Source: Gaeumannomyces sp. JS-464
Lineage: Eukaryota; Ascomycota; Sordariomycetes; Magnaporthales; Magnaporthaceae
DNA length: 64,000 bases
Assembly (NCBI GenBank): GCA_002197995.1
Contig: NGZR01000003.1
Location: 310,001-374,000 of the forward strand
Direction of reading: 5' to 3'
How positions within the stretch are numbered: the stretch's first letter is position 1; every line of letters begins with the position of its first letter. A program made the position numbers and the translations under genes. Positions 1 through 64,000 of this stretch are shown one piece after another. The notes under the pieces are model-generated. The model did not search any database and had not been told where the DNA came from. It worked only from the letters and a program-made list of their open reading frames with translations.

Positions 1-1279
1 CACGCAAAATGCCTGTTTGGGTAGTACGAACGTAGCTACTTCGTATTCACCGACACCGGCACCCACACCCCTATGGAGCCTCACATTGTAGTACGTTGTA
101 TTGATCACGGCGTCATGCGCAGCCCAGACCCTGTGTTGTGCACCACCAGCACTGTAACATACTGAGTAGAAATGAAGCCACTACCCCGGTAGGTTCCTTG
201 GTACCGACCGAGTCTCTGAAGCACAGCCCAGGCGGCCCCCCAGGAAAAGAGCCCTCCGCATGAGCCCCCGGAGCTCGCTGGTGTCTTCCAGAACTTGCCT
301 ACGAGTACTACGAGTAAGGGGAATTACGGTGCTGTAGTTTGTTTATATGGGCGCTGGTAACAAACCCGGGTCTTCGCAGGAGAAGCGCGGAGCTTGTTCT
401 CGAGGGAACTCCCACCCTCTAGACAAGATAGGTGGTAGGTATATGCCTCGGCGTTATAAAGGCGCCGCCTCTGCAGCCCCCAACCATGTAGGCATATGAA
501 TCCATGAACAAGCGTGGGAGAGGGGGCGGGAAAAACAGATGTTCTCGTGTGGATGCGTTGGTCGTCCAAACAAGAAGGTTTGGTTCCATCAATTAATTTT
601 CCGACTGGTTGGGGCCATCGCATGGTCTCTCCACTGCTATGTCCAGCACTCAAGGAGACTCGTCCACATCCAGCGAGCTGGGCGATTTTAGGCACGTCCT
701 GCAAACGCGAGCGGCTGCCGACGAAGCTGCGGAAGAAAAAATCGAGGCGGTGACCGTTAAAAAAGGTAAATGTTATAGGCTCGACTACGGGTTGGTCGCA
801 AAAAAGGGAATTTGATTCGATCAGTCCGCTATTCGGGGTCTGCTCCTAAGGTACAGCACCTAAGGAGAGGAATCTGTGCAGTATGTCGTATCGTCTTGTC
901 TGATCTGGGTCTGGCTTGATGGTACTGAGAACAGTGCTTCTGATTGCTTGCCCTAGGGGATACCTAAAAGCTAACTTAGGTTGACTAATGTAAAAGCCTC
1001 AGTCAAAGTTCTATCTAACCTGGAGGGATTTGGTCCTTCTTATAACCCTCCTTGCTTTTCAATCCTGTGTGTGCTATGTATGCTATATCCATAGCAGGCA
1101 TATCACCTGTGGTCACGTGATGTTCCCACACCTCTGCCCTTCCTTCTGCTGCGGGGTCGTTCTTGAAGAGACCCCTCTCTGGGCTGGCGGTCGTAACAAT
1201 TTACCCTAATTTCATTACGGCGAACGTTATCAATATCTATTGGTAGGATAGGTACTCCCATAGGCACGGAAATCTCCAA

Positions 1280-1800
1280 ACAGGATGAATAATAATCGTC
1301 TTAAGTTGGGAAAAGGTTTTTTATTATGCATAAAAAAGGAAAAAAATTTTCTGCTAAAAAACAAGTGGGAAAACAGGTATTTATACACGATTCAAATCAC
1401 CAAAAACCTGTTTCTTTACTTCCTTCCATATAAATCCTCTCGTTTTTGGGATCTTTTAAATCTTGTAATCCTTTAACCTTTAGCAGGCGCATGCGCATAC
1501 TGGATATAAACTAACAACATTTATGTGTTTTTAAAGTTTAACCGACGATTAACGCTTTTTTTTTTTTTTTTTTTTTACTCGTTTTATTTTTTTTCTTATG
1601 TTAAAATCTAATTTAACGGTTTGGAAATAGCTTTATTTTTTTTTTTTAAAAAAAAAAAAATCTTTTTGCTTTATTTAAAAATCTTTTTATTTTTAAACTT
1701 TTTTTTTTAGTTTTTAATTTTTTTTAATTTTTTTTTTAAATTACTAATTCCAACTGGTTTTAAATTATTTTAACTGCTAACTAAAGGCATTTAATAGCTT
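1280..1800. repeat. AT-rich low-complexity block with long poly-T/poly-A runs
   Basis: Base composition drops sharply from the GC-rich surroundings to mostly A and T. There are T runs of about 18-20 bases near 1558-1577 and mixed T/A runs at about 1637-1740. Such islands in filamentous ascomycetes are often decayed transposons after repeat-induced point mutation. No element ends, ORF or terminal repeats remain visible, so the origin is inference. Confidence 0.6.
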
Positions 1801-2090
1801 TTGCAGAAATATAAAATAAAAACTTACCTTTTTCGCGACGGGGGGTCGTGCTCTTGGGGGAGCAAAAGCGCTAAATGCACATTTCTCGTTTCGTCCAGGG
1901 ATGATGCATATGGGTTGGAACACAAGTGGCTGTATAGGGTGGGGCGCAGCAGACGGCCGTTAGACGGTAGGAGAACGCTTGCCTGGGAGCAAAGGGGAGC
2001 AGAGGCGTCCGTTTTTGAAGGCGAAAACCTCCGTTTCCAGGCGCTCTGGATCCCGATTTCTCTGAATTTCTCCAAGTACCAAAACATATA

Positions 2091-2150
2091 AAGGCCGAAC
2101 CAGTACTCAGGTGGGTGACCACTGGGGAATCCTCGGTGTTGTATGTTTTT
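2091..2150 (+). pseudogene. 5S rRNA gene fragment (3' part only)
   Basis: The stretch contains the conserved 3' part of fungal 5S rRNA: GTGGGTGACCAC, then GAATCC, then the closing GTTGTATG followed by a T run, which acts as an RNA polymerase III terminator. The 5' half, which should begin about 60 bases upstream with the ACATACGACCATA-type start, is not visible at about 2030-2090. Filamentous ascomycetes carry dispersed 5S genes and many truncated 5S copies, so this is called a truncated copy. An intact but very divergent gene is unlikely. Confidence 0.7.
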
Positions 2151-2549
2151 GCTTTTGTTTTTTTGCGACCCTTTTCATGACCCGATGTATCAGCAATCAA
2201 GTCACTCTCGGCAAAAGCACGAGGTTAGCGCTGCTACTTGGGGCTGCTCCCTGGACAACCCATCGGCCCTGGTGCCCGCTATCGTGCCGACGCAAGACAC
2301 AACGCCCCTGGCGCCAACCCCAGATTTTCTCGTTGAACTCGTCGAGTCCGTTGCTAGTGAGGCCCGTACTCGGCCCCGGGGTGCTGCTGACCAGGGCGAT
2401 GTGCCGTTGATATTGAGAGACAATACGACCTTGCGATGGAAATCGCGATACTAAACGCTCATGCGACCACACACCCAAGATTAAACGAAAACAGGAGAAA
2501 AGAAAGGGGTATCTGGTGCATGGGGACAGCTGGAGCAGGCCTCGGCGGA

Positions 2550-2921
2550 TCAGGCGAGGGCGGCGCCGAGAGCAGCCGCTGCAAGAGTGGCGGCGCCTGC
2601 AGCAGCGAGCCGTCGAAAAGCATGGTCCTCCTTGGGGCAGTTTGCGGGCTTGCCCAGCGGCCGGCTGCACTTGGTCTCGAACGTGACGGCATCCATGCTC
2701 TCGACCGCGGCCCCGTCGATCCTGACCCGGCGAGGGTTCGTGGCCGGCGTCGGGAGGGAAAAGGGTCCACGACCGCCGCACACGTGACCTCCTCCCTGGC
2801 CCCCTGAGCCGGGAGTCTGCTGGAGGACCTGTTGACGGCGAACCCGGCCGAAGCGCCCGGGCCTCCCGGGGAAGGCGCATACGTCTCGTTGGCGCGGGAA
2901 GACGGTGTGAGCGCAAGCCAT
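2550..2921 (-). CDS. Possible small secreted or GPI-anchored protein (weak)
   Basis: A 123-residue minus-strand frame ends in a Cys-containing segment (FETKCSRPLGKPANC) followed by a short hydrophobic Ala/Leu-rich tail (AAGAATLAAAALGAALA). That tail resembles the C-terminal signal of fungal GPI-anchored proteins. No N-terminal signal peptide is visible in this frame. The upstream stretch reads better as an extracellular-type sequence in a neighbouring frame, so a missed intron or an indel is possible. I do not recognise a family. It may equally be a chance GC-rich frame. Confidence 0.25.
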   Translation of the reverse strand: MACAHTVFPRQRDVCAFPGRPGRFGRVRRQQVLQQTPGSGGQGGGHVCGGRGPFSLPTPATNPRRVRIDGAAVESMDAVTFETKCSRPLGKPANCPKEDHAFRRLAAAGAATLAAAALGAALA

Positions 2922-5900
2922 GTGTGGTCAGCAGTTGGGTGGTTTTTTTCTTCTTGGAGGAATGTCCAGAGAGCCTTGGCAGGGTTTATCTAGCTGCAGG
3001 GTGATGTTGAGGACATCAAATCTTGGCATCGTAGGATTCTCTGATATCGCCTGACCCGCATACGGCCTTGACGATTAGCACGGCCCGGCTTCCATTGACT
3101 CCCCAGAACGTCTCATATTGTACAAAATCACCTCAACTCTACATACCCAGAGCAGACGTCATGGGCTCTGTAATGCCCAGCATGTAGTCGGTCGGCCAAT
3201 AGCCAGTGACCAGCTCTCATTTCGGCTCCCAGAAGCACCTATAGCTTCCTCGCCCGTCGGCATCGAGCCCGCTTCTCCATCTTGCACCGGGCCTTTTTGA
3301 AGCCACGAGTTTTGCATCATGAAGCTCCTCACCGCCATTCGACTACATGGCTTGAACTACACACAGGCCTAAGATCAGATCTTGACCTGGAGGTCCAGTC
3401 CGGCGACAGTCGCGACATTGTTGCCGGCGGAATGGCATCACCGTGGCTTAGCCAGGCAAGGATGTGGAACACGCAGCTCAACTCCAGTACGTCCAGGCTA
3501 CTCCTTTTTTTTCTTCTTCTTCTTCTTTTTCTTTTGTTGGTTAGTTGTGCGTGTAAAACGAATAGTAGCAGCAGCCCGCCTTGTGATTGTATAGGCACCT
3601 ATCCTATAGTGGTGATAGGACCAGATCTGAACCACAAGCTGGACTGTCTAAACCAAAGGAGCTCACTCCAAATCGCTTATGCTCGGATTCGCGACTTGGT
3701 AATCTAACCCTCACCAGGAGAACCACGCCACTTTGCAACAATCTACACATTTATAGGTACTCGAGATGGAACCACCACGCCTTGCATTTCGCAATCACAG
3801 CCCGCAAACTTGTGCGGCAAATACCCCACAAGCTCCAACCGTTCCACACCTGAAAAAAAGCACCCACCTACTCGGCCGACGGGAGAAGATCGTTACATGC
3901 AAAGCAAGGCACCATGGCCTAGGTATCCATCTACCAATTCCCCACCGGCGGGCGGCTCCTATGCAGGTAACGTTAAAGTAACACCTACATAGACCTCAAG
4001 AGGTCCCCAAAGGCCAACGTCTTGCCAAGGCCGCAGGTGAGATGACCATCTAGGCACCAACATTACCTGCCGCGCCGAAATTGCAAGCTCGGGGTCCACC
4101 CAAATTCTTTCCTGCCTCTCCAACACGAGGGTGTATAGGTAGCCATCACCCGTCACACCCCACCCAAAACCCCCTCTTGTCTCCGTCACCGCCTTTGGGC
4201 CGCCCACCGCCATGCTGACGAGCCTAAATATTAACCGTCTGAGGTGAGAAGTCGGCCCGGCTGGTACATGGCCGACACCGACAACACAAAGCAGCAAAAT
4301 CGCTTACGGAAGCAATAAGAGGGAAAGATTGACAGGCACATTTAGCAATTGGCGGGGTGCAGCCTGGTTGGTGGTGTGGCTGGGGTGACAGCGCACACGC
4401 ACAACGGCGCAAGCCCTGCATATCCTTGCCCTCCTATTCCAAGATCTCTCCTCTCCTCGTCCTGGCACCTGACGCATGATGACGGCGCATTATATTGCCT
4501 GCAGCTATCACCGTCCCCCCTCTCTGCCCAGTTAGGTCTAGGGCAAGGCGGAGAGCCCTTGTCGGAGGCATAGGGCTGAAGCTGAGGAAAGAGGGCTGTG
4601 TGGTACTCCCGATTGGACACTGGAAGGGAGAAGAAGGCGAAGGGTGGATGGACGGGAGTGCCGACCCCCTGGGTCTGGGGAAGCTATGACGGAATCCAAG
4701 GTTCCGTTGGTGGCGCAAGCTCTCAGGGGATGCCGAACGAGAGTATCCGCCGAACGGCCGCTAGACACTCCATGCCTAGTCTAGCTAGTTAAAGCAGTGG
4801 AAGCAGCGTATCAGAGGTCTCGAACATGCCTCGCACCAAGCTGATAGGCTGGCCAAAGGTGTACTTGGACTCTGGTGACGCTTGACTAGCTCCCCTGACC
4901 AAACAGTCGGTACTGGACCCCTGGGAAGGACAATGTTCTCCCCGGCCGCACGTGGGGAACATTGCTGACCATTTGATGTTCGTCCAAAGAGGTTGGAAGG
5001 GAACGGGTTGCCTGACCCGTGAAGACGCTGCCGGCACCCTAGGTTCCATTGTTGTTGCTGGGCGGTTGCTTGCCGCTACCCACACTTGAGACGAGCCTGT
5101 GGAGGAAAAAAAAAAAAAAACATCGGCGGCTACTTCGTGATAGGCCAGAATACATCAGCAGTTGACACGTAGGACCGCCTATGGGAGCGCGAGTGTGGCT
5201 CGATCGCCAACGCCGGGTCCTAAACCTGAAGAGGCAACCGAACCACATCACCGGGCCCTCTCTTGGCGGCCCGCAGACGAGAAGCAGAACGCTGGCTGCC
5301 CGGTGGTGGCTGCGGCGGGCTCGTGTGACGCGATGGGGGAGGCAAAGGAAGGTGGGGTCTGGGCAGATGTCATGGAAGAGGACGAGGAGGGGCAAGTGGG
5401 CAGAGGCAACACCGGCGACAGGAGACATACCGCCTCTTGCTTGACCCTGTGGCGCAGTCGGGCCTCTGAGCGCCTACGCAAGGGCCAAGCCAGTCAGACA
5501 GGAAGCAGTCAGACGGGAGCGGAGGCTGAGCACGGTCAAGCACAGCGAGAACGGCGACGGATGCGTCCGGCTGCGTTCGCCTCGGCTGCGGGGAGGACGA
5601 AACGGGCTAGTGGCCTGGACCCAGACGAGCTGGGGCGGGCGGGGCCAGGCTGCATGGGGATGCCGTCAAGTCTGGGTCGAATGGAACGTCGTCGTCGTCC
5701 ATCTTTCAGAGACGCGGGTGAGGGCATATGCGATGTGACTTTGGGAGCGAACCCTTGTCGCAACGACAGGGCGGAAAGGCCTTGAGGCTAAAATCAAGAT
5801 CCAGCCATGCTGGTCAGCAAGGCGGCCAGCCAGCCAGAGGGCTTGTCGACAGTGAAATGTGGGACCTAATGGCACCGTCTCGAAGAGTCGGTGTCGGAGG

Positions 5901-8900
5901 TTTTTTTTTTTCTCTCTCTCTCTCATGGTGGTGGGTGGCCCGAGATCTCGAGTCTTGTCGAGATGACATGCCATCGACGAGGCTGTGCTTATGGTAGCAA
6001 GGGAGAAGGTATGCGTGGGTCGGCCACGCCTCGATTGGCTGTTGCCAATGCTGAGTGTGGGGGAAGAAACGAAGGAGAGAGTTGATGCACGCATCATGTA
6101 GGTGTGCCATCCATTCATCGAAGCGAAAGCCGACGTCGCAGTGGAAAAGGGCCTTTTTTTGTTGTTGTTTTGCTAAAACCTGCCCGAAACAACGCTTCGC
6201 AACTTTGCAAAGGCCAGCCCCAGTCCCAGTTAGGAGACCGAGAGCAGCAAGGCAGACGACGGGAAGGAGGGAAAGGAGTAGCATTTGGCTCTTCTTTTCA
6301 GAGAAAGCGCAGCCGCAGCTGGGAGGTAGAGCAGCTAGGATGGAGCGGCAGCAGGACCCCGGGAAAGGCGAACGTTTTTTATTTCGTGTCTTCGCTTCTT
6401 GCTCGTCTCTTTTTTCCTTCGCATGTCGTAGATTGGACGAGGCGTCGCTAGGGCTTCTCCCTGCAGACGGGTAGTGTTCCGGGCCTGTTAGTTTTCGTCC
6501 CGGAGGTTTTGTCTGCGGAGACGTGTTTCCCTCGCCGCCGTCGCGAAGGCAAAATGCAGGAGACGAAGCCAGAAACGAAGGCCGGAGCTCGCGTGGCTCG
6601 CCAGGCTAAAGTGTTCGCGACGACGGGCTGTCGTTGGAATCGTTGGAAAGAAAGTGGGCATGTGGGGCGCCCTCGAATGCGTTGTTTGTTTCGCGGTGGT
6701 CTCTGCAGGCTTAACACGTGTGTCCGCGCTAGCCCGCAACTGGCCTAGCGGCTGCCACCTGCTGAGGCTGCGGTGGTTGTGATTGGCTCGGGCCGCAGGA
6801 CGGACCCCTGCCTCCAGCTCTCGCGCACGCCGACGTCTTTCCTACTTGGGAGCTCGTGCATCGGCAGAAATGTCCAGCTTCACGGAGGAGGGGAGCTTCT
6901 TGAACGTTTTTTGTTTGCAGCCAAGGTTGTGCCACGTTTGAGAGGGCAGCCCCTGAGACTGGAGTGTCTGGCACGATTTGCAAGATTTCCGCCTGGGTCT
7001 CTGGTCTGGGCCTGACGCTTGGACATGGCGTGCGGGTTTTTGAGCTGGACAGGGTTGCGTGGGAGCAAGGGAGGTTGACGCCCTACGGATACCTGTCCAC
7101 GCTGTCGTGCCCTGTGTGCTCGTCTTCCCAGACATGCAGACGCCGTGGCTGTCGTGGCCGCGCGGAGTGTGGTCCAGCCTCACGCTCCGAGCCCTGGCCA
7201 CGAGGTCGGTCTGGCGTGTGCACTCTCTGGCTTGCATGGGAGGAGGGTAAGAAGACCCGACCCGACCGATAGATAACACGAGTCGGCCACGCCTAAAAAA
7301 CTGCGTGCTTGGGTAGTTTGACCCCTAGTTCAAACCGCCGCTGACTACGATGGCCCTCATTTTGGAGCGGGAAAATGCTGTCCAGTCATGTCTTTGTCAG
7401 AGGCAGTCTCACCAGCACCCGAGATGAGGTGGGCCCGGACAGACGCGGGGGCAAGAAGGGTCACCGCTGGAGACAAGAAGGAAGAAAAAAGAAGATGGAA
7501 ATAAAACCTAGACAAATAACCAGTGCCCACGGAACGGTCCACATCGAGATGGCCCATCGGCTGGGTTCGCGTGGGCTTTGGCCACAGAATGAACATGACA
7601 CGATAGCTGCCGCCCCTCTGAGGCATCCATCCCACTTTGCTGCCCTGTAAACGGCCAGGCGCTGGATGTGAGTTCCGTGGATCTGGAAGAGAGGCAAGGT
7701 GAGAGATTGGCGACCGCAATGGCGCACAGGCGATGTCTTATCAGGGAGTCACCTCCGCGTTCGGTCGCTGCTGCCCGTGTCAGCTCTTCCCAAAAGGGAG
7801 AGTGTCGAGGACGCCATCTCGTCCAGCCAAAAGCTGGCCCATGCCCTCTTCCTTGGCAGCTTTTTCAGCCTTGCGACAAGAAGGCAGAGTCTCCGAACGA
7901 AGCACATATCGCAGCTAGACTCATCCATGCAAAGACCCTCTTCCCCTGCAGGCTCGAGGGCTGCAGGTGTGGGATGTGGCCTTGATGCTGCAAGCTGCAG
8001 TGGACCGGATTGTGGTGCTAGTGGTGGTCACAATGACCCTTCGTATTGTCGGTATTGACGCGGTGTCCACGAACCGTCGTATACCGTAGGCACGCAGCAA
8101 ATAGAGGAAGGAGGTCAACCCAATATCACGGATGGAGGTATGGGATATCGTCGCGACATGGCCAAAAGATGGTGTGCACATCGTGCCTTGGGGATTGCAT
8201 CTGGCACTGTTGAACGGCACACGCAAAAGGTACGGAAGCACGGTGCAACTTCTGGGGCTGATCTCGGATAGGGGTGGTAGTCGCGGTCCCGAGTCTGGAT
8301 CGTCGATCATGGCGAATGTTTACCGCCCATGTTGGCGACTCGGCCCTCATGACGGATTCAAAGGGAAGGAAGGGTATGAACTTTGTTCTCCGGACCTAAA
8401 GTCCGAGATGAACACACCAGCGAACCGGCCGTAAGGTCAACCGGCCCAGGGTGGCCGAGGCTGGGTTTACCCAGAAGAAGCAGCGCGTAAAAAAAAGATT
8501 GGGGGTCTTGTTCTGTTTTTTGCCTCTAGTGCAATCGAGCCAGTTCGAAACCGAACTACCAGACAGCGCGCGCTCAAGGGGTTGGTTGCAGCAGCGGTAC
8601 GTACCTTTGGGCGAGAGGTGGCGCTGTCGTGCTTTTGGAGGCGAGGCCAGATATGCATCCAGCCATCATCTGTGCTTCCTTTTTCCTGTCGATGGCCTTG
8701 TTTCCAAGGAAAAATTGGAAATTGGCGAGGGACTGCGGCCATGCCTGCAGCGTGCAGTCGAGGGAGGGAGGTCTCCAGAGGCTGTCCTGACCGCTTCCAA
8801 GTGCCGTCATCTGTGGCCTGCCGTTGACGGCGCGTCGACTCCAAGCCCCAGCCGCCGGCGGCACCGGTGATCGCTAAGAGCAGTTGGGCGGTTCACGCTC

Positions 8901-9735
8901 CGTTTTCTGGTTGCATCAGCCCTTTTTGGGTGGCTCGTTGCGTGGGAGCGTGGTGCATGCTGGGTAGCGGGCGTCAAGTGTGGCCCGCGTTCTGCGCCGC
9001 ACGCGGTTCAATCGGTGCGGGTCAATCGCTTGGATCCCCCAATGTGGGTGGGCCCGTTGGTGGAGAGCGACTCCAGTCGGTCGGCGGTCACTGCCAGACT
9101 CGGCGGGCAGCAGCAGCAGTAGCAGCAGGAGCAGCAGGAGACGCACCTGCCCTGCCCGCATGTCAGCAAAGCGAAAAAGCGGGCATGGATGGCGGACCTG
9201 AGGGGACTCGACGGATACAGCTCCAGCTCCAAGACCCGGTCGCCGTGCTCGCTTGTCGTCCCACGCCATCGGTCCGTTAGCTCGAGCGAACCTCGAGGAG
9301 AAAAAAAAAAGAAAATAAGCTGCACTCCTACACACACGCCCCTACCACCACCGCCTCCCCGTCCCGAACCAAATATCGCTTTTGGCGGCGTCAACCCAGG
9401 CCTCTCCTGACCTAGCTATCCTCGTGGATCCTCGTGGCCTTTTTTTTGCATGGCGTCCGCTCGCCGCCTTGCTTGCATATAAAGCCCCCGGAGCTTCCCA
9501 GCCTGTGTCGATCGCTCGGGTTGGCCCTACCCCACCTTCGCGCCTCCTCAAATCCATTGCCCTCCCCCCGCCTGCGTCCCCGCCTGTCTCCGTCCCCGAG
9601 AGCTCCAGCTCCAGCAGCCCAGCTGAAGACGACGCCAAGGCAACCGAACACCTAGCCGGCGACGACCTTTATCTTTCCCGGCCCGCCTACCTGCTCGACT
9701 CACACAGCCCACGACGTCGTGTCGGTTCGCCGGCC
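2922..9735. other. About 6.8 kb without a supportable gene
   Basis: Both strands show only short, mutually overlapping frames (the longest about 207 residues at 5162-5785) whose translations are Arg/Ser/Gly-rich with no domain, repeat or splice pattern. There are short CT/TTC runs (about 3508-3535, 5900-5925) and A or T homopolymers. The 3' end serves as 5' region for the metacaspase gene; its CT-rich stretch around 9500-9700 is typical of fungal promoters and 5' UTRs. A non-coding transcript cannot be excluded. Confidence 0.5.
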
Positions 9736-12220
9736 ATGTCTGCATACCCAGGCCAGGGCTACAATGGAGGCTACTCGGCCCCACCTCCGGGCCAGTACTC
9801 TCCGCAAAACTACCATTATCCGTATGAAGACCCGCCTGCTTGCCGGTGTTGACGCCCGCTCCCGCTGCTGCCGCCGTCGGTGTGTGTGGCGGTGGCGGGA
9901 GCGCCGCGCCATGACGCTGCCCGTTTCACCGCAAACCTTGGGCCCTGCAGTGGCTGACCAGCGTTGCTTCCCCAAAACCCTGCAGCACCCAGCAATCGTA
10001 CAACGGCTACCCGCCGCAAGGCCAACCTTCCCGAGCTTTGCCTACCAGCAACAGCCCACATCCCAGAGCTACAGCGGCTACCCCCAGGTACGTCTTCCGG
10101 CCAGCAGAACCCAGCAGGGTCGCCCCTGGACAGCAATGTGCCAGCGAAAGCGGGGATCGACACCAAACAGGGAAGCTAATCGTGTCGCGCCTGATTCGCA
10201 GTCGCAACAACAGTATGGATACAACCAGCAACAGCAGCAACAGCAGCAACAGCAGCAACAGCAGCAGCAGCAACAGCAGCAGCAATCGTCACATTATGGG
10301 AGGCCTGGTAAGTCGCTCACCCGTCGTCCCGCGTCCCCATCGTCGCCTGCCCGCGCCCCGGACGCTCACGCCCAAGAGCACCAACCGAGAACGACCAAAA
10401 CTAAGACCGCATGGAAATCTAGACATGCCGAACGCCGGCCCCAACGTCTACAACATGAACAACAGCAGCGGCCCGGCACCCCCGCCCTCGGCGCCCCTGC
10501 CCTTCCCCGACGCCCCCCAGTCCTACCAGTACCAATACTCGCAGTGCACCGGCAAGAGGAAAGCCCTCCTGATCGGCATAAACTACTTTAGCCAGCGCGG
10601 CCAGCTGCGCGGTTGCATCAATGACGTCCGCAACATGTCGGCATACCTGGTCGAGCACTACGCCTACAAACGCGAGGACATGGTCATCCTGACCGACGAC
10701 CAGCAGAACCCATGAGCCAGCCCACCAAGCAGAACATCCTGCGCGCCATGCACTGGCTCGTCAAGGACGCCAAGCCAAACGATTCGCTCTTTTTCCACTA
10801 CTCTGGTGCGTTCGGCCTCCCTCGTCGCAACCGCCTAAAAAACAAGCGCTGACACGCTCCTCCGCTCCACAGGTCACGGAGGCCAGACCAAAGATCTCGA
10901 CGGCGACGAGCCCGACGGATACGACGAGGTCATCTACCCAGTCGATTTCAGGCAGGTGGTCGGCCACATCACGGACGATGAAATGCACAGAATCATGGTG
11001 ATGCCGCTGCAGGCTGGCGTGCGGCTCACGGCCATCTTCGACTCCTGCCACTCGGGCACTGCCCTCGACCTGCCTTACATCTACTCGACCCAGGGCATCC
11101 TCAAGGAGCCCAACCTGGCCAGGGAGGCCGGTCAGGGCCTGCTGGGCGTGCTGACGTCGTACGGCCGTGGTGACATGAATGGTGTTGCCAGCAACATTAT
11201 GGGTTTCTTCAAAAAGGCCACTAATGGCGAGGATGCCCACAATCGCTCTTTGGCCACAAAGACCTCTCCCGCCGATGTCATCATGATCTCGGGGAGCAAG
11301 GACGACCAGACATCGTTCGTATACCCACATTTCCCCCCTTACCCTTATTTCACACTTACCTGCCCTTCTTGAACCATTATACCCATTGTCACTCCCGTGT
11401 GGTTTTCTTCTTTTCTTCGAGCGTAACGATCATGTGGAGCTTTCTTTCTTTCTGTCTCTTACTTTGGGGCCCTCGGGCGTTGGTACGCATATGCATAGCA
11501 TGGAGTTGGAGGTGACTTGAAGACGTCAACTGGCAACGGACGCGCAACTAGGTAACAAAAAAAGGGGTTGGCATTTATCATATGTATATAGGAAACGGGT
11601 CGGGCACACATTGGTGGTAGTACTGGCTACTACGCGTGTGCCCGTCCCCTATTTTTTTTTTTTTTTTTTGAGCGCTCCAGACCAAGATCCAGCCTGTTTT
11701 ACGGCTGGGATTTTGTGTCTGGGGCGACGGGTCACGTTGGATGGGTTATGCCAAGGGCTGCTGGCTGACGATGAGAGCGCACTCTTTTCTCGCATTTCCT
11801 TCACTTTCCTTCAGCACACCCCTCATAATCGTCTCGAGCACATGACTGACAACAACCGCACCTTTTCTCAACAGAGCCGACGCAAACATTGCCTCACAGT
11901 ACACGGGGGCAATGTCCTGGGCCTTCATCACGGCGCTCAAGAAGAACCCTCAACAGAGCTACGTCCAGCTGCTGAACAACATCCGCGACGAGCTGGCGAC
12001 GCGCTACACCCAGAAACCGCAGCTCTCGTGTAGCCACCCCCTGAGTAAGACCGTCCGCGGCCCCTGTTCCCTTGAAAGCTCCCATTCTATGGTGCCTGGC
12101 TGGCGACGTCTCCTTGAGGCGGCGCCGACCTAGGCACCAAAAACAAAACAGGACATCCTTGGGCTAACCGGGGCTGCTCGCTTCTGGCACGCAGACACGA
12201 ACCTCCTTTTCATCTTGTAA
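9736..12220 (+). CDS. Metacaspase (type I, peptidase C14) with polyQ prodomain
   Basis: This is a type I metacaspase, a caspase-fold cysteine protease cleaving after Arg/Lys and linked to stress, ageing and protein quality control. The ATG at 9736 opens a Pro/Gln/Tyr/Gly-rich prodomain with a long polyQ tract (about 10224-10286). The catalytic domain follows, from [12 protein letters not shown] onward, with the His in YSGHGGQ (about 10870) and Cys in DSCHSG (about 11045). It closes with [11 protein letters not shown] and a final exon ending TNLLFIL. Introns I can place: 9822 to about 9993, 10090-10199, about 10309-10423, about 10806-10872, a long one 11318-11874, and about 12043-12194. Two single-base shifts are needed, near 10035 and 10709, in otherwise conserved sequence. 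They look like consensus errors rather than decay, because both catalytic residues and the C-terminus persist. Confidence 0.93.
10224..10286 (+). repeat. CAG/CAA microsatellite encoding polyglutamine
   Basis: A nearly uninterrupted run of CAG and CAA codons gives more than 20 glutamines in the metacaspase prodomain. Mixed CAG/CAA usage would reduce slippage compared with a pure CAG array. Q/N-rich prodomains are usual for fungal type I metacaspases and are thought to mediate aggregation. Confidence 0.9.
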
Positions 12221-13522
12221 TTACCCGACGACGGCAACGACATTTATAGCGTGTAACGATATGGGCCGCCGGCGTGCGGCTACTACTAGGTGTACATGAG
12301 CGAAATCATAATGGGTCTTGGAAAAGCAAACATCGGAGCACAAAGCATCCCCAGGACTGACGGTACCAAGAGGGGCTCTTTTTCTTTCTTTCTTATAACT
12401 GACGATTTTCCTTGTTCACTCTTCGATTCATGCGGCTCTCGAAGGAAAAGAACGAGGAGACTTGTGAAATTGGGTTTATGCATCGGACGGTCTCTGGGGG
12501 CCTGGTGTATGTCGGTCAACACGTCTATACCCGGCCTCGCGCGAGAGAAGGGATCTGTTCCTGGATTTGGATACCATCTCTCGATTTTACTTCTTTTGCT
12601 TTCGATAATGTTTTCTCCTGTCCATGTGGCATTCGGTTGGTAGGTGCCAGGGGAGCAAGCGAGAACAGCTGGGAGAGCTGTCGAGCGCATTATGGTTGGT
12701 CGAGCAGACGCTTCTCGTGACCATGACGAAAGAATGACGTTTTCTATGAACAAAGGTGAACAGCTCCGTCCCTCGCTTTCATGTGGTGCTGATGATTGTG
12801 CGTTGCAGGGCACACGGGCGCAGAGACTGCCAAAAATATTCCGTGGGCGATGCAAGCAACCAATGTATATCATGAATTCTTAAGAGCAAAGCCGCCTGAA
12901 AGGAAGTAAGAGACAGACCGAGAAGCCCCTGAGAAACTACCTGACCGAAATAAATACCAAAAAACGCCAGGCGATGGCCGTCCCATTTTTTTTTCTTTTG
13001 TCCCTGCCTCGGCTCCCAAACACCTCCCTCCGATGATGATTTGATGACAGGAAAACCCAACAGCTAGGTATGATGTTGCCCAAAACGCAAGGCGGCACAG
13101 GTTTATCCAGGTCTCGTGAGCATTCTCTGTCCAACATTCTCCAGACAACGAGAACAAAAAAAACAGACGCCTTTCCTCCGCAACAAGAAAAAACGAAATT
13201 ACAAATTAATAAAAATAGTCCCCTCAGGTCCAGGGGTGCGCGGCGTAGGGCAGACCAATGAGACGCATCGGCGCCTCTGAGAATGGCAGGTTGGGAGGGA
13301 ATAAGAACTTTTGAGACCCGAAAAAAAGTGGTTTCAGCCAGCCACGCGGGCCGGGCCGATAGTACAGGGGATGAGCGAGTCCCAATGAAGATAGGTAAGC
13401 AGCAGGAGTTTTGCGACGCAGCGGAGGGTATCGAAAAGCAAAAAAAAAAAAAAAAAAAAAAAAAAAGAAAACGAGCGGAGAAGGGGAATCAAGTCATGAA
13501 AAACAAAGGCGTTCGTTTCTCC
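12221..13522. other. Intergenic region between convergent genes
   Basis: This 1.3-kb stretch separates the 3' ends of the metacaspase (+) and the spindle-pole-body protein (-). No coding signal is convincing. It includes a 26-base poly-A run at about 13441-13466 just past the minus-strand stop codon, probably within that gene's 3' UTR or just downstream. Confidence 0.6.
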
Positions 13523-16500
13523 TCAAGCCCCGAGGTCGATGCTGAGAGTCGTCGTCCCACCCACAGGCCAGCCGGTGGCACAGACGCCGCCACCACCGGC
13601 GGCGCTGCCGTTGTCGTCATCACCATCGTCTCTCGCAACAGCAGCCGCGGCCTCGTTGGCGTTGAACCGGGCGCGGACCTCGGCGCGCCACTCGTCACGC
13701 ATGTGGCGCATGCGCCTGGCGCGCTCGACCCTCTCGAGCGCGTCCTTGAGCTGCTTGCGCGTCTCGAGCTGCGCCGCCCACGCCTCGGCCGCCCGCCGCG
13801 CCCGCACCACGAACCGGACGGCGCAGCGCGTGCTTGAGCTTGCGGCGGGGCGTCTCGGCCGCTGCCTGTGCTCGCTCCTTCATGCGCCTGCTCGGCATCT
13901 CGGTCTGGCCGATCGACTGCAGGATGTTCTCGAGCACTCGGAGGTCTTGCTTGTTGCTGTGGGAGGGGAGACGGCGGGTTAGCTTTTCCTTTGTCTGGCA
14001 CGTGTGTATGGGCTGGGAGCAAGAGAAAACTTACTAGGCCTTGGCCTTCTCCAGCTTGGCCTGCAGGTACTGCTTGCCCAGCACCGCGTCGGTCCGGAAC
14101 TGCACCTCGCGCTCGTACCGGGCCTGCATCCACTCGATCTGCTTGGCGAGGCCGCGGATCTCGCGCTTGTGTCGCTCGCGCTGCCTCTCGGCCTTCTCCA
14201 CGATGGCGTTGACGTCGACTCCGCTGTCCTCAGAATGCTGTTGTTCTTCCTCCTGCTGCTGCTGCGCATCCTCCTCGACGGCAACCTCGGCCGGCGCCGC
14301 CTCGGGCTGTGCCACGGGGACATCGCTGCCTGCCAGCCGCGCGAGCTCAGCGTCTCTGGTCGCCAGCAGGAGCGCGTTGGCCACGATGGCGGATTCGGCC
14401 TCGTCTCTGGCCCTGGCTAGCTCCGCGTTGCTGACCTCGAGCTGGCCGAGCTCGCGCCGCATCTTCTCGGCCTCGGAGCGGTAGGCGGCGCGCTCGCCGC
14501 GTACGCGCTGCAGCTTCATGCGCAGCGACTCCTGCGCTTTGGTCAGCTCGTCGACGAGCGTCTTCTGCTCGCGCACCTCGCGCTCGAAGGCGGCAGCCTC
14601 GATCTGTGCCTTGCGCAGCATCGCGTGCAGGTCGCGACGCTCTTCGGTCGTGACCTCGGTCGCCGCCGTGCTGGCGGTGGCCGTGTTTGTCCTGCATCTG
14701 CTGCTCGAGCGCAGCCGCGTACTGGTCGCGCTCGCGCCGGTATCGCTCAAGCTTGGTCTTGTGCTTGGCGAGCGTGGTCTGCGCCGCCGCCGCCGCCTCC
14801 TCTGCCGCCGCCCGTGCGTCCTCCAGCTGCTGCTCTAGAGCAGCAGACTGGTCTTCGAGCTCGTCGATGCGTGCCTGCAGCTCCTCGCGAACGGTCGACG
14901 AGTTGCGCTCAGCCTCGCGCAGTGCCTTCTTGAGGTCCTGCCCGACTTGGTGGGCAAGCCCCAGCTGGTTGCGGAGTTGGGCCAGCTCCGTCTTGGTTCG
15001 GCCGGCCGTCGGTGTGTGCTGGTCTCGACTGTGGGCGACATCATAAGACGCGACATCTCGGCCTCGTGCATCATGCGCTCAAGGTCTGAGATCTGACGCT
15101 TGAGGTCGCGCACCGTGCTCTTGTGCGCCGCCTCGCGCTCCGCAAAGTCGCGCTCCTTCTGGCGGGCGTTGGTGAGATCCCTTCGCAGTCGACAAGCGTC
15201 GCTGTTGCCCCTCGATGTTGTTTGTGTCGCCCAGGATGGCAAGCTGCGCCTCGTAGTCGTCGACGCGGCGCTCCAGCTCGCGGATCCTGCGCCGGGCCGC
15301 CGTCAGAGCCTGGTTATCGCTCGACTGGCGGAGCTTGGCCTGCAGCTGCAGCATCTCGTGCGTCAGCCGCTCCTCCTCTGCAGCCGCCTTGTTCATCTCC
15401 TCGTCGAATCGCCTCTCGACCTCGAGCCGGTGCTCGGCCAGCTGCCTGTTTTCCTCCTTTAATCGGCGAACCTCGTTGTCGAGCTTCGTCTTGGCCACCC
15501 GCAGGTTGATGCGTTCTTGGTCAAGCTCGAACGTGTGATCGCCCCTCTGCTTGGAAATGAGCAAGAGCTCTTCCTCGATTTCGGCCCGTTCGGCCGCCAG
15601 GACCATGTTGTCCTCCTTGAGGCGCCGTAGCTCGCTCTCGAGCTTGGCCTTGGCCGCAACGATGTCGCCTCTCTGCTGCTCAAGCTGCACCGTCTGCTCG
15701 CCCTGTTGCCTAGCGATGTTGAGTTCCGCCTCGACCTCGCGGAGGCGTGCTGCAAGCGTCTTGTTTTTCGTCCTTAAGGCGGCGAACTTCGCCGTCCAGC
15801 TTCGTCTTGGCGGCTCGGAGGGCAATGCGCTCCTGGTCAAGTCGGAAGGTGTCGTCGTTATCGTGCTGGTTGGCTTGCTCCAGCTGGGCCTCAACCTCAG
15901 TGAACCGGACCGACAGGGACTTGTTCTCCTCCCTGAGACGGCGCACCTCGTTGTCGAGTTTGGTCTTGGCTGTGCGTAGCTCAATGCGCTCCTGGTCGAT
16001 CTTGACCGTGTCGGCGCCCTGCAGCTTCGCCAGCCGCACCTCGCCCTCCAACTCGTCTCTCTCGGCCTTGGCTCGGCGAGGGAGGCACGCAGAGGTGCAT
16101 GTCAATGTCGAGGCTGGCCAGCTGGTCCTGCAGAGCCTGCTTCTCCTTGGTTGCCTTGGTGAACTTGGCCGTCGACTCCGCCAGCTGCGCCTTGAGCCTC
16201 TCGAGATGCTCGGCGTTGTGCTTGGCCACCTCCTGCGAGACCGACGTCTGCTTGCGGGTCGAGTCGGCCACGGCGGCCTGCAGGGTTTTGAGCTGCTGCT
16301 TGAGGTCGTCGCATTCTCTCCTGGCCTGCCCCAGCTCCTCCACCGCCCTTTCTGACTCCTCGTCCAGCGTCGTCTGCAGCACCTCGATTTCGTCCTCGAG
16401 ACCCTCGACCTTGTCGACCTCGGTTTGGTGGTCGAGGCGGGCCTGGCGCAGCTCGTCGCGGACCGTCGACAGTTCCCTGCGCAGATCCTCCAGCATCGCC

Positions 16501-18617
16501 TGCCTGGCCTCGAGGTCCTGCTGCAGATCGTCAATCTGGCGCGCAAGCACGGCCTCCTCCTTCTTGTGGCGCTGGGCTTCGCTGTCCATCGCCTGCTGAA
16601 GCTTGAACTCCTTGCTCGACAGCGCCCCCTCGGCGTCGCGCAACTTCTCGATGGTGCGCTGCAGGCCCTCAGCTCGCTCTCTCGCCTGGTCGCGCTCGGC
16701 CTCGAGGTTGTGCATTTCAGTCTCCCACTTCTCGCTGTCGTTGTCGTACATGTTGTCCTTTTCGCGGATCTCGGCTTGGAGATCCGAGATCTCATCCTTG
16801 AGGCGCTCGATTTCGTCTTTGAGCTGATCCCGGCTGTTGCGCTCGCTCTGTATTGTGCGCTGCCGCTCCTCCTCCGCCTCCTCGAGCCGGGCGCGCAGTT
16901 CCACAACTTCACCCTTGAAGCGGGAAGCCTCGCCCTTGGACTGATTCTGGATATTGCGCTCGATCTGCAAGGCGTGTTGCCTCTCCTGCTCCACGGTAGC
17001 CTCGAGCGTTGAGACCTCCCGCTGCAGCCTGGCAACATCCCGCTGAAGGGATGCAGACTCGTTTGTCAGGGCGTCGTGCCTCGTCTGCAAAAGACTCTTC
17101 TGATCGCTGGTCGCTCTGAGATCGGCCTGCAGCTCCTGGACCTCGGCCGCTAGCGACCGACGTTCGCGGTCGATGGCTTCACGCTCTTGACGTGATTCCT
17201 TCAACTTGAGCTTCATGTCGTCCACCTCGTGGCCCTTGGCGTCAAATCGATCCTCTAGCGCCGCGTACTTGGTGCGGGCGTCCTCAATCTTGTCTTGGAG
17301 ACGAGCGACTTTCTCCTCCACTTGCCTTGAAAGGCCCTTGGTGACCACTGACTTGTTGGCCATCTCCTCCTGAAGCTCTTCAAGGTCCCCCTCGGCACGG
17401 CCCTTGGCGTCGACTGCATCCTGAAGCTTGTCCTTGAGCTCTTCAACCTGATTTCCGAGCTTCCGGACATCTGCCTCCAGGTCCTCAATGGCATCGTTAG
17501 CTTCTTGGAGCTTGGTGCTTGCCTGTGCCTTCTCCTCCAGCTCAACTATGCGCCGCTGGGAGTCCTTGGCCTTGTCCTCGGCCGTCTGAACACGAAGGTT
17601 CAGATCCTCGAGCTCGTCTTCGTGCTGAGATATGATGCGGTCCTTTTCGCGGATGTTGGCCTCGAGATCTCCGATTTCATCCTGGAGCTTTTCGGCCTTG
17701 TCGTTTTCCCTTTGGCTCTGATCCAGTCGCTGCTGCAGATCTGCCACGTCAGCCTCCTTGGCTTCTAGTGCTAGTTTTAGTCGTTCTAGCTCTAGGCGCT
17801 GGTCCTCGGTTGCGTGTCGTTTCCTGAATTTCTCCTGCATCTCGAGTATTTGTTGCCTGTAGTTTTCCAGGTCCTTCTCGGCGGATGTGAGGTGTTTCTT
17901 GTAGCGCTGGAGGTCGCGCTGCATCGTGACCTTGTCGACCTTGAGCTCCGTATTCTCCTTGAGGGCGGCCTCGCTGAAGCCCGGGCCGGCCTTGCGCAAG
18001 GCCTCCTCGAGGAAGTGGATCTTGAGCTTGAGGCCAAAGTTCTCCTTCTCGATACGATCTATGACGCTCTCCTGTTCGCGCAGCGACAGCTGGTTCTTGT
18101 CGTGAAGAGGACTCTTGCCGACGTCGCGACGCCCCTTCATGATCATGGGCGTCGTCACGGTGCTGTCGCTGTCCACCTGGGGCACGGGGGTGCGGCCGAC
18201 GAAGGATGGCGTGCTGCGCGACGCGCCAAAGACGCTGTTTTCCACGGCTGGCAGGGGCGACAGGTCCTCGTCGATGCGGGCGAGCAGTCCAGTGGGGGTG
18301 GCGGCGACATTCTCCTTGCCGCTGCGACGGCGCGTTGCGCTTCTCCTGGTGGCCGACTTGAGAAGCGGAGTGAACTCGGGGCCGCCTATTCCCGCGGGTA
18401 GGTTGTGGCGTTCTGAGAACGGGGCGCGCTTGTTGCCGCGCGGGGTGCGCAAGCTGCCGACCTTGCCGCCATTCCGGAGTTGCTGCAGCACATTAGGATC
18501 TTTGGAGGGAGACTGGAACGACACCTCCTCCGACATGTCGAGCTCGGGCTGGCCGTTGAGGTAGGTCGCGTCGCCCAAGTTCGTCCTCGGGGTGTCGAGG
18601 GCGCCGAGTCCCGCCAT
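13523..18617 (-). CDS. CM1/PACT coiled-coil MTOC protein (Pcp1/ApsB/Mto1 type)
   Basis: This coiled-coil scaffold of about 1,675 residues recruits gamma-tubulin complexes to the spindle pole body or other microtubule-organising centres. An N-terminal disordered region of about 175 residues is followed by a centrosomin motif 1 (CM1): SLREQESVIDRIEKENFGLK through FLEEALRKAGPGFSEAALKE, residues about 180-240. Continuous heptads follow, including four tandem 52-53-residue repeats at about 15400-16010. The C-terminus resembles a PACT-type targeting domain (WMQARYEREVQFRTDAVLGK, then RRAAEAW with a basic helix). One intron is clear at 13970-14031, joining KAY to NKQDL. About six single-base shifts (near 16072, 15775, 15195, 15010, 14690, 13820) break the frame, one in an A5 run. 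CM1 plus PACT suits Pcp1/PcpA best; ApsB/Mto1 remains possible. Confidence 0.85.
15400..16010 (-). repeat. Four tandem 52-53-residue coiled-coil repeats
   Basis: Within the MTOC gene the pattern (K/R/Q/E)(I/L)(D/E)QERI.LR.AKTKLDNEVRRL(K/R)EEN recurs four times, each followed by a heptad stretch and a short Gln/Asp-rich spacer. The first and third units both count to exactly 53 residues. The copies start near 16008, 15850, 15690 and 15530. The period of about 159 nt indicates internal duplication, with copies diverged at both protein and DNA level. Confidence 0.8.
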
Positions 18618-19392
18618 GGCGGGCAGGCTCGCGGCGCGGGCAAGTTAGAGCAAAGGCGCGTGCTGTGCTTAGTCGTAGCGGCGCATCAGCAGCAAAAGAA
18701 ATGCCAGATGAACAAGAGGAAAAAGATTCTCGTAAGTTGTGAAGCAAGCTATGGATTTGGCTGCGGCGCTATTCTGCAGTTGTTTCTGGAAGCGCTCTTG
18801 TCCAAAAAGAAATAGCGAGCGCGTCAATGGCGGCGCGCAATTGCGATAAGTTAAATGGCTGGGAGGTGGGCTGGTGCAGGGGGAAGAGCCAGGGAAGAGA
18901 GCTCCAGGGTGGGCGTGATCACAAAGTCGCGGTTTTCCCGCAGAGCGTGTCGGTGGAGTCGAGCTTGGAGCTTTGTTTACATGGTTGCCCAAAAGGGAGT
19001 AGCGCCTCGGCATGGACCGGGCAGGGGTGGGGCGACGATGTGTGCCACCGAGTCAGCTGACCTCGCGCGCGCCTTCCTGTTGACGGACGCGGTCAGACAC
19101 GGTCGCTGCTTGGCAATTCCGCCCCTCGCTTTGATTGCATTTCTACCTACAGGTCGATAGGTGGTACCCTTTGCCGCCAGCCTAACGAAGCATTCTCTAC
19201 CGCGTCTTGCCATTCAAACTCCCCTTGCCGTCGTCGTGCCCAACTGTGATTCTCGACCGCAATCGAAGCCACCATCGCGAACCAGACAGACAGCAAAAAG
19301 GTGGGATCCCCGAGGCACCCGTCGTCATCGGGACCCCCTGGGTGCGTGCCGCGGAGACACACGCAGGCAGTCCAGCCGAGCAACTCACCAAC
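18618..19392. promoter_or_regulatory. Divergent intergenic promoter, MTOC gene and RAD54
   Basis: About 775 bp lie between the start codons of two divergently transcribed genes. Both core promoters and the 5' UTR exon of RAD54 must be here. No conserved operator was recognised. Confidence 0.6.
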
Positions 19393-21878
19393 ATGTACGT
19401 TCCACACCCCCGAACCGGCCCGCTGGTACCGCGTCAGATTGTCTAACTTCATCCACATCAGGAGCTCGCTGCTGGCAACACCGGGCGCCAACAAGGAGAA
19501 TGCCAACGCGCCTGGGCGCCGCTTCCCCACGCCTCAGTCGATCGAAAAACTCCACAAGCCGTTCAAATGTCCCGGCTCGGCCACGCGGCGGCCTGAGGCC
19601 GACCGCCCTGCCCGGAAGCGCCGCAAGGTGGACTACAAGGGCGCCGATGGCAGCGATGATGCCGACAAGCCGTGGACCAACGCCGATCGGCTCGCTCTCG
19701 CGAACCGCGACGCCAACAAATTCCCCGTCTTCCAGGTCAAGGACAAGAGCACCGTGTTCCGCAAGGCCTTCATCGTCCCTATGGTCAACAAAAACAGTGC
19801 CGCATACAATCCCAACCGGCCCCCTCCCACCCTAGGCCTGAGGCAAGGCGCCACCTTTATTGCAAAGCCGTTGCACGATCCTAGCGGCGAGTTTGCCATC
19901 GTGATGTACGATCCTACCGTTGATGACAAGCCGAAGGTGCCCAAGACACCAGCCGAAAAGCCGGCCGAGGCCGAGGCTGCCAACGAGATCGATGCGCCTC
20001 TGGTCCACAAGAGCCTAGCTGAGATTCTCGGCATCAAAAAGAAGGTTGAGGGCGAACATCCGCGCGTGCCCGTCGTCATCGACCCGAGACTCGCCAAAGT
20101 CCTCCGCCCACATCAGATCGAGGGTGTCAAATTCATGTATCGATGTGTTACAGGCATGATTGACGAGAAGGCCAACGGCTGCATCATGGCAGACGAGATG
20201 GGCCTCGGGAAAACGCTACAGTGCATCACGCTGCTATGGACTTTATTGAAGCAGTCTCCAGAGGCCGGAAAATCCACGATCCAAAAAGCCATTGTCGCCT
20301 GTCCGTCGAGTCTGGTCCGAAACTGGGCGAACGAGCTCGTCAAGTGGCTCGGTGCCGACGCCATCACACCCTTTGCCATCGATGGCAAGGCGAGCAAGGA
20401 AGAGCTGACGCGGCAGCTACGGCAGTGGGCTATTAGCAGCGGCCGTGCTGTCACAAGGCCCGTCATCATTGTCTCGTATGAGACGCTCCGCCCTCAATGT
20501 CGAGGAACTGAAGCACACCAAGATCGGTCTCATGCTGTGCGACGAGGGCCACCGACTGAAGAACGGCGACAGCCAGACGTTTACCGCGCTTAACAACCTG
20601 AACGTCTCGCGCCGCGTTATCCTGTCGGGCACCCCGATCCAGAACGATCTCTCTGAGTACTTCTCACTCATCAGCTTTGCCAACCCAGCCCTGCTCGGCA
20701 CAAGACTCGAGTTCCGGAAGAGGTTTGAGATTCCCATCCTTCGAGGGCGAGACGCCGATGCCACCGAGAGCGAGCGCGCCAAGGGTGATGAGCGCCTCAA
20801 GGAGCTCCTCGAGATCGTCAACAAGTTCATCATCAGGCGCACAAACGACATCCTGTCCAAGTACCTCCCTGTCAAGTACGAGCACGTGGTGTTCTGTAAC
20901 TTGGCGCCGTTCCAGCTGGATCTATATAACCTGTTCATCACCTCGCCCGAGATCCAGGCCCTCCTCCGCGGCAAGGGCAGCCAGCCTCTCAAGGCCATCA
21001 ACATCCTGAAGAAGCTTTGCAACCACCCAGATCTACTCAACTTGTCCGACGACTTGCCGGGTGCGAGAAGTGGTTCCCTGAGGACTACGCCAAGGAATCG
21101 CGCGGACGCGACCGAGAGGCATTAAGCCGTGGTGGTACAGTGGCAAAAGTGCAGGTGCTGGACAGGATGCTGGCGCGCATTCGGGCAGACACAAACGACA
21201 AGATTGTGCTGAGTCAGCAAACTACACGTCGACGCTCGACCTCTTTGACAAGCTGTGCCGCAGTCGGGATATGGCAGTCTCCGGTTGGACGGCAGCATGA
21301 ACGTGACGAAGCGGCAGAAGCTCGTGGACAAGTTCAACGACCCCAACGGCGACGAGTTTGTGTTTCTTCTCAGCTCCAAGGCGGGTGGGTGCGGTCTCAA
21401 CCTGATTGGGGCCAACCGGCTGGTGCTGTTCGACCCCGACTGGAACCCGGCGGCGGACCAACAGGCGCTGGCGCGTGTGTGGCGTGACGGGCAGAAGAAG
21501 GACTGCTTCGTGTACCGGTTCATCGCGACGGGCAGCATCGAGGAGAAGATCTTTCAGCGGCAGAGCCACAAGCAGTCGTTGTCCTCGTGCGTGGTGGACT
21601 CGGCCGAGGACGTAGAGCGGCACTTTTCGCTCGACAGCCTCAAGGAGCTCTTCCAGTACCGGGGGGACACGCGCAGCGACACGCACGACACGTTCAAGTG
21701 CAAGCGTTGCAGGCCCGACGGCAAGCAGTACATCAAGGCGCCGGCGATGCTGTACGGCGACACGAGCACGTGGAACCACTTTACGAACGAAGGCCTCAAG
21801 CCGATCCAGGACCTGCTGCTGAGGCAGGAGTGTGGCGAGAGCGAGGTCAGCGCCGTGTTCCAGTACATCTCTCACTGA
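19393..21878 (+). CDS. RAD54: RAD54 DNA repair translocase (SWI2/SNF2 family)
   Basis: This is the RAD54 homologue (mus-25 in Neurospora), a dsDNA-dependent ATPase that works with Rad51 in homologous recombination. Seen in order: a disordered N-terminus with KENANAP and a basic RPARKRRKVDY stretch; Walker A DEMGLGKT (about 20196); DEGH Walker B followed by RLKN (about 20540); LSGTPIQNDLSEY; and motifs V-VI (GGCGLNLIGANRLVLFDPDW, RVWRDGQKK). A zinc-binding-like CKRC occurs near the C-terminus. The best start is split by an intron: AT at 19393-19394 and G at 19462, with a GTACGT donor, CTAAC branch site and CAG acceptor. Six single-base shifts (about 20492, 21060, 21118, 21143, 21205, 21275) interrupt a strongly conserved frame. 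Consensus error is more likely than a pseudogene, since no motif is lost. Confidence 0.95.
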
Positions 21879-22800
21879 TGCGGCGACGAGGAGAAGGCTT
21901 CTGCGGGTGGGTGTCTGTGGGTTGAGCGTCTGGTATGTGTAATGATGTTGTTGCTTTTATTCATTTGCTTTCTCATAACCTGCATCCCGAAAGGTGTGTT
22001 TTGTCATTGTTGGGCGGGTGCTTTGACGGACTGTATAGCATTAGCAGAGGCGTTTTTGTTTTCAGACGAGATGAGATGCATGGCTTTAGATTATCCTATA
22101 CTAGAAGATGGCTCTGGCGCTTTGCTTTTGGTCAATTCCTTATAGTCGCTTTCCTCATCAAAATCTAGCTTCAAGAGATAGGCCAACTTTTGGTGAATGA
22201 AAGAAACATGCAAGTCTCCATCGAGATGCCTTTCATCCACAGCCAACGAGCGTCACCAGCATTTTCGTCCCCGCCTTATGGGGCTCCCAGCTTGGCAGCA
22301 CCAGGCAAGCACAACATTTTGAGGCTGGAGCCCCAAAAGAGGAGTGGCTCCAGTGGGATGGGTCGAACCCCGCCAAACCGTGACACTGAGGCGTGACGGA
22401 CGTCACGTGTGTGGAAGCCTAGCCCCATCGGGACTAGGCGGCCGGACTGGGGAAGGGTGTGTGAAGGGGTCATGACGGCATCAGGCCTGGGACCCCTGCA
22501 GGTTCCCTGCTTGTGATGCGAAAAGCTTCGACTCAGCTTGACCGCCTGCGACCGCGCCATGGCGACCCGACGCAGAGCAGCAGCCTCCACCTCCAAATCA
22601 AGAAGCAACAAAGCGACAACACCACCACCACCGTCATCGTCGTCGCCCTGCCGCCCTACCCAGACTTTCTTTTTCCTCTCCCTTCCCGGCTGCCTAAACC
22701 ACAGGCAATTTTCTTGGCTGCAATAATCCCAGGCGTAAGACGGGCAGAAAAAAGAACGAAAAGGAAAACCCAAAGCAAACAGGCCCCCTCCCCCGCCGCC
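21879..22800. promoter_or_regulatory. Intergenic region upstream of PS synthase
   Basis: About 920 bp separate RAD54 from the PS synthase start. A palindromic E-box core CACGTG lies at 22404-22409 next to a CRE-like GACGTCAC. Yeast phospholipid genes are controlled through CANNTG inositol-responsive elements, but I cannot say this site is used. The 200 bp before the ATG are CT/A-rich as in a fungal 5' UTR. Confidence 0.4.
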
Positions 22801-23771
22801 ATGTCGAAGAGGACAAGCACAGCCGCCGCCAACGGCGGTGGTGGCCCGACAGGTATGGGATGCTCCAACAGACTTGATTCTTGCCTCGCGGGCATTCCCG
22901 TCGGCTTGTTGGGATCAACGCCGCCTTTGCCTATACCTCACCCACCCACCTAGGTACCTAGGTACCTAGATACTAACAAACCCCCCTCTCCGCGAACCCC
23001 AGGCCACGACAAGCAAAAAGCGCTCCTCACGTCATCGCCGTCGTCGTCCGGCGCCGGCAGTGCCCGGTTCTCGCTCGTGCGGGCCATGCACCTGGCCGAC
23101 CTGATCACGGAGCTCAACGGGCTGTGCGGCGTCCTGTCCATCTTCTCGTCGATGCGCTACTGTCTCGGCGACCCGGCCGACCACGCAAACATCTACGCCG
23201 CCCTCGGCTTCCTGCCCTTTGGCCTCTTCTTCGACTTTATGGACGGCAAGGTCGCCCGCTGGCGCAAGAAGAGCAGCATGATGGGGCAGGAGCTTGACTC
23301 GCTCGCTGACCTGGTGCGCTCGTTGCTGTGCCCGCCCGTGGAAGAAGGAAAAAAACACGTTTGCTGACATGGCTTTCCCCCGGGGGGAAACAAAAAAAAA
23401 CAGATCACATTCGGCGTCGCCCCGCCGTCGTCGCCTTCGCGATCGGCATGCGCACCCCGCTCGACCACCTCGCCCTCGCCTTCTTCGTCCTCTGCGGCCT
23501 CACCCGGCTGGCCCGCTTCAACGTGACGGCGGCCGAGATACCAAAAGACGGCTCCGGCAAGGCCGCCTACTTCGAGGGCACTCCCATCCCCACCAGCCTC
23601 GCGCTCGACGGCCTCATGGCCTACTGGGTCCGCCAGGGCGCCATCCACGCCGCCATCCCCGGCGGCGTCTGGCTCGAGGGGACGCCGTTCGAGTTCCACC
23701 CCGTCGTCGCAATCTTTGTCGTCCACGGCTGCCTCATGACGAGCAAGACCATCCACATCCCCAAACTTTGA
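22801..23771 (+). CDS. CHO1: Phosphatidylserine synthase (CDP-DAG:serine O-phosphatidyltransferase)
   Basis: This ER membrane enzyme makes phosphatidylserine from CDP-diacylglycerol and serine. The CDP-alcohol phosphotransferase signature DGxxARx8GxxxDxxxD is complete: DGKVAR, eight residues, GQELDSLAD. Several hydrophobic segments flank it ([40 protein letters not shown]). There are three exons: 22801-22852, 23003-23313 and 23404-23771. The first intron has a GTATGG donor and joins PTG to HDK. The second (GTGCGC...CAG) joins SLADL to ITFGVAP. One base appears missing near 23422, after which the frame continues VVAFAIG. Length (about 240 residues) and topology fit the yeast/fungal Cho1 class, not the animal base-exchange enzymes. 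Confidence 0.93.
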
Positions 23772-24454
23772 ACGACGACGGGGAAGCGGGGGAGTGTCCC
23801 CACGCCATCTAGAAAACTGTGTATGGCCTTTATTTTGGTTTTTTTCCTGTCATCGTTTGAACTTGGTGTTTGCTAGTCGTCATACCACCCTCCGACTCAC
23901 ACCCGTCATCATTACTTGTCCTTTTTTTTCATCTCGTTTTACCGACTCAGCCAGCCCCGAGCAAACAGTGATCGGAATACCAAACTTTTCCCTACGCGAA
24001 CTTCTTTGGTTATTGTCCTTGATGGGAAGTAGAGCGCACCCTTGAGCCAGGTTTGGGGGCCAGGAGTTCAGTGCACATAAGAGGAACTTCACCGCGGGTC
24101 TTTTTTCTATGCCTTGTTTTATTCATGTGCTTTTGATCCAGGTCTTATTTGCGCCTGTGTCCCATGGGCGAGTTACCAGGGAAATAGATGCCACCTCCGG
24201 CCAACTACCGCAGGCAAGCGACAAATGAGCTTCGCGCGTGAATTATGCAGGGGCTAATAAATTGTAGCAAACAAACTGCCATAATTTCATGCCGTTTTCT
24301 GCGTCAGCAAAGCCCTATTTGTCTGCAGATTTTTTCTTTCTTTTTATTTCTATCTCTCGCATCTCTTTCGTTCTACACGCATAATCTTAAGAATTACGAG
24401 ACAGAAGATCGAAAAAATCCAGCCATCATAACAAAGCCACGCTAAGGGATATAC
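23772..24454. other. Convergent intergenic region
   Basis: These 680 bp lie between the stop codons of PS synthase (+) and ThrRS (-). T-rich stretches suit 3' UTRs and polyadenylation signals for both. No gene or structured RNA was recognised. Confidence 0.6.
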
Positions 24455-27080
24455 TCAGGAAGCAGCAGGCTTCGCCGCTTCCGGCTTGGCGGGTGCTGGG
24501 AACGGGTTGTAGGTCCCCTCTCGTCCCTCAGCTTGGTGAGCTTCTCGATCGCCACGTCCAGCGAGATCGGCTGGCCGCGGTCTTGAGTAGCTGGGTCATC
24601 GCGGTTGCGGACGTTGACTTGCCTGCCGTTCATCTCCTCGGCTCCAACAACTATGACAGGAATAACCCGATTAGCCACGGCAAGGTCTGTGTCAACGTGC
24701 CACAATGGAGACAAGGAGACTCACCGAAAATGAAGTTGTACTGCGCTAATTGTCCCGTGCGAATCTTCTTCTGCAAGGTCTATATCGGGCCGAAGCCTGT
24801 CAGTTGAGATCAAGACAAAAAGAGGTTCTTAGGATTCTTACGTTTCCGGAAGTGTCGACATCAATGTGCATCTTGGCCTTCTTGAAGATGACCCTGACCT
24901 CCTCGGCGTAGTCGTAGAAACCCTTGCCGACGGGCACCACGAGGATCTGGCGAGGAGACAGCCACATGGGCCACTTTCCGGCAAAGTGCTCGCACAGGAT
25001 ACCCGTGAACCGCTCGATCGACCCAGCCATGGCACGATGGATCATGACAGGGCGTGCACAGCCTGGGGTCAGCTTCTTGATGACCTTCTCCTTCTTGCTC
25101 TCCCCTTCGGCGCCGGCAACGGCAGCCCCTACTGCCTCCGTCGTCGCGTTCGCCGAGTCGATGATGGCCTGCGGGTCCTTGACCTTGACCTTGGGCGCCT
25201 GCGGCGCGGCCGACTTGGCTTCCTCGGCCTTGGCCTTGGTCTCGGCTGTGTCCTCGCCGGCCATGTACTCGAGGCCAAAGTTCTGGGGTTGCACAAAGTC
25301 CAGCTGGATGGTGGCGCATTGCCATTCACGGTTGAGACAGTCCATGATGGCGATATCGATTTTCTAGACTCGTTTGATTAGCCAATGGTCTGCCTGGCTC
25401 TTGTGGGGGTTTGAGACTCACCGGTCCGTAGAAAGCACCATCACCCTCGTTCAGCTCCCAGGGGACGCCGCCCTCGGAATTTGAGAAAATGTCGAGCGCA
25501 TCGCGAAGGGAATCCTCGGCCTTGTTCCAGGTCTCAAGGGCGCCCATGTACTTTTCAGGGCGGGTAGACAAACGCAGCTTGAAGGTGAGACCCATAACGC
25601 TGTACATTTTCCTCAGGAAGTCGAACAGGTCGAGAATCTCGTCCTTGATCTGGTCCTCGCGGCAGAAGATATGAGCATCGTCCTGTTGGAAGCGACGCAC
25701 TCGCGTCAGGCCTGAAAGGGCACCTGAGGCCTCGTTGCGGTGGAGGACGCCAAAGTCGGCAACGCGCCATGGCAGCTCACGGTGCGAGCGCTCGCGGTGG
25801 GCAAACATGAGGGCGTGTCCGGGGCAGTTCATGGGCTTGAGGCCAAAAGTCTCCTTGTCCTGTTCGATAACGAACATATCATCCTTATAGAACTTCCAGT
25901 GGCCCGACTGCTTCCACAGGTCGGCATTGTAGATGTTGGGCGTGATGACTTCTTCATAGTTCTTGTCCCAGTAGATCTCGCGGATGAAAGCCAGCAGAGT
26001 GTTGTAGATTCTGGTGCCATGGGGCAGCCACATGGCGGAGCCGGGGCTGTAGTCGTGGAAGAAGAAGAGCTCCTGCTGCTTGCCGATCAGACGGTGATCA
26101 CGCTTGGCAGCCTCTTCGAGGAACTTCTTGTACTCGGTGAGCTCCTTTTTGCTGGGGAAGCTGACGCCGTAGATACGCTGGAGGGAGTCATTATCCTTGT
26201 CGCCAAGGAAGTAGCTGGCAGAGTTCTTCATGATGGCGAAGGCCTCGATCCTCCCCGTGTCAGGGACGTGGGGGCCCCTGCAGAGGTCGATGAGGGGGCC
26301 GTTGCGGTACACGGTGGTTTTGGTGCCGTCAGGGATCTTGTCCTTGATGATGTGCTGCTTGTACTTGTTGTACTTGAACATCTCCAGCAGGTCCTCCTTG
26401 CTCAGCAGCAAGCGCTCAAACTTTTGCTTCTCCTTGACTATTTTGGACACGATGGTCTCAAGGGGCTTCCAGTCGGTGGCCTGGACGGCGGCACCATCGG
26501 GCAACGCCATCTCGTAGTAGAACCCATTGTCGACCGGGGGACCAATGCACAGGCTGCAGCCGAAACGGCGCTCGGCGGCCTCGCCAAGGATGTGGGCACT
26601 GGAGTGCCAGAAGACAAACTGACCCTGGGGGTCGCTGAAGTCAAGCAGCTCCAGTTTGCAGCTCCTCTCGAGCGGGCGTTCTAGGTCCCATAGCTGCTCC
26701 TTGTCGCCGTCCAACCTCGCGACGACTGTCCGCTTGAAGAGGCTGGTGGAGATGCCCTTGGCGATATCGGCAGGGGTGGTCTCCCAGGCGACGCCCGGCT
26801 TGACGCTGCCGTCGGGCATGGTGATGGTGATGGGATCGCGCGGCTTCTGGGCGATCTCGGCATCGTACTCCTTCTTCAGGCGGTCGAACAGCTCGACACG
26901 GTCCTGCAGGAAGGACGGCGGGGGGTTGAGCTCGAGAGGGCCCGAGTCGGCGGCGGCAGCGGCGCCCTTCTTTTCCTTCTTGGCGCCGCCCTTCTTGCCT
27001 TCCTTGGGTTCGCCGGCGCCAACGACGACCTTCTTGACGCCCTCGGCGATGGCGTCGACGGCGTCCCTGGCAGGCCCCAT
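24455..27080 (-). CDS. THS1: Threonyl-tRNA synthetase, cytosolic type
   Basis: This class II synthetase charges tRNA-Thr. Domains in order: Lys/Ala-rich N-terminal extension; TGS domain ([13 protein letters not shown]); second additional/editing domain ([16 protein letters not shown], metal-type His residues); catalytic core with motif 2 ([13 protein letters not shown] to [13 protein letters not shown]) and motif 3 ([16 protein letters not shown]); and an anticodon-binding domain ([10 protein letters not shown]). Four exons: 27080-25422, 25363-24842, 24779-24725 and 24650-24455, all GT-AG. A low-complexity insertion of about 65-70 residues (Ala/Lys/Glu-rich) separates FGLEY from motif 3. One base seems missing near 24515, so the tail should read [10 protein letters not shown] and stop at 24455. 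An in-frame upstream ATG at 27152 adds 24 residues and could give a second isoform. Confidence 0.95.
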
Positions 27081-27792
27081 GGTTGGCGTGTGTGGTTGGC
27101 AGATGGGCGTGGGCGTCGTGGAGACCCGGAACAGGAGAAAGGGAGGACGCAAGGTTCCAATGAAAAAGAGACGGGTGTCCGTCTGGCTTTGATATAGGCG
27201 AGTCCAGCAAGAGGTGACTCAATAGGACGGTGGCAGCTGGAGGCTGGCCGTTTTGCTGTGTTGTGCGTCTCGTAGTGGGCTGTTCGGTGCGCCAGGCTAT
27301 CGAGATTCGGCTACCCCGCCAAAACGCCTGCAGCATGTTGATTTGCTGCCATTGACCGCCGGCGCCCCTCGGCTTTGTAGCCAGTACTTGACCCAGCCAC
27401 CCGGCCCCTGCCAGCTCGGAAGTATCCGGTACGGGACGAAAACGTGGTGGATCCCGACCAGGGTGTCGATCGTCAGCGCACTTCTCGCCCCAGGGATCCC
27501 GCACAGTTAAAAAGGGGATTGAGCAAGTGGGTCGCGGCGCTGCTAAATTACGGCATGCCGCGCGCAGACATAAAAGAGGCGAGATTCCGTCGCAGTCGGA
27601 GGCCGCAGACGCAGCCAAGATCCGACGATCCTGTCGACTTTGAGTGCATGCATGGAAGCCGCCAAACCCCCTTCCTCGTCCTGGCCGGCCCCTCCTCCAC
27701 CCGCGCAGCCGGTGCGCACCTACCTGCCACTTAAACTTCAATTGTTCAAAGTCCGCTCTCTTGCCTTCGGTTTGTCTACCCGCGCGTAAACC
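27081..27792. promoter_or_regulatory. Divergent promoter, ThrRS and F-box gene
   Basis: This 712-bp region drives ThrRS leftward and the FBXO21-like gene rightward. The ThrRS-proximal 72 bp also form an in-frame N-terminal extension of that ORF. CT-rich sequence precedes the rightward ATG. No operator was recognised. Confidence 0.55.
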
Positions 27793-29776
27793 ATGGAGGT
27801 GTCGCGCGCGCCGCCTCTTTCGCGCCCTCCGCGCCGGGCCCGGGGCGCAATCGGGGGCGCCAGCCTGCACTGCGCCGTTCCCGACGAGATCATGGTCCGG
27901 ATTCTCTATTACGTGCCCCCAGAAGAAAACCTGTCCAGCTTCCAGCTCATCTCGCGGAGACACTCACGGCTGGCCAACGAGCCCCTTCTCTGGAAACACC
28001 ACTGTCGCACCAGCTTCAAACACTGGGACCCCAGGCATGATTTCGCGCTGAAGCTGGCCCTCCCCGCGACCGCGGTGGAGTGGAAGCGGCTGTGGATGCT
28101 GCGCCGCGGCCAGAACGCGCGCGTGTTGCGCCTGCTGGACGACATCCTGGCCACCAAGATTGGCCGGGTAGCCAAGTTCGAGCAGATATGCCTGCTGGAA
28201 TACGACGCCAAGGACATCCTTTTGGAGCAGTGCAAAACGCCCGACTCGGCCGAGGATGTGCTGGCAAGGAGGTACTATGCCGGCGCAGCCCTGGCGAGCA
28301 TCCACCGCGGCGTCGCCATCAAGGAATGGGCCAAATTCCAGTCGCCGCACGCCGGTCCGCCACGTTTGGACCGCGCCCTTGCCGCGTTCGACATGTTTAC
28401 GCTGCGCGAGCATGACGGAGATATAGACGACATCGAGGCGCTTCTCGACAGCCTTGCCCGCGACTTCCTGGCCGCCCACCCCGGCTTTGAGGGCCTGAAC
28501 ACGCGCCGCAAGGCGCTGTTGCTACTCCAATGGGTTAGATCCGAGAACCTTACGGGCATGGACAACCCCGACACCAACTACCGCAATATCCAGAACTGCC
28601 TGCTCGGCCACGCGCTGCGTGACGAGAACCATCCGTCGCTGCCCCTGGTATCCAGCGCCATCTACGCGAGCCTGGCCGAGAGGGTCGGCATGCGCGCCGC
28701 CTGCTGCTCCTTCCCGGCTCACGTTCATGTCGGCGTCTTTGCGCCTTCGGGCGAGACCCTCGATGGGGTGCGCCCCAAAGAGCCGCGGCCCGAGCCGGAC
28801 ATGATGTACCTCGACCCGTACGGGGCTGACCACGAGATTCACATCGAGGAGCTGCGCATGAGGCTCGAGGAGTACAGCAGTGGCTGGCATGAGCCCGGCC
28901 GCCGCGAGGCGTTCCTGAAAGCCTCCCCGACCTCGGTCCTGATCATCCGCGCGGCGCACAATATACAGGTGTCGTGTGTGCGGCTCCAGCAGGCGCGAGA
29001 CGAGCCGCCCAACCTCGGCCCGCACGGTCCCGACAACTCGCCCAACATGGAGTCGATGCTGTACGCCGTGCTTTGGGTCAGCCTCCTGTTGACGCCGACA
29101 GCGCAGCGCCTGTGGGACAATAACCTCGAACACTTCTTGAACCGCTTCCGCAGGTACTTTTCCGAGGACGCCTGGCTGCTGCGCAAGTATCTAGCCCCTC
29201 TATACGACAACTTTCTCATGCTCCACAACCTCCGGGACACACCGCGGTCTGGCTGGGAGGACGTGCACCTGGCACTCCAGATGGAGCAGAAGGTGGACGA
29301 GCGACCCCTCATTGTTCAGCGCCGCGACACCTGGGTGACCCAGCACCGCGTGCGCTACCACGTCGGTCAAGTCTTTATTCACAAGCGCTTCCACACTCAT
29401 GGCATCATCACGGGCTGGAACGCCGATAGCGCCAAACAAGATGTCCGGGGAGGCGTCGCTGCTCGAGAGCCGACGGACGATGATTTGTGGACGCCTCCAG
29501 TCTACTATACCTGCTTGTGAGCTTGCAACCCGCCCCTGATGGTTACTCTGCGCATTTGGCATATACCCGCTGCTAGCCCTCTCACCCTGCTAACACCTCA
29601 CTAGGAGGACTGATGTGGACAGAATCATTGTCGCTGAACCCAACATCGATCTCATTACCAACCCCAACAACGTGCCCACCAGTCTTGTGCGCGCTGCGGG
29701 CAAGTTTTTCAAGCGGTTCAACAGAGTTACGTGCACGTTTGAATCAAACGTCAAGGAGTCGTTTCCAGATGACTGA
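27793..29776 (+). CDS. FBXO21-like F-box protein with transglutaminase-like and YccV domains
   Basis: This is a predicted SCF ubiquitin-ligase substrate receptor of the FBXO21 architecture. Residues about 28-75 form an F-box (LHCAVPDEIMVRILYYVPPE, then LISRRHSRLANEPLLWKHH). Residues about 190-310 match the SirB1/transglutaminase-like region (REHDGDIDDIEALLDSLARD; NYRNIQNCLLGHALRDENHP). The C-terminus carries a YccV/HspQ-like domain (RVRYHVGQVFIHKRFHTHGI). Exon 1 is 27793-29516 and exon 2 is 29605-29776. The intron has a GTGAGC donor, CTAAC branch and TAG acceptor and joins TCL to RTDVDRIIVAEPNI. No frameshift is needed, in contrast to many neighbours. Substrate unknown. Confidence 0.88.
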
Positions 29777-30003
29777 GTGAAGCAAGGAACAGGAGCGAGT
29801 TGAATGAACGTACGAAAATCCCAGAATACGATACCCCCTTTAATGTCTGCAATAGCACGGTCGAAACCAGGCGACTATAGATGCTCAATTCCACTCATTA
29901 CTAGCTGACCTTTTTTTCGTTTATTCCACGTTTGCCTTGTGTGTGTGCCGTGTGGCACCGCAGTGACATGCTTATTCTAATGATTGCGCATCGGGTCGCT
30001 CCT

Positions 30004-31109
30004 CTATGCCAGTTCCATGGTCTCGACGCTCGCCGAAGCTCGCAGCTCTCGGCCCTGGCCCATCTCTCGCATGATCCACTCGTAGACGGCCCACTGGGCG
30101 GCGTTGACGACGAAGGCGCGGACGCTGCACACGGTGAGGCCCCTGAAGAAGACGCGACCCCGCCTCGCGGTACGCCTCTCTCGCCACCTCGACCGCGCGC
30201 CGCCGCTGCGTCTTGTCGGCTCTGACGCCGCCGCCGACCCACGAGTGGGCTCCTCTCAGACGCCGCAAGCTCCGCCGGCCCGCGATCCCGGCTGCTGCTT
30301 CCGACCTGCTGCGCGGACCCGCGTCTTGATGGTGTCGAGCGGGGATGCTGGCCCAGGTCACGACGCGGCGATGCCGCCGAGAGCAGCACGCGCGCCGCCT
30401 CGCGCCCAGGACCCGTCTCATCATCCCCTCGGCGCCGCCGCCGCCACCGCCCCAACGCCGCCCCGCCCAGCGCGAGCACAGCTCGTACGACCAAAAGTAG
30501 AAGCCGTACCCACGCTATCCCGCAGCGCCGTCACGGCCCCGCCAAAGTAAAAACCCCTAACCCCGCCCTCTGCGCGCCAGACGCGCTTCGCGACGGCCCA
30601 GGAGGAGGACGCCGACGACGGCGATGAGGCAGACGAGAGCTGCGCGCGGCACTTGACCAGCTCCGTCGGCGTGCTGACGACCCACGTCGCCAGGCCGCCC
30701 GCCGCGCCCGCGATCCACGTCGTCCACAGGTTCGAGCCCGTGCCTCCGCCTCCGCGGCGCCGGCGCCGTTGAGCAGCGCCTCGGTCCGGTTGTACGACAC
30801 AAACAGCAGCGCGTTGAGCGCCCCGTACCCCAGCACCGGCGCCGCCGTGCCCGCCGCCAGCGCCCGGAGCGCGGCCCAGGATCGCGCGAGCGCGCCGGCC
30901 GTCCGGGAGGCGCACCGCTGTGGGAGGGGGCCCGTAGCGGGCGCCGACGGCAGCAGCGGCGGCGGAGGTGCTAGTGGTGGCTGCGACGGCGCTGCTGCTG
31001 CTGCTGGTGCGGCGGCGGCCTGCAGGCGGACCTTGACGACGTCCAGGGGGTTGCCGATCAGGATGCCAGCGGCGCCGCTGATGTACCCCGCCCAGAAGTC
31101 AGCTGACAT
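30004..31109 (-). CDS. Mitochondrial carrier family (SLC25) protein
   Basis: This is an inner-mitochondrial-membrane solute carrier with three about 100-residue repeats. The signature motifs are GNPLDVVKVRLQ (repeat 1, about 31045), STPTELVKCRAQ (repeat 2, about 30670) and SIPLDTIKTRV (repeat 3, about 30340, after correcting one base). The N-terminus MSADFWAGYISGAAGILIG is typical. An Ala/Pro-rich stretch of about 40 residues interrupts the first matrix loop. Apparent single-base shifts occur near 30750, 30513, 30370 and 30345; beyond them the expected sequence resumes, for example YGFYFWSYELC and FVVNAAQWAVYEWIM. The gene is convergent with the F-box gene (about 230 bp apart). Substrate cannot be assigned. 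The density of breaks leaves pseudogenisation possible, though similar breaks occur in essential genes here. Confidence 0.85.
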
Positions 31110-31951
31110 GGCGCAGCGGCGCTGTCGGACGGGACGAACGGGGGCGGGTGATTGGATGTTTGTTTGGTCCTCGCGTTTCGGCCCTCGGCAGTGCAGTCCA
31201 TTTCTCTCTCAAAATCCCGCAGGTCGAAACAGGCACATGGTTGCCGGAATAGCCACAACCCCGAAACGCAGAAAAGGGAATGAGAACAGGAAACAAAGAG
31301 CAGTGCCGAAAGGTGGGTGTGTCTGCGGCTCCAGGCTCTGCCAGGCTTTGTCTCCCCCGTTCAGCGCACCTGCCGCGAGTCAAAGGGGCGCGGGGCGGAG
31401 GCTGGGCTCTTTATGCGCCGTTTTTATCCCCTCTGACCCGCTGACGGGCCTCGGCTGTGGAATGCCGCGTGAGATTTCTCGCTTCGTAGGCGACCCGGCA
31501 TCCATCCCGTCACATGCTGGCACCGATAAACGAACCCATGGACACCGTCACGCAAGTGATAGCGTCTTGCTAGCACCTAGGTACCCAGCCACAAGGGGCA
31601 GATAGATGCAGTATTCGGGCATGAGGCAATCTTTGTCAAGCAAGATATAAAAGTCACAGCCAGATCAGAGCTTGGCAGGCACAGCAGTACGGGATTTTGG
31701 GTTGATGGAAAAAGGAACCCTTTTGATTTCCACGCCGGTACGCCCCATCGGTAGAACGTAAAAGTCAATGCCCAAAATGCTTTCCCGGAACGGTGATTCC
31801 AGATTGATCCTAGCTAAACCGTGCCGGACCTGTGGTGCGCGGCCCCAATGCCGCGTCTTTCGATTCCTCCCATGATTCTTTCTTTTATGTTTCCGTCATG
31901 GGTCATCAACTCGGTATATTTTGGCGAAAAGGAAAAAGGACGAAGAGCTGC
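31110..31951. other. Intergenic region upstream of the carrier gene
   Basis: About 840 bp hold the carrier's 5' region and the 3' region of the eL36 gene. No reading frame is supported by domain, length or splicing. Confidence 0.5.
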
Positions 31952-32653
31952 TTAGTGGCCTGCGCGACGGGCCTCGGCGATGACGCCCTGGAGCTGGTCG
32001 ACCTTGGCCTTGGCACGGCCGAAAGTACCGAGCTAGGGAGACAACGTCAGTGATCCATGTCCCGTTCGCCGGACACGAGCGCCGTCAACTTACCCGCTTC
32101 TTGGCGAGCTTGCGGGCACGCTTGTCCTTGCCGTTCCTCAGCAGCTCGATAACACGGCGCTCATAGGGGGCAAGACTGGAAGAGGAGCGTTAGCAAAAGT
32201 CCATGCATGATATGGCGTGGAATCGCAAATCACGATAACAAGACGTACCCGGCGACCTCCTTGACCAGCTCACGGACGAAAGCGGTGCGCTTGCTCAGGT
32301 GGCCCTTGGTCCGGCTGACGCGGGGTTTGGCGACCCTGGGGGTGGTTTTCTTTTTGGTGAGAGAGAGATCCGAAAGGTCAGCGCGATGTCCATCAGCTGC
32401 AGCGAGCCCTGTCGTCGGCCGAGGGCAGGCGCAGAGATCCTCCACGAGGTGAGATCATCGGACTTACGAAGCCGCGGTTGATGCCCTGGGGAGAGGAACG
32501 ATAAGTTAGCTTGGATTGTCCAATTCGCGCCAGGTTCGAACAGCGCAATGTCGCCGTGGAGCTGCCGTGACAGATCAGCGACAGCACGACCGAGTGTCTA
32601 CTTACGACAGCCAGGCCGGTGCGGGGGGCCTCGCCCTTCTTAACGGGAGCCAT
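31952..32653 (-). CDS. RPL36: 60S ribosomal protein eL36
   Basis: This is a structural protein of the large cytosolic ribosomal subunit. Five exons on the minus strand join without any frame problem: 32653-32606, 32485-32468, 32349-32249, 32175-32094 and 32032-31952. They total 330 nt, or 109 residues plus TAA. Diagnostic sequence: [78 protein letters not shown]. The second exon is only 18 nt. Dense short introns near the start are usual for fungal ribosomal protein genes. All introns are GT-AG (GTAAGT donors in three). Confidence 0.96.
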
Positions 32654-33501
32654 TGCTGCTGGAGGTTTGGTGGTGGGTTAGTGAGGGCGATGTCGTCGTC
32701 GTCTTTTTTGCGCTGCAAAAAAAAAAAAGAGAAAAAAATCCAGAGTTTCGGTGCACACAAAATGCGAAAGTTGTGGGTGGAATGCAGGTGGGCCTGGCCC
32801 GTGGGGGGTCGCTGCTGGCGGGCTGCTCAGTCATGTGACCAGGAGCGGGCTGCGCTTCAGCATCTGTGGCTCAGTCACGAAACCCGCCACAGAGGGCCAG
32901 GGCCTGCACCAGCTGCCACTGCGCGCAGACATGCATCATTATAATCAAAGGCGGTCGCACACTCAGCAAGACCAGGCTGGTTGGGAATACGATTCCCCCT
33001 GCGTCATTTTGGTTATTTAATTTGCATGCATCAAGGCCATATTCCAGAGACGCCCACTCGGGTAATTGGCTGGCGTCTGGCACAGCGCATCACAAATCCG
33101 AAGCGACTCGTCTCAGTAAAAGGTTGACGATGACTTCAAATCCAATGGATGCGGTTGATGACGCTGAAGGGAAATGCCGTGCCGTGGTAAATGGCGATTC
33201 CGCTTAATTCCGCTGTCCACTCCTGGTTTTGTGGGGAAATAGTCGACTCCACCACAGGTGCACGGACTGGTGCTGCGGCTGTCCTCTCCAATTGCTGCTT
33301 CTTGATTGACCGGGTCGGTTTGACGGCTTCGAAGTGTCCTTGTTTTTTTCCCTCGTTTTTTTTGACATTGCATTTTTTTTACTGCTCGCTCTGCCCCGCA
33401 AACGCCAATCGACCCCGACCCGCCGAGCTCCCGAAGCTGCCTCTGCCCCCCGACCCTCGTTTTCTGCTGTCGCAGAAGCTCCTCCTAATTTCGCCGTCAC
33501 G
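32654..33501. promoter_or_regulatory. Divergent promoter, eL36 and KGD2
   Basis: These 848 bp separate two divergent genes. The eL36-proximal side has an A-rich run at about 32718-32737, and the KGD2-proximal side is CT/T-rich at about 33340-33400, as in fungal 5' UTRs. No operator recognised. Confidence 0.5.
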
Positions 33502-35055
33502 ATGCTGTCCCGGAGACTTGCCACGGCGGCGCGCCTCCTGCCGCTCAGCCAGTCCCGCCAGCCGCTGCGCCGGGTGCCGCTGCCCGCTCTCTACCAGCAG
33601 CTGCGCACCTACGCCGACCACGTCGTCAAGGTGCCCCAGATGGCCGAGTCCATCTCCGAGGGCACCCTGAAGCAGTTCCTGAAGCAGGTTGGCGACTACG
33701 TCGAGCAGGACGAGGAGATTGCCACCATCGAGACCGACAAGGTAACGCACAGAAGCCGACACCACGATGCCCGCCGAGGGAATCACCAACCCACTGACCG
33801 GTGAGGGCTTTGTTTTCCCCTCTCCCGCCCTCTAGATCGATGTTGCCGTCAACGCGCCCGCTGCCGGAACCATCAAGGAGCTCCTGGCCGCCGAGGAAGA
33901 CACGGTCGTGGTTGGCCAGGACCTGCTCAGGTTAGACACCGACGGCGCCCCTCCCGCGGGCGGCGCCGAGAAGGAGGCCGAGGCGCCCAAGGAGACGGAG
34001 GAGAAGAAGCCAGAGCCGGCGCACGAGTCAAAACCGGAGCCGCCCAAGGAGGAGACGTCTGCCCCGGCTCCGCCCAAAAAGCAGGAGAGCGCCCCTGCAC
34101 CGCCCAAGAAGGAGACCCCTAAGGAGGCTCCCAAGGAGTCCTCGGGCGCCCCGACGCTCGGGAACCGCGAGGAGCGCAAGGTACGAGCGAGCGCACACGA
34201 CCCGACCCCTGCCTGTTTTGCGCAACGGCTGTCCATTGGCCCGTTTTCTGTCACAGTCTAACCCCCTCTGCAGGTCAAGATGAACCGCATGCGCCTCCGC
34301 ATCGCCGAGCGCCTCAAGCAGTCGCAGAACACGGCCGCGTCCCTGACGACCTTCAACGAGGTCGACATGTCGGCTATCATGGACTTCAGGAAGCTGTACA
34401 AGGACGAGGTGCTCAAGAAGACGGGCGTCAAGCTCGGCTTCATGAGCGCCTTCTCGCGCGCCGCCGTCCTGGCCATGCGCGACCTGCCCGCCGTCAACGC
34501 CTCCATCGAGGGCCCCAACGGCGGCGACACCATCGTCTACAGGGACTACGTCGACATCAGCGTCGCTGTCGCCACCGAGAAGGGCCTCGTGACGCCCGTC
34601 GTGCGCAACGTCGAGACCATGGACCTGGTTGGCATCGAGAAGTCGATTGCTGATCTCGGAAAGAAGGTGCGCCAACTGTTTGATGATATTTTCTCGTAAA
34701 ATCCCTTGTTTGTAGTGGTGTGTTGCTAACAACTGTCTCCTCGTCCGCCCCCCGCGCAGGCCCGTGACGGCAAGCTCACCATCGAGGACATGGCCGGCGG
34801 CACCTTCACCATCAGCAACGGCGGCGTCTTCGGCTCGCTCATGGGCACCCCATCATCAACCTCCCCCAGAGCGCCGTGCTCGGCCTGCACGCAATCAAGG
34901 AGCGCCCCGTCGCCGTCAACGGCAACGTCGAGATCCGCCCCATGATGTACCTGGCCCTGACCTACGACCACCGGCTCCTGGACGGCAGGGAGGCGGTCCA
35001 GTTCCTCGTCAAGATCAAGGAGTACATTGAAGATCCCCGCAGGATGCTTCTGTAG
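33502..35055 (+). CDS. KGD2: Dihydrolipoamide succinyltransferase, E2 of 2-oxoglutarate dehydrogenase
   Basis: This mitochondrial matrix TCA-cycle enzyme transfers the succinyl group to CoA. An Arg/Leu-rich presequence ([19 protein letters not shown]) precedes a single lipoyl domain, with the lipoyl-lysine in EIATIETDK at the end of exon 1. A Pro/Lys/Glu-rich linker follows. The catalytic domain runs from [18 protein letters not shown] to [15 protein letters not shown], containing the HxxxDG active site. No peripheral-subunit-binding domain is seen, as expected for this E2. Exons: 33502-33741, 33836-34180, 34274-34666, 34760-35055. One C appears missing near 34846 (GTP to [11 protein letters not shown]). 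Complete ends and active site argue for a functional gene. Confidence 0.95.
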
Positions 35056-35688
35056 ATTGACCCCCACCACACCCCCAGTCCCTGTTTCCTCAGCCAGCCA
35101 ACAAAAACATATATAGTGTACACTACTCGTAGAACCTGCATTGCGCCATAATCATGCGGGCGATCTGGCCACTGGATGGGCCACATTTTCCTGTTTTATA
35201 TTCTCCTTGTTTCTTGCTCCAACGCCCCGTGTTGGCAGGTCGGCGATTCGTGCCGTAAAATAACGGACTTGGGATATGTCTGTCTAGAGCTATTTTCCTA
35301 TGTCCTTGACGCCGTGCCTGACGCCTGTCTGCGAGGGTCAAACGCAGGGCTCACTGGGTATTTTGGGTAAGCCTGCTCTGCTTGGGTCGATGTTGCCTAA
35401 GCTATTTGGTGGCAAAGGAAATTGATTTGTCCTTGTGGTGATATGAAAAGCTTCAGGCTGCCTCGGTGGGCTGGCTGCATCCCCGGTCCTACGTTCCTTT
35501 ACCGCCCCCGATAGCCAGCGGAGTGGTCGTGCCAGATGCACATCGTGCGGCTCACCCCCTTGTTCGACTCCCCTGGGGATAAACCGGCTCTTGACAGCAG
35601 TTCCTGGCTTACCCGTAGACCCTTCTTGTGGTCCAGCGGGCGAACCGCCACGGCCCAGTGATCATGGGTCTCCATACTCGACGGGGAG
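35056..35688. other. Convergent intergenic region
   Basis: These 633 bp lie between the stop codons of KGD2 (+) and the 2EXR-like gene (-). Short frames only; nothing else recognised. Confidence 0.55.
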
Positions 35689-35869
35689 CTACGCGTCATC
35701 GTCGTCATCGTTATCGTCCTCCTCCTGATCCTCTGCCTCCTCAACCTCCACTTCGTCCGCCTCTTCACCGTCCTGGTCGCCATTGCTGTCATCATTGTCG
35801 TCACCGTCGTCATTATTGTCGTCGTTGTCGTCGTTATCGTCATCGTTGCCGTCGTCATCCTCTTCCTCC

Positions 35870-35901
<32 letters not shown>

Positions 35902-36640
35902 CTCTCTCCTCATCTTCTTCGGGCTCGGATGGGGGCAGCGGAGGGTCCATCAACTCATACCAGCGGATACCGTCCGGATCAGTCTGGTGGCCGCACAGCG
36001 CCATCGAGTCGCCGTAGTTGAGTTCCCATTCCCTGGAGAACGGGGAGCCGAGGCGCAAATTGGCGAAGTTGGGGCACGCCTTCTTCATGGCGACGAGGCA
36101 GCCGTCCTCGTCCCCGGCCAGGTACGCGATAAGCTCGCGGGCAATGTCGGCGAAGCGGTGCACGCGCGGCTCGGCGGCCGGGCCGACCTCCTGCTTCAGC
36201 AGGTGCGCGACGATGACGAGGCGCAGCTCCTCGAGGCGGGGGAACCAGGCCGGGAGGCTGGTGACGACGCCTTTCCACTGGGTGTCGTGGCCGCCCTGCG
36301 GCACGCCCAGGGCGGCCCAGGCGTCCTCGGACAGGGGCGAAATATCGACCTCGAACTGGACGCTGCGGATGAAGCGCGCGTAGGGGCCGATGCGGGCCGA
36401 CCACATGAGGGCGGCGGCGGCGTCCTCGACGACGAAGGTGTTCTCGCGGTAGTACCACTCGGTGGCCTCAGCGCGAAAGAGGCGGCAGGCGAGCAGGACG
36501 TTGAGAGCCTGGTTGTTTTGCACGATGCGGATGGGCCGGTCCTGGCGCACGGCCTCGCGGAAGATCATGATGCGCAGCTCGGGCGACAGCTGCGCGATGC
36601 GGTGCTGGCCGCTGATGGTGGCGGGGGACGCCATTGCCAT
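35689..36640 (-). CDS. 2EXR/F-box-like fungal protein with polyacidic tail
   Basis: A protein of about 315 residues whose N-terminal region (IAQLSPELRIMIFREAVRQD, then NQALNVLLACRLFRAEATEW and YYRENTFVVED) matches the 2EXR-type domain abundant in filamentous fungi. That domain is related in form to F-box motifs and usually of unknown function. The C-terminal about 70 residues are almost only Glu and Asp, encoded by CCT/TCC/TCG repeats on the plus strand. Reaching the tail and its stop codon at 35689 needs one base removed near 35906. Without it the frame runs into a Gly/Arg-rich chance sequence, so the acidic reading is favoured. The start at 36640 (MAMASPATIS) is preferred over an upstream Lys-rich extension from 36733, which is encoded by a homopolymer-rich leader. 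Confidence 0.72.
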
Positions 36641-37722
36641 GCTGCTTGTTTTTTTTTTGTTTTTTTTTCCCTTCTTCTTTTGGGATGTGTCCTTTTTCTT
36701 TTGACTCCGCGAGAGGGCGAAGGACACAGACAAGGTCCAAAGGGCGAGAGGGGTGAGGCGATGGTGAAAAACGAAGGCGAGTCGCGGGTGGTTGGGTACA
36801 AATAGAAAGATTGTGGTTGAGCATGCCGGATGAGGCAGGGAGGCTGTGAGGAGGCCCGATGAGGGAGCCCGTCTGTCTGCCTGCCCTCGCGAGAGCGTAG
36901 AGATGTGCTCCAGGAAGAGACTAGGGCCGGAGAGAAAAAAGAAAGGTCCAGAGGCTGCATAGGTCCTCGGCTTCGAGGAAACAAGAATCTAAAAGTTTTG
37001 CATGACGGAGGAAATGATGTGCGCAGGAGTCGAGAAGTCGAGAGGGCGTTGGGCAGGTTCAATGTTGTTGAGCCAACCACCTGGCTGGTTCTACCGAGGA
37101 CTAATGAGAGGCTGCTTGCTACCTGCCGCACAAGGCAGGCGCAACAGAGAGGCGAGGCTTGCAGCCTGCCCGAACTGCCGTGTCATGGCAAAGTGAGCCA
37201 GCGGCGAGGTTCCAGACGCCTTCTGGGTTGACGGAGGAGCTCGCCTTTCCAGCTGCCGTGGACGGTGGCTGTCCGTCAACGATGGTAAGCAGTCCAGGTT
37301 TACGAGCACGGTGCCAACTTTATTTAGAAGCGGGTTCGTTGTCTCTTTCGTGGCCATGCGTGTCCCCGCGCTGCCAGGGGGGGGGTCCCGGGATGGACCT
37401 GAGCTATGCAAAGTGGGGCAGGGAAATGCGGCCTGCTGGGGACGTGAACGAGGCGGAAAATTCTTCATGCGGGCCCGACCTCAATTGATGCGGCAGAAAA
37501 AAAAAAATTACCACACCTTTCCCCGTCACGTCGGAGCTTCGCGGTGAATTGAAAGCTCGGCCGGTGCGTGGAATCGCAAAATCGCATCCATTGGGGAAAA
37601 AAGCGGAGGGCAATTTTCCCACACGACCGGCAAAAGAAACTGCCTGGCGCCCGACACAATCGCATCCAATCTACGTTTGACAAAAACATCAGCGACACGA
37701 GACACACAAAGGACATTCGAAA
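36641..37722. promoter_or_regulatory. Divergent intergenic region, 2EXR gene and GAR1
   Basis: About 1.1 kb holds both promoters. T-rich runs at about 36650-36668 lie immediately upstream of the minus-strand start. Weak frames here lack domains. No further feature recognised. Confidence 0.5.
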
Positions 37723-38476
37723 ATGGCGTCAAGAGGAGCTCCGCGAGGACGCGGAGGAGGTGGCTTTGGCCGTGGAGGTACATGACGACACCCTCCCAGA
37801 CAAAAACCCCAACAGGCGACACGAACACACGAACGCACACACAATCCCAGACTAACACACTACTCTCATCCTCCCCCCAGGCGGCCGCGGCGGCTTCCAG
37901 CAGCGCGACTTCGGCCCGCCCGCCGCCGTCGTCGAGATGGGCAAGTTCCTGCACGCGTGCGAGGGCGAGATGGTGTGTGAGAGCGTCAACCCAAAGGTCC
38001 CGCACTTCAGCGCCCCGATATACCTCGAGAACAAGACGGCCGTCGGCAAGGTCGACGAGATCCTGGGGCCCCTGAACCAGGTCTACTTCACCGTCAAGCC
38101 CTCCGAGGGCATCCAGGCCGGCGCCTTCAAGCCCGGCGACCGCTTCTACATCGCCGCCGAGAAGCTGCTCCCGCTCGAGAGGTTCCTGCCCAAGCCCAAG
38201 CCGCCCCCCGGGACCGTGTCTAAGGTCAAGAAGCCCGCCGGCGGTCGGGGCGGTGGCCGCGGTGGTGGCATGAGGGGCGGCAGGGGCGCGCCCAGGGGTG
38301 GCGGCGGCCGCGGTGGCGGTTTCGGCCGTGGCGGAGGCGGAGGCGGCTTCTCGCGTGGCGGCGGCGGCGGCGGCGGCCGTGGTGGTGGTTTCAGCCGCGG
38401 CGGCGGTTCCGGCGGCTTCTCGAGGGGCGGCGGTGGCCGTGGAGGAGGCTTCAGCCGTGGCAGGGGCGGCAGGTAG
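37723..38476 (+). CDS. GAR1: H/ACA snoRNP subunit Gar1
   Basis: Gar1 is a core protein of H/ACA box snoRNPs that pseudouridylate rRNA; it binds the Cbf5 catalytic subunit in the nucleolus. The central Gar1 fold is clear ([19 protein letters not shown], then [38 protein letters not shown] and [19 protein letters not shown]). It is flanked by RGG/Gly-Arg-rich domains at both ends, a long one at the C-terminus with Phe/Ser/Arg/Gly repeats. Exons are 37723-37777 and 37881-38476. The GTACAT...CAG intron lies inside the N-terminal GAR domain, and splicing keeps the GGRGG reading. No frameshift. Length about 216 residues, normal for fungi. Confidence 0.96.
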
Positions 38477-39258
38477 ACCAATCCACGTCGTCTTGCCAAT
38501 CCTATCACACCTTGCGCTCTCTCGGCTGTTGCTCCTCGTCGCCAGACACTCCCACGACCTTCCCGACGGCGCCCTCTCCTCTCGATGGACGAAGGGTAAC
38601 CCTACCAAAGGGATCTGACCCAAAGTGTGGGGCAAAATCGCTAACAATCTCACGGCGTTATATGTATGGGCTTGGAGGTTATGTTTCTTTGTTGCATTTA
38701 TATCTACTTTTTGTGTTTGGGAATACGGAAAACGTTCATCATCTTGGCTACGAGTCTTTATCTCTCCTAGAAGGAAGGTGTTAAAGTCATCAACGGCACA
38801 GAGCCGGACTGTCTTGTCTGTCATGTAAGGACCCTCCATCGTGGGTCGGTATACATCTGATCGCATATTTTCACTAGCTGACGACCTCCAGTGATCTCGA
38901 TTACACTCTCGTCTCACTTCAGTGGAGAGCATCAGACTTAGCCCGAGCCAGATGTGGCATTTTCTCCCAAACTCCCCAAGAAATGCGTCGTGCGTCCAAA
39001 TCAAGAGCCACAAATTCAAAGGATTGTATTACACACTTGACATGCTATGAGCACGCTTGTAAAAGGAGTGATGAGAAAGAAAAAAAAAAAGTCAAATTTC
39101 CCGCGTCTAAACCCGAAGTGATACCAATAAACATTAACCATAACTCGCAAACGAAGGAAAGAAATGTCAAAAAAGGGGGCAACAACCGCTTGGCTAGAGA
39201 TCCAGGGCGGCAGTATGAAGATGCTCTCATCGATTTCAGCTCCTTCCACCCATCATCA
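38477..39258. other. Convergent intergenic region
   Basis: About 780 bp lie between the GAR1 stop (+) and the MFS stop (-). AT-richer than its flanks, with an A run near 39078-39090 consistent with 3' UTRs. No gene recognised. Confidence 0.55.
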
Positions 39259-41766
39259 TCATGCCTTCTGGGGCACAGGCCCGCCAGTGGTTGACGTCCC
39301 CGGCCGCGGGCCCTTGGGCTTGCCGCGGGTCTGGAGCAAAAAGGCGGCGCCGAGCAGGACGCCGAGCCCGCCGAGCCCCAGGCCAAAGTACTGGGCGCCG
39401 CGGTAGCCGGCAAACAGGTCGCTGCCGTTGTTGTGCAGGTTCACCTCGACGGTGCCCGCGAAGCCGAGCGCGATGGAGATGGCGTAGTTGACGACGGTGA
39501 CGACGAGCGAGGCGGCGATGCCCTGGTGCTCCTTGCTGACGCTGTTGCTGAGCAGGATGACGGCGGCCGGGTTGCTCATGTCCATGCCGAAGGGCATCAC
39601 CAGGATGCCGAAGAAGGTGTTGAACCAGTAGCTCTGGTCCACGGGCGCCGTCGCCAGCAGCAGCGAGCCGACGAAGAAGGCGCACATCGAGATGAACATG
39701 ATCCAGGGCGGGCCGATGCGCGCCATGAGGAACCCCGTCAGTAGGCTCGCCGCCAGGCCCGTCACGGGGGCGGGGGCGAAGGCGGCGCTGGTCAGCAGCG
39801 GACCCCAGCCGCGCAGGTTCTGCAGGAACATGATGGCGTAAAACACCCAGACCGAGAAGCAGCCCCAGCCGGTGCCGGTGCACGCGAGCACGAAGACGGT
39901 CTGGGCCTTCATGGCGTTGACGGGCACGAGCGGATGCGGCACCACCGTCTCGACAAAGATGAAGGCGCCGATCAGCAGGACGCCGATGACGAGGATGAAG
40001 TAGGTGTAAGGGGTGCCCCACGACACGATGGGCGCCTGGTTGAAGGCAAAGTTGAACAGCACGAGCCCGGCCACGCCCAGCATCATGCCGCCGGCGTCGA
40101 GCTGCGACCACAGGCTCTCCTTCTTGTTGCGGCGCGTGACGCCCGTGTTGGGCATGACCAGCCCGCTGATGGCGGCCAGCGCGATGCAGACGGCGGCGAG
40201 CGTCCAGAAGGCCCACGGCCAGGTGGCGTACTGGGCAAACATGGAGCCCATGACGGCGCCGATGACGAAGCCCAGCGGCGCGGCGGCGCCAAAGAGGCAC
40301 ATGACCATGTTCTTGCGCGGGCCGGGCTTGTAGCCGCGGCCCAGCATGGCCTGGCCGTTGGGCACCAGCAGCGCCGGGCCGATGCCCTGGATGGCGCGCG
40401 ACACGCAGAAGAAGATGGTGCCCTGGCCCCCGCCCTGCTGCACCATGTCGGCGAAGCCGCACGCGAGACTCCACAGCCCGAACCAGACGAAGCCGATAAT
40501 GAACATCATCTTGTGCCCGAAGAGATCGCCCAGTCGGCCGGCTGGCAGCACAAACGTGCCTGCCGTCAGCCCGTACGCGGCCGAGTACCACGCCATGTCG
40601 CCAAACGTCGTGTTGGGGAACGACTTGCCGATGATGTGTGCGGGCACCATGGCCTGGCCAATGGCTGCCAGCATCAGCAGCTGCGACACGCACACCATCC
40701 ACACGAAGGCGATCTCCCGCGTCAGCGAAAAGCCGTACGGCCGGTCGTCCGCGCCGCCCGTCGGGGCTGGCGGTGGCTTGATGGGGCTGTCTGGAGACTG
40801 TCCAACGTCGTCCATGCCGGGGGCGTACTCGGTGTTGATCAGCGTCGTCCGGAGATCGTCCGTGTCGGACCGGATGTACGTGTACCTGCCGATCTGTACC
40901 ACGGGTGATGGGTCGTCTACCGGAGAGCGCGGGCGGGAAGAGCCGTGCTTGCCTGCCATGAGGCTCTGCGTCTCAGCCCTGAGCTTGTACGCGGCTTCAA
41001 ACAGATCCATGTGCTGACCAGAAGGGGTGCCCAGCGGGCGGTACGAGCTGGGTGGCGGTCCACCCGGCAGCTGCGGGCCCAAAGTGGCTGCGAGGTTCGG
41101 GGCTGACCCAGTTAGGGCGGTCCAGTCGGTTGTCGGCGTCATGTTGCCTGGCGCCGGGCCTCGCGGTGGTGGCAGAGCCTGATAGCCATCGTCATATGTC
41201 GATATTGCCGCACCACGCAGCACTCGAGCCCCGAAAGCGTTGGTCTCGCGATCGATGGCTAAAGGAGGCACGGTCGGCCTGTTGGGCATGAACTCGGGGA
41301 GTGAGGCGGCTGCCGGGATAGGAGTTGTGTATGGCGGGTTGGAGTAGTGGTAGTACGGGCTCGTGTGGATCGTAGGAGGTCGGCTCAGGTTGTGCATGCT
41401 GCTGGCGGCCGAGAGGGGCACGGGATGGGCGTAGGCATCTTGGTACGGCGTCCTCGACCCCGGCTGTGCACCCATCGACTTGCGCTGCGGCAACCGCAGC
41501 GGCTGCTGTTGCTGCTGCTGCATGTCGTCCATGGCCACGGGCGAGTACGGGTGGTAGGTCAACGGCCGGCGTGGCCCCTGTGCCTCTTCCTGGCCAGCAA
41601 ACTGCCTCCTGAATGTCTCGGTTGCGGCAATCATGGCCTCTGCCGCCCTCTGCATGGCCTCGGAAGCACTCCTGATGTCCATGTCGCCGCTGCCGCCACC
41701 ACCGGCGAGGCTCGTGACAGAGGCATTTGGTAGCGCCGGTGTGCGCTCATCGGGTTCCCCAGCCAT
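39259..41766 (-). CDS. MFS transporter, DHA type, with long N-terminal extension
   Basis: An uninterrupted 835-codon frame encodes a Major Facilitator Superfamily permease, probably a proton antiporter of the multidrug DHA class. The membrane part starts near residue 350 (EIAFVWMVCVSQLLMLAAIG). It contains the loop 2-3 signature GRLGDLFGHKMMFIIG, motif-C-like GAAAPLGFVIGAVMG, and about 12-14 hydrophobic helices ending GLGLGGLGVLLGAAFLL. The first about 350 residues are hydrophilic, Pro/Ser/Gln-rich and predicted disordered, with a polyQ stretch, repeated Pro-Pro segments and many possible phosphosites. Most fungal MFS proteins have 30-100 residues there. Clean reading over 2.5 kb supports function. 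Substrate unknown. Confidence 0.92.
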   Translation of the reverse strand: MAGEPDERTPALPNASVTSLAGGGGSGDMDIRSASEAMQRAAEAMIAATETFRRQFAGQEEAQGPRRPLTYHPYSPVAMDDMQQQQQQPLRLPQRKSMGAQPGSRTPYQDAYAHPVPLSAASSMHNLSRPPTIHTSPYYHYSNPPYTTPIPAAASLPEFMPNRPTVPPLAIDRETNAFGARVLRGAAISTYDDGYQALPPPRGPAPGNMTPTTDWTALTGSAPNLAATLGPQLPGGPPPSSYRPLGTPSGQHMDLFEAAYKLRAETQSLMAGKHGSSRPRSPVDDPSPVVQIGRYTYIRSDTDDLRTTLINTEYAPGMDDVGQSPDSPIKPPPAPTGGADDRPYGFSLTREIAFVWMVCVSQLLMLAAIGQAMVPAHIIGKSFPNTTFGDMAWYSAAYGLTAGTFVLPAGRLGDLFGHKMMFIIGFVWFGLWSLACGFADMVQQGGGQGTIFFCVSRAIQGIGPALLVPNGQAMLGRGYKPGPRKNMVMCLFGAAAPLGFVIGAVMGSMFAQYATWPWAFWTLAAVCIALAAISGLVMPNTGVTRRNKKESLWSQLDAGGMMLGVAGLVLFNFAFNQAPIVSWGTPYTYFILVIGVLLIGAFIFVETVVPHPLVPVNAMKAQTVFVLACTGTGWGCFSVWVFYAIMFLQNLRGWGPLLTSAAFAPAPVTGLAASLLTGFLMARIGPPWIMFISMCAFFVGSLLLATAPVDQSYWFNTFFGILVMPFGMDMSNPAAVILLSNSVSKEHQGIAASLVVTVVNYAISIALGFAGTVEVNLHNNGSDLFAGYRGAQYFGLGLGGLGVLLGAAFLLQTRGKPKGPRPGTSTTGGPVPQKA

Positions 41767-44700
41767 GATGTCTCGTCCCGGCCGGCTGCCACGCGCTCAT
41801 CCAAGAGGGTGGTGATGGTGGATGAAAAGAGTGACGAACAACAAGGTTTGGGAAGGCAGGAAGGGGGAGAGCTTCAACCCGCCCTCGCCCTCTCGAAACC
41901 TGCCCTGCTGGAGGATATACCGGCCGGTGCTCGGTGCTCGGGGCATACGCTACCGCCTCGGGTGATTTTAAATTGATCGGGCCAATGGCGTAACAAGGTT
42001 TGCGGCGGGAGGCTTTCGTTTCAGATGGACTGGTGCTGGTGCGCTCGGGGAGTCATGATATGGCTATGGAAGTTTTTCTTGCATGGGGAATGTCGAGGAT
42101 AGAAGAATTGGAAAACGAGGAAACACAGGCCGTCATAAAACATGAACCAGGACAGGCATGGACAGCCAGGCGGATGGCTGGGGAGGCGGAGGCGGAGGAG
42201 GAGAAGGCAGACGGGGAGGAGTAGGAGCTGATGGCCAAGACCCTAGAGGGGCCGAGGCCCAACGTACATGCATCCTGACGGTATGTACACGTAAAGGGCC
42301 AAACACGCCTGGTGTACATACCGCGGTGTGTAGAGTGCTAGGGTGGATGGATGGCGGTATGGAAAACCGACCCAACTTTGGGCAAGGGGAGAGTAGCAGG
42401 GGCGGCGGCGGGCTGTGATGGGGGACTGCCCCGTCCGTTTTCCCCAATCGTCATCGTCGCAGATGACTGCCTGCATATCTGCCAGAAGGATCATCGCGCA
42501 TACCTGCCGACCTTGCGACCTAGGTGTCTTTCACCCTCGACAGGCAGGCAGAAGGCATGTATGTCAGCGGACAGGAAGAGGGTGTGTACACTGTGTGTGT
42601 CCTGCCCAGCAGAAGCCAGGCACAAGAGACAGGCACACAGGGCATCAGAACATCTGAGCCTCGCCCACCGCGCACGCCATAACACAGTCCAAAATCTGAG
42701 AAAAGAGGCACCTTCTGTCCATGACCTTGCAGCGGGACTTGGACGCCCGCCACAACGCAACACACGCACGCCCTTCGGACGGGGGCCACATGCCTTGGTG
42801 ACGGGAGTAGACAAGGAGTCGGAAAAGGAGCACGCGGCTGTGTCGGCAGGGTCCCCCTTACCACGTCAGAACTGGCGAGGCAGGCATCGCACTTGGATGC
42901 AGATCCCGGCCCCGAGGTTCCCACCTGGAACAGACCGGGACGTATGGGAGCCGCTCCCGGACCCGCCCTCGAAAGAAGGCCTCAGACGCTTCGGTGCTCG
43001 AACTTGCAGCAAGCAGTAGCACCGTTGTTGTTGTGCAGGTACGAGGCGGGTAGGTAAAGTCGCGCCAGCCAGGCGGGAGAATAAAATTTCCTCGAGGAAC
43101 AAAGGAGAACAAGACGCCAGTACGCCGTGGAATGCGCGGCGTCTTGAATCGTCCCGTCGCAGGTAGGGCGATCGATTGCCGGTTTTTTGTTGTCGCGGCG
43201 AGGCTGAAAAGGAAACGGGAATAACGATCTGCCCCGCTAGGCCCCCAACCTGGTCGAAAGAATCTTGGCCCCACCCACCGTCAACCCCCCTGTCGACGAC
43301 CCGCCCCGATCCAGCTAGCCGGGCCTGTTTTAGCCCAATCAGGCACCCTAGCACGGCAATCCGTTTGACCCCACTAACGTCGGACATCCCCAAAGAATCG
43401 AGAGGACGTGTAAGCGCTACAGCCCTCGAGTAGCTTCCCACAGGCTGGCGCTTATTTTTTGACCTCTTGCTTCCTTCCTGTTCGCGGGCGAGCGAGCGAG
43501 CAAAAGACTCTGCACAGCCGCGCGGTGTGCCGGAGAACAGGACAGCAGGTCGAAGTGCCGCTCGCTGATGAATGGATGCAAGTTTGAACTGTGGTGCAGA
43601 TATGCAAGACACAACCCCCTCCAAATGTGCCCTGGCTCCCTCGAAATAACCACAGCCGAGCCTAGTCGGCGGGAAACACATCATCTTTTCATCCGAGCTT
43701 TCCTCCCACTCGGCTCTTGGGGAGAAACGCCTATGCCGAAGTCAAGACCGGATAAGCACACACAATCACACCGACCGCCCGGTCCGGGCATAGAAGGGCG
43801 TTCCCTGTCCCGCCCCTTGACTCCTGGGGTCCCAACCCCCTCAAAGCACAGCACTCCTTGCTACATGGCTGTCGATCCCCCGAGCCTGGCAAACCGAAGG
43901 CCGCTGGACGAACCCGGTGAGTGGGGGTCACAGCCGGCCAACATGCCATTGGTGCCACACACACACACCCAACATCCGGCGGTAGCAAGCAGGCTGCCGG
44001 CAAAGGCGGCTGGCTGCGGGGGGATTGCTACCTTGCATCTCCGAGGATTCCTGGGAGCGGAAGTGAGCTCTTTTATCCCGCCATGTGTTAGCGTTAGCAG
44101 AGAAAAAGAAGAAAGCGCCAAAAATAGCACGGCCATTCCACCGCGTCGCAAATGCCGGGAGGCAGGCTGACCATGTGCATGTGCAGCACACAAAAGAATC
44201 CGAACTGCCCTGCATAGAAAGCAAGCCCGGCAAAAGTCAGAAGTCCATTTCCTGGCATCCCCTGTCGCTGAGTCAAGGCTGCAACGGGGCGAAACCATTG
44301 GGAGGTTTCCGAGGAGAGACTATACCAAAGATACAAATAACACATGCACCACCAGCTTACACATCTACATCAGACTTTTTCTTCGAGCTTGCATCTTGGA
44401 CACGATGGAGGCGATTTATAAAAACAAGTTTCTTCTTTATCCCATATCCCCCTTTCCCAAACGAGCGGATTTACTTCATGTGTTGTAGGTTTCTCGCATG
44501 GCAGTTCCCTGTTGCAGGTGTCTGTGTCCGAAAAAGAGATGCCTGTAAAACATAACAAGGCGGATGTTTCTGTCCAAATTTCAGTCGGATTTGACCGTCA
44601 AGGTAAAAAGAGGAGAACCCAGAGGAACGAGGCAGTAGAAAAGGGGAGGGCTAGTCGGTACGGAAGGAAATAGGAGACCGAGAGAGAGAAGGAGATGCAA

Positions 44701-44807
44701 GGAAAGAAGACGACTAGAACCCGTTCCCAAGACACAGTAACCGAAGCTGCCCGCGTCGCAATCCGATCCGTTCCAAGAAACCAAGCTGAGAAACTGGGCT
44801 TCTTGTT
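41767..44807. other. 3-kb region without supportable gene
   Basis: It lies between the MFS gene's 5' end and the SLM1-type gene's 3' end. The longest frame (42866-43684, minus, about 270 residues) has no domain, low-complexity Arg/Ser composition and overlaps equally long frames on the other strand. It probably holds the MFS promoter and the SLM1 3' UTR; an unannotated non-coding RNA is possible. Confidence 0.5.
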
Positions 44808-47755
44808 TCAGTACAACGCGGGAGTAGACCTCGGATACTCCCCCGGAATGTGAAGGTTCGAGATTGTGGGAACGCTGTCGGTGCGGACCGTGCCAGACGT
44901 GGGACGCGCAACACCACTGCTGTCGCCAACGTTACCGCGCCCAGTTGCAGATCCGTTCGCGTGACCGACAGAGTAGTCGCTATCCACGTCACTGCTCAAT
45001 CCGCCCGATGACAGAGTCTGTGGCGGAAACGAGGTAGCGTCGTCGATCACGATACCCTCTGGCTGCCTCTCCGCGCAGCGCGGAACCTCACGCTGTCTCC
45101 CCTCAGAGTCTGGAAAGTTTCCGTTCATAAGAAAGACATCGGGCTGACTCCTCGCAGCCGCAGCGTCGTCACGTGCTGCAGGGGCAGCAGCAGCCGCAGC
45201 CGCAGGAGCTGGGCTTCTCAGACTCCGCTGGCTCAGCCCTCGCGACACCCCACGTCAGCTCCGGCCGCGTCGCCAACCCATCGGCCCCCTCCTCCTACAA
45301 TGGGCTCGCTTGTGTAGGGATTCACTCCGTCTTCGCGTGCTTCCTGGCTGACTTGGGCCGCGTGTGACGAGGCTTGGATGATGGGGGTCCGCACGGTGCT
45401 GCCGTAGCCCAAGGGGGGGATATCGTTCTGTTGTTGGTACTGGGCCATGTCGCTTCCAGGGAGCCCTGCCGCGGCGGCGATGGCGTCGCGGCTGCTGCTG
45501 TTGTCGCCGTAGTGCTGTTGGCTGGCCGGCCCGGCGGCGCCGTAGCCGGCGTTTCCTGTTGGGAGAAAACCCGAGTTCACACTTGCGGGCGAGAGAGGCG
45601 CCTGTAAGCCCCGTTGCGCGTTGACCGTGATGTCTGATGGGAATCGCCCACCTGGAGAAGGACGCCTCGGAAGCACGTCCTGCGTCGGGGTCTGCCTTAT
45701 GGCGGCCGAATCGGGTGCAAAAGGTTCGTCGTCGTCCTCGTCGACCACGCCGTCGCTGCTGATTGATCGCTGGGACGTCCGGCTGAAACAGCGCGAGTGC
45801 CCTCGCACAAAGTTGCTTCTCTCCTCGGGAGTCTTTTCGGTCAAAGCCTTGATGTCCTCGTACCACGCCATCATCGTTTCGTGGCTTTCGGCCCGGAACA
45901 CCCACGTGTGGCCCCGATGCATCCCCCTGTCTGCCGGCCCTTAATGATGAACTTGTTGGACGATCCGCCTTCGGTCGAGTGGGATCCCAGCTTCTGCTCC
46001 GGGAGATAGAGTGACATGACGGGCGCCTGCGTCTTGTCTGCCGACTTGAACTCGTGGAGGTGTGTCGGCGACAGTACATACCTAAAACGAGAGTGTTAGT
46101 TAGCATTCGTCATCGTCCCGAAATGACAGGGGCGGTGTCGACTCGCCATCCGGCCGTATAGCTCTTCAGGTATTTGCTCTTGCGTTCCAACAGTCCGGCC
46201 CTGATCTCCTGGCATGCCAAGTCATCCCGCCCCTTGTAGTGGATGAACTGCGCCGACCGCAGCGGGAGATCCGGGTCCACAAACTTGTCGTCCTTCTTTA
46301 CGAAGGCGCGCCACTCTTCCTCCTTTGACATTGCGATGGGCCCGGTGCGAAGCTCGTCGACGGTGCCATAAGCAGCATCAGCCTCCCGCTTCAGAATACC
46401 AGCGTAGGCGTTGTATGCCTTTTGTACCTCCCCGACAACAATCGATTCGAGATCACGCCAGACCTCTCAATGTTTTGGTACGCCTGGCAAGCCCCAATGG
46501 TTAGATACGACGCGCACAGGCTTTTATCTGGGCATTATGGGTAGCAGCAGACTCACCCTGTGGAGGTAATTCTCCTCTTCGATCTGCCTCTCAACCTGAC
46601 GGTCAACAGCCAGGCGCAACAGGTACGGGTCCTGCTTGCCGGTGGTGGAGGCTGGGTCGGCGTCGGCCTGGCCCAGAATCTCGTTCAGCTGCTTCACGGC
46701 CTTGCGCGTGCCTCGGTCTCCTTGTCGACCGTGTTCTTGAAGTCTCCGGAAAGGTCCTTGATCTCCTTGATCTTCTGGTGCAGGTCGCTCCGCAGGCCGC
46801 TGAGGGCTAGGATCACGTCCTCCTCGATGTCGCGAGCCTTGTTCGCCTCGGCGACTGCTTGCTTGTTGTAGCTCCTCAATATGTCGAGCGCCTCGTCGAG
46901 GCCGCCAGTGGTGAGGAAGCCAGGGGGCATGGCGGTGTTGTTGAGGACGTTGGCCAGCTTCAGCAGCGATTTGGAGCGGTGCTCGTAGTGCGTCTGGATC
47001 TCGCGGAAGTAGGCAATCAGGTCCTTCAGGATCTTGCGCCAGGCCTGGAACCGGTTCGCCAGGACCTCGGTCGGGTTGCCGGTGGTGGGCACGGGGCAGT
47101 AAAAGGGGCTCAGCGTCTCGTCCTCGTCCAGGCTGGACTGCAGGGCCAGGCTCCGGACGCTGCCGGCCTTCATGCTGCGGCGGCTGCCGCTGCGCTTGAG
47201 ACTCCCGCCGCGCCTAAGTGAGGGCTTCTTCTTGAGGGTGTTGCCCCTGGAGAGGGTGGTGGGGGCGTGGTCAGCGTCGGCGCGGCTGGCGGCGGTCGAG
47301 CCGGCGCACGAGTTGGCGCGCTGCATGGCGGAACTGCTGGGCCCGGGCCCGTCGACGATGGAGCTGCCTCGCCTCGAGGCGTCCCACTCCTCGGTGAATT
47401 TGGCCTGGCGTTGCGTCGACGTCGACGGGGCGTGGGCGAGATCGGTTTCTTGGTGGTGGTAGGGCGAAAGGGCGTTTGAGCGGGTGTTGAGTGACGTCAG
47501 GTCGTCGTCGGCGGCGGCGGCGTTCTGCAGCGGGTTCGCGGGCTGTTGGGGGTCGTAGTGCGAGAAGTAGCCGTTGGTCGTGGCGGCGGCGGGCTCGCTG
47601 CTGGCGGTGCTCGCGGTCCTGGAGAGGGGATCCTGGTGGACGGCAGCCGAGCCGGGGTTCTGGCCGTAGGGGTGAGGTGATATTACAGCTCCTCCGCCTC
47701 CGCGGTTGAGGGCGGCATTGTGCGGTGACGGAGTCAGCAGAGTAGCGCTGGCCAT
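44808..47755 (-). CDS. SLM1: SLM1/SLM2-type BAR-PH domain protein (TORC2 effector)
   Basis: This plasma-membrane PI(4,5)P2-binding protein of about 930 residues acts with TORC2 in actin and sphingolipid signalling. Order: Ser/Pro-rich N-terminus with basic RRGGSLKRSGSRRSMK; BAR-type helical domain (NRFQAWRKILKDLIAYFREI through HQKIKEIKDLSGDFKNTVD); PH domain (LLERKSKYLKSYTAGWYVL, then LHEFKSADKTQAPVMSLYLP and HTWVFRAESHETMMAWYEDI); and a long disordered tail ending STPALY. One intron lies at about 46460-46560; another, at 46082-46146, uses a GC donor. Single-base shifts occur near 46710, 46465, 45925 and 45260, all inside otherwise continuous homology. Its neighbour Ldb17 acts in the same actin/endocytosis field. 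Confidence 0.9.
46082..46146 (-). other. GC-AG intron in the SLM1-type gene
   Basis: The PH domain is split by a 65-nt intron whose donor is GCGAGT rather than GT. Splicing joins TAGTG to G TAT (Gly-Trp-Tyr), giving an uninterrupted PH strand. The branch site is CTAAC (twice) and the acceptor is TTTTAG. The nearest GT would break the frame. Confidence 0.8.
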
Positions 47756-49761
47756 GGCTGATATGGTTGACGCAATTGTTGGGACGACCCGAGCGACAAA
47801 GGGAGCTTGTCGCTAGGAGGTAGCCGGCAACCTCCGCCCTGCTGGCTTAGCCAAGGTTTGGGCGGGCGATCTGCAAAGCGGGAGCGACCCTTTTTAGTCT
47901 GGAATCTGTCACAGACGGCGGTGGCGGGCTTCCAGTCAATGTCTAACGCAGAAGGCGCGCAGAAATCGAAGTTTACCTGCCGCGATTGCTGGTAGGGGAG
48001 CTAGGGCGGGATGTTTGAAAGCCAAAAGGGAGCGTGAGTGTGGGTGGGATGGGATTCGTCACGAGGTGATGGTGTTTTGAGGTACAACAACCAGAGGCGA
48101 TCGTCGCACATGCGCCCGCACAGCCACGTATGGGAGGGGCCCGGTTGGTTCAGTTCAGTTCGGTTCTCCAGGAGCGAATAAGGGCCTGGTGGCAGGTGGC
48201 ACGATGAGGTTGGCGATAATAATGGCCTGTGGGATCCCGAAGTGCTGGTGGAGTTGAGGTCAGGGTCAATGTCGGGCGCCATTTCTTTGTAAATAGCAGC
48301 TGCAGGTCGGTACCGAGGCCACGACTTGGGGACTCCTCGGTCTGGCCGTGACGTTATGTCTGGAGATGAGATGGCCGAATCCGGATCCTGGCGGGTGGGG
48401 AGCTGTCACTCTTGGCCCACCCACTAACAAGCGCTAGGGCCTTTGACGCAGGACGGTGCGATACAGCAGAGCTGCCCACCTACCATTGAGGAAGCACCAC
48501 GGGCGCATGCATCAATGGCCTGTGACAGTCTTGCAAACCAGGGCGATCTTCAGGCCAGAACAAAAGGGACAGATCGAAAAAGCAAAAATGCTATGGATTT
48601 TTGGGGGTTCTCATGCATGTTCCGCGCACGCCGTATGTAGATCCATCAGAAACCAACACACCAGGTATTTTGGAAGCCTCAATTGCACTCGATTTCGTCT
48701 CCTCTACAAAACACTGGATGCTGGCGACCACACGCATTGAGCACAGCATAACAAACGACGCAGCACAGCTCCTGTGCAACCCAGTCACTTCTCCCAACGG
48801 CTATTTTCTTCTTTCCAGGCCTCCCTCGTCTTCGTTTACGTCGCCGCCGTTTGCGACGGGCCACCAGATAAACTTGGCAAGTCTTTGCTTGCCGGCTCCT
48901 TTGTCACCACCTTGGACGGAGGATTGGAGAGCCGATGACGTAGACAGCGGCCGGCACGCCGATCACACAGGAAGTCAACGACAGCCAATTGGCTGCGCAG
49001 CCCGACCTTGGCTTGCCCGCCAAAGAAACCGGACCGGCCTGTGCCACCGCCATTACGTGTACGCAACAAAGCCGAGATGCAACCGCTCCCGTGAGGGTGA
49101 GGAGCGATTCACGGCGTCCTGTTGTGCATCATGTGCTTCGTTCGTCCTAAGAGAGGCAGGTGAAATAACTTCAAGTAAGATCCGTTGAATTCAAGGCCCA
49201 GGTTTCCAGGGGGGTATTTGTTCTTCTCCGGGACGTTTCCAATGTGTGCTCTAACATCTCGTGTCGAGTCACTCGCCCAGGATTCTCACCCTTTGCGATA
49301 TGTGACATGTCAATGCGGGGAAGGGGTGGGAATTATAGAAGGAGCAAAAAAGAAAAGAACAAAGGAAATACAAATAAAAAGAAACGAAACCTCGCCCGTG
49401 CGGGAAACGGACAGGCATTAACAAGTATATAACAATAATAAACGCCTCGTGCCATGTATCTATGCCACGCCGCAATGTTACATGATATCGAGAGATATCA
49501 GACGCCCTGAGCCGTCCTCGGGCTGTATCATATCAACAATGAGGAGGGGGAAAACCACCAGGGAAAGTCACGCGCCCGTGGTGACATCGCAAAACACGCT
49601 AAAGCTCATCCGTCATTTATAGTCAGTCAGTGCCGCCGACGGGACAGAAGCCCACACAGCAGACCCTCGTCCGCGTCGTCATCCGGATCCGAGTCGTTGG
49701 TCGACGTGTATCCTCGCCGCCATCGTCGGGCCCTGCCGCCCGACGACACGTGTATTCCCTT
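47756..49761. other. 2-kb intergenic region
   Basis: It contains the SLM1-type promoter and the 3' flank of the Ldb17-like gene. No frame is convincing. The 49300-49460 part is A-rich. A minus frame continuing below 49762 is considered a frameshift artefact of the Ldb17-like gene. Confidence 0.5.
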
Positions 49762-51557
49762 CTAGGAAACCGGCGTCGACTCCGGTCCCCTGAGGTTCGC
49801 CGCCGACGCGGCCTGTCGCAACCTCGTCCCTCGCCGCGGTGGGGGTGCCTTTGGCGGTATCTTTTTCTGCGGCTGCGCGGCCCGCCGCTGTTGCCTACTG
49901 CATGACCATGGCCATTGCCGTTCACGGGCACCGGAGGCGACGATGACGGCGTCAGAAGTCTCCCGTGTCGGTGCTTCGGGACCTCGGGTCGGACCTTCTT
50001 TGGTTTCGCCGCAACCACAGCGGCGACCTCAACTGACAGGGGCGGCGCGTCGCCGTTGGTGCCCGGATTTCGTCCTTCAGGGCGTCAGCATCGGGCTGCT
50101 CGTCTTTGCGACTGGGCGTCTGGACGCCCGGCTTCTCCATAACGGCGGCCACGTCGACGACACTAACGCTACTCGCGGTTTGAGACTCGGAGAGGCTGAT
50201 GCCAAAGAGTTTGCGCGCCACCTCGCCCTCGGCGTACGCCTCCTGCCCGCTGAGCCACTTGACCTTGGATACGCGGTCGACCAGTCGCACCGTGGTCTCA
50301 TCTGCCGGCGCAAAGTGTGTATTATCCGCGCCCCCCAGAATCCAGAGCATCCTGTTGATCTCCTCACGCTTATAGTGAGGAGGGCGGCTCAACTGTGTGT
50401 GCGCCAGCAGTGGGTAAAGCACGCGAAGGTAGGTGTGTCGCAGCGAAGTCGACTCGTTCGGCAGATCCAGTAAGTTGCGGATTATGACGTCGAGCAGGAC
50501 ATGTAGGTCATTGGTGTAGAAGTACTCGTACGTGGCTTTAGTGGTGAACAGTAAGTAGAGTAGCTTCAGGATTAGGAGCTGCAGCGAGGTTTCAGTCTCG
50601 CGGTTGAGTAGGAGGATAATATTCTCCCCAAACGTCCTGAAATCCGGCCCCCTGAGGCTCAGGACCTTGATAATCCTATTTGTCAAGAGTGGCGCCGCCT
50701 CTGCGGAAGGGGGATCAACGGCGGCAGTGGTAGACGCCACCATGTATTGCTCGTTCAAAACCAACTGTGAGGAAGAAAAAAAAAAGTCAGCTTCCCAGGT
50801 CGGGTCATATATGATGAATTTCCTCGTGTTGTATCTCGGAAAAGACAAGCACATACCAACACTCGTATTACGGGATAATGATAAGGGGCGTCGACGTCGT
50901 CGGATAAACTCTCTATAACCTGCAACATATAAGTGACAAAGTCGTCTGTCACGAGGGCCAGGTCCTCGGGGCGGACGCGCTCGATGCGCGACATCTCGTA
51001 CACGAGCTCGAGCAGCAGGCGGTGCAGGCGGCGGTCGTTGTCGCGCGTGCCGTTGATGAGCCCGACGAGGCGCGGGAAGCAGCCCTCGTCGATCATGCGG
51101 CGGAACATGGCCTCGTCGGACCGGCGTGGCATAAAGTTTGCAATGGCGTGGATGGGCCCGGCCTCGTCCTCCTGCAGCAGGCTGTAGATGATCTGGGTGC
51201 GCACGTAGTCGCGGTTTTGGCAAAAGGTGCCGCTGTCGACGAGCAGCTGCGAGCAGCTGGCCCACGTCGTCCTCGGTGACCAGATACAGCTCGCGGCACG
51301 ACGCGACCAGGTACAGCCACGCGCGGAGGGCATCGTCAATGGACTCGTGCGAGCCGGCGCAGTCGCGGGAGAAGATGGCGGCGAGTTCTGCACTCGGGAG
51401 GGGCGCACGGTTAGCAAGGGTCCGCTGCACGTCGACGCAGCGCGAGCGCCAGCCGGCGGAGCCAATTGGGATTCCCTGACTGCCGACCTTTCCAGAACTG
51501 CTCCTCGGTTTCCACCGGCGGGGAGCCGTCGCCGGCCAGCGCCAGGTCGGTGGCCAT
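49762..51557 (-). CDS. LDB17: Ldb17/Dip1/SPIN90 family Arp2/3 regulator
   Basis: This cortical actin-patch protein of the WISH/DIP/SPIN90 family activates Arp2/3 to make seed filaments for endocytosis. The leucine-rich SPIN90 domain is clear: [20 protein letters not shown], then [76 protein letters not shown] and [20 protein letters not shown]. The C-terminus is Pro/Lys/Arg-rich ([15 protein letters not shown]), the usual SH3-binding tail. Introns: one after FWK, joined to ELAAIF (about 51379-51489), and one near 50768-50870. Shifts near 51245, 50000 and 49880 are needed; with them the protein ends at 49762. Confidence 0.88.
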
Positions 51558-52154
51558 TGTTTCACGATAGTGCCGGCGACGAGCAAGACGTTGGCATTCC
51601 GAGGTGGGGGACGGGGAACCGCGCCCGCGGGCTTGTTCGCTGGTGGCCGGGCTGCTTGACGACGAAGAGAGGGCAGGGCGGCTGTGTCGCTCGTTCAACC
51701 AAGAACCCCGAGGGAAACGGCGGCCAACCGTCGTTTCATCCCAAGTCTGCCCTGGATTGTCGAATTTGGTCAGTCGCGTTTTGGGGTTGGGGCTGGGTTG
51801 ACGGAGAAGGAAAGCCGGGGCGAGGGAGCTTGCCAGACCGACGGCTGTTTGGGCCTGGACCCAATGATCTGAACCATGATTCTGGGGCCCACATTGCTGT
51901 GGCGTCAGCGTCAGGCGGCTTCGGCTCAGCACACTTGTGGGGTCCGATACCCCACCATTATCCGAGCCGCAGCGAAGACGATGCCCTGGAGCGGTTAGCG
52001 GCTTCCATCCTGCGCGGGGTCGTTGGTTACCTAAAAGTGACGGCACGAATCGACTGATGGTTCATTAGCCAGAGGTAGTATTGGCGGAAAGAGATATCAT
52101 TCTTGGTCTTTTTACACTTCCTCCGCCCCCTTCCGGCTGTGTACACCAATATTT
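51558..52154. other. Intergenic region upstream of the Ldb17-like gene
   Basis: About 600 bp between the Ldb17-like start and the stop of the protease/pseudokinase gene, both on the minus strand. No coding feature was recognised. Confidence 0.5.
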
Positions 52155-55100
52155 CTAACTACCGCGACCAGCAATTTCCTGTGTGACAGCATCAAGGCGC
52201 GCAAGTAGGGCCGCCTGTTCGTCCTCGAGCTCCCGTGCTGTTTTGCCCATGAGGTCGCTATTTTGCGCGCCAGAACCCCCAGTGACCGATATCGGCTGAC
52301 GCGCCACTTTTTGGGCTGCCGAAGCCCCGAGTTTCATAACCGCCTTGCCCTTGGAAGCCTCACTGGCCGCTGTGTCCTCGGGCAAGGCGGAAGGCGATGT
52401 GGGCAATAGGCCATGATCTTCGGAACGCCTCGCCGAAGCCCAGGGTTTTCTCCTTGACGCGCCTCCCGATGATTGACTGATCACACTCTCACCGGCCAGA
52501 GTCTGAGGAGGTGTGGGTATGATGTAAGGAGAGAGCGGATCTCTCTTGAAAGCGGATTCGAAGACGCGGCCGGCCTCCTGGGTGACGTCGTCCCGCTGCG
52601 CGGCCGACAGGATCCGCTGGGCCGCCTCGAGGCGGCGCTCAAAGTCTTCCTTCAGGCGCTCACCGTGGAGCGGGTCCCAATTAGGGTCGAAGTGCGCATG
52701 GATAGATGGTACATCGTAGAGCTGTGAAGAGCGAGTCCTAGTTTCCAGCCAGGCCGCTCCTATACCTTCAAGAACCCTGTTATTAAAGTCCCCATCAATC
52801 CCCTCAAAAAATCTCTGCGTAGAACAGTTCTGAAGAAAAGTTAACACCGCAGCGGCCAAGCTACGCTGATCCGGGTCGACGATCAGCATGCTGTCTTCGG
52901 TGTACTGAAGGATGCCCGCCAAGTCCTTCGTACAGCCCGGCTGGCTTCGGAGTCGCTTGGCCAACTAATTTATCCGCTGCAAGGTTAGTAGTGCAGGAGA
53001 GAGAGAGAGAGAGAGAGAGAGAAAACTAACGTGTGTGACCGCCGGCTTGAGCTTGGCAGCAAACCCCCCACCAGGTAGTCGAGACAAGACAAAGAACTTG
53101 TCGTCGGGAGACGTATCATCGGCCTCGCGAGCTCTGGTAAACTCCTTGACGGCCTCGTACCCCAACAGGAACCATGTGATAAACTCGAGGTAGACGCAGC
53201 CCAGAGCCCAGATGTCTGACGCGCGAGAAATCGAGAACTTGATCCCAAAATCGGGTGCCGAGTACGGTGTCGACCAGCTAGCCACCGCCTGTTTTGGCCG
53301 CTGCAGTGTTGTCGCCCCGATGTCGAAAATCTTGAGGTCGAACCCGGTTACCCCGTCATCTGGCTTTCCCTTACGGAAACAAAAGATGTTCTCGGGCCTT
53401 ATCTTGCCATGTCGTCCATACACCACTTCCTTTACTGCAACAGCATATCCCGGCTCGGCACCCGGCTCGGCGGGGATCCGTAGTTCCTCGGAAAATTCGG
53501 ACCTTCTCGATCGCGCTTCGGCATGGATCTCGGCAATCCCCGCTGCCAGGTTTAAGCACTGTTGGTACATCCACCGATGCAGTTTCGGGGTGGCTGCTTG
53601 CGGCATAGGGTTTGCAGACCACAAGTCAGTAAGGCTGCCCCTGTCGGCCCATGGGAGTACCAGATAGTAGCCACCCTGGAAGGTGAATGCAGCAAGCGGC
53701 CGGGCCGGGCGTATGTAGGTCAGAGGCATGTCGTATGGTTCGATTTCCTTGTCGAAGTGACCCTCCCTCGGGTTCAGGACCTTGATCGCAAACTCGTTCG
53801 TCCCCTAGTGTAATATACATCAGTTACGGTCCGGGTCTTGACTCGACTGCTTTTGGATCGATATGAAGAGGCTTTACAGTAATTTTGTCCATGTTGTGAT
53901 GCGACGGGTGGACTAGAGCCTTGTAGACGCTAGAGAAGCCTTCCCTCCCCGGGATAGGATCGTAGTTCGTGAAAGGCAAGATAGTGCGTTCGTGGAAGTG
54001 GACGTAGTGCACGGCCATGCCATCGTCGGCCACTTCAATGTATGGCGCGAGCATATGCCACTGACAATCGTCAAACTGCCGGATCTCGGTCAACCTCCAG
54101 TCGTCAAGCGGTCCCGTGTTGATGGTGTCGATGGTGTCGATGCCGCACTGGGAATTCCCCAAGTCGCTATTTCGGACGAGGCGGAATTTTGAGCCATTTT
54201 CATTGCTCCGTCTCAAAGGCAGGTCATCATCGAGGACTCGTTCTCGATAAAAGTCGACGATGCGCTCGGGCTTGCTTATGAGGATGAGGATGGCGAAGAT
54301 CTTTTTCCCATCGCCGCATGCGTAAACCGTGAGCTCCTCGAGATTCCCTACGTGCGGTAGTAGTTGTTGCAGGCAATATCGTACGCCTGGTTTCGTGCTT
54401 GAGCTAAGGATTTTATTGAGCTCGCCACGTGGGAAAAAGTATTTCGTTTTGTCCATAGGCGACGGGATGAGAGCTCTGGTGAGCTGATCCTTGATCTGAT
54501 CGATAGCCGGCCATTGGAAGTTGATCGTCGCAGACGGCGTGCCGAGAGCCGAGTTGGGGGGTAGTGAAACCTGTTGCAGTTAGAGGAGTAGTCTTGCCTG
54601 GGATTGGAATTCCCTCACCTCAAATTTATTACCAAGTCTGGGTCGAAGGTACCTAGTTAGCAAACGTATTGCCAACAACAGTGAAGAGGCATTAATAATG
54701 CTAGAGTCCACACACGTCTTTTCGATATCAGATACAAGCTTCTCAGCCGTTATCATGTAGGCGAACGGTTCATCTTCATAGATCAGGGCAATCATGCCAC
54801 AGAGTTTCTCGCCCTGGACTACCCAGCAGCCAGAGACTCCCAAGCCTAGATCAAGATTAGTAGGAGCACCTCGGACACACTTGGTTGGGTACAGAGACTG
54901 GGAACTACTTACTAAGGGGCCGCTCGAGCTGGATCTTTCTAGTCGGGAACAGTCTCCCCCGCAGGAACAGCCTTGGCCGTTCAGACAGCAACACTCCCGA
55001 CACCACTTCGTTCGGGCCGAGAATGATGTGCAACTCTCCTTCGTGCATATCTTTCTCAAGCAGTAGGCTTTCAACGTGCTTCACCGGCCCAGTGCCCATA

Positions 55101-56284
55101 TCGAAAGTGTTCATGACTTCCTTGGGTAACTCCAGGAGGGCAAAATCAGCACTAGAAGCTAGCGTTTCCGGCTGGGATATCGGGAAAGGGGGCCGGAAAG
55201 CTTCAATAGTCTCCCAGCCGCCACCAAGCCAGTTGAGTGAGTAGATACCCCGTACGGGGTCCCATTCTCCCTGCTGAATCCGTTCTATGCCGATGAATCC
55301 TTTTGGTGGCGTAGTGGAGGATGCCCTGGGTGAAGATGCTTGTGTCGATGGTGCATTGATAGAGGGGGCACGGATGGACGGTGCGTTGGAGCTGCGACTT
55401 GAGCTTGCCGTACCGCCGTGTCGATCTTGATGGTGAAGTAGTGAGCGTGCTCTTCCAGTCCCCCGATGTGACTGTGAGTCCGAGCCCTCCATGTTGGTAG
55501 CCAGGAACTCGTCGAGCAAGGCATGGCCTGAGGTTACGCCGACCAGCTTCACCGCGCCGCTAGCCTCTCTAATCGAGAGGATGCCCCCTATTCGAGAGCA
55601 TCCATTGTACACTATCACATCTCCTCGCTTTATCGTGACAAAGCAAATAAGGCCACAGCCAGATGGCCGTAGATCGCTAGCCGCGGTAGGGCGCTCCACG
55701 TGCAGAACCAAGGTGAGGTCTTTAGGCAAGGCGAAGCCACGAGAGTCGAATGGCAGACCAGGGGGTACCGGGAAGTTTGGATCAGAGGCTGGGACAGCGG
55801 CACGCAGACCGACGCGGATCTTGTCGCCTAGGCCGTAGGCGCGGGTCCAGGTCATGCCGCCAACCTCTCTTTTGGCCAATCCTTCGACCCAGCTGCTCCC
55901 GCAGCGAAACCAGATGTTAGGTGAGAGCGACAGGTGGCAGCTGGAAGATGTCGAGCCCCGGCCCGTCAGGATCAGCTCGGGCATCAAAGCAGAGTCTCTG
56001 GTGGGGATCTTGCGCGACTGGCATTCGTATTCGATGTTGTTATTGATATTCTGGGTATGTGAGCCTAGATTTTCGATCATGACGGCGTTCCATAGGTTTT
56101 CGATGGCTTGCTCGCGCGTCGCCGGTCGCGGGATGCGGTCAAGGCGGGCGACATAGAGAACTTCCTTGCTCGGATTGAAGACTTTGATCAGCCCCTTGGC
56201 AGTTGTTCGCTGCTTGACCTTCACCACATTGGCCTCTCGTTCAGATGCCTGAACGATGACGGCGCAAGTCGAGGTCGGATTCAT
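52155..56284 (-). CDS. Serine-protease-like and pseudokinase multidomain protein
   Basis: Five exons (56284-54913, 54845-54619, 54570-53828, 53804-53031, 52964-52155) encode about 1,308 residues. After an N-terminal region of unknown kind, residues about 205-520 look like a fungal trypsin-like fold: His254 in GVTSGHAL, Asp380 in SSADFALLEL, Ser462 in GVSGCWVV. A Ser/Pro/Ala-rich insert lies between His and Asp. GDSG is changed to GVSG. From about residue 740 a kinase fold follows: PGREGFSSVYKA glycine loop, FAIKVL lysine, HGKIRPEN catalytic loop, DIG for DFG, and SRASDIWALGCVYLEF. The HRD Asp is Lys, so phosphotransfer is doubtful. The tail has a short coiled coil (ELEDEQAALLARLDAV). Exon 1-2-3 junctions are exact; the exon 3-4 junction is off by one base. 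An upstream in-frame ATG at 56377 is possible. Function unknown; the layout suggests sensing or signalling. Confidence 0.75.
52998..53022 (+). repeat. (GA)n microsatellite within an intron
   Basis: About 12 GA units lie in the last intron (52965-53030) of the protease/pseudokinase gene. Read on the coding strand it is a (CT)n tract shortly after the GTTAGT donor. Confidence 0.9.
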
Positions 56285-56613
56285 TGCGGCAAGTATTTTA
56301 AGGTATATGAGCTCAACTGGCGACAATAGTTCTTGGGGGTGCTGTGCTGCTGCTTGATAACAGGGGGATGCGTGCATTTGTGATGTAGGAGAAGTGCGGC
56401 TCTGGGCAGAGCCTTACCGCCCATCTTCTCCTTTCGGCTCGGGCGATCTTGTGACAACACAGCCGCACTTTCCAGAAAGAATTCCCAACCAATCGTACCC
56501 TGGTTCACCTCGGTGCCTAGAAAAACGCAAATGCTCGCCCGCCCGTCTGTGCCCTGCTTCCTCTCTTCTATACTACTCTCTCTTTGCCAAAATTATCACC
56601 ACCACCCGCAACC
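56285..56613. promoter_or_regulatory. Short divergent promoter of the protease/pseudokinase and membrane-protein pair
   Basis: Only about 330 bp separate the two start codons, far less than the 700-1,100 bp in the other divergent pairs here. CT-rich stretches precede the rightward ATG. A shared regulatory region is likely; no operator was recognised. Confidence 0.6.
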
Positions 56614-57708
56614 ATGACAACGATGGGCTCTATTCGAAAGATATGGCCGCAAGTCCCGGATACAGCCGGGGCGGTGGCACCAGAATACGTGCGTCTCCTT
56701 GAATATTTCACCACATCCTGCGATAAAGCCGGGTTGTTCTCCCAGAACACCGCATTTGCAACAGTTGACTTGGCCGACACGCTGGATATGGTGTCGCGAA
56801 TTCGAGGGCTAGCTACCGCAACTACCCCCTTGGGTCAGATGACCAGAAACGAGCTCCTTAATGGCATGAGGAGAAACCCCAGCCCAACCTGGAGGTCCAC
56901 GCGAGATCCCCACATCGTCAACTCTTTATGTCTGGCCCTCAGCCTCTGGCTCGCTCTGGAAATTACTCCGTCAAGGACCACCCCTGGCTACTTCCCCAGC
57001 TACAAGCTCGAGTGGGATGACACCACGACTTTGTCGGACCTGATCACCCATGCCATCCCGGCTGGAACATTAGCGAACCCCGGCCCCCGTCAGCAATTAG
57101 ACCCAAGACTCACCTTGGAATATCTCAAATCCTACCATGGCTTCAAGATCGCCTTCACGGACAACCTCGCAAAGCACCTCTTCCTCCAGACTGGGGGAGG
57201 CTCACGGCCACTTCTCTTTGTATTCAGCCACAAGATATTTCTTCGCAACAAGATCGCGTACCCCCAAACCTCCCCTCTTCCACCCGGTATGGTCAGGGAA
57301 GCCCTGGACACGCTGAACCTCCTGCTCCCCCACGAAGACTCGGACACTCAAAAGTTCCTCAACAAGCGCGGCAAGGCCGACATATACGGTTTGGGATGGG
57401 GCGGGCGTCCTGCTGAACGAAACCTCGACTTGAGCAATTACACACACTGGCGGGACAGGCTTGAGAGGCTATCCAACACCGTGGCCGCGGGACCTACCGG
57501 CCTTAGGCAGTTTAAGCTGGGACGAGGGCCGGGAGCCGCCCGCGACTTCGCCAGCTGTTACTTGGCGGCCGTGACCGTCATCATTCTCACGGTAGTGTCG
57601 GTTGGACTAAGCGTGGCTTCGGTGGCGATCGGCATGTTGCAGTACAAGCTCGCGCTTGCCCAGGCGTGTGCCACGCTGAACTCTACCCAGCTGCCAGGCT
57701 GGTGTTGA
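56614..57708 (+). CDS. Fungal-specific protein with C-terminal membrane anchor
   Basis: An intact, intronless 364-residue frame. The first about 315 residues are soluble, with motifs KSYHGFKIAFTDNLAKHLFL and LFVFSHKIFLRN, a region GMVREALDTLNLLLPHEDSD and YTHWRDRLERL. A single strong transmembrane helix follows (CYLAAVTVIILTVVSVGLSV to IGMLQYKLALAQAC) with only about 15 residues after it. This layout (TDNLAxHL motif, HWRDRL motif, C-terminal hydrophobic segment) recalls a large uncharacterised family of Sordariomycete proteins, from memory only. It is head-to-head with the protease/pseudokinase gene. No enzymatic motif was seen. Possible roles include a membrane effector or target of its neighbour; this is speculative. 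Confidence 0.75.
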   Translation: MTTMGSIRKIWPQVPDTAGAVAPEYVRLLEYFTTSCDKAGLFSQNTAFATVDLADTLDMVSRIRGLATATTPLGQMTRNELLNGMRRNPSPTWRSTRDPHIVNSLCLALSLWLALEITPSRTTPGYFPSYKLEWDDTTTLSDLITHAIPAGTLANPGPRQQLDPRLTLEYLKSYHGFKIAFTDNLAKHLFLQTGGGSRPLLFVFSHKIFLRNKIAYPQTSPLPPGMVREALDTLNLLLPHEDSDTQKFLNKRGKADIYGLGWGGRPAERNLDLSNYTHWRDRLERLSNTVAAGPTGLRQFKLGRGPGAARDFASCYLAAVTVIILTVVSVGLSVASVAIGMLQYKLALAQACATLNSTQLPGWC

Positions 57709-58380
57709 GCTGCGGGTTGAAGCTAGGCCCGCTGCCTGTGCTTGATGGGCAACGCGATTGCGGGTGCCAGGAAACTAACCCTGCTCACGTATTGATCCTA
57801 TCTCAATGTCAAATGTGTGTGTGAGTTTTCGGATTCAGGGGCTCAAGGGTAGAGGGCTCGGATGATAGTATGTTCTGGATGACTAAGAGATGGTTAGGTA
57901 CTACGAACTTCCTCATCACCGCCAGGGCGTACACGAGCTAGTGCGAACTAGTGTAATCGGGAAAAAGAATGCAGTGCAGCCGACTGACGTGATGACATGA
58001 TCTACTACTGAGGTATACAATGGCGAGAGCGAACGCCGACTGTGACCACAATCAACGAAATTCTAGCTACATAGGATAGACAATAAACCCAATTCTACAA
58101 CTGCAAGCAGTGAGCAAGGTGGAAAAGATGTTGTTAGACATTATTAAGAACTACCCGCCTCCCGAGCCATCCCATCAAACGCCAACTCCAATCCCACTTC
58201 CATCTAAGAGCCACACCACCAGCAGGCAAAGGAAAAATGCCAAAACATCAAAATGGAAGTGTACATAGGGCATATACGACCAGGAGAAGACAAAAGCTGG
58301 CAAAATATGGTTTCTGGGAACACGCTAGGGTATGTAGCTGTCGGAATCTAAAAGACATAAACATCACCCAGGACAAGGCG
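57709..58380. other. Convergent intergenic region
   Basis: About 670 bp between the membrane-protein stop (+) and the LRO1 stop (-). AT-richer; nothing else recognised. Confidence 0.55.
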
Positions 58381-60268
58381 CTAGTCGTCGTACACCTTTA
58401 CCTTTTCGGCGTACTCTTTGATGTTACTGACGACATTCTCAGTAATGGTGTCGCCCTTGCCCGCGGCGACGCGCAGGATGAGCTCGTTCAGCATCTGCCG
58501 CCCAGGATGTCGACGTGGTCCGCCGTGTGCGGCCGCCCCTGGGGTTGAAGCGTTCGGGCTCGTGCGGCATCTCGACGACCGTGACCTTGACGCCCGCCGG
58601 GTTGTAGCGCTTGTACTTCCACCCGCGGTTGCACATGTACCCCGAGCTCAGCAGGTTGACGGTGCCGTCCCCTCGCCAGGATGACGCCGTGGTCGATGTC
58701 GCCCTGCGTCAGGCCCGTGTCGATGGTGACGTTGAGATTCGTCAGCGACGGGAACTCGGGCGACCGGTAGTAGTACGCCCGCTCCGTCGGCTTGCCCACG
58801 CCGTAGAAGCAGTACACCTTCAAGTTCGGCGCCAGGGGCAGTCGTGTTTCCAGCGGGTTGATCCACTTGGTCGGATCGTCCTCGTTGGCTTCTACTCCTC
58901 CTTCGTGTGCGCGACCCGTGCGAGTAGCTGCCTTGACCGCCGCACGTACCAGTCCTCTGTCGTGTCGAAAAGGTATTTCATGGCGTTGTCGACCGTCAGG
59001 TTACTCTCCGGCGTCGGCGTGGTCCAATTCTGGCCCTGTCGGAAGTGAAAGCACCTGCCCAAACGTATTTTCCTGGCCGGGCAGATCGTCGGGCGCCCAG
59101 GTCGAATTGCCCCAGACGGCGTCGCCGCCGAGCGGGAGCATGGAGGACAGGCCAGGCATGGCGCGGAAGATCTCGGCTCGCTCCTCCTTGCTAAGGAACT
59201 TCTCGAGCCCGTACACGGCAAACGCATTCAGCTGGGCCGTGTCGCGCATCTCGCCCGACAGCACGGCAGCCAGGTCCTTGATGGCGCCCAGCATGCAGCC
59301 GCTTACGTTGATCCAGGACTCGACGTGACGGTCTACCCAGTCGTCGCCGCCCCGGCCGCCCTTCTGCGAGGCGACCCAGTGGAAGAAGTAGAAGATGACC
59401 TGGCTGCCCATGCTGTGGGACACAAGCACGGCCTTGCGGCCCGACGCCTGCACTGACGTCTCGATGTACATCATGAGGCGCGTAAAGTACTGGTCGCGGG
59501 TCTCGAGGTTCGGGTACGACAACCGCCAGTCATAGGCAGCAGTAAACGAGTTGGTAGGGTCGTAGCCTAGCGATGCAAGGTTCTCAAGGATCTTGCTCCA
59601 GATCCAGTAGCCCGTTATGAAGAAGTCGGTGGCGTCGAAGCCTTGGGCGGCGCGCAGCTTGATGTTGGGCGGGTCCAGGCCCGTCTGTTTGTCGAGCATG
59701 ATGTGCTTCTTCCACATCTCCTTGTCCAGGACGAGAGCCCTCATCATAGTCCAGCTGCCCCACAGGCGCTTGCGGAAGTAGGGGCGCGATGTGTTTGCGG
59801 TGCCCCAGGACTCGAGGCCGGTCGAGATGACACCAGGCACCATGACTATTGGGTGATGCGCCTCGAGGCCGTCGAGCCTGGCTTTGGTGCCGACCGAGAA
59901 GGACTCGTAGCTATCGACGAATTCTCGTTCGCCTCTTACCAGATCCTTCATGTCCCTAACAAGGCCGGCGGGAAGGACGTCCAGCAGGTTGTCGACACTC
60001 AAGTCTCCAATCTCGGGGAAGTCTATCAGGTCGTTTGTCTTGGCGAAAAAGCCGGCTGCGATGATGCCTGACAAACTGCCCAGCAGGAAGATAAAGGTGT
60101 TGCGGCGCTTGCGCGTGCGCGGCTTGACGTGCACTACTGTCTTGACGAGCTGGTCCTTTGCGGACCGTGGCGCCGCCGGGCTCGCATCTCTGGGGTATCA
60201 GTAGGGGTCGGAGACGGAGACGGCGTCTCTTCTGGCCTGAGGGCTCGTCGGCGGAGGGTGGTGGCCAT
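58381..60268 (-). CDS. LRO1: Phospholipid:diacylglycerol acyltransferase (PDAT)
   Basis: This ER-membrane LCAT-family enzyme makes triacylglycerol by moving an acyl chain from phospholipid to diacylglycerol. A cytosolic basic N-terminus (TRKRR) precedes one membrane anchor (FIFLLGSLSGIIAAGFF). The lumenal domain shows HHPIVMVPGVISTGLESWG, RLWGSWTMM, YDWRLSYPN, the nucleophile elbow SHSMGSQ, and C-terminal GVILARGDGTVNL-type sequence with the HVDILG histidine region. It ends KEYAEKVKVYDD at 58383. The start at 60268 (MATTLRRRALRPEETPSP) needs one shift near 60185 to join the anchor; otherwise translation would start at 60134. Further shifts lie near 58900, 58675, 58540 and 58505. No intron is needed. 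Ser, Asp and His of the triad can all be placed. Confidence 0.93.
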
Positions 60269-61411
60269 GGTAAAGGCGGGCGCGGTTGAGTCGGCGGGAG
60301 ACGAGCTGCGATGTGTGGTCTGTCGCGAACAACTCTATGCGCGCCGAGATGATCGACAGGAACGGCCAGGGCGGTGGCAAGTCCTGAGGGCAAGGGAGTG
60401 GGGGTGGCGCACCTCGCAGCGAAGGGAGAAAGCAGCGAGACGGGGCAGACGTGGCAGAGGCTGGCACTGGCAGAGGCAGGAGATGCACCGACGCAGATCG
60501 TATCCGTACCCTGAAAACGGTCGCGACCGAGGACGGCAGACACCCAGGCTCCCAGGCCTGGACCCCTCAGGATCCACGGGCCGTCAAAGGAAACAGGCGG
60601 GCGCAGTGCCGGAGTTTGTGCAGCGCACTGGTCGGACGATCATCACATGGGGGCTCCCCTGAATTAATTTTTGTCCTTTGGTGGCGGCGCTAGCCGTCAT
60701 TTAGCTCGACCAGAAAACAACGGCTGACGTCAAAGCCGTCGTCCCATGTGCATGGCGGGAATGCTGAATGCGGTTTAGCGGCCTGGGGATTTTGGCTGTT
60801 TCCGGCCTATCAGCGGTTGCACCAGATGGCATGCGTTTCCTTTCGGGGGTGTGCGCGATTCATGCGTAACAAGCTCCTGCCGTAAGACTCGCTTGATCCA
60901 TGAGAACCAAGTTCTGGTCCCGCGTTCTTTCGCCCGAGAAGCTGGGACGGATAGATGATGCCAGGGCAAGCATCTCTGGGCGTTGTGCGGCTGTTACATG
61001 CGCATATCATCAAATGCATGTGAAGCCCAAGACAAACACGAGCCAGACTTGTGGTGTCAACCACCTTACGGTGATCCGTTCTGCGATTCGTCAGGGTATA
61101 CCCAGTTGGCATTGACCGACAACCTAGTCACTGTTGGAACCCCTCAATCGCTCCCCTCTGCTCATTTCCTGGAACCTCTTAGCACTATTCCGAAGCCACA
61201 GTACTTTGACCCCCGCCAGCGGAGCGAGCGCAACGACTTTTTGCGGGCGGGCCTGCTACTAAAAAACCCTCGGCGCCATCTCGGTCCTTGCGCACGAGCT
61301 CAACCGCTTCCAGTCTGTACTGAAAGAAGACAAAAAACCCGCCCGGCTGCTGGCCCGCATCGTCGCACGCCCGCCCACTCGTCGTGTGTGCGCCGCGCAC
61401 GCACACACACC
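60269..61411. promoter_or_regulatory. Divergent intergenic region, LRO1 and NAA30
   Basis: About 1.1 kb with both promoters. A long open minus frame at 59956-60543 is Arg/Pro-rich and is taken as a shadow of the LRO1 5' region. No other gene recognised. Confidence 0.5.
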
Positions 61412-62452
61412 ATGGCCGCCGCTGGTCTCGTCGCTGCCGCCATACCCGACGGGGCCGCAGCTGATGCCCGTGCCGGCGCCGGCGACAGCAGCTGCGGCAC
61501 GGCCGACAAGCTGCCGGGCGAGCTGCGCTACCTGCGGTACCAGCACGACTTCGAGGAGCAGTACCTGCCCTCCATCCGCGCCCTCATCTCAAAGGACCTG
61601 AGCGAGCCGTATAGTATATATGTCTACCGCTATTTTCTTTACCAATGGGGTCACCTCTGCTTCATGGCAAGTCTTTGCCCCTCTCGCCTCTGTGCCATGT
61701 GTCATGTCGTCCAACCCCGCAGCGACCCCGGCTCCGGAGCTCTCACCTAATGGCTTGCTGACTTGCATCAGGCGCTGAACCCGGCCGACTCGACGCTGGT
61801 GGGCGTCGTCATCTGCAAGCTGGAGACGCACGCGTCGCACTCGCCGCCGACGCGGCGCGGCTACATCGCCATGCTGGCCGTGTCGGCGCCGTTCCGGGGC
61901 CACGGTGTGGCGACGGCGCTGGTGAGGCAGGCCATCGACGCCATGGCCGAGCGCGGCGCCGACGAGGTCGTGCTCGAGACGGAGGAGTCAAACGCCCCGG
62001 CCATGCGCCTGTACGAGCGCCTCGGCTTCATGCGCTCCAAGAAGCTGCACCGCTATTACCTCAACGGGAGCAGCGCGTACCGCCTGGTGCTGCTGCTCAA
62101 GCACATCGACCCGGACGAGGCGACCGACTTGGCCCTCGACGAGAGCGACGTTGTCGACTACCCGCGGCCGGAGCAGATTCGGGCTGCGGGGGTAGTTGCG
62201 GTGTGTCTGTTGGCTACGAGAAATCAAGGCTCCCGCCAGGGATATAGCAGTCCAGAGAAGCTGGGATATGTCTTCTGCGGCTATGGATCGTTGGCTGGCA
62301 TTAAGACAAGTCAGAGCTCAAGAAGGCCCTCGATCAATGTGGAAAACTGCCGCCACCCGTGTCGTATAATCGACCAGACTCTATCTAGCGTGACAATGTT
62401 AGAAGAAAGCCATCCCGGCGCGCCGAGGAGAAATCCTCTAGCCGTCTTATGA
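61412..62452 (+). CDS. MAK3: N-terminal acetyltransferase NatC catalytic subunit (NAA30/Mak3)
   Basis: This GNAT enzyme acetylates N-termini such as Met-Leu/Ile/Phe as part of the NatC complex. Diagnostic sequence: SEPYSIYVYRYFLYQWGHLC, then RGYIAMLAVSAPFRGHGVAT (acetyl-CoA site RxxGxA), VLETEESNAPAMRLYERLGF, and KKLHRYYLNGSSAYRLVL. Exon 1 is 61412-61666 and exon 2 is 61772-62452. The 105-nt intron has a GC donor (GCAAGT) and CTGAC branch site and joins CFM to ALNPADS in frame. The open frame upstream of 61412 has no family similarity, so the ATG at 61412 is chosen. After YRLVLLLK the frame continues about 115 residues more than usual and loses likeness to the family, so a shift or a true extension is possible. 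Confidence 0.92.
61667..61771 (+). other. GC-AG intron in the NAA30 gene
   Basis: The donor is GCAAGT, identical to the fungal GTAAGT consensus except for T to C at position 2. The branch site CTGAC and acceptor TGCATCAG are standard. No GT alternative keeps the frame. Confidence 0.82.
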
Positions 62453-62821
62453 GGTCTTGGAGGGGAAGGAGATGTTGCCTGGCGCGGGACATGCTGCAAT
62501 GCCCTTCTTAGAAGACAAAGCGCTATATAATCGCATTTACAGATACAGGCGGCTTCTATGTCGAGTTTCACTCGACAAGAGTAAGTGATTCGTAACAAGA
62601 AGCAGTTTGTGTAGGTCTGTAATGTATGGTTTTTTGTTACGATTTTATTTGTGCCTGACCACTACCAACAGCGGGGCAATTTTCTGGTGGTCCCACGTCT
62701 AGATTTAGCGCTCAACGAGTGCCAACTTTTTACATTGCGTCACAGCGACCAGACTTGATGATTAAAAAAAGAGGACGGCCATAACACATACAGCCATATC
62801 ATCCTACCGATTTGGGCAGGC
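62453..62821. other. Short intergenic region between NAA30 and the DPH7-like gene
   Basis: 370 bp between two plus-strand genes, AT-rich around 62620-62780. Nothing recognised beyond probable terminator and promoter sequence. Confidence 0.5.
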
Positions 62822-64000
62822 ATGGCTGAAAATGGCAGCATGGCCAGCACTGTCCGGTCCGTCCGGCTGGACATGGAGCCCGCTTGCATCGGATTCTGCC
62901 CAGAAGCGCCAGACTATTTTGTCATAGGCGCCTGGCATCTCGTCGAGAACAAGCCGGACCCATCTGGCAGCACGGACAACGCTCCCCAAACCACTGAAAA
63001 GCAGAAGCATGAGGGGAGAATTGACGTCTACCAGCTGACGGGAGATGAAATGTACTCTTTCTCCCATCTATTTTCCTGTCGTGAACACTGATGATGGGTT
63101 AGAGGGAGGGTAGGCCAGGCTTGACTGACTCCAAGCAAGCACAAAGATACAAACCGAGGCTCACCCGACATGCGCCATCTGGGATCTCGAGTTCCAACCG
63201 CACGCCGGGCGTGGGGACACGTTCGCCGCCGGCACCAGCGCCGGCACGGTGCTTGTCTACAGGGTCGCGGCCTTCGACTTCCCAGACAGCCCCTGAGGCA
63301 GCCGTCGAGGATCGGGCCGATTTCGGACGACGACGAGGTCATGATCACCAAGTGCTGCTGGCACCCCACCGTCCGCGACCTGCTCGCCTTCTCGACGCTG
63401 GCCGGCGGCGTACACCTGGTTAGGCTGGGAGAAACAGGCGACGGCGGCTTTACGGTGGCGGCAATGACGCGCATCCCTGTTCTCAGCCACACGGAGCCCG
63501 CATGGACGGTTGCGCTCGGGCCGACGACGACGCCGGACGCCGCCGCGGCGCTCACCCTCTACTCGGGCGGCGACGACTCGGCGCTGCGCTACGTGGCCTG
63601 CGTGCCCGGGGAGGGAAGCCAGGACTCTTTCGAAAACGTCTGCGAGGCGGTCGCCATGCAGCGCGGGCCCCACGAGGCGGGCGTGGTCTCGATCCTACCA
63701 CTGGGCATCACGCTGAGTTCAGGCTCCAACGTCGTGATTACAGGGAGCTACGACGACAGGGTCCGGGTGCTCGCCGTGCGGCCGCCCGAGCTGGCGTGTG
63801 GCGCGCCGCAGTACAGGATCCTGGCCGAGGCGCACGTCGGCGGCGGCGCGTGGCGGCTGAGGCTGGTGAGCCTCGCGGCTGTTTCGGGCCGGGAAGGGGA
63901 CGACGGGGCCGAGTCTTGGAGAATCAGGCTCCTAGCGCCCTGCATGAGCGCGGGGTCCAGGGTGCTGGAGGTCAGAGGGGCGGATGGGCAGGGCGAGTGG
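62822..64000 (+). CDS. DPH7: DPH7/RRT2-like WD-repeat protein (diphthine methylesterase), 3' cut by window
   Basis: Probable diphthine methylesterase, the WD40 enzyme acting late in diphthamide synthesis on elongation factor 2. The N-terminus has the family pattern: SVRLDMEPACIGFCPEAPDY FVIGAWHLVE, a loop, then GRIDVYQL. WD-type strands follow: THPTCAIWDLEF-like CAIWDLEFQP, TLYSGGDDSALRYV, and EAGVVSILPLGITL leading to VITGSYDDRVRVL. Exon 1 runs 62822 to about 63051, with an intron to about 63147. One shift near 63295 is needed to pass from VAAFDF to SDDDEVMITKCCWHPTVRDL. The gene runs off the right edge; the last WD repeat is missing. Confidence 0.8.

What the first reader, a model, noticed from the sequence alone, without database searches (positions are those of the whole stretch)
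52155..56284. Protease-like domain fused to a pseudokinase in one fungal gene
Five exons with good splice junctions give one about 1,308-residue protein. It combines a trypsin-like fold with a plausible His254/Asp380/Ser462 triad and a degenerate kinase fold. The combination is unusual and suggests a sensor-protease in which the kinase fold regulates or recognises partners. I do not know this fusion as a described system.
Basis: partly seen in the sequence, partly recalled or inferred. Interest (0 to 1): 0.75.

Follow-up and report, generated by a model that had tools for sequence, protein, structure and literature searches.

The report
Fungal protease-kinase with membrane-protein partner
This fungal gene makes one protein that joins a chymotrypsin-like protease to a worn-out kinase, and in several related fungi it sits beside the same uncharacterised membrane protein, which suggests a two-gene signalling switch whose trigger and target are not yet known.

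Summary

A 364-residue protein with a C-terminal membrane helix is transcribed divergently, 329 bases away. Its homologues carry the locus tag next to the protease-kinase in three of the five named fungi, in two orders. Its confident predicted fold has no PDB match.

Precedent exists. Aspergillus SltB is a pseudokinase plus chymotrypsin-like signalling protease, with the domains in the opposite order. Fungal gasdermin clusters pair proteases, some fused to kinase-like domains, with membrane executioners. Best reading: a new variant of fungal signalling protease, kinase-controlled and working with the membrane partner. Cleavage of the partner is inferred, not shown.

The parts
54913..56284 (-). 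Exon 1: N-terminal domain (residues 1-205), then the protease with His254 and Asp380, up to residue 457
   Evidence: relative P0001 matches at 74% identity
54846..54912 (-). Intron 1 (GTAAGT...TCTAG)
54716..54845 (-). Exon 2: carries LGVSG with catalytic Ser462 and the C-terminal protease strands and helix
   Evidence: (74% identity to P0026 over 46 residues)
54638..54715 (-).
   Evidence: P0001, P0002 and P0003 lack the 26 residues it would encode
54619..54637 (-). Exon 3, 19-base microexon (LGNKFE; relatives LGDKVE/LGDKSK)
54571..54618 (-). Intron 3
53878..54570 (-). Exon 4: linker, pre-kinase region, start of kinase lobe
   Evidence: 60% identity to P0001
53805..53877 (-). Intron 4
53031..53804 (-). 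Exon 5: kinase-like domain (beta3 Lys746 kept, HRD-Asp replaced by Lys872, DFG reads DIG at 899-901)
52965..53030 (-). Intron 5, with a CT run; acceptor TTAG, 12 bases past a CAG that would give an early stop
52155..52964 (-). Exon 6: end of kinase lobe, variable tail, C-terminal segment, stop
54625..55669 (-). Chymotrypsin-fold protease domain, residues 206-505 (includes introns 1 and 2)
   Evidence: predicted fold of relative P0026; triad:
52818..53991 (-). Kinase-like domain, residues about 701-1045 (includes introns 4 and 5)
   Evidence: Pfam PF00069, 24.9 bits, below the cut-off of 31.7; relative P0003 69.1 bits
56285..56613 (.). 329-base shared upstream region between the divergent pair
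   Evidence: sequence
56614..57705 (+). Partner gene: 364-residue single-exon protein, alpha-rich domain plus C-terminal membrane helix; stop codon 57706-57708
57562..57618 (+). Hydrophobic segment of the partner, residues 317-335 (Kyte-Doolittle 2.51)
   Evidence: long helix 305-353 in the model

Best explanation
The gene encodes an intracellular signalling protease. A conserved N-terminal domain (1-205, possibly a prodomain) precedes a chymotrypsin-fold serine protease, and a kinase-family domain at the C-terminal end most likely works as the input or restraint. On a signal, the kinase domain (motifs intact in three of five full-length relatives, degenerate and so only conformational here) releases the protease. 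The protease then cuts its genetically linked partner, a membrane protein anchored by its C-terminal helix, either freeing its cytosolic domain or activating it at the membrane. Shown: gene structure, conserved fusion, conserved triad, predicted protease fold, loss of kinase motifs in some members, and recurrent gene pairing. Inferred: protease activity, regulation by the kinase domain, and cleavage of the partner.
Against: No direct evidence of proteolysis, expression or interaction. AF2 confidence for the protease is modest (mean pLDDT 64, pTM 0.58), the Foldseek TM-scores over the query are low (at most 0.28 in the 50 rows shown), and it is a model of a relative at 41-43% identity. No curated protease family matches by sequence, nor any solved protease among the matches shown. 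Adjacency may reflect shared regulation rather than enzyme and substrate.
Confidence: 0.5

Rival explanations
1. SltB/Ssy5-like pathway: the protease processes itself and then a latent transcription factor encoded elsewhere. The neighbouring membrane protein is only the sensor or a co-regulated bystander.
For: SltB is reported to cut itself, releasing its pseudokinase domain, and then SltA (PMC11011638). Ssy5 cuts Stp1 after its prodomain is phosphorylated and degraded (PMC12958826). The N-terminal domain here could be such a prodomain. No membrane segment in 6 of the 7 protease-family proteins scanned.
Against: Domain order is opposite to SltB. PF08192 (Ssy5 family) gives no match in the window protein or six relatives. 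It does not explain why the membrane partner stays adjacent in two orders.
Confidence: 0.25
2. A pyroptosis-like two-gene defence or allorecognition cluster: the protease-kinase is the sensor and the membrane protein a cell-death executioner, functionally like HET-Q2/HET-Q1 but with unrelated parts.
For: Reviews report two-gene clusters of protease sensor plus membrane-acting executioner in fungi, and protease domains fused to kinase-like domains (PMC12881547; PMC10197012). The kinase domain differs more between species than the protease.
Against: Predicted protease fold is chymotrypsin-like, not S8 or CHAT. The partner model is alpha-rich, with no match in the PDB. Single copy in this genome. 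No toxicity or polymorphism data.
Confidence: 0.2
3. A pseudoenzyme scaffold: neither domain is catalytic in this species, and the protein only binds partners.
For: Kinase clearly degenerate. Fold confidence of the protease model is modest. No protease family match by sequence.
Against: Triad and GxSG conserved wherever the exons are present, in named fungi of four orders. The protease domain is the best-conserved part between the window protein and P0001.
Confidence: 0.1
4. Gene-model artefact: two neighbouring genes joined by mistake.
For: No RNA-seq. P0026 (Plectosphaerella) is annotated as a 481-residue protease alone.
Against: Five full-length records carry the fusion, two of them from other orders. 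P0026 ends exactly at the residue where this gene has a splice donor before the 19-base microexon, so its short form may be an annotation cut.
Confidence: 0.04

Closest known systems
SltB, Aspergillus nidulans (AN6132), signalling protease of the Slt cation/alkaline pathway
   Same: Pezizomycotina protein of 1,272 residues joining a pseudokinase to a chymotrypsin-like serine protease; signalling role (PMC4557415 and PMC11011638, passages read)
   Different: Pseudokinase is N-terminal and protease C-terminal there, the reverse here. There the kinase lacks VAIK, HRD and DFG; in this family three of six members keep them.
Ssy5, Saccharomyces cerevisiae (Pfam PF08192, Peptidase_S64)
   Same: Intracellular chymotrypsin-like protease with an N-terminal prodomain; H-D-S order; released after phosphorylation of the prodomain (PMC12958826, passages read)
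   Different: Controlled by separate kinases rather than one in the same chain; no PF08192 match here
Fungal gasdermin/protease two-gene clusters (HET-Q1/HET-Q2 type)
   Same: Protease sensor, sometimes fused to kinase-like domains, beside a membrane-acting protein (PMC12881547, PMC10197012, passages read)
   Different: Proteases named there are S8 or CHAT. The partner here is alpha-rich with a C-terminal membrane helix and no PDB match.
HtrA/Deg and alpha-lytic-type chymotrypsin-fold proteases
   Different: 10-19% identity in those structural alignments; different domain context

Membership tests
Chymotrypsin-fold serine protease (clan PA) | Double beta-barrel fold | tested here: met
Chymotrypsin-fold serine protease (clan PA) | His-Asp-Ser in that order, with GxSG | tested here: met
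   His/Asp 15 of 15; Ser in 6 of 6 rows reaching it plus the spliced window protein
Chymotrypsin-fold serine protease (clan PA) | Match to a trypsin-family sequence model | tested here: not met
   No Pfam protease hit; no NCBIfam protease hit for P0003, P0026, P0028
Chymotrypsin-fold serine protease (clan PA) | Catalytic activity | not testable with these tools
   Needs purified protein
Peptidase S64 (Ssy5) | PF08192 above cut-off | tested here: not met
   No match at E<=1 for the window protein or 6 relatives; own-genome search empty, but its controls did not ring either
SltB | Pseudokinase N-terminal to the protease | tested here: not met
   Order is protease then kinase, against PMC4557415
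SltB | Sequence orthology to SltB | not tested
Protein kinase superfamily | Kinase domain by PF00069 | tested here: inconclusive
   Window 24.9 bits, below cut-off 31.7; P0001 30.6 and P0002 26.6 also below, P0003 69.1, P0025 66.6, P0028 88.1 above
Pseudokinase | Loss of catalytic motif residues | tested here: met
   HRD-Asp is Lys872, DFG is DIG, APE is APD; beta3 Lys and alphaC Glu kept
Fungal gasdermin/protease cluster | Protease gene next to a membrane-protein gene | tested here: met
   Divergent pair here; adjacent tags in 3 of 5 named protease records; membrane action of the partner not shown
Fungal gasdermin/protease cluster | Partner has gasdermin fold | tested here: inconclusive
Fungal gasdermin/protease cluster | Protease of S8 or CHAT type | tested here: not met
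   Predicted chymotrypsin fold; no S8 or CHAT Pfam hit

The most novel reading that the evidence does not exclude
A previously undescribed two-gene signalling or cell-death module of Sordariomycetes: a protease-kinase sensor encoded beside (here head to head with) a membrane-anchored protein of new fold. The protease cuts the partner to fire the output, and in one group the kinase has turned into a non-catalytic regulator while the protease stayed under constraint.
Probability: 0.35. Interest if true: 0.75.

Novelty: new variant of a known kind. Interest (0 to 1): 0.55.

Why it matters
Fungi have few characterised intracellular signalling proteases (general knowledge). This would be a second, differently arranged kinase-protease design next to SltB, with a candidate substrate or executioner encoded beside it. 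That makes the question 'what does the protease cut?' directly testable. The family also seems to catch a kinase changing into a pseudokinase inside one family of fungi while its attached protease stays conserved, which is a useful natural experiment on regulatory pseudokinases.

Tried and rejected
Tried, little gained:
- The Peptidase_S64 family in the own genome: empty, and its controls did not ring, so uninformative.
- Bacterial or viral relatives: none confirmed in genome contigs for the protease or in viral contigs for the partner.
- PHROGs: two weak hits of unknown function for P0026 (E 0.044 and 0.048), none for the partner. PADLOC and NCBIfam hits (MAD6, PD-T4-6, PknB and others) fall only on the kinase domain of P0003 and P0028 and reflect general kinase similarity.
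- PDB by sequence profile A5: the 60 of 206 matches that were shown are all p38-type kinases at E 0.03-0.04, matching the kinase columns. A6: none. P0026 alone: none.
- Fold of the partner: no PDB match. No gasdermin appeared among the matches; this does not exclude one.
- Promoter scan of the intergenic region uses a bacterial consensus and says nothing about a fungus.

Considered and rejected: metagenome 'stand-alone' proteases P0024, P0027 and P0029-P0034 as evidence of an unfused ancestor. Each ends or leaves the family sequence shortly before the catalytic Ser, near where this gene has intron 1, so they look like exon-1 frames. Use of the field 'longest contig = 4,648' as proof of linkage: rejected, because the four proteins carrying it need more bases than that.

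Paper searches for this fusion: searches listed the SltB paper; (12 of 15 papers listed) showed no title that I recognised as describing such a fusion. These are listings only, of open-licence papers only. The primary paper on gasdermin proteases was not held. Passages of PMC9815663 and PMC4986451 on fungal NLR domains were seen; the latter's domain table names S8 peptidase and protein kinase, and the search for trypsin there found only a reference about an inhibitor.

Full report
What is in the window. The finding lies in a fungal genome of 53.0 Mb in 34 contigs (G000, window = C23:310001-374000). The closest named relatives of the gene are Magnaporthiopsis poae and Gaeumannomyces hyphopodioides. 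The latter is in Magnaporthaceae; the family of the former is recalled. The flanking genes look ordinary: a SPIN90/Ldb17 gene on one side and an LCAT-family gene and a GNAT acetyltransferase on the other.

Gene model. On the minus strand, six exons (56284-54913, 54845-54716, 54637-54619, 54570-53878, 53804-53031, 52964-52155) give 1,265 residues with one terminal stop. My first five-exon splice gave 1,291. Comparison with P0001 (M. poae MAPG_03592), P0002 (unnamed) and P0003 (G. hyphopodioides RB595_007046) showed a 26-residue insertion that is really a 78-base in-frame intron with GT-AG ends, leaving a 19-base microexon. The last acceptor is TTAG. The CAG before it would give an early stop, while the TTAG choice aligns without a gap to P0001, P0002, P0003 and P0028; P0025 lacks that stretch. 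Identity across the fusion is 64, 57 and 54% to P0001, P0002 and P0003, so the fusion is not an accident of gene calling. In this genome the protease part matches only this locus; other matches of P0001 are to its kinase or pre-kinase part.

Kinase. In the window PF00069 scores 24.9 bits, below its cut-off of 31.7. The catalytic HRD Asp is Lys872, DFG reads DIG, and APE reads APD, while the beta3 Lys and alphaC Glu remain. P0001 has DME in place of DFG. P0002 has DVK and a beta3 Glu. In contrast P0003, P0025 (Fusarium lateritium) and P0028 (Pestalotiopsis fici) keep these motifs and score 69.1, 66.6 and 88.1 bits. In the kinase tree the three degenerate domains group together with P0003 outside (100/99). 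The protease trees do not settle that order: the six-row tree puts the window protein, not P0003, outside the other three (85/87, drawn open), and the 15-row exon-1 tree puts P0003 outside (89/91, also open). So decay once, in a common ancestor, is likely but not established. Window against P0001, the protease is 77% identical and the kinase 46%. Against P0025 the degenerate kinases are 40, 36 and 36% identical and P0003 is 46%, while their proteases are 47, 42 and 45% against 41%. Against P0028, however, the kinases do not differ (30, 30 and 29% against 30%). Faster kinase change in the degenerate lineages is thus only hinted at, and I did not test it statistically.

What it most likely does. 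Anatomy and precedents suggest that the kinase domain controls the protease and that the protease is the conserved output. In yeast Ssy5 the prodomain is phosphorylated and degraded to free the protease (PMC12958826, passages). In Aspergillus SltB the protease is reported to free itself from a pseudokinase domain and then to cut SltA (PMC11011638, passages). Here the partner encoded beside it is the obvious candidate substrate or docking site, at a membrane. That last step is inference.

Known or new. Reviews describe fungal two-gene clusters of a protease sensor and a membrane executioner, with protease domains fused to kinase-like domains (PMC12881547, passages; PMC10197012, passages). SltB is the published kinase-protease chain that I found (PMC4557415, passages). 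The present family differs from SltB in domain order, and from the gasdermin clusters in predicted protease fold and in a partner with no recognised fold. I therefore call it a new variant of a known kind. The open part, and the interesting one, is the partner.

Limits. No RNA, no activity, no SltB sequence for direct comparison, a structure of a relative rather than of the window protein, shallow alignments (15 and 20 rows), and protein searches capped at three, each scoring only the 8,000 or so candidates that share most words.

Noticed in passing
54715-54638: A 78-base intron that is in frame and stop-free, followed by a 19-base microexon; easy to read through by eye or by gene finders, and possibly the reason why the Plectosphaerella record P0026 stops there.
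   Followed up: yes
53030-52965: Intron 5 carries a perfect CT dinucleotide run (13 copies, GA on the plus strand 52997-53022) and uses TTAG instead of the nearer CAG, which would give an early stop.
   Followed up: partly
G000 C1 and C23 (L012, L014-L020): Eight other kinase-like places in this genome match the kinase part of P0001 at 26-36% identity; only that part matched, and their domain layouts were not examined.
   Followed up: no
58488-60197: LCAT-family acyltransferase gene beyond the partner; probably the fungal LRO1/PDAT gene (name recalled).
   Followed up: no
49952-51694: SPIN90/Ldb17 leucine-rich domain gene on the 3' side, same strand, so the pair sits between ordinary genes.
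   Followed up: partly
38298-38437: GGC-rich tandem array (69-base unit, 82% match), possibly a glycine-rich coding repeat.
   Followed up: no
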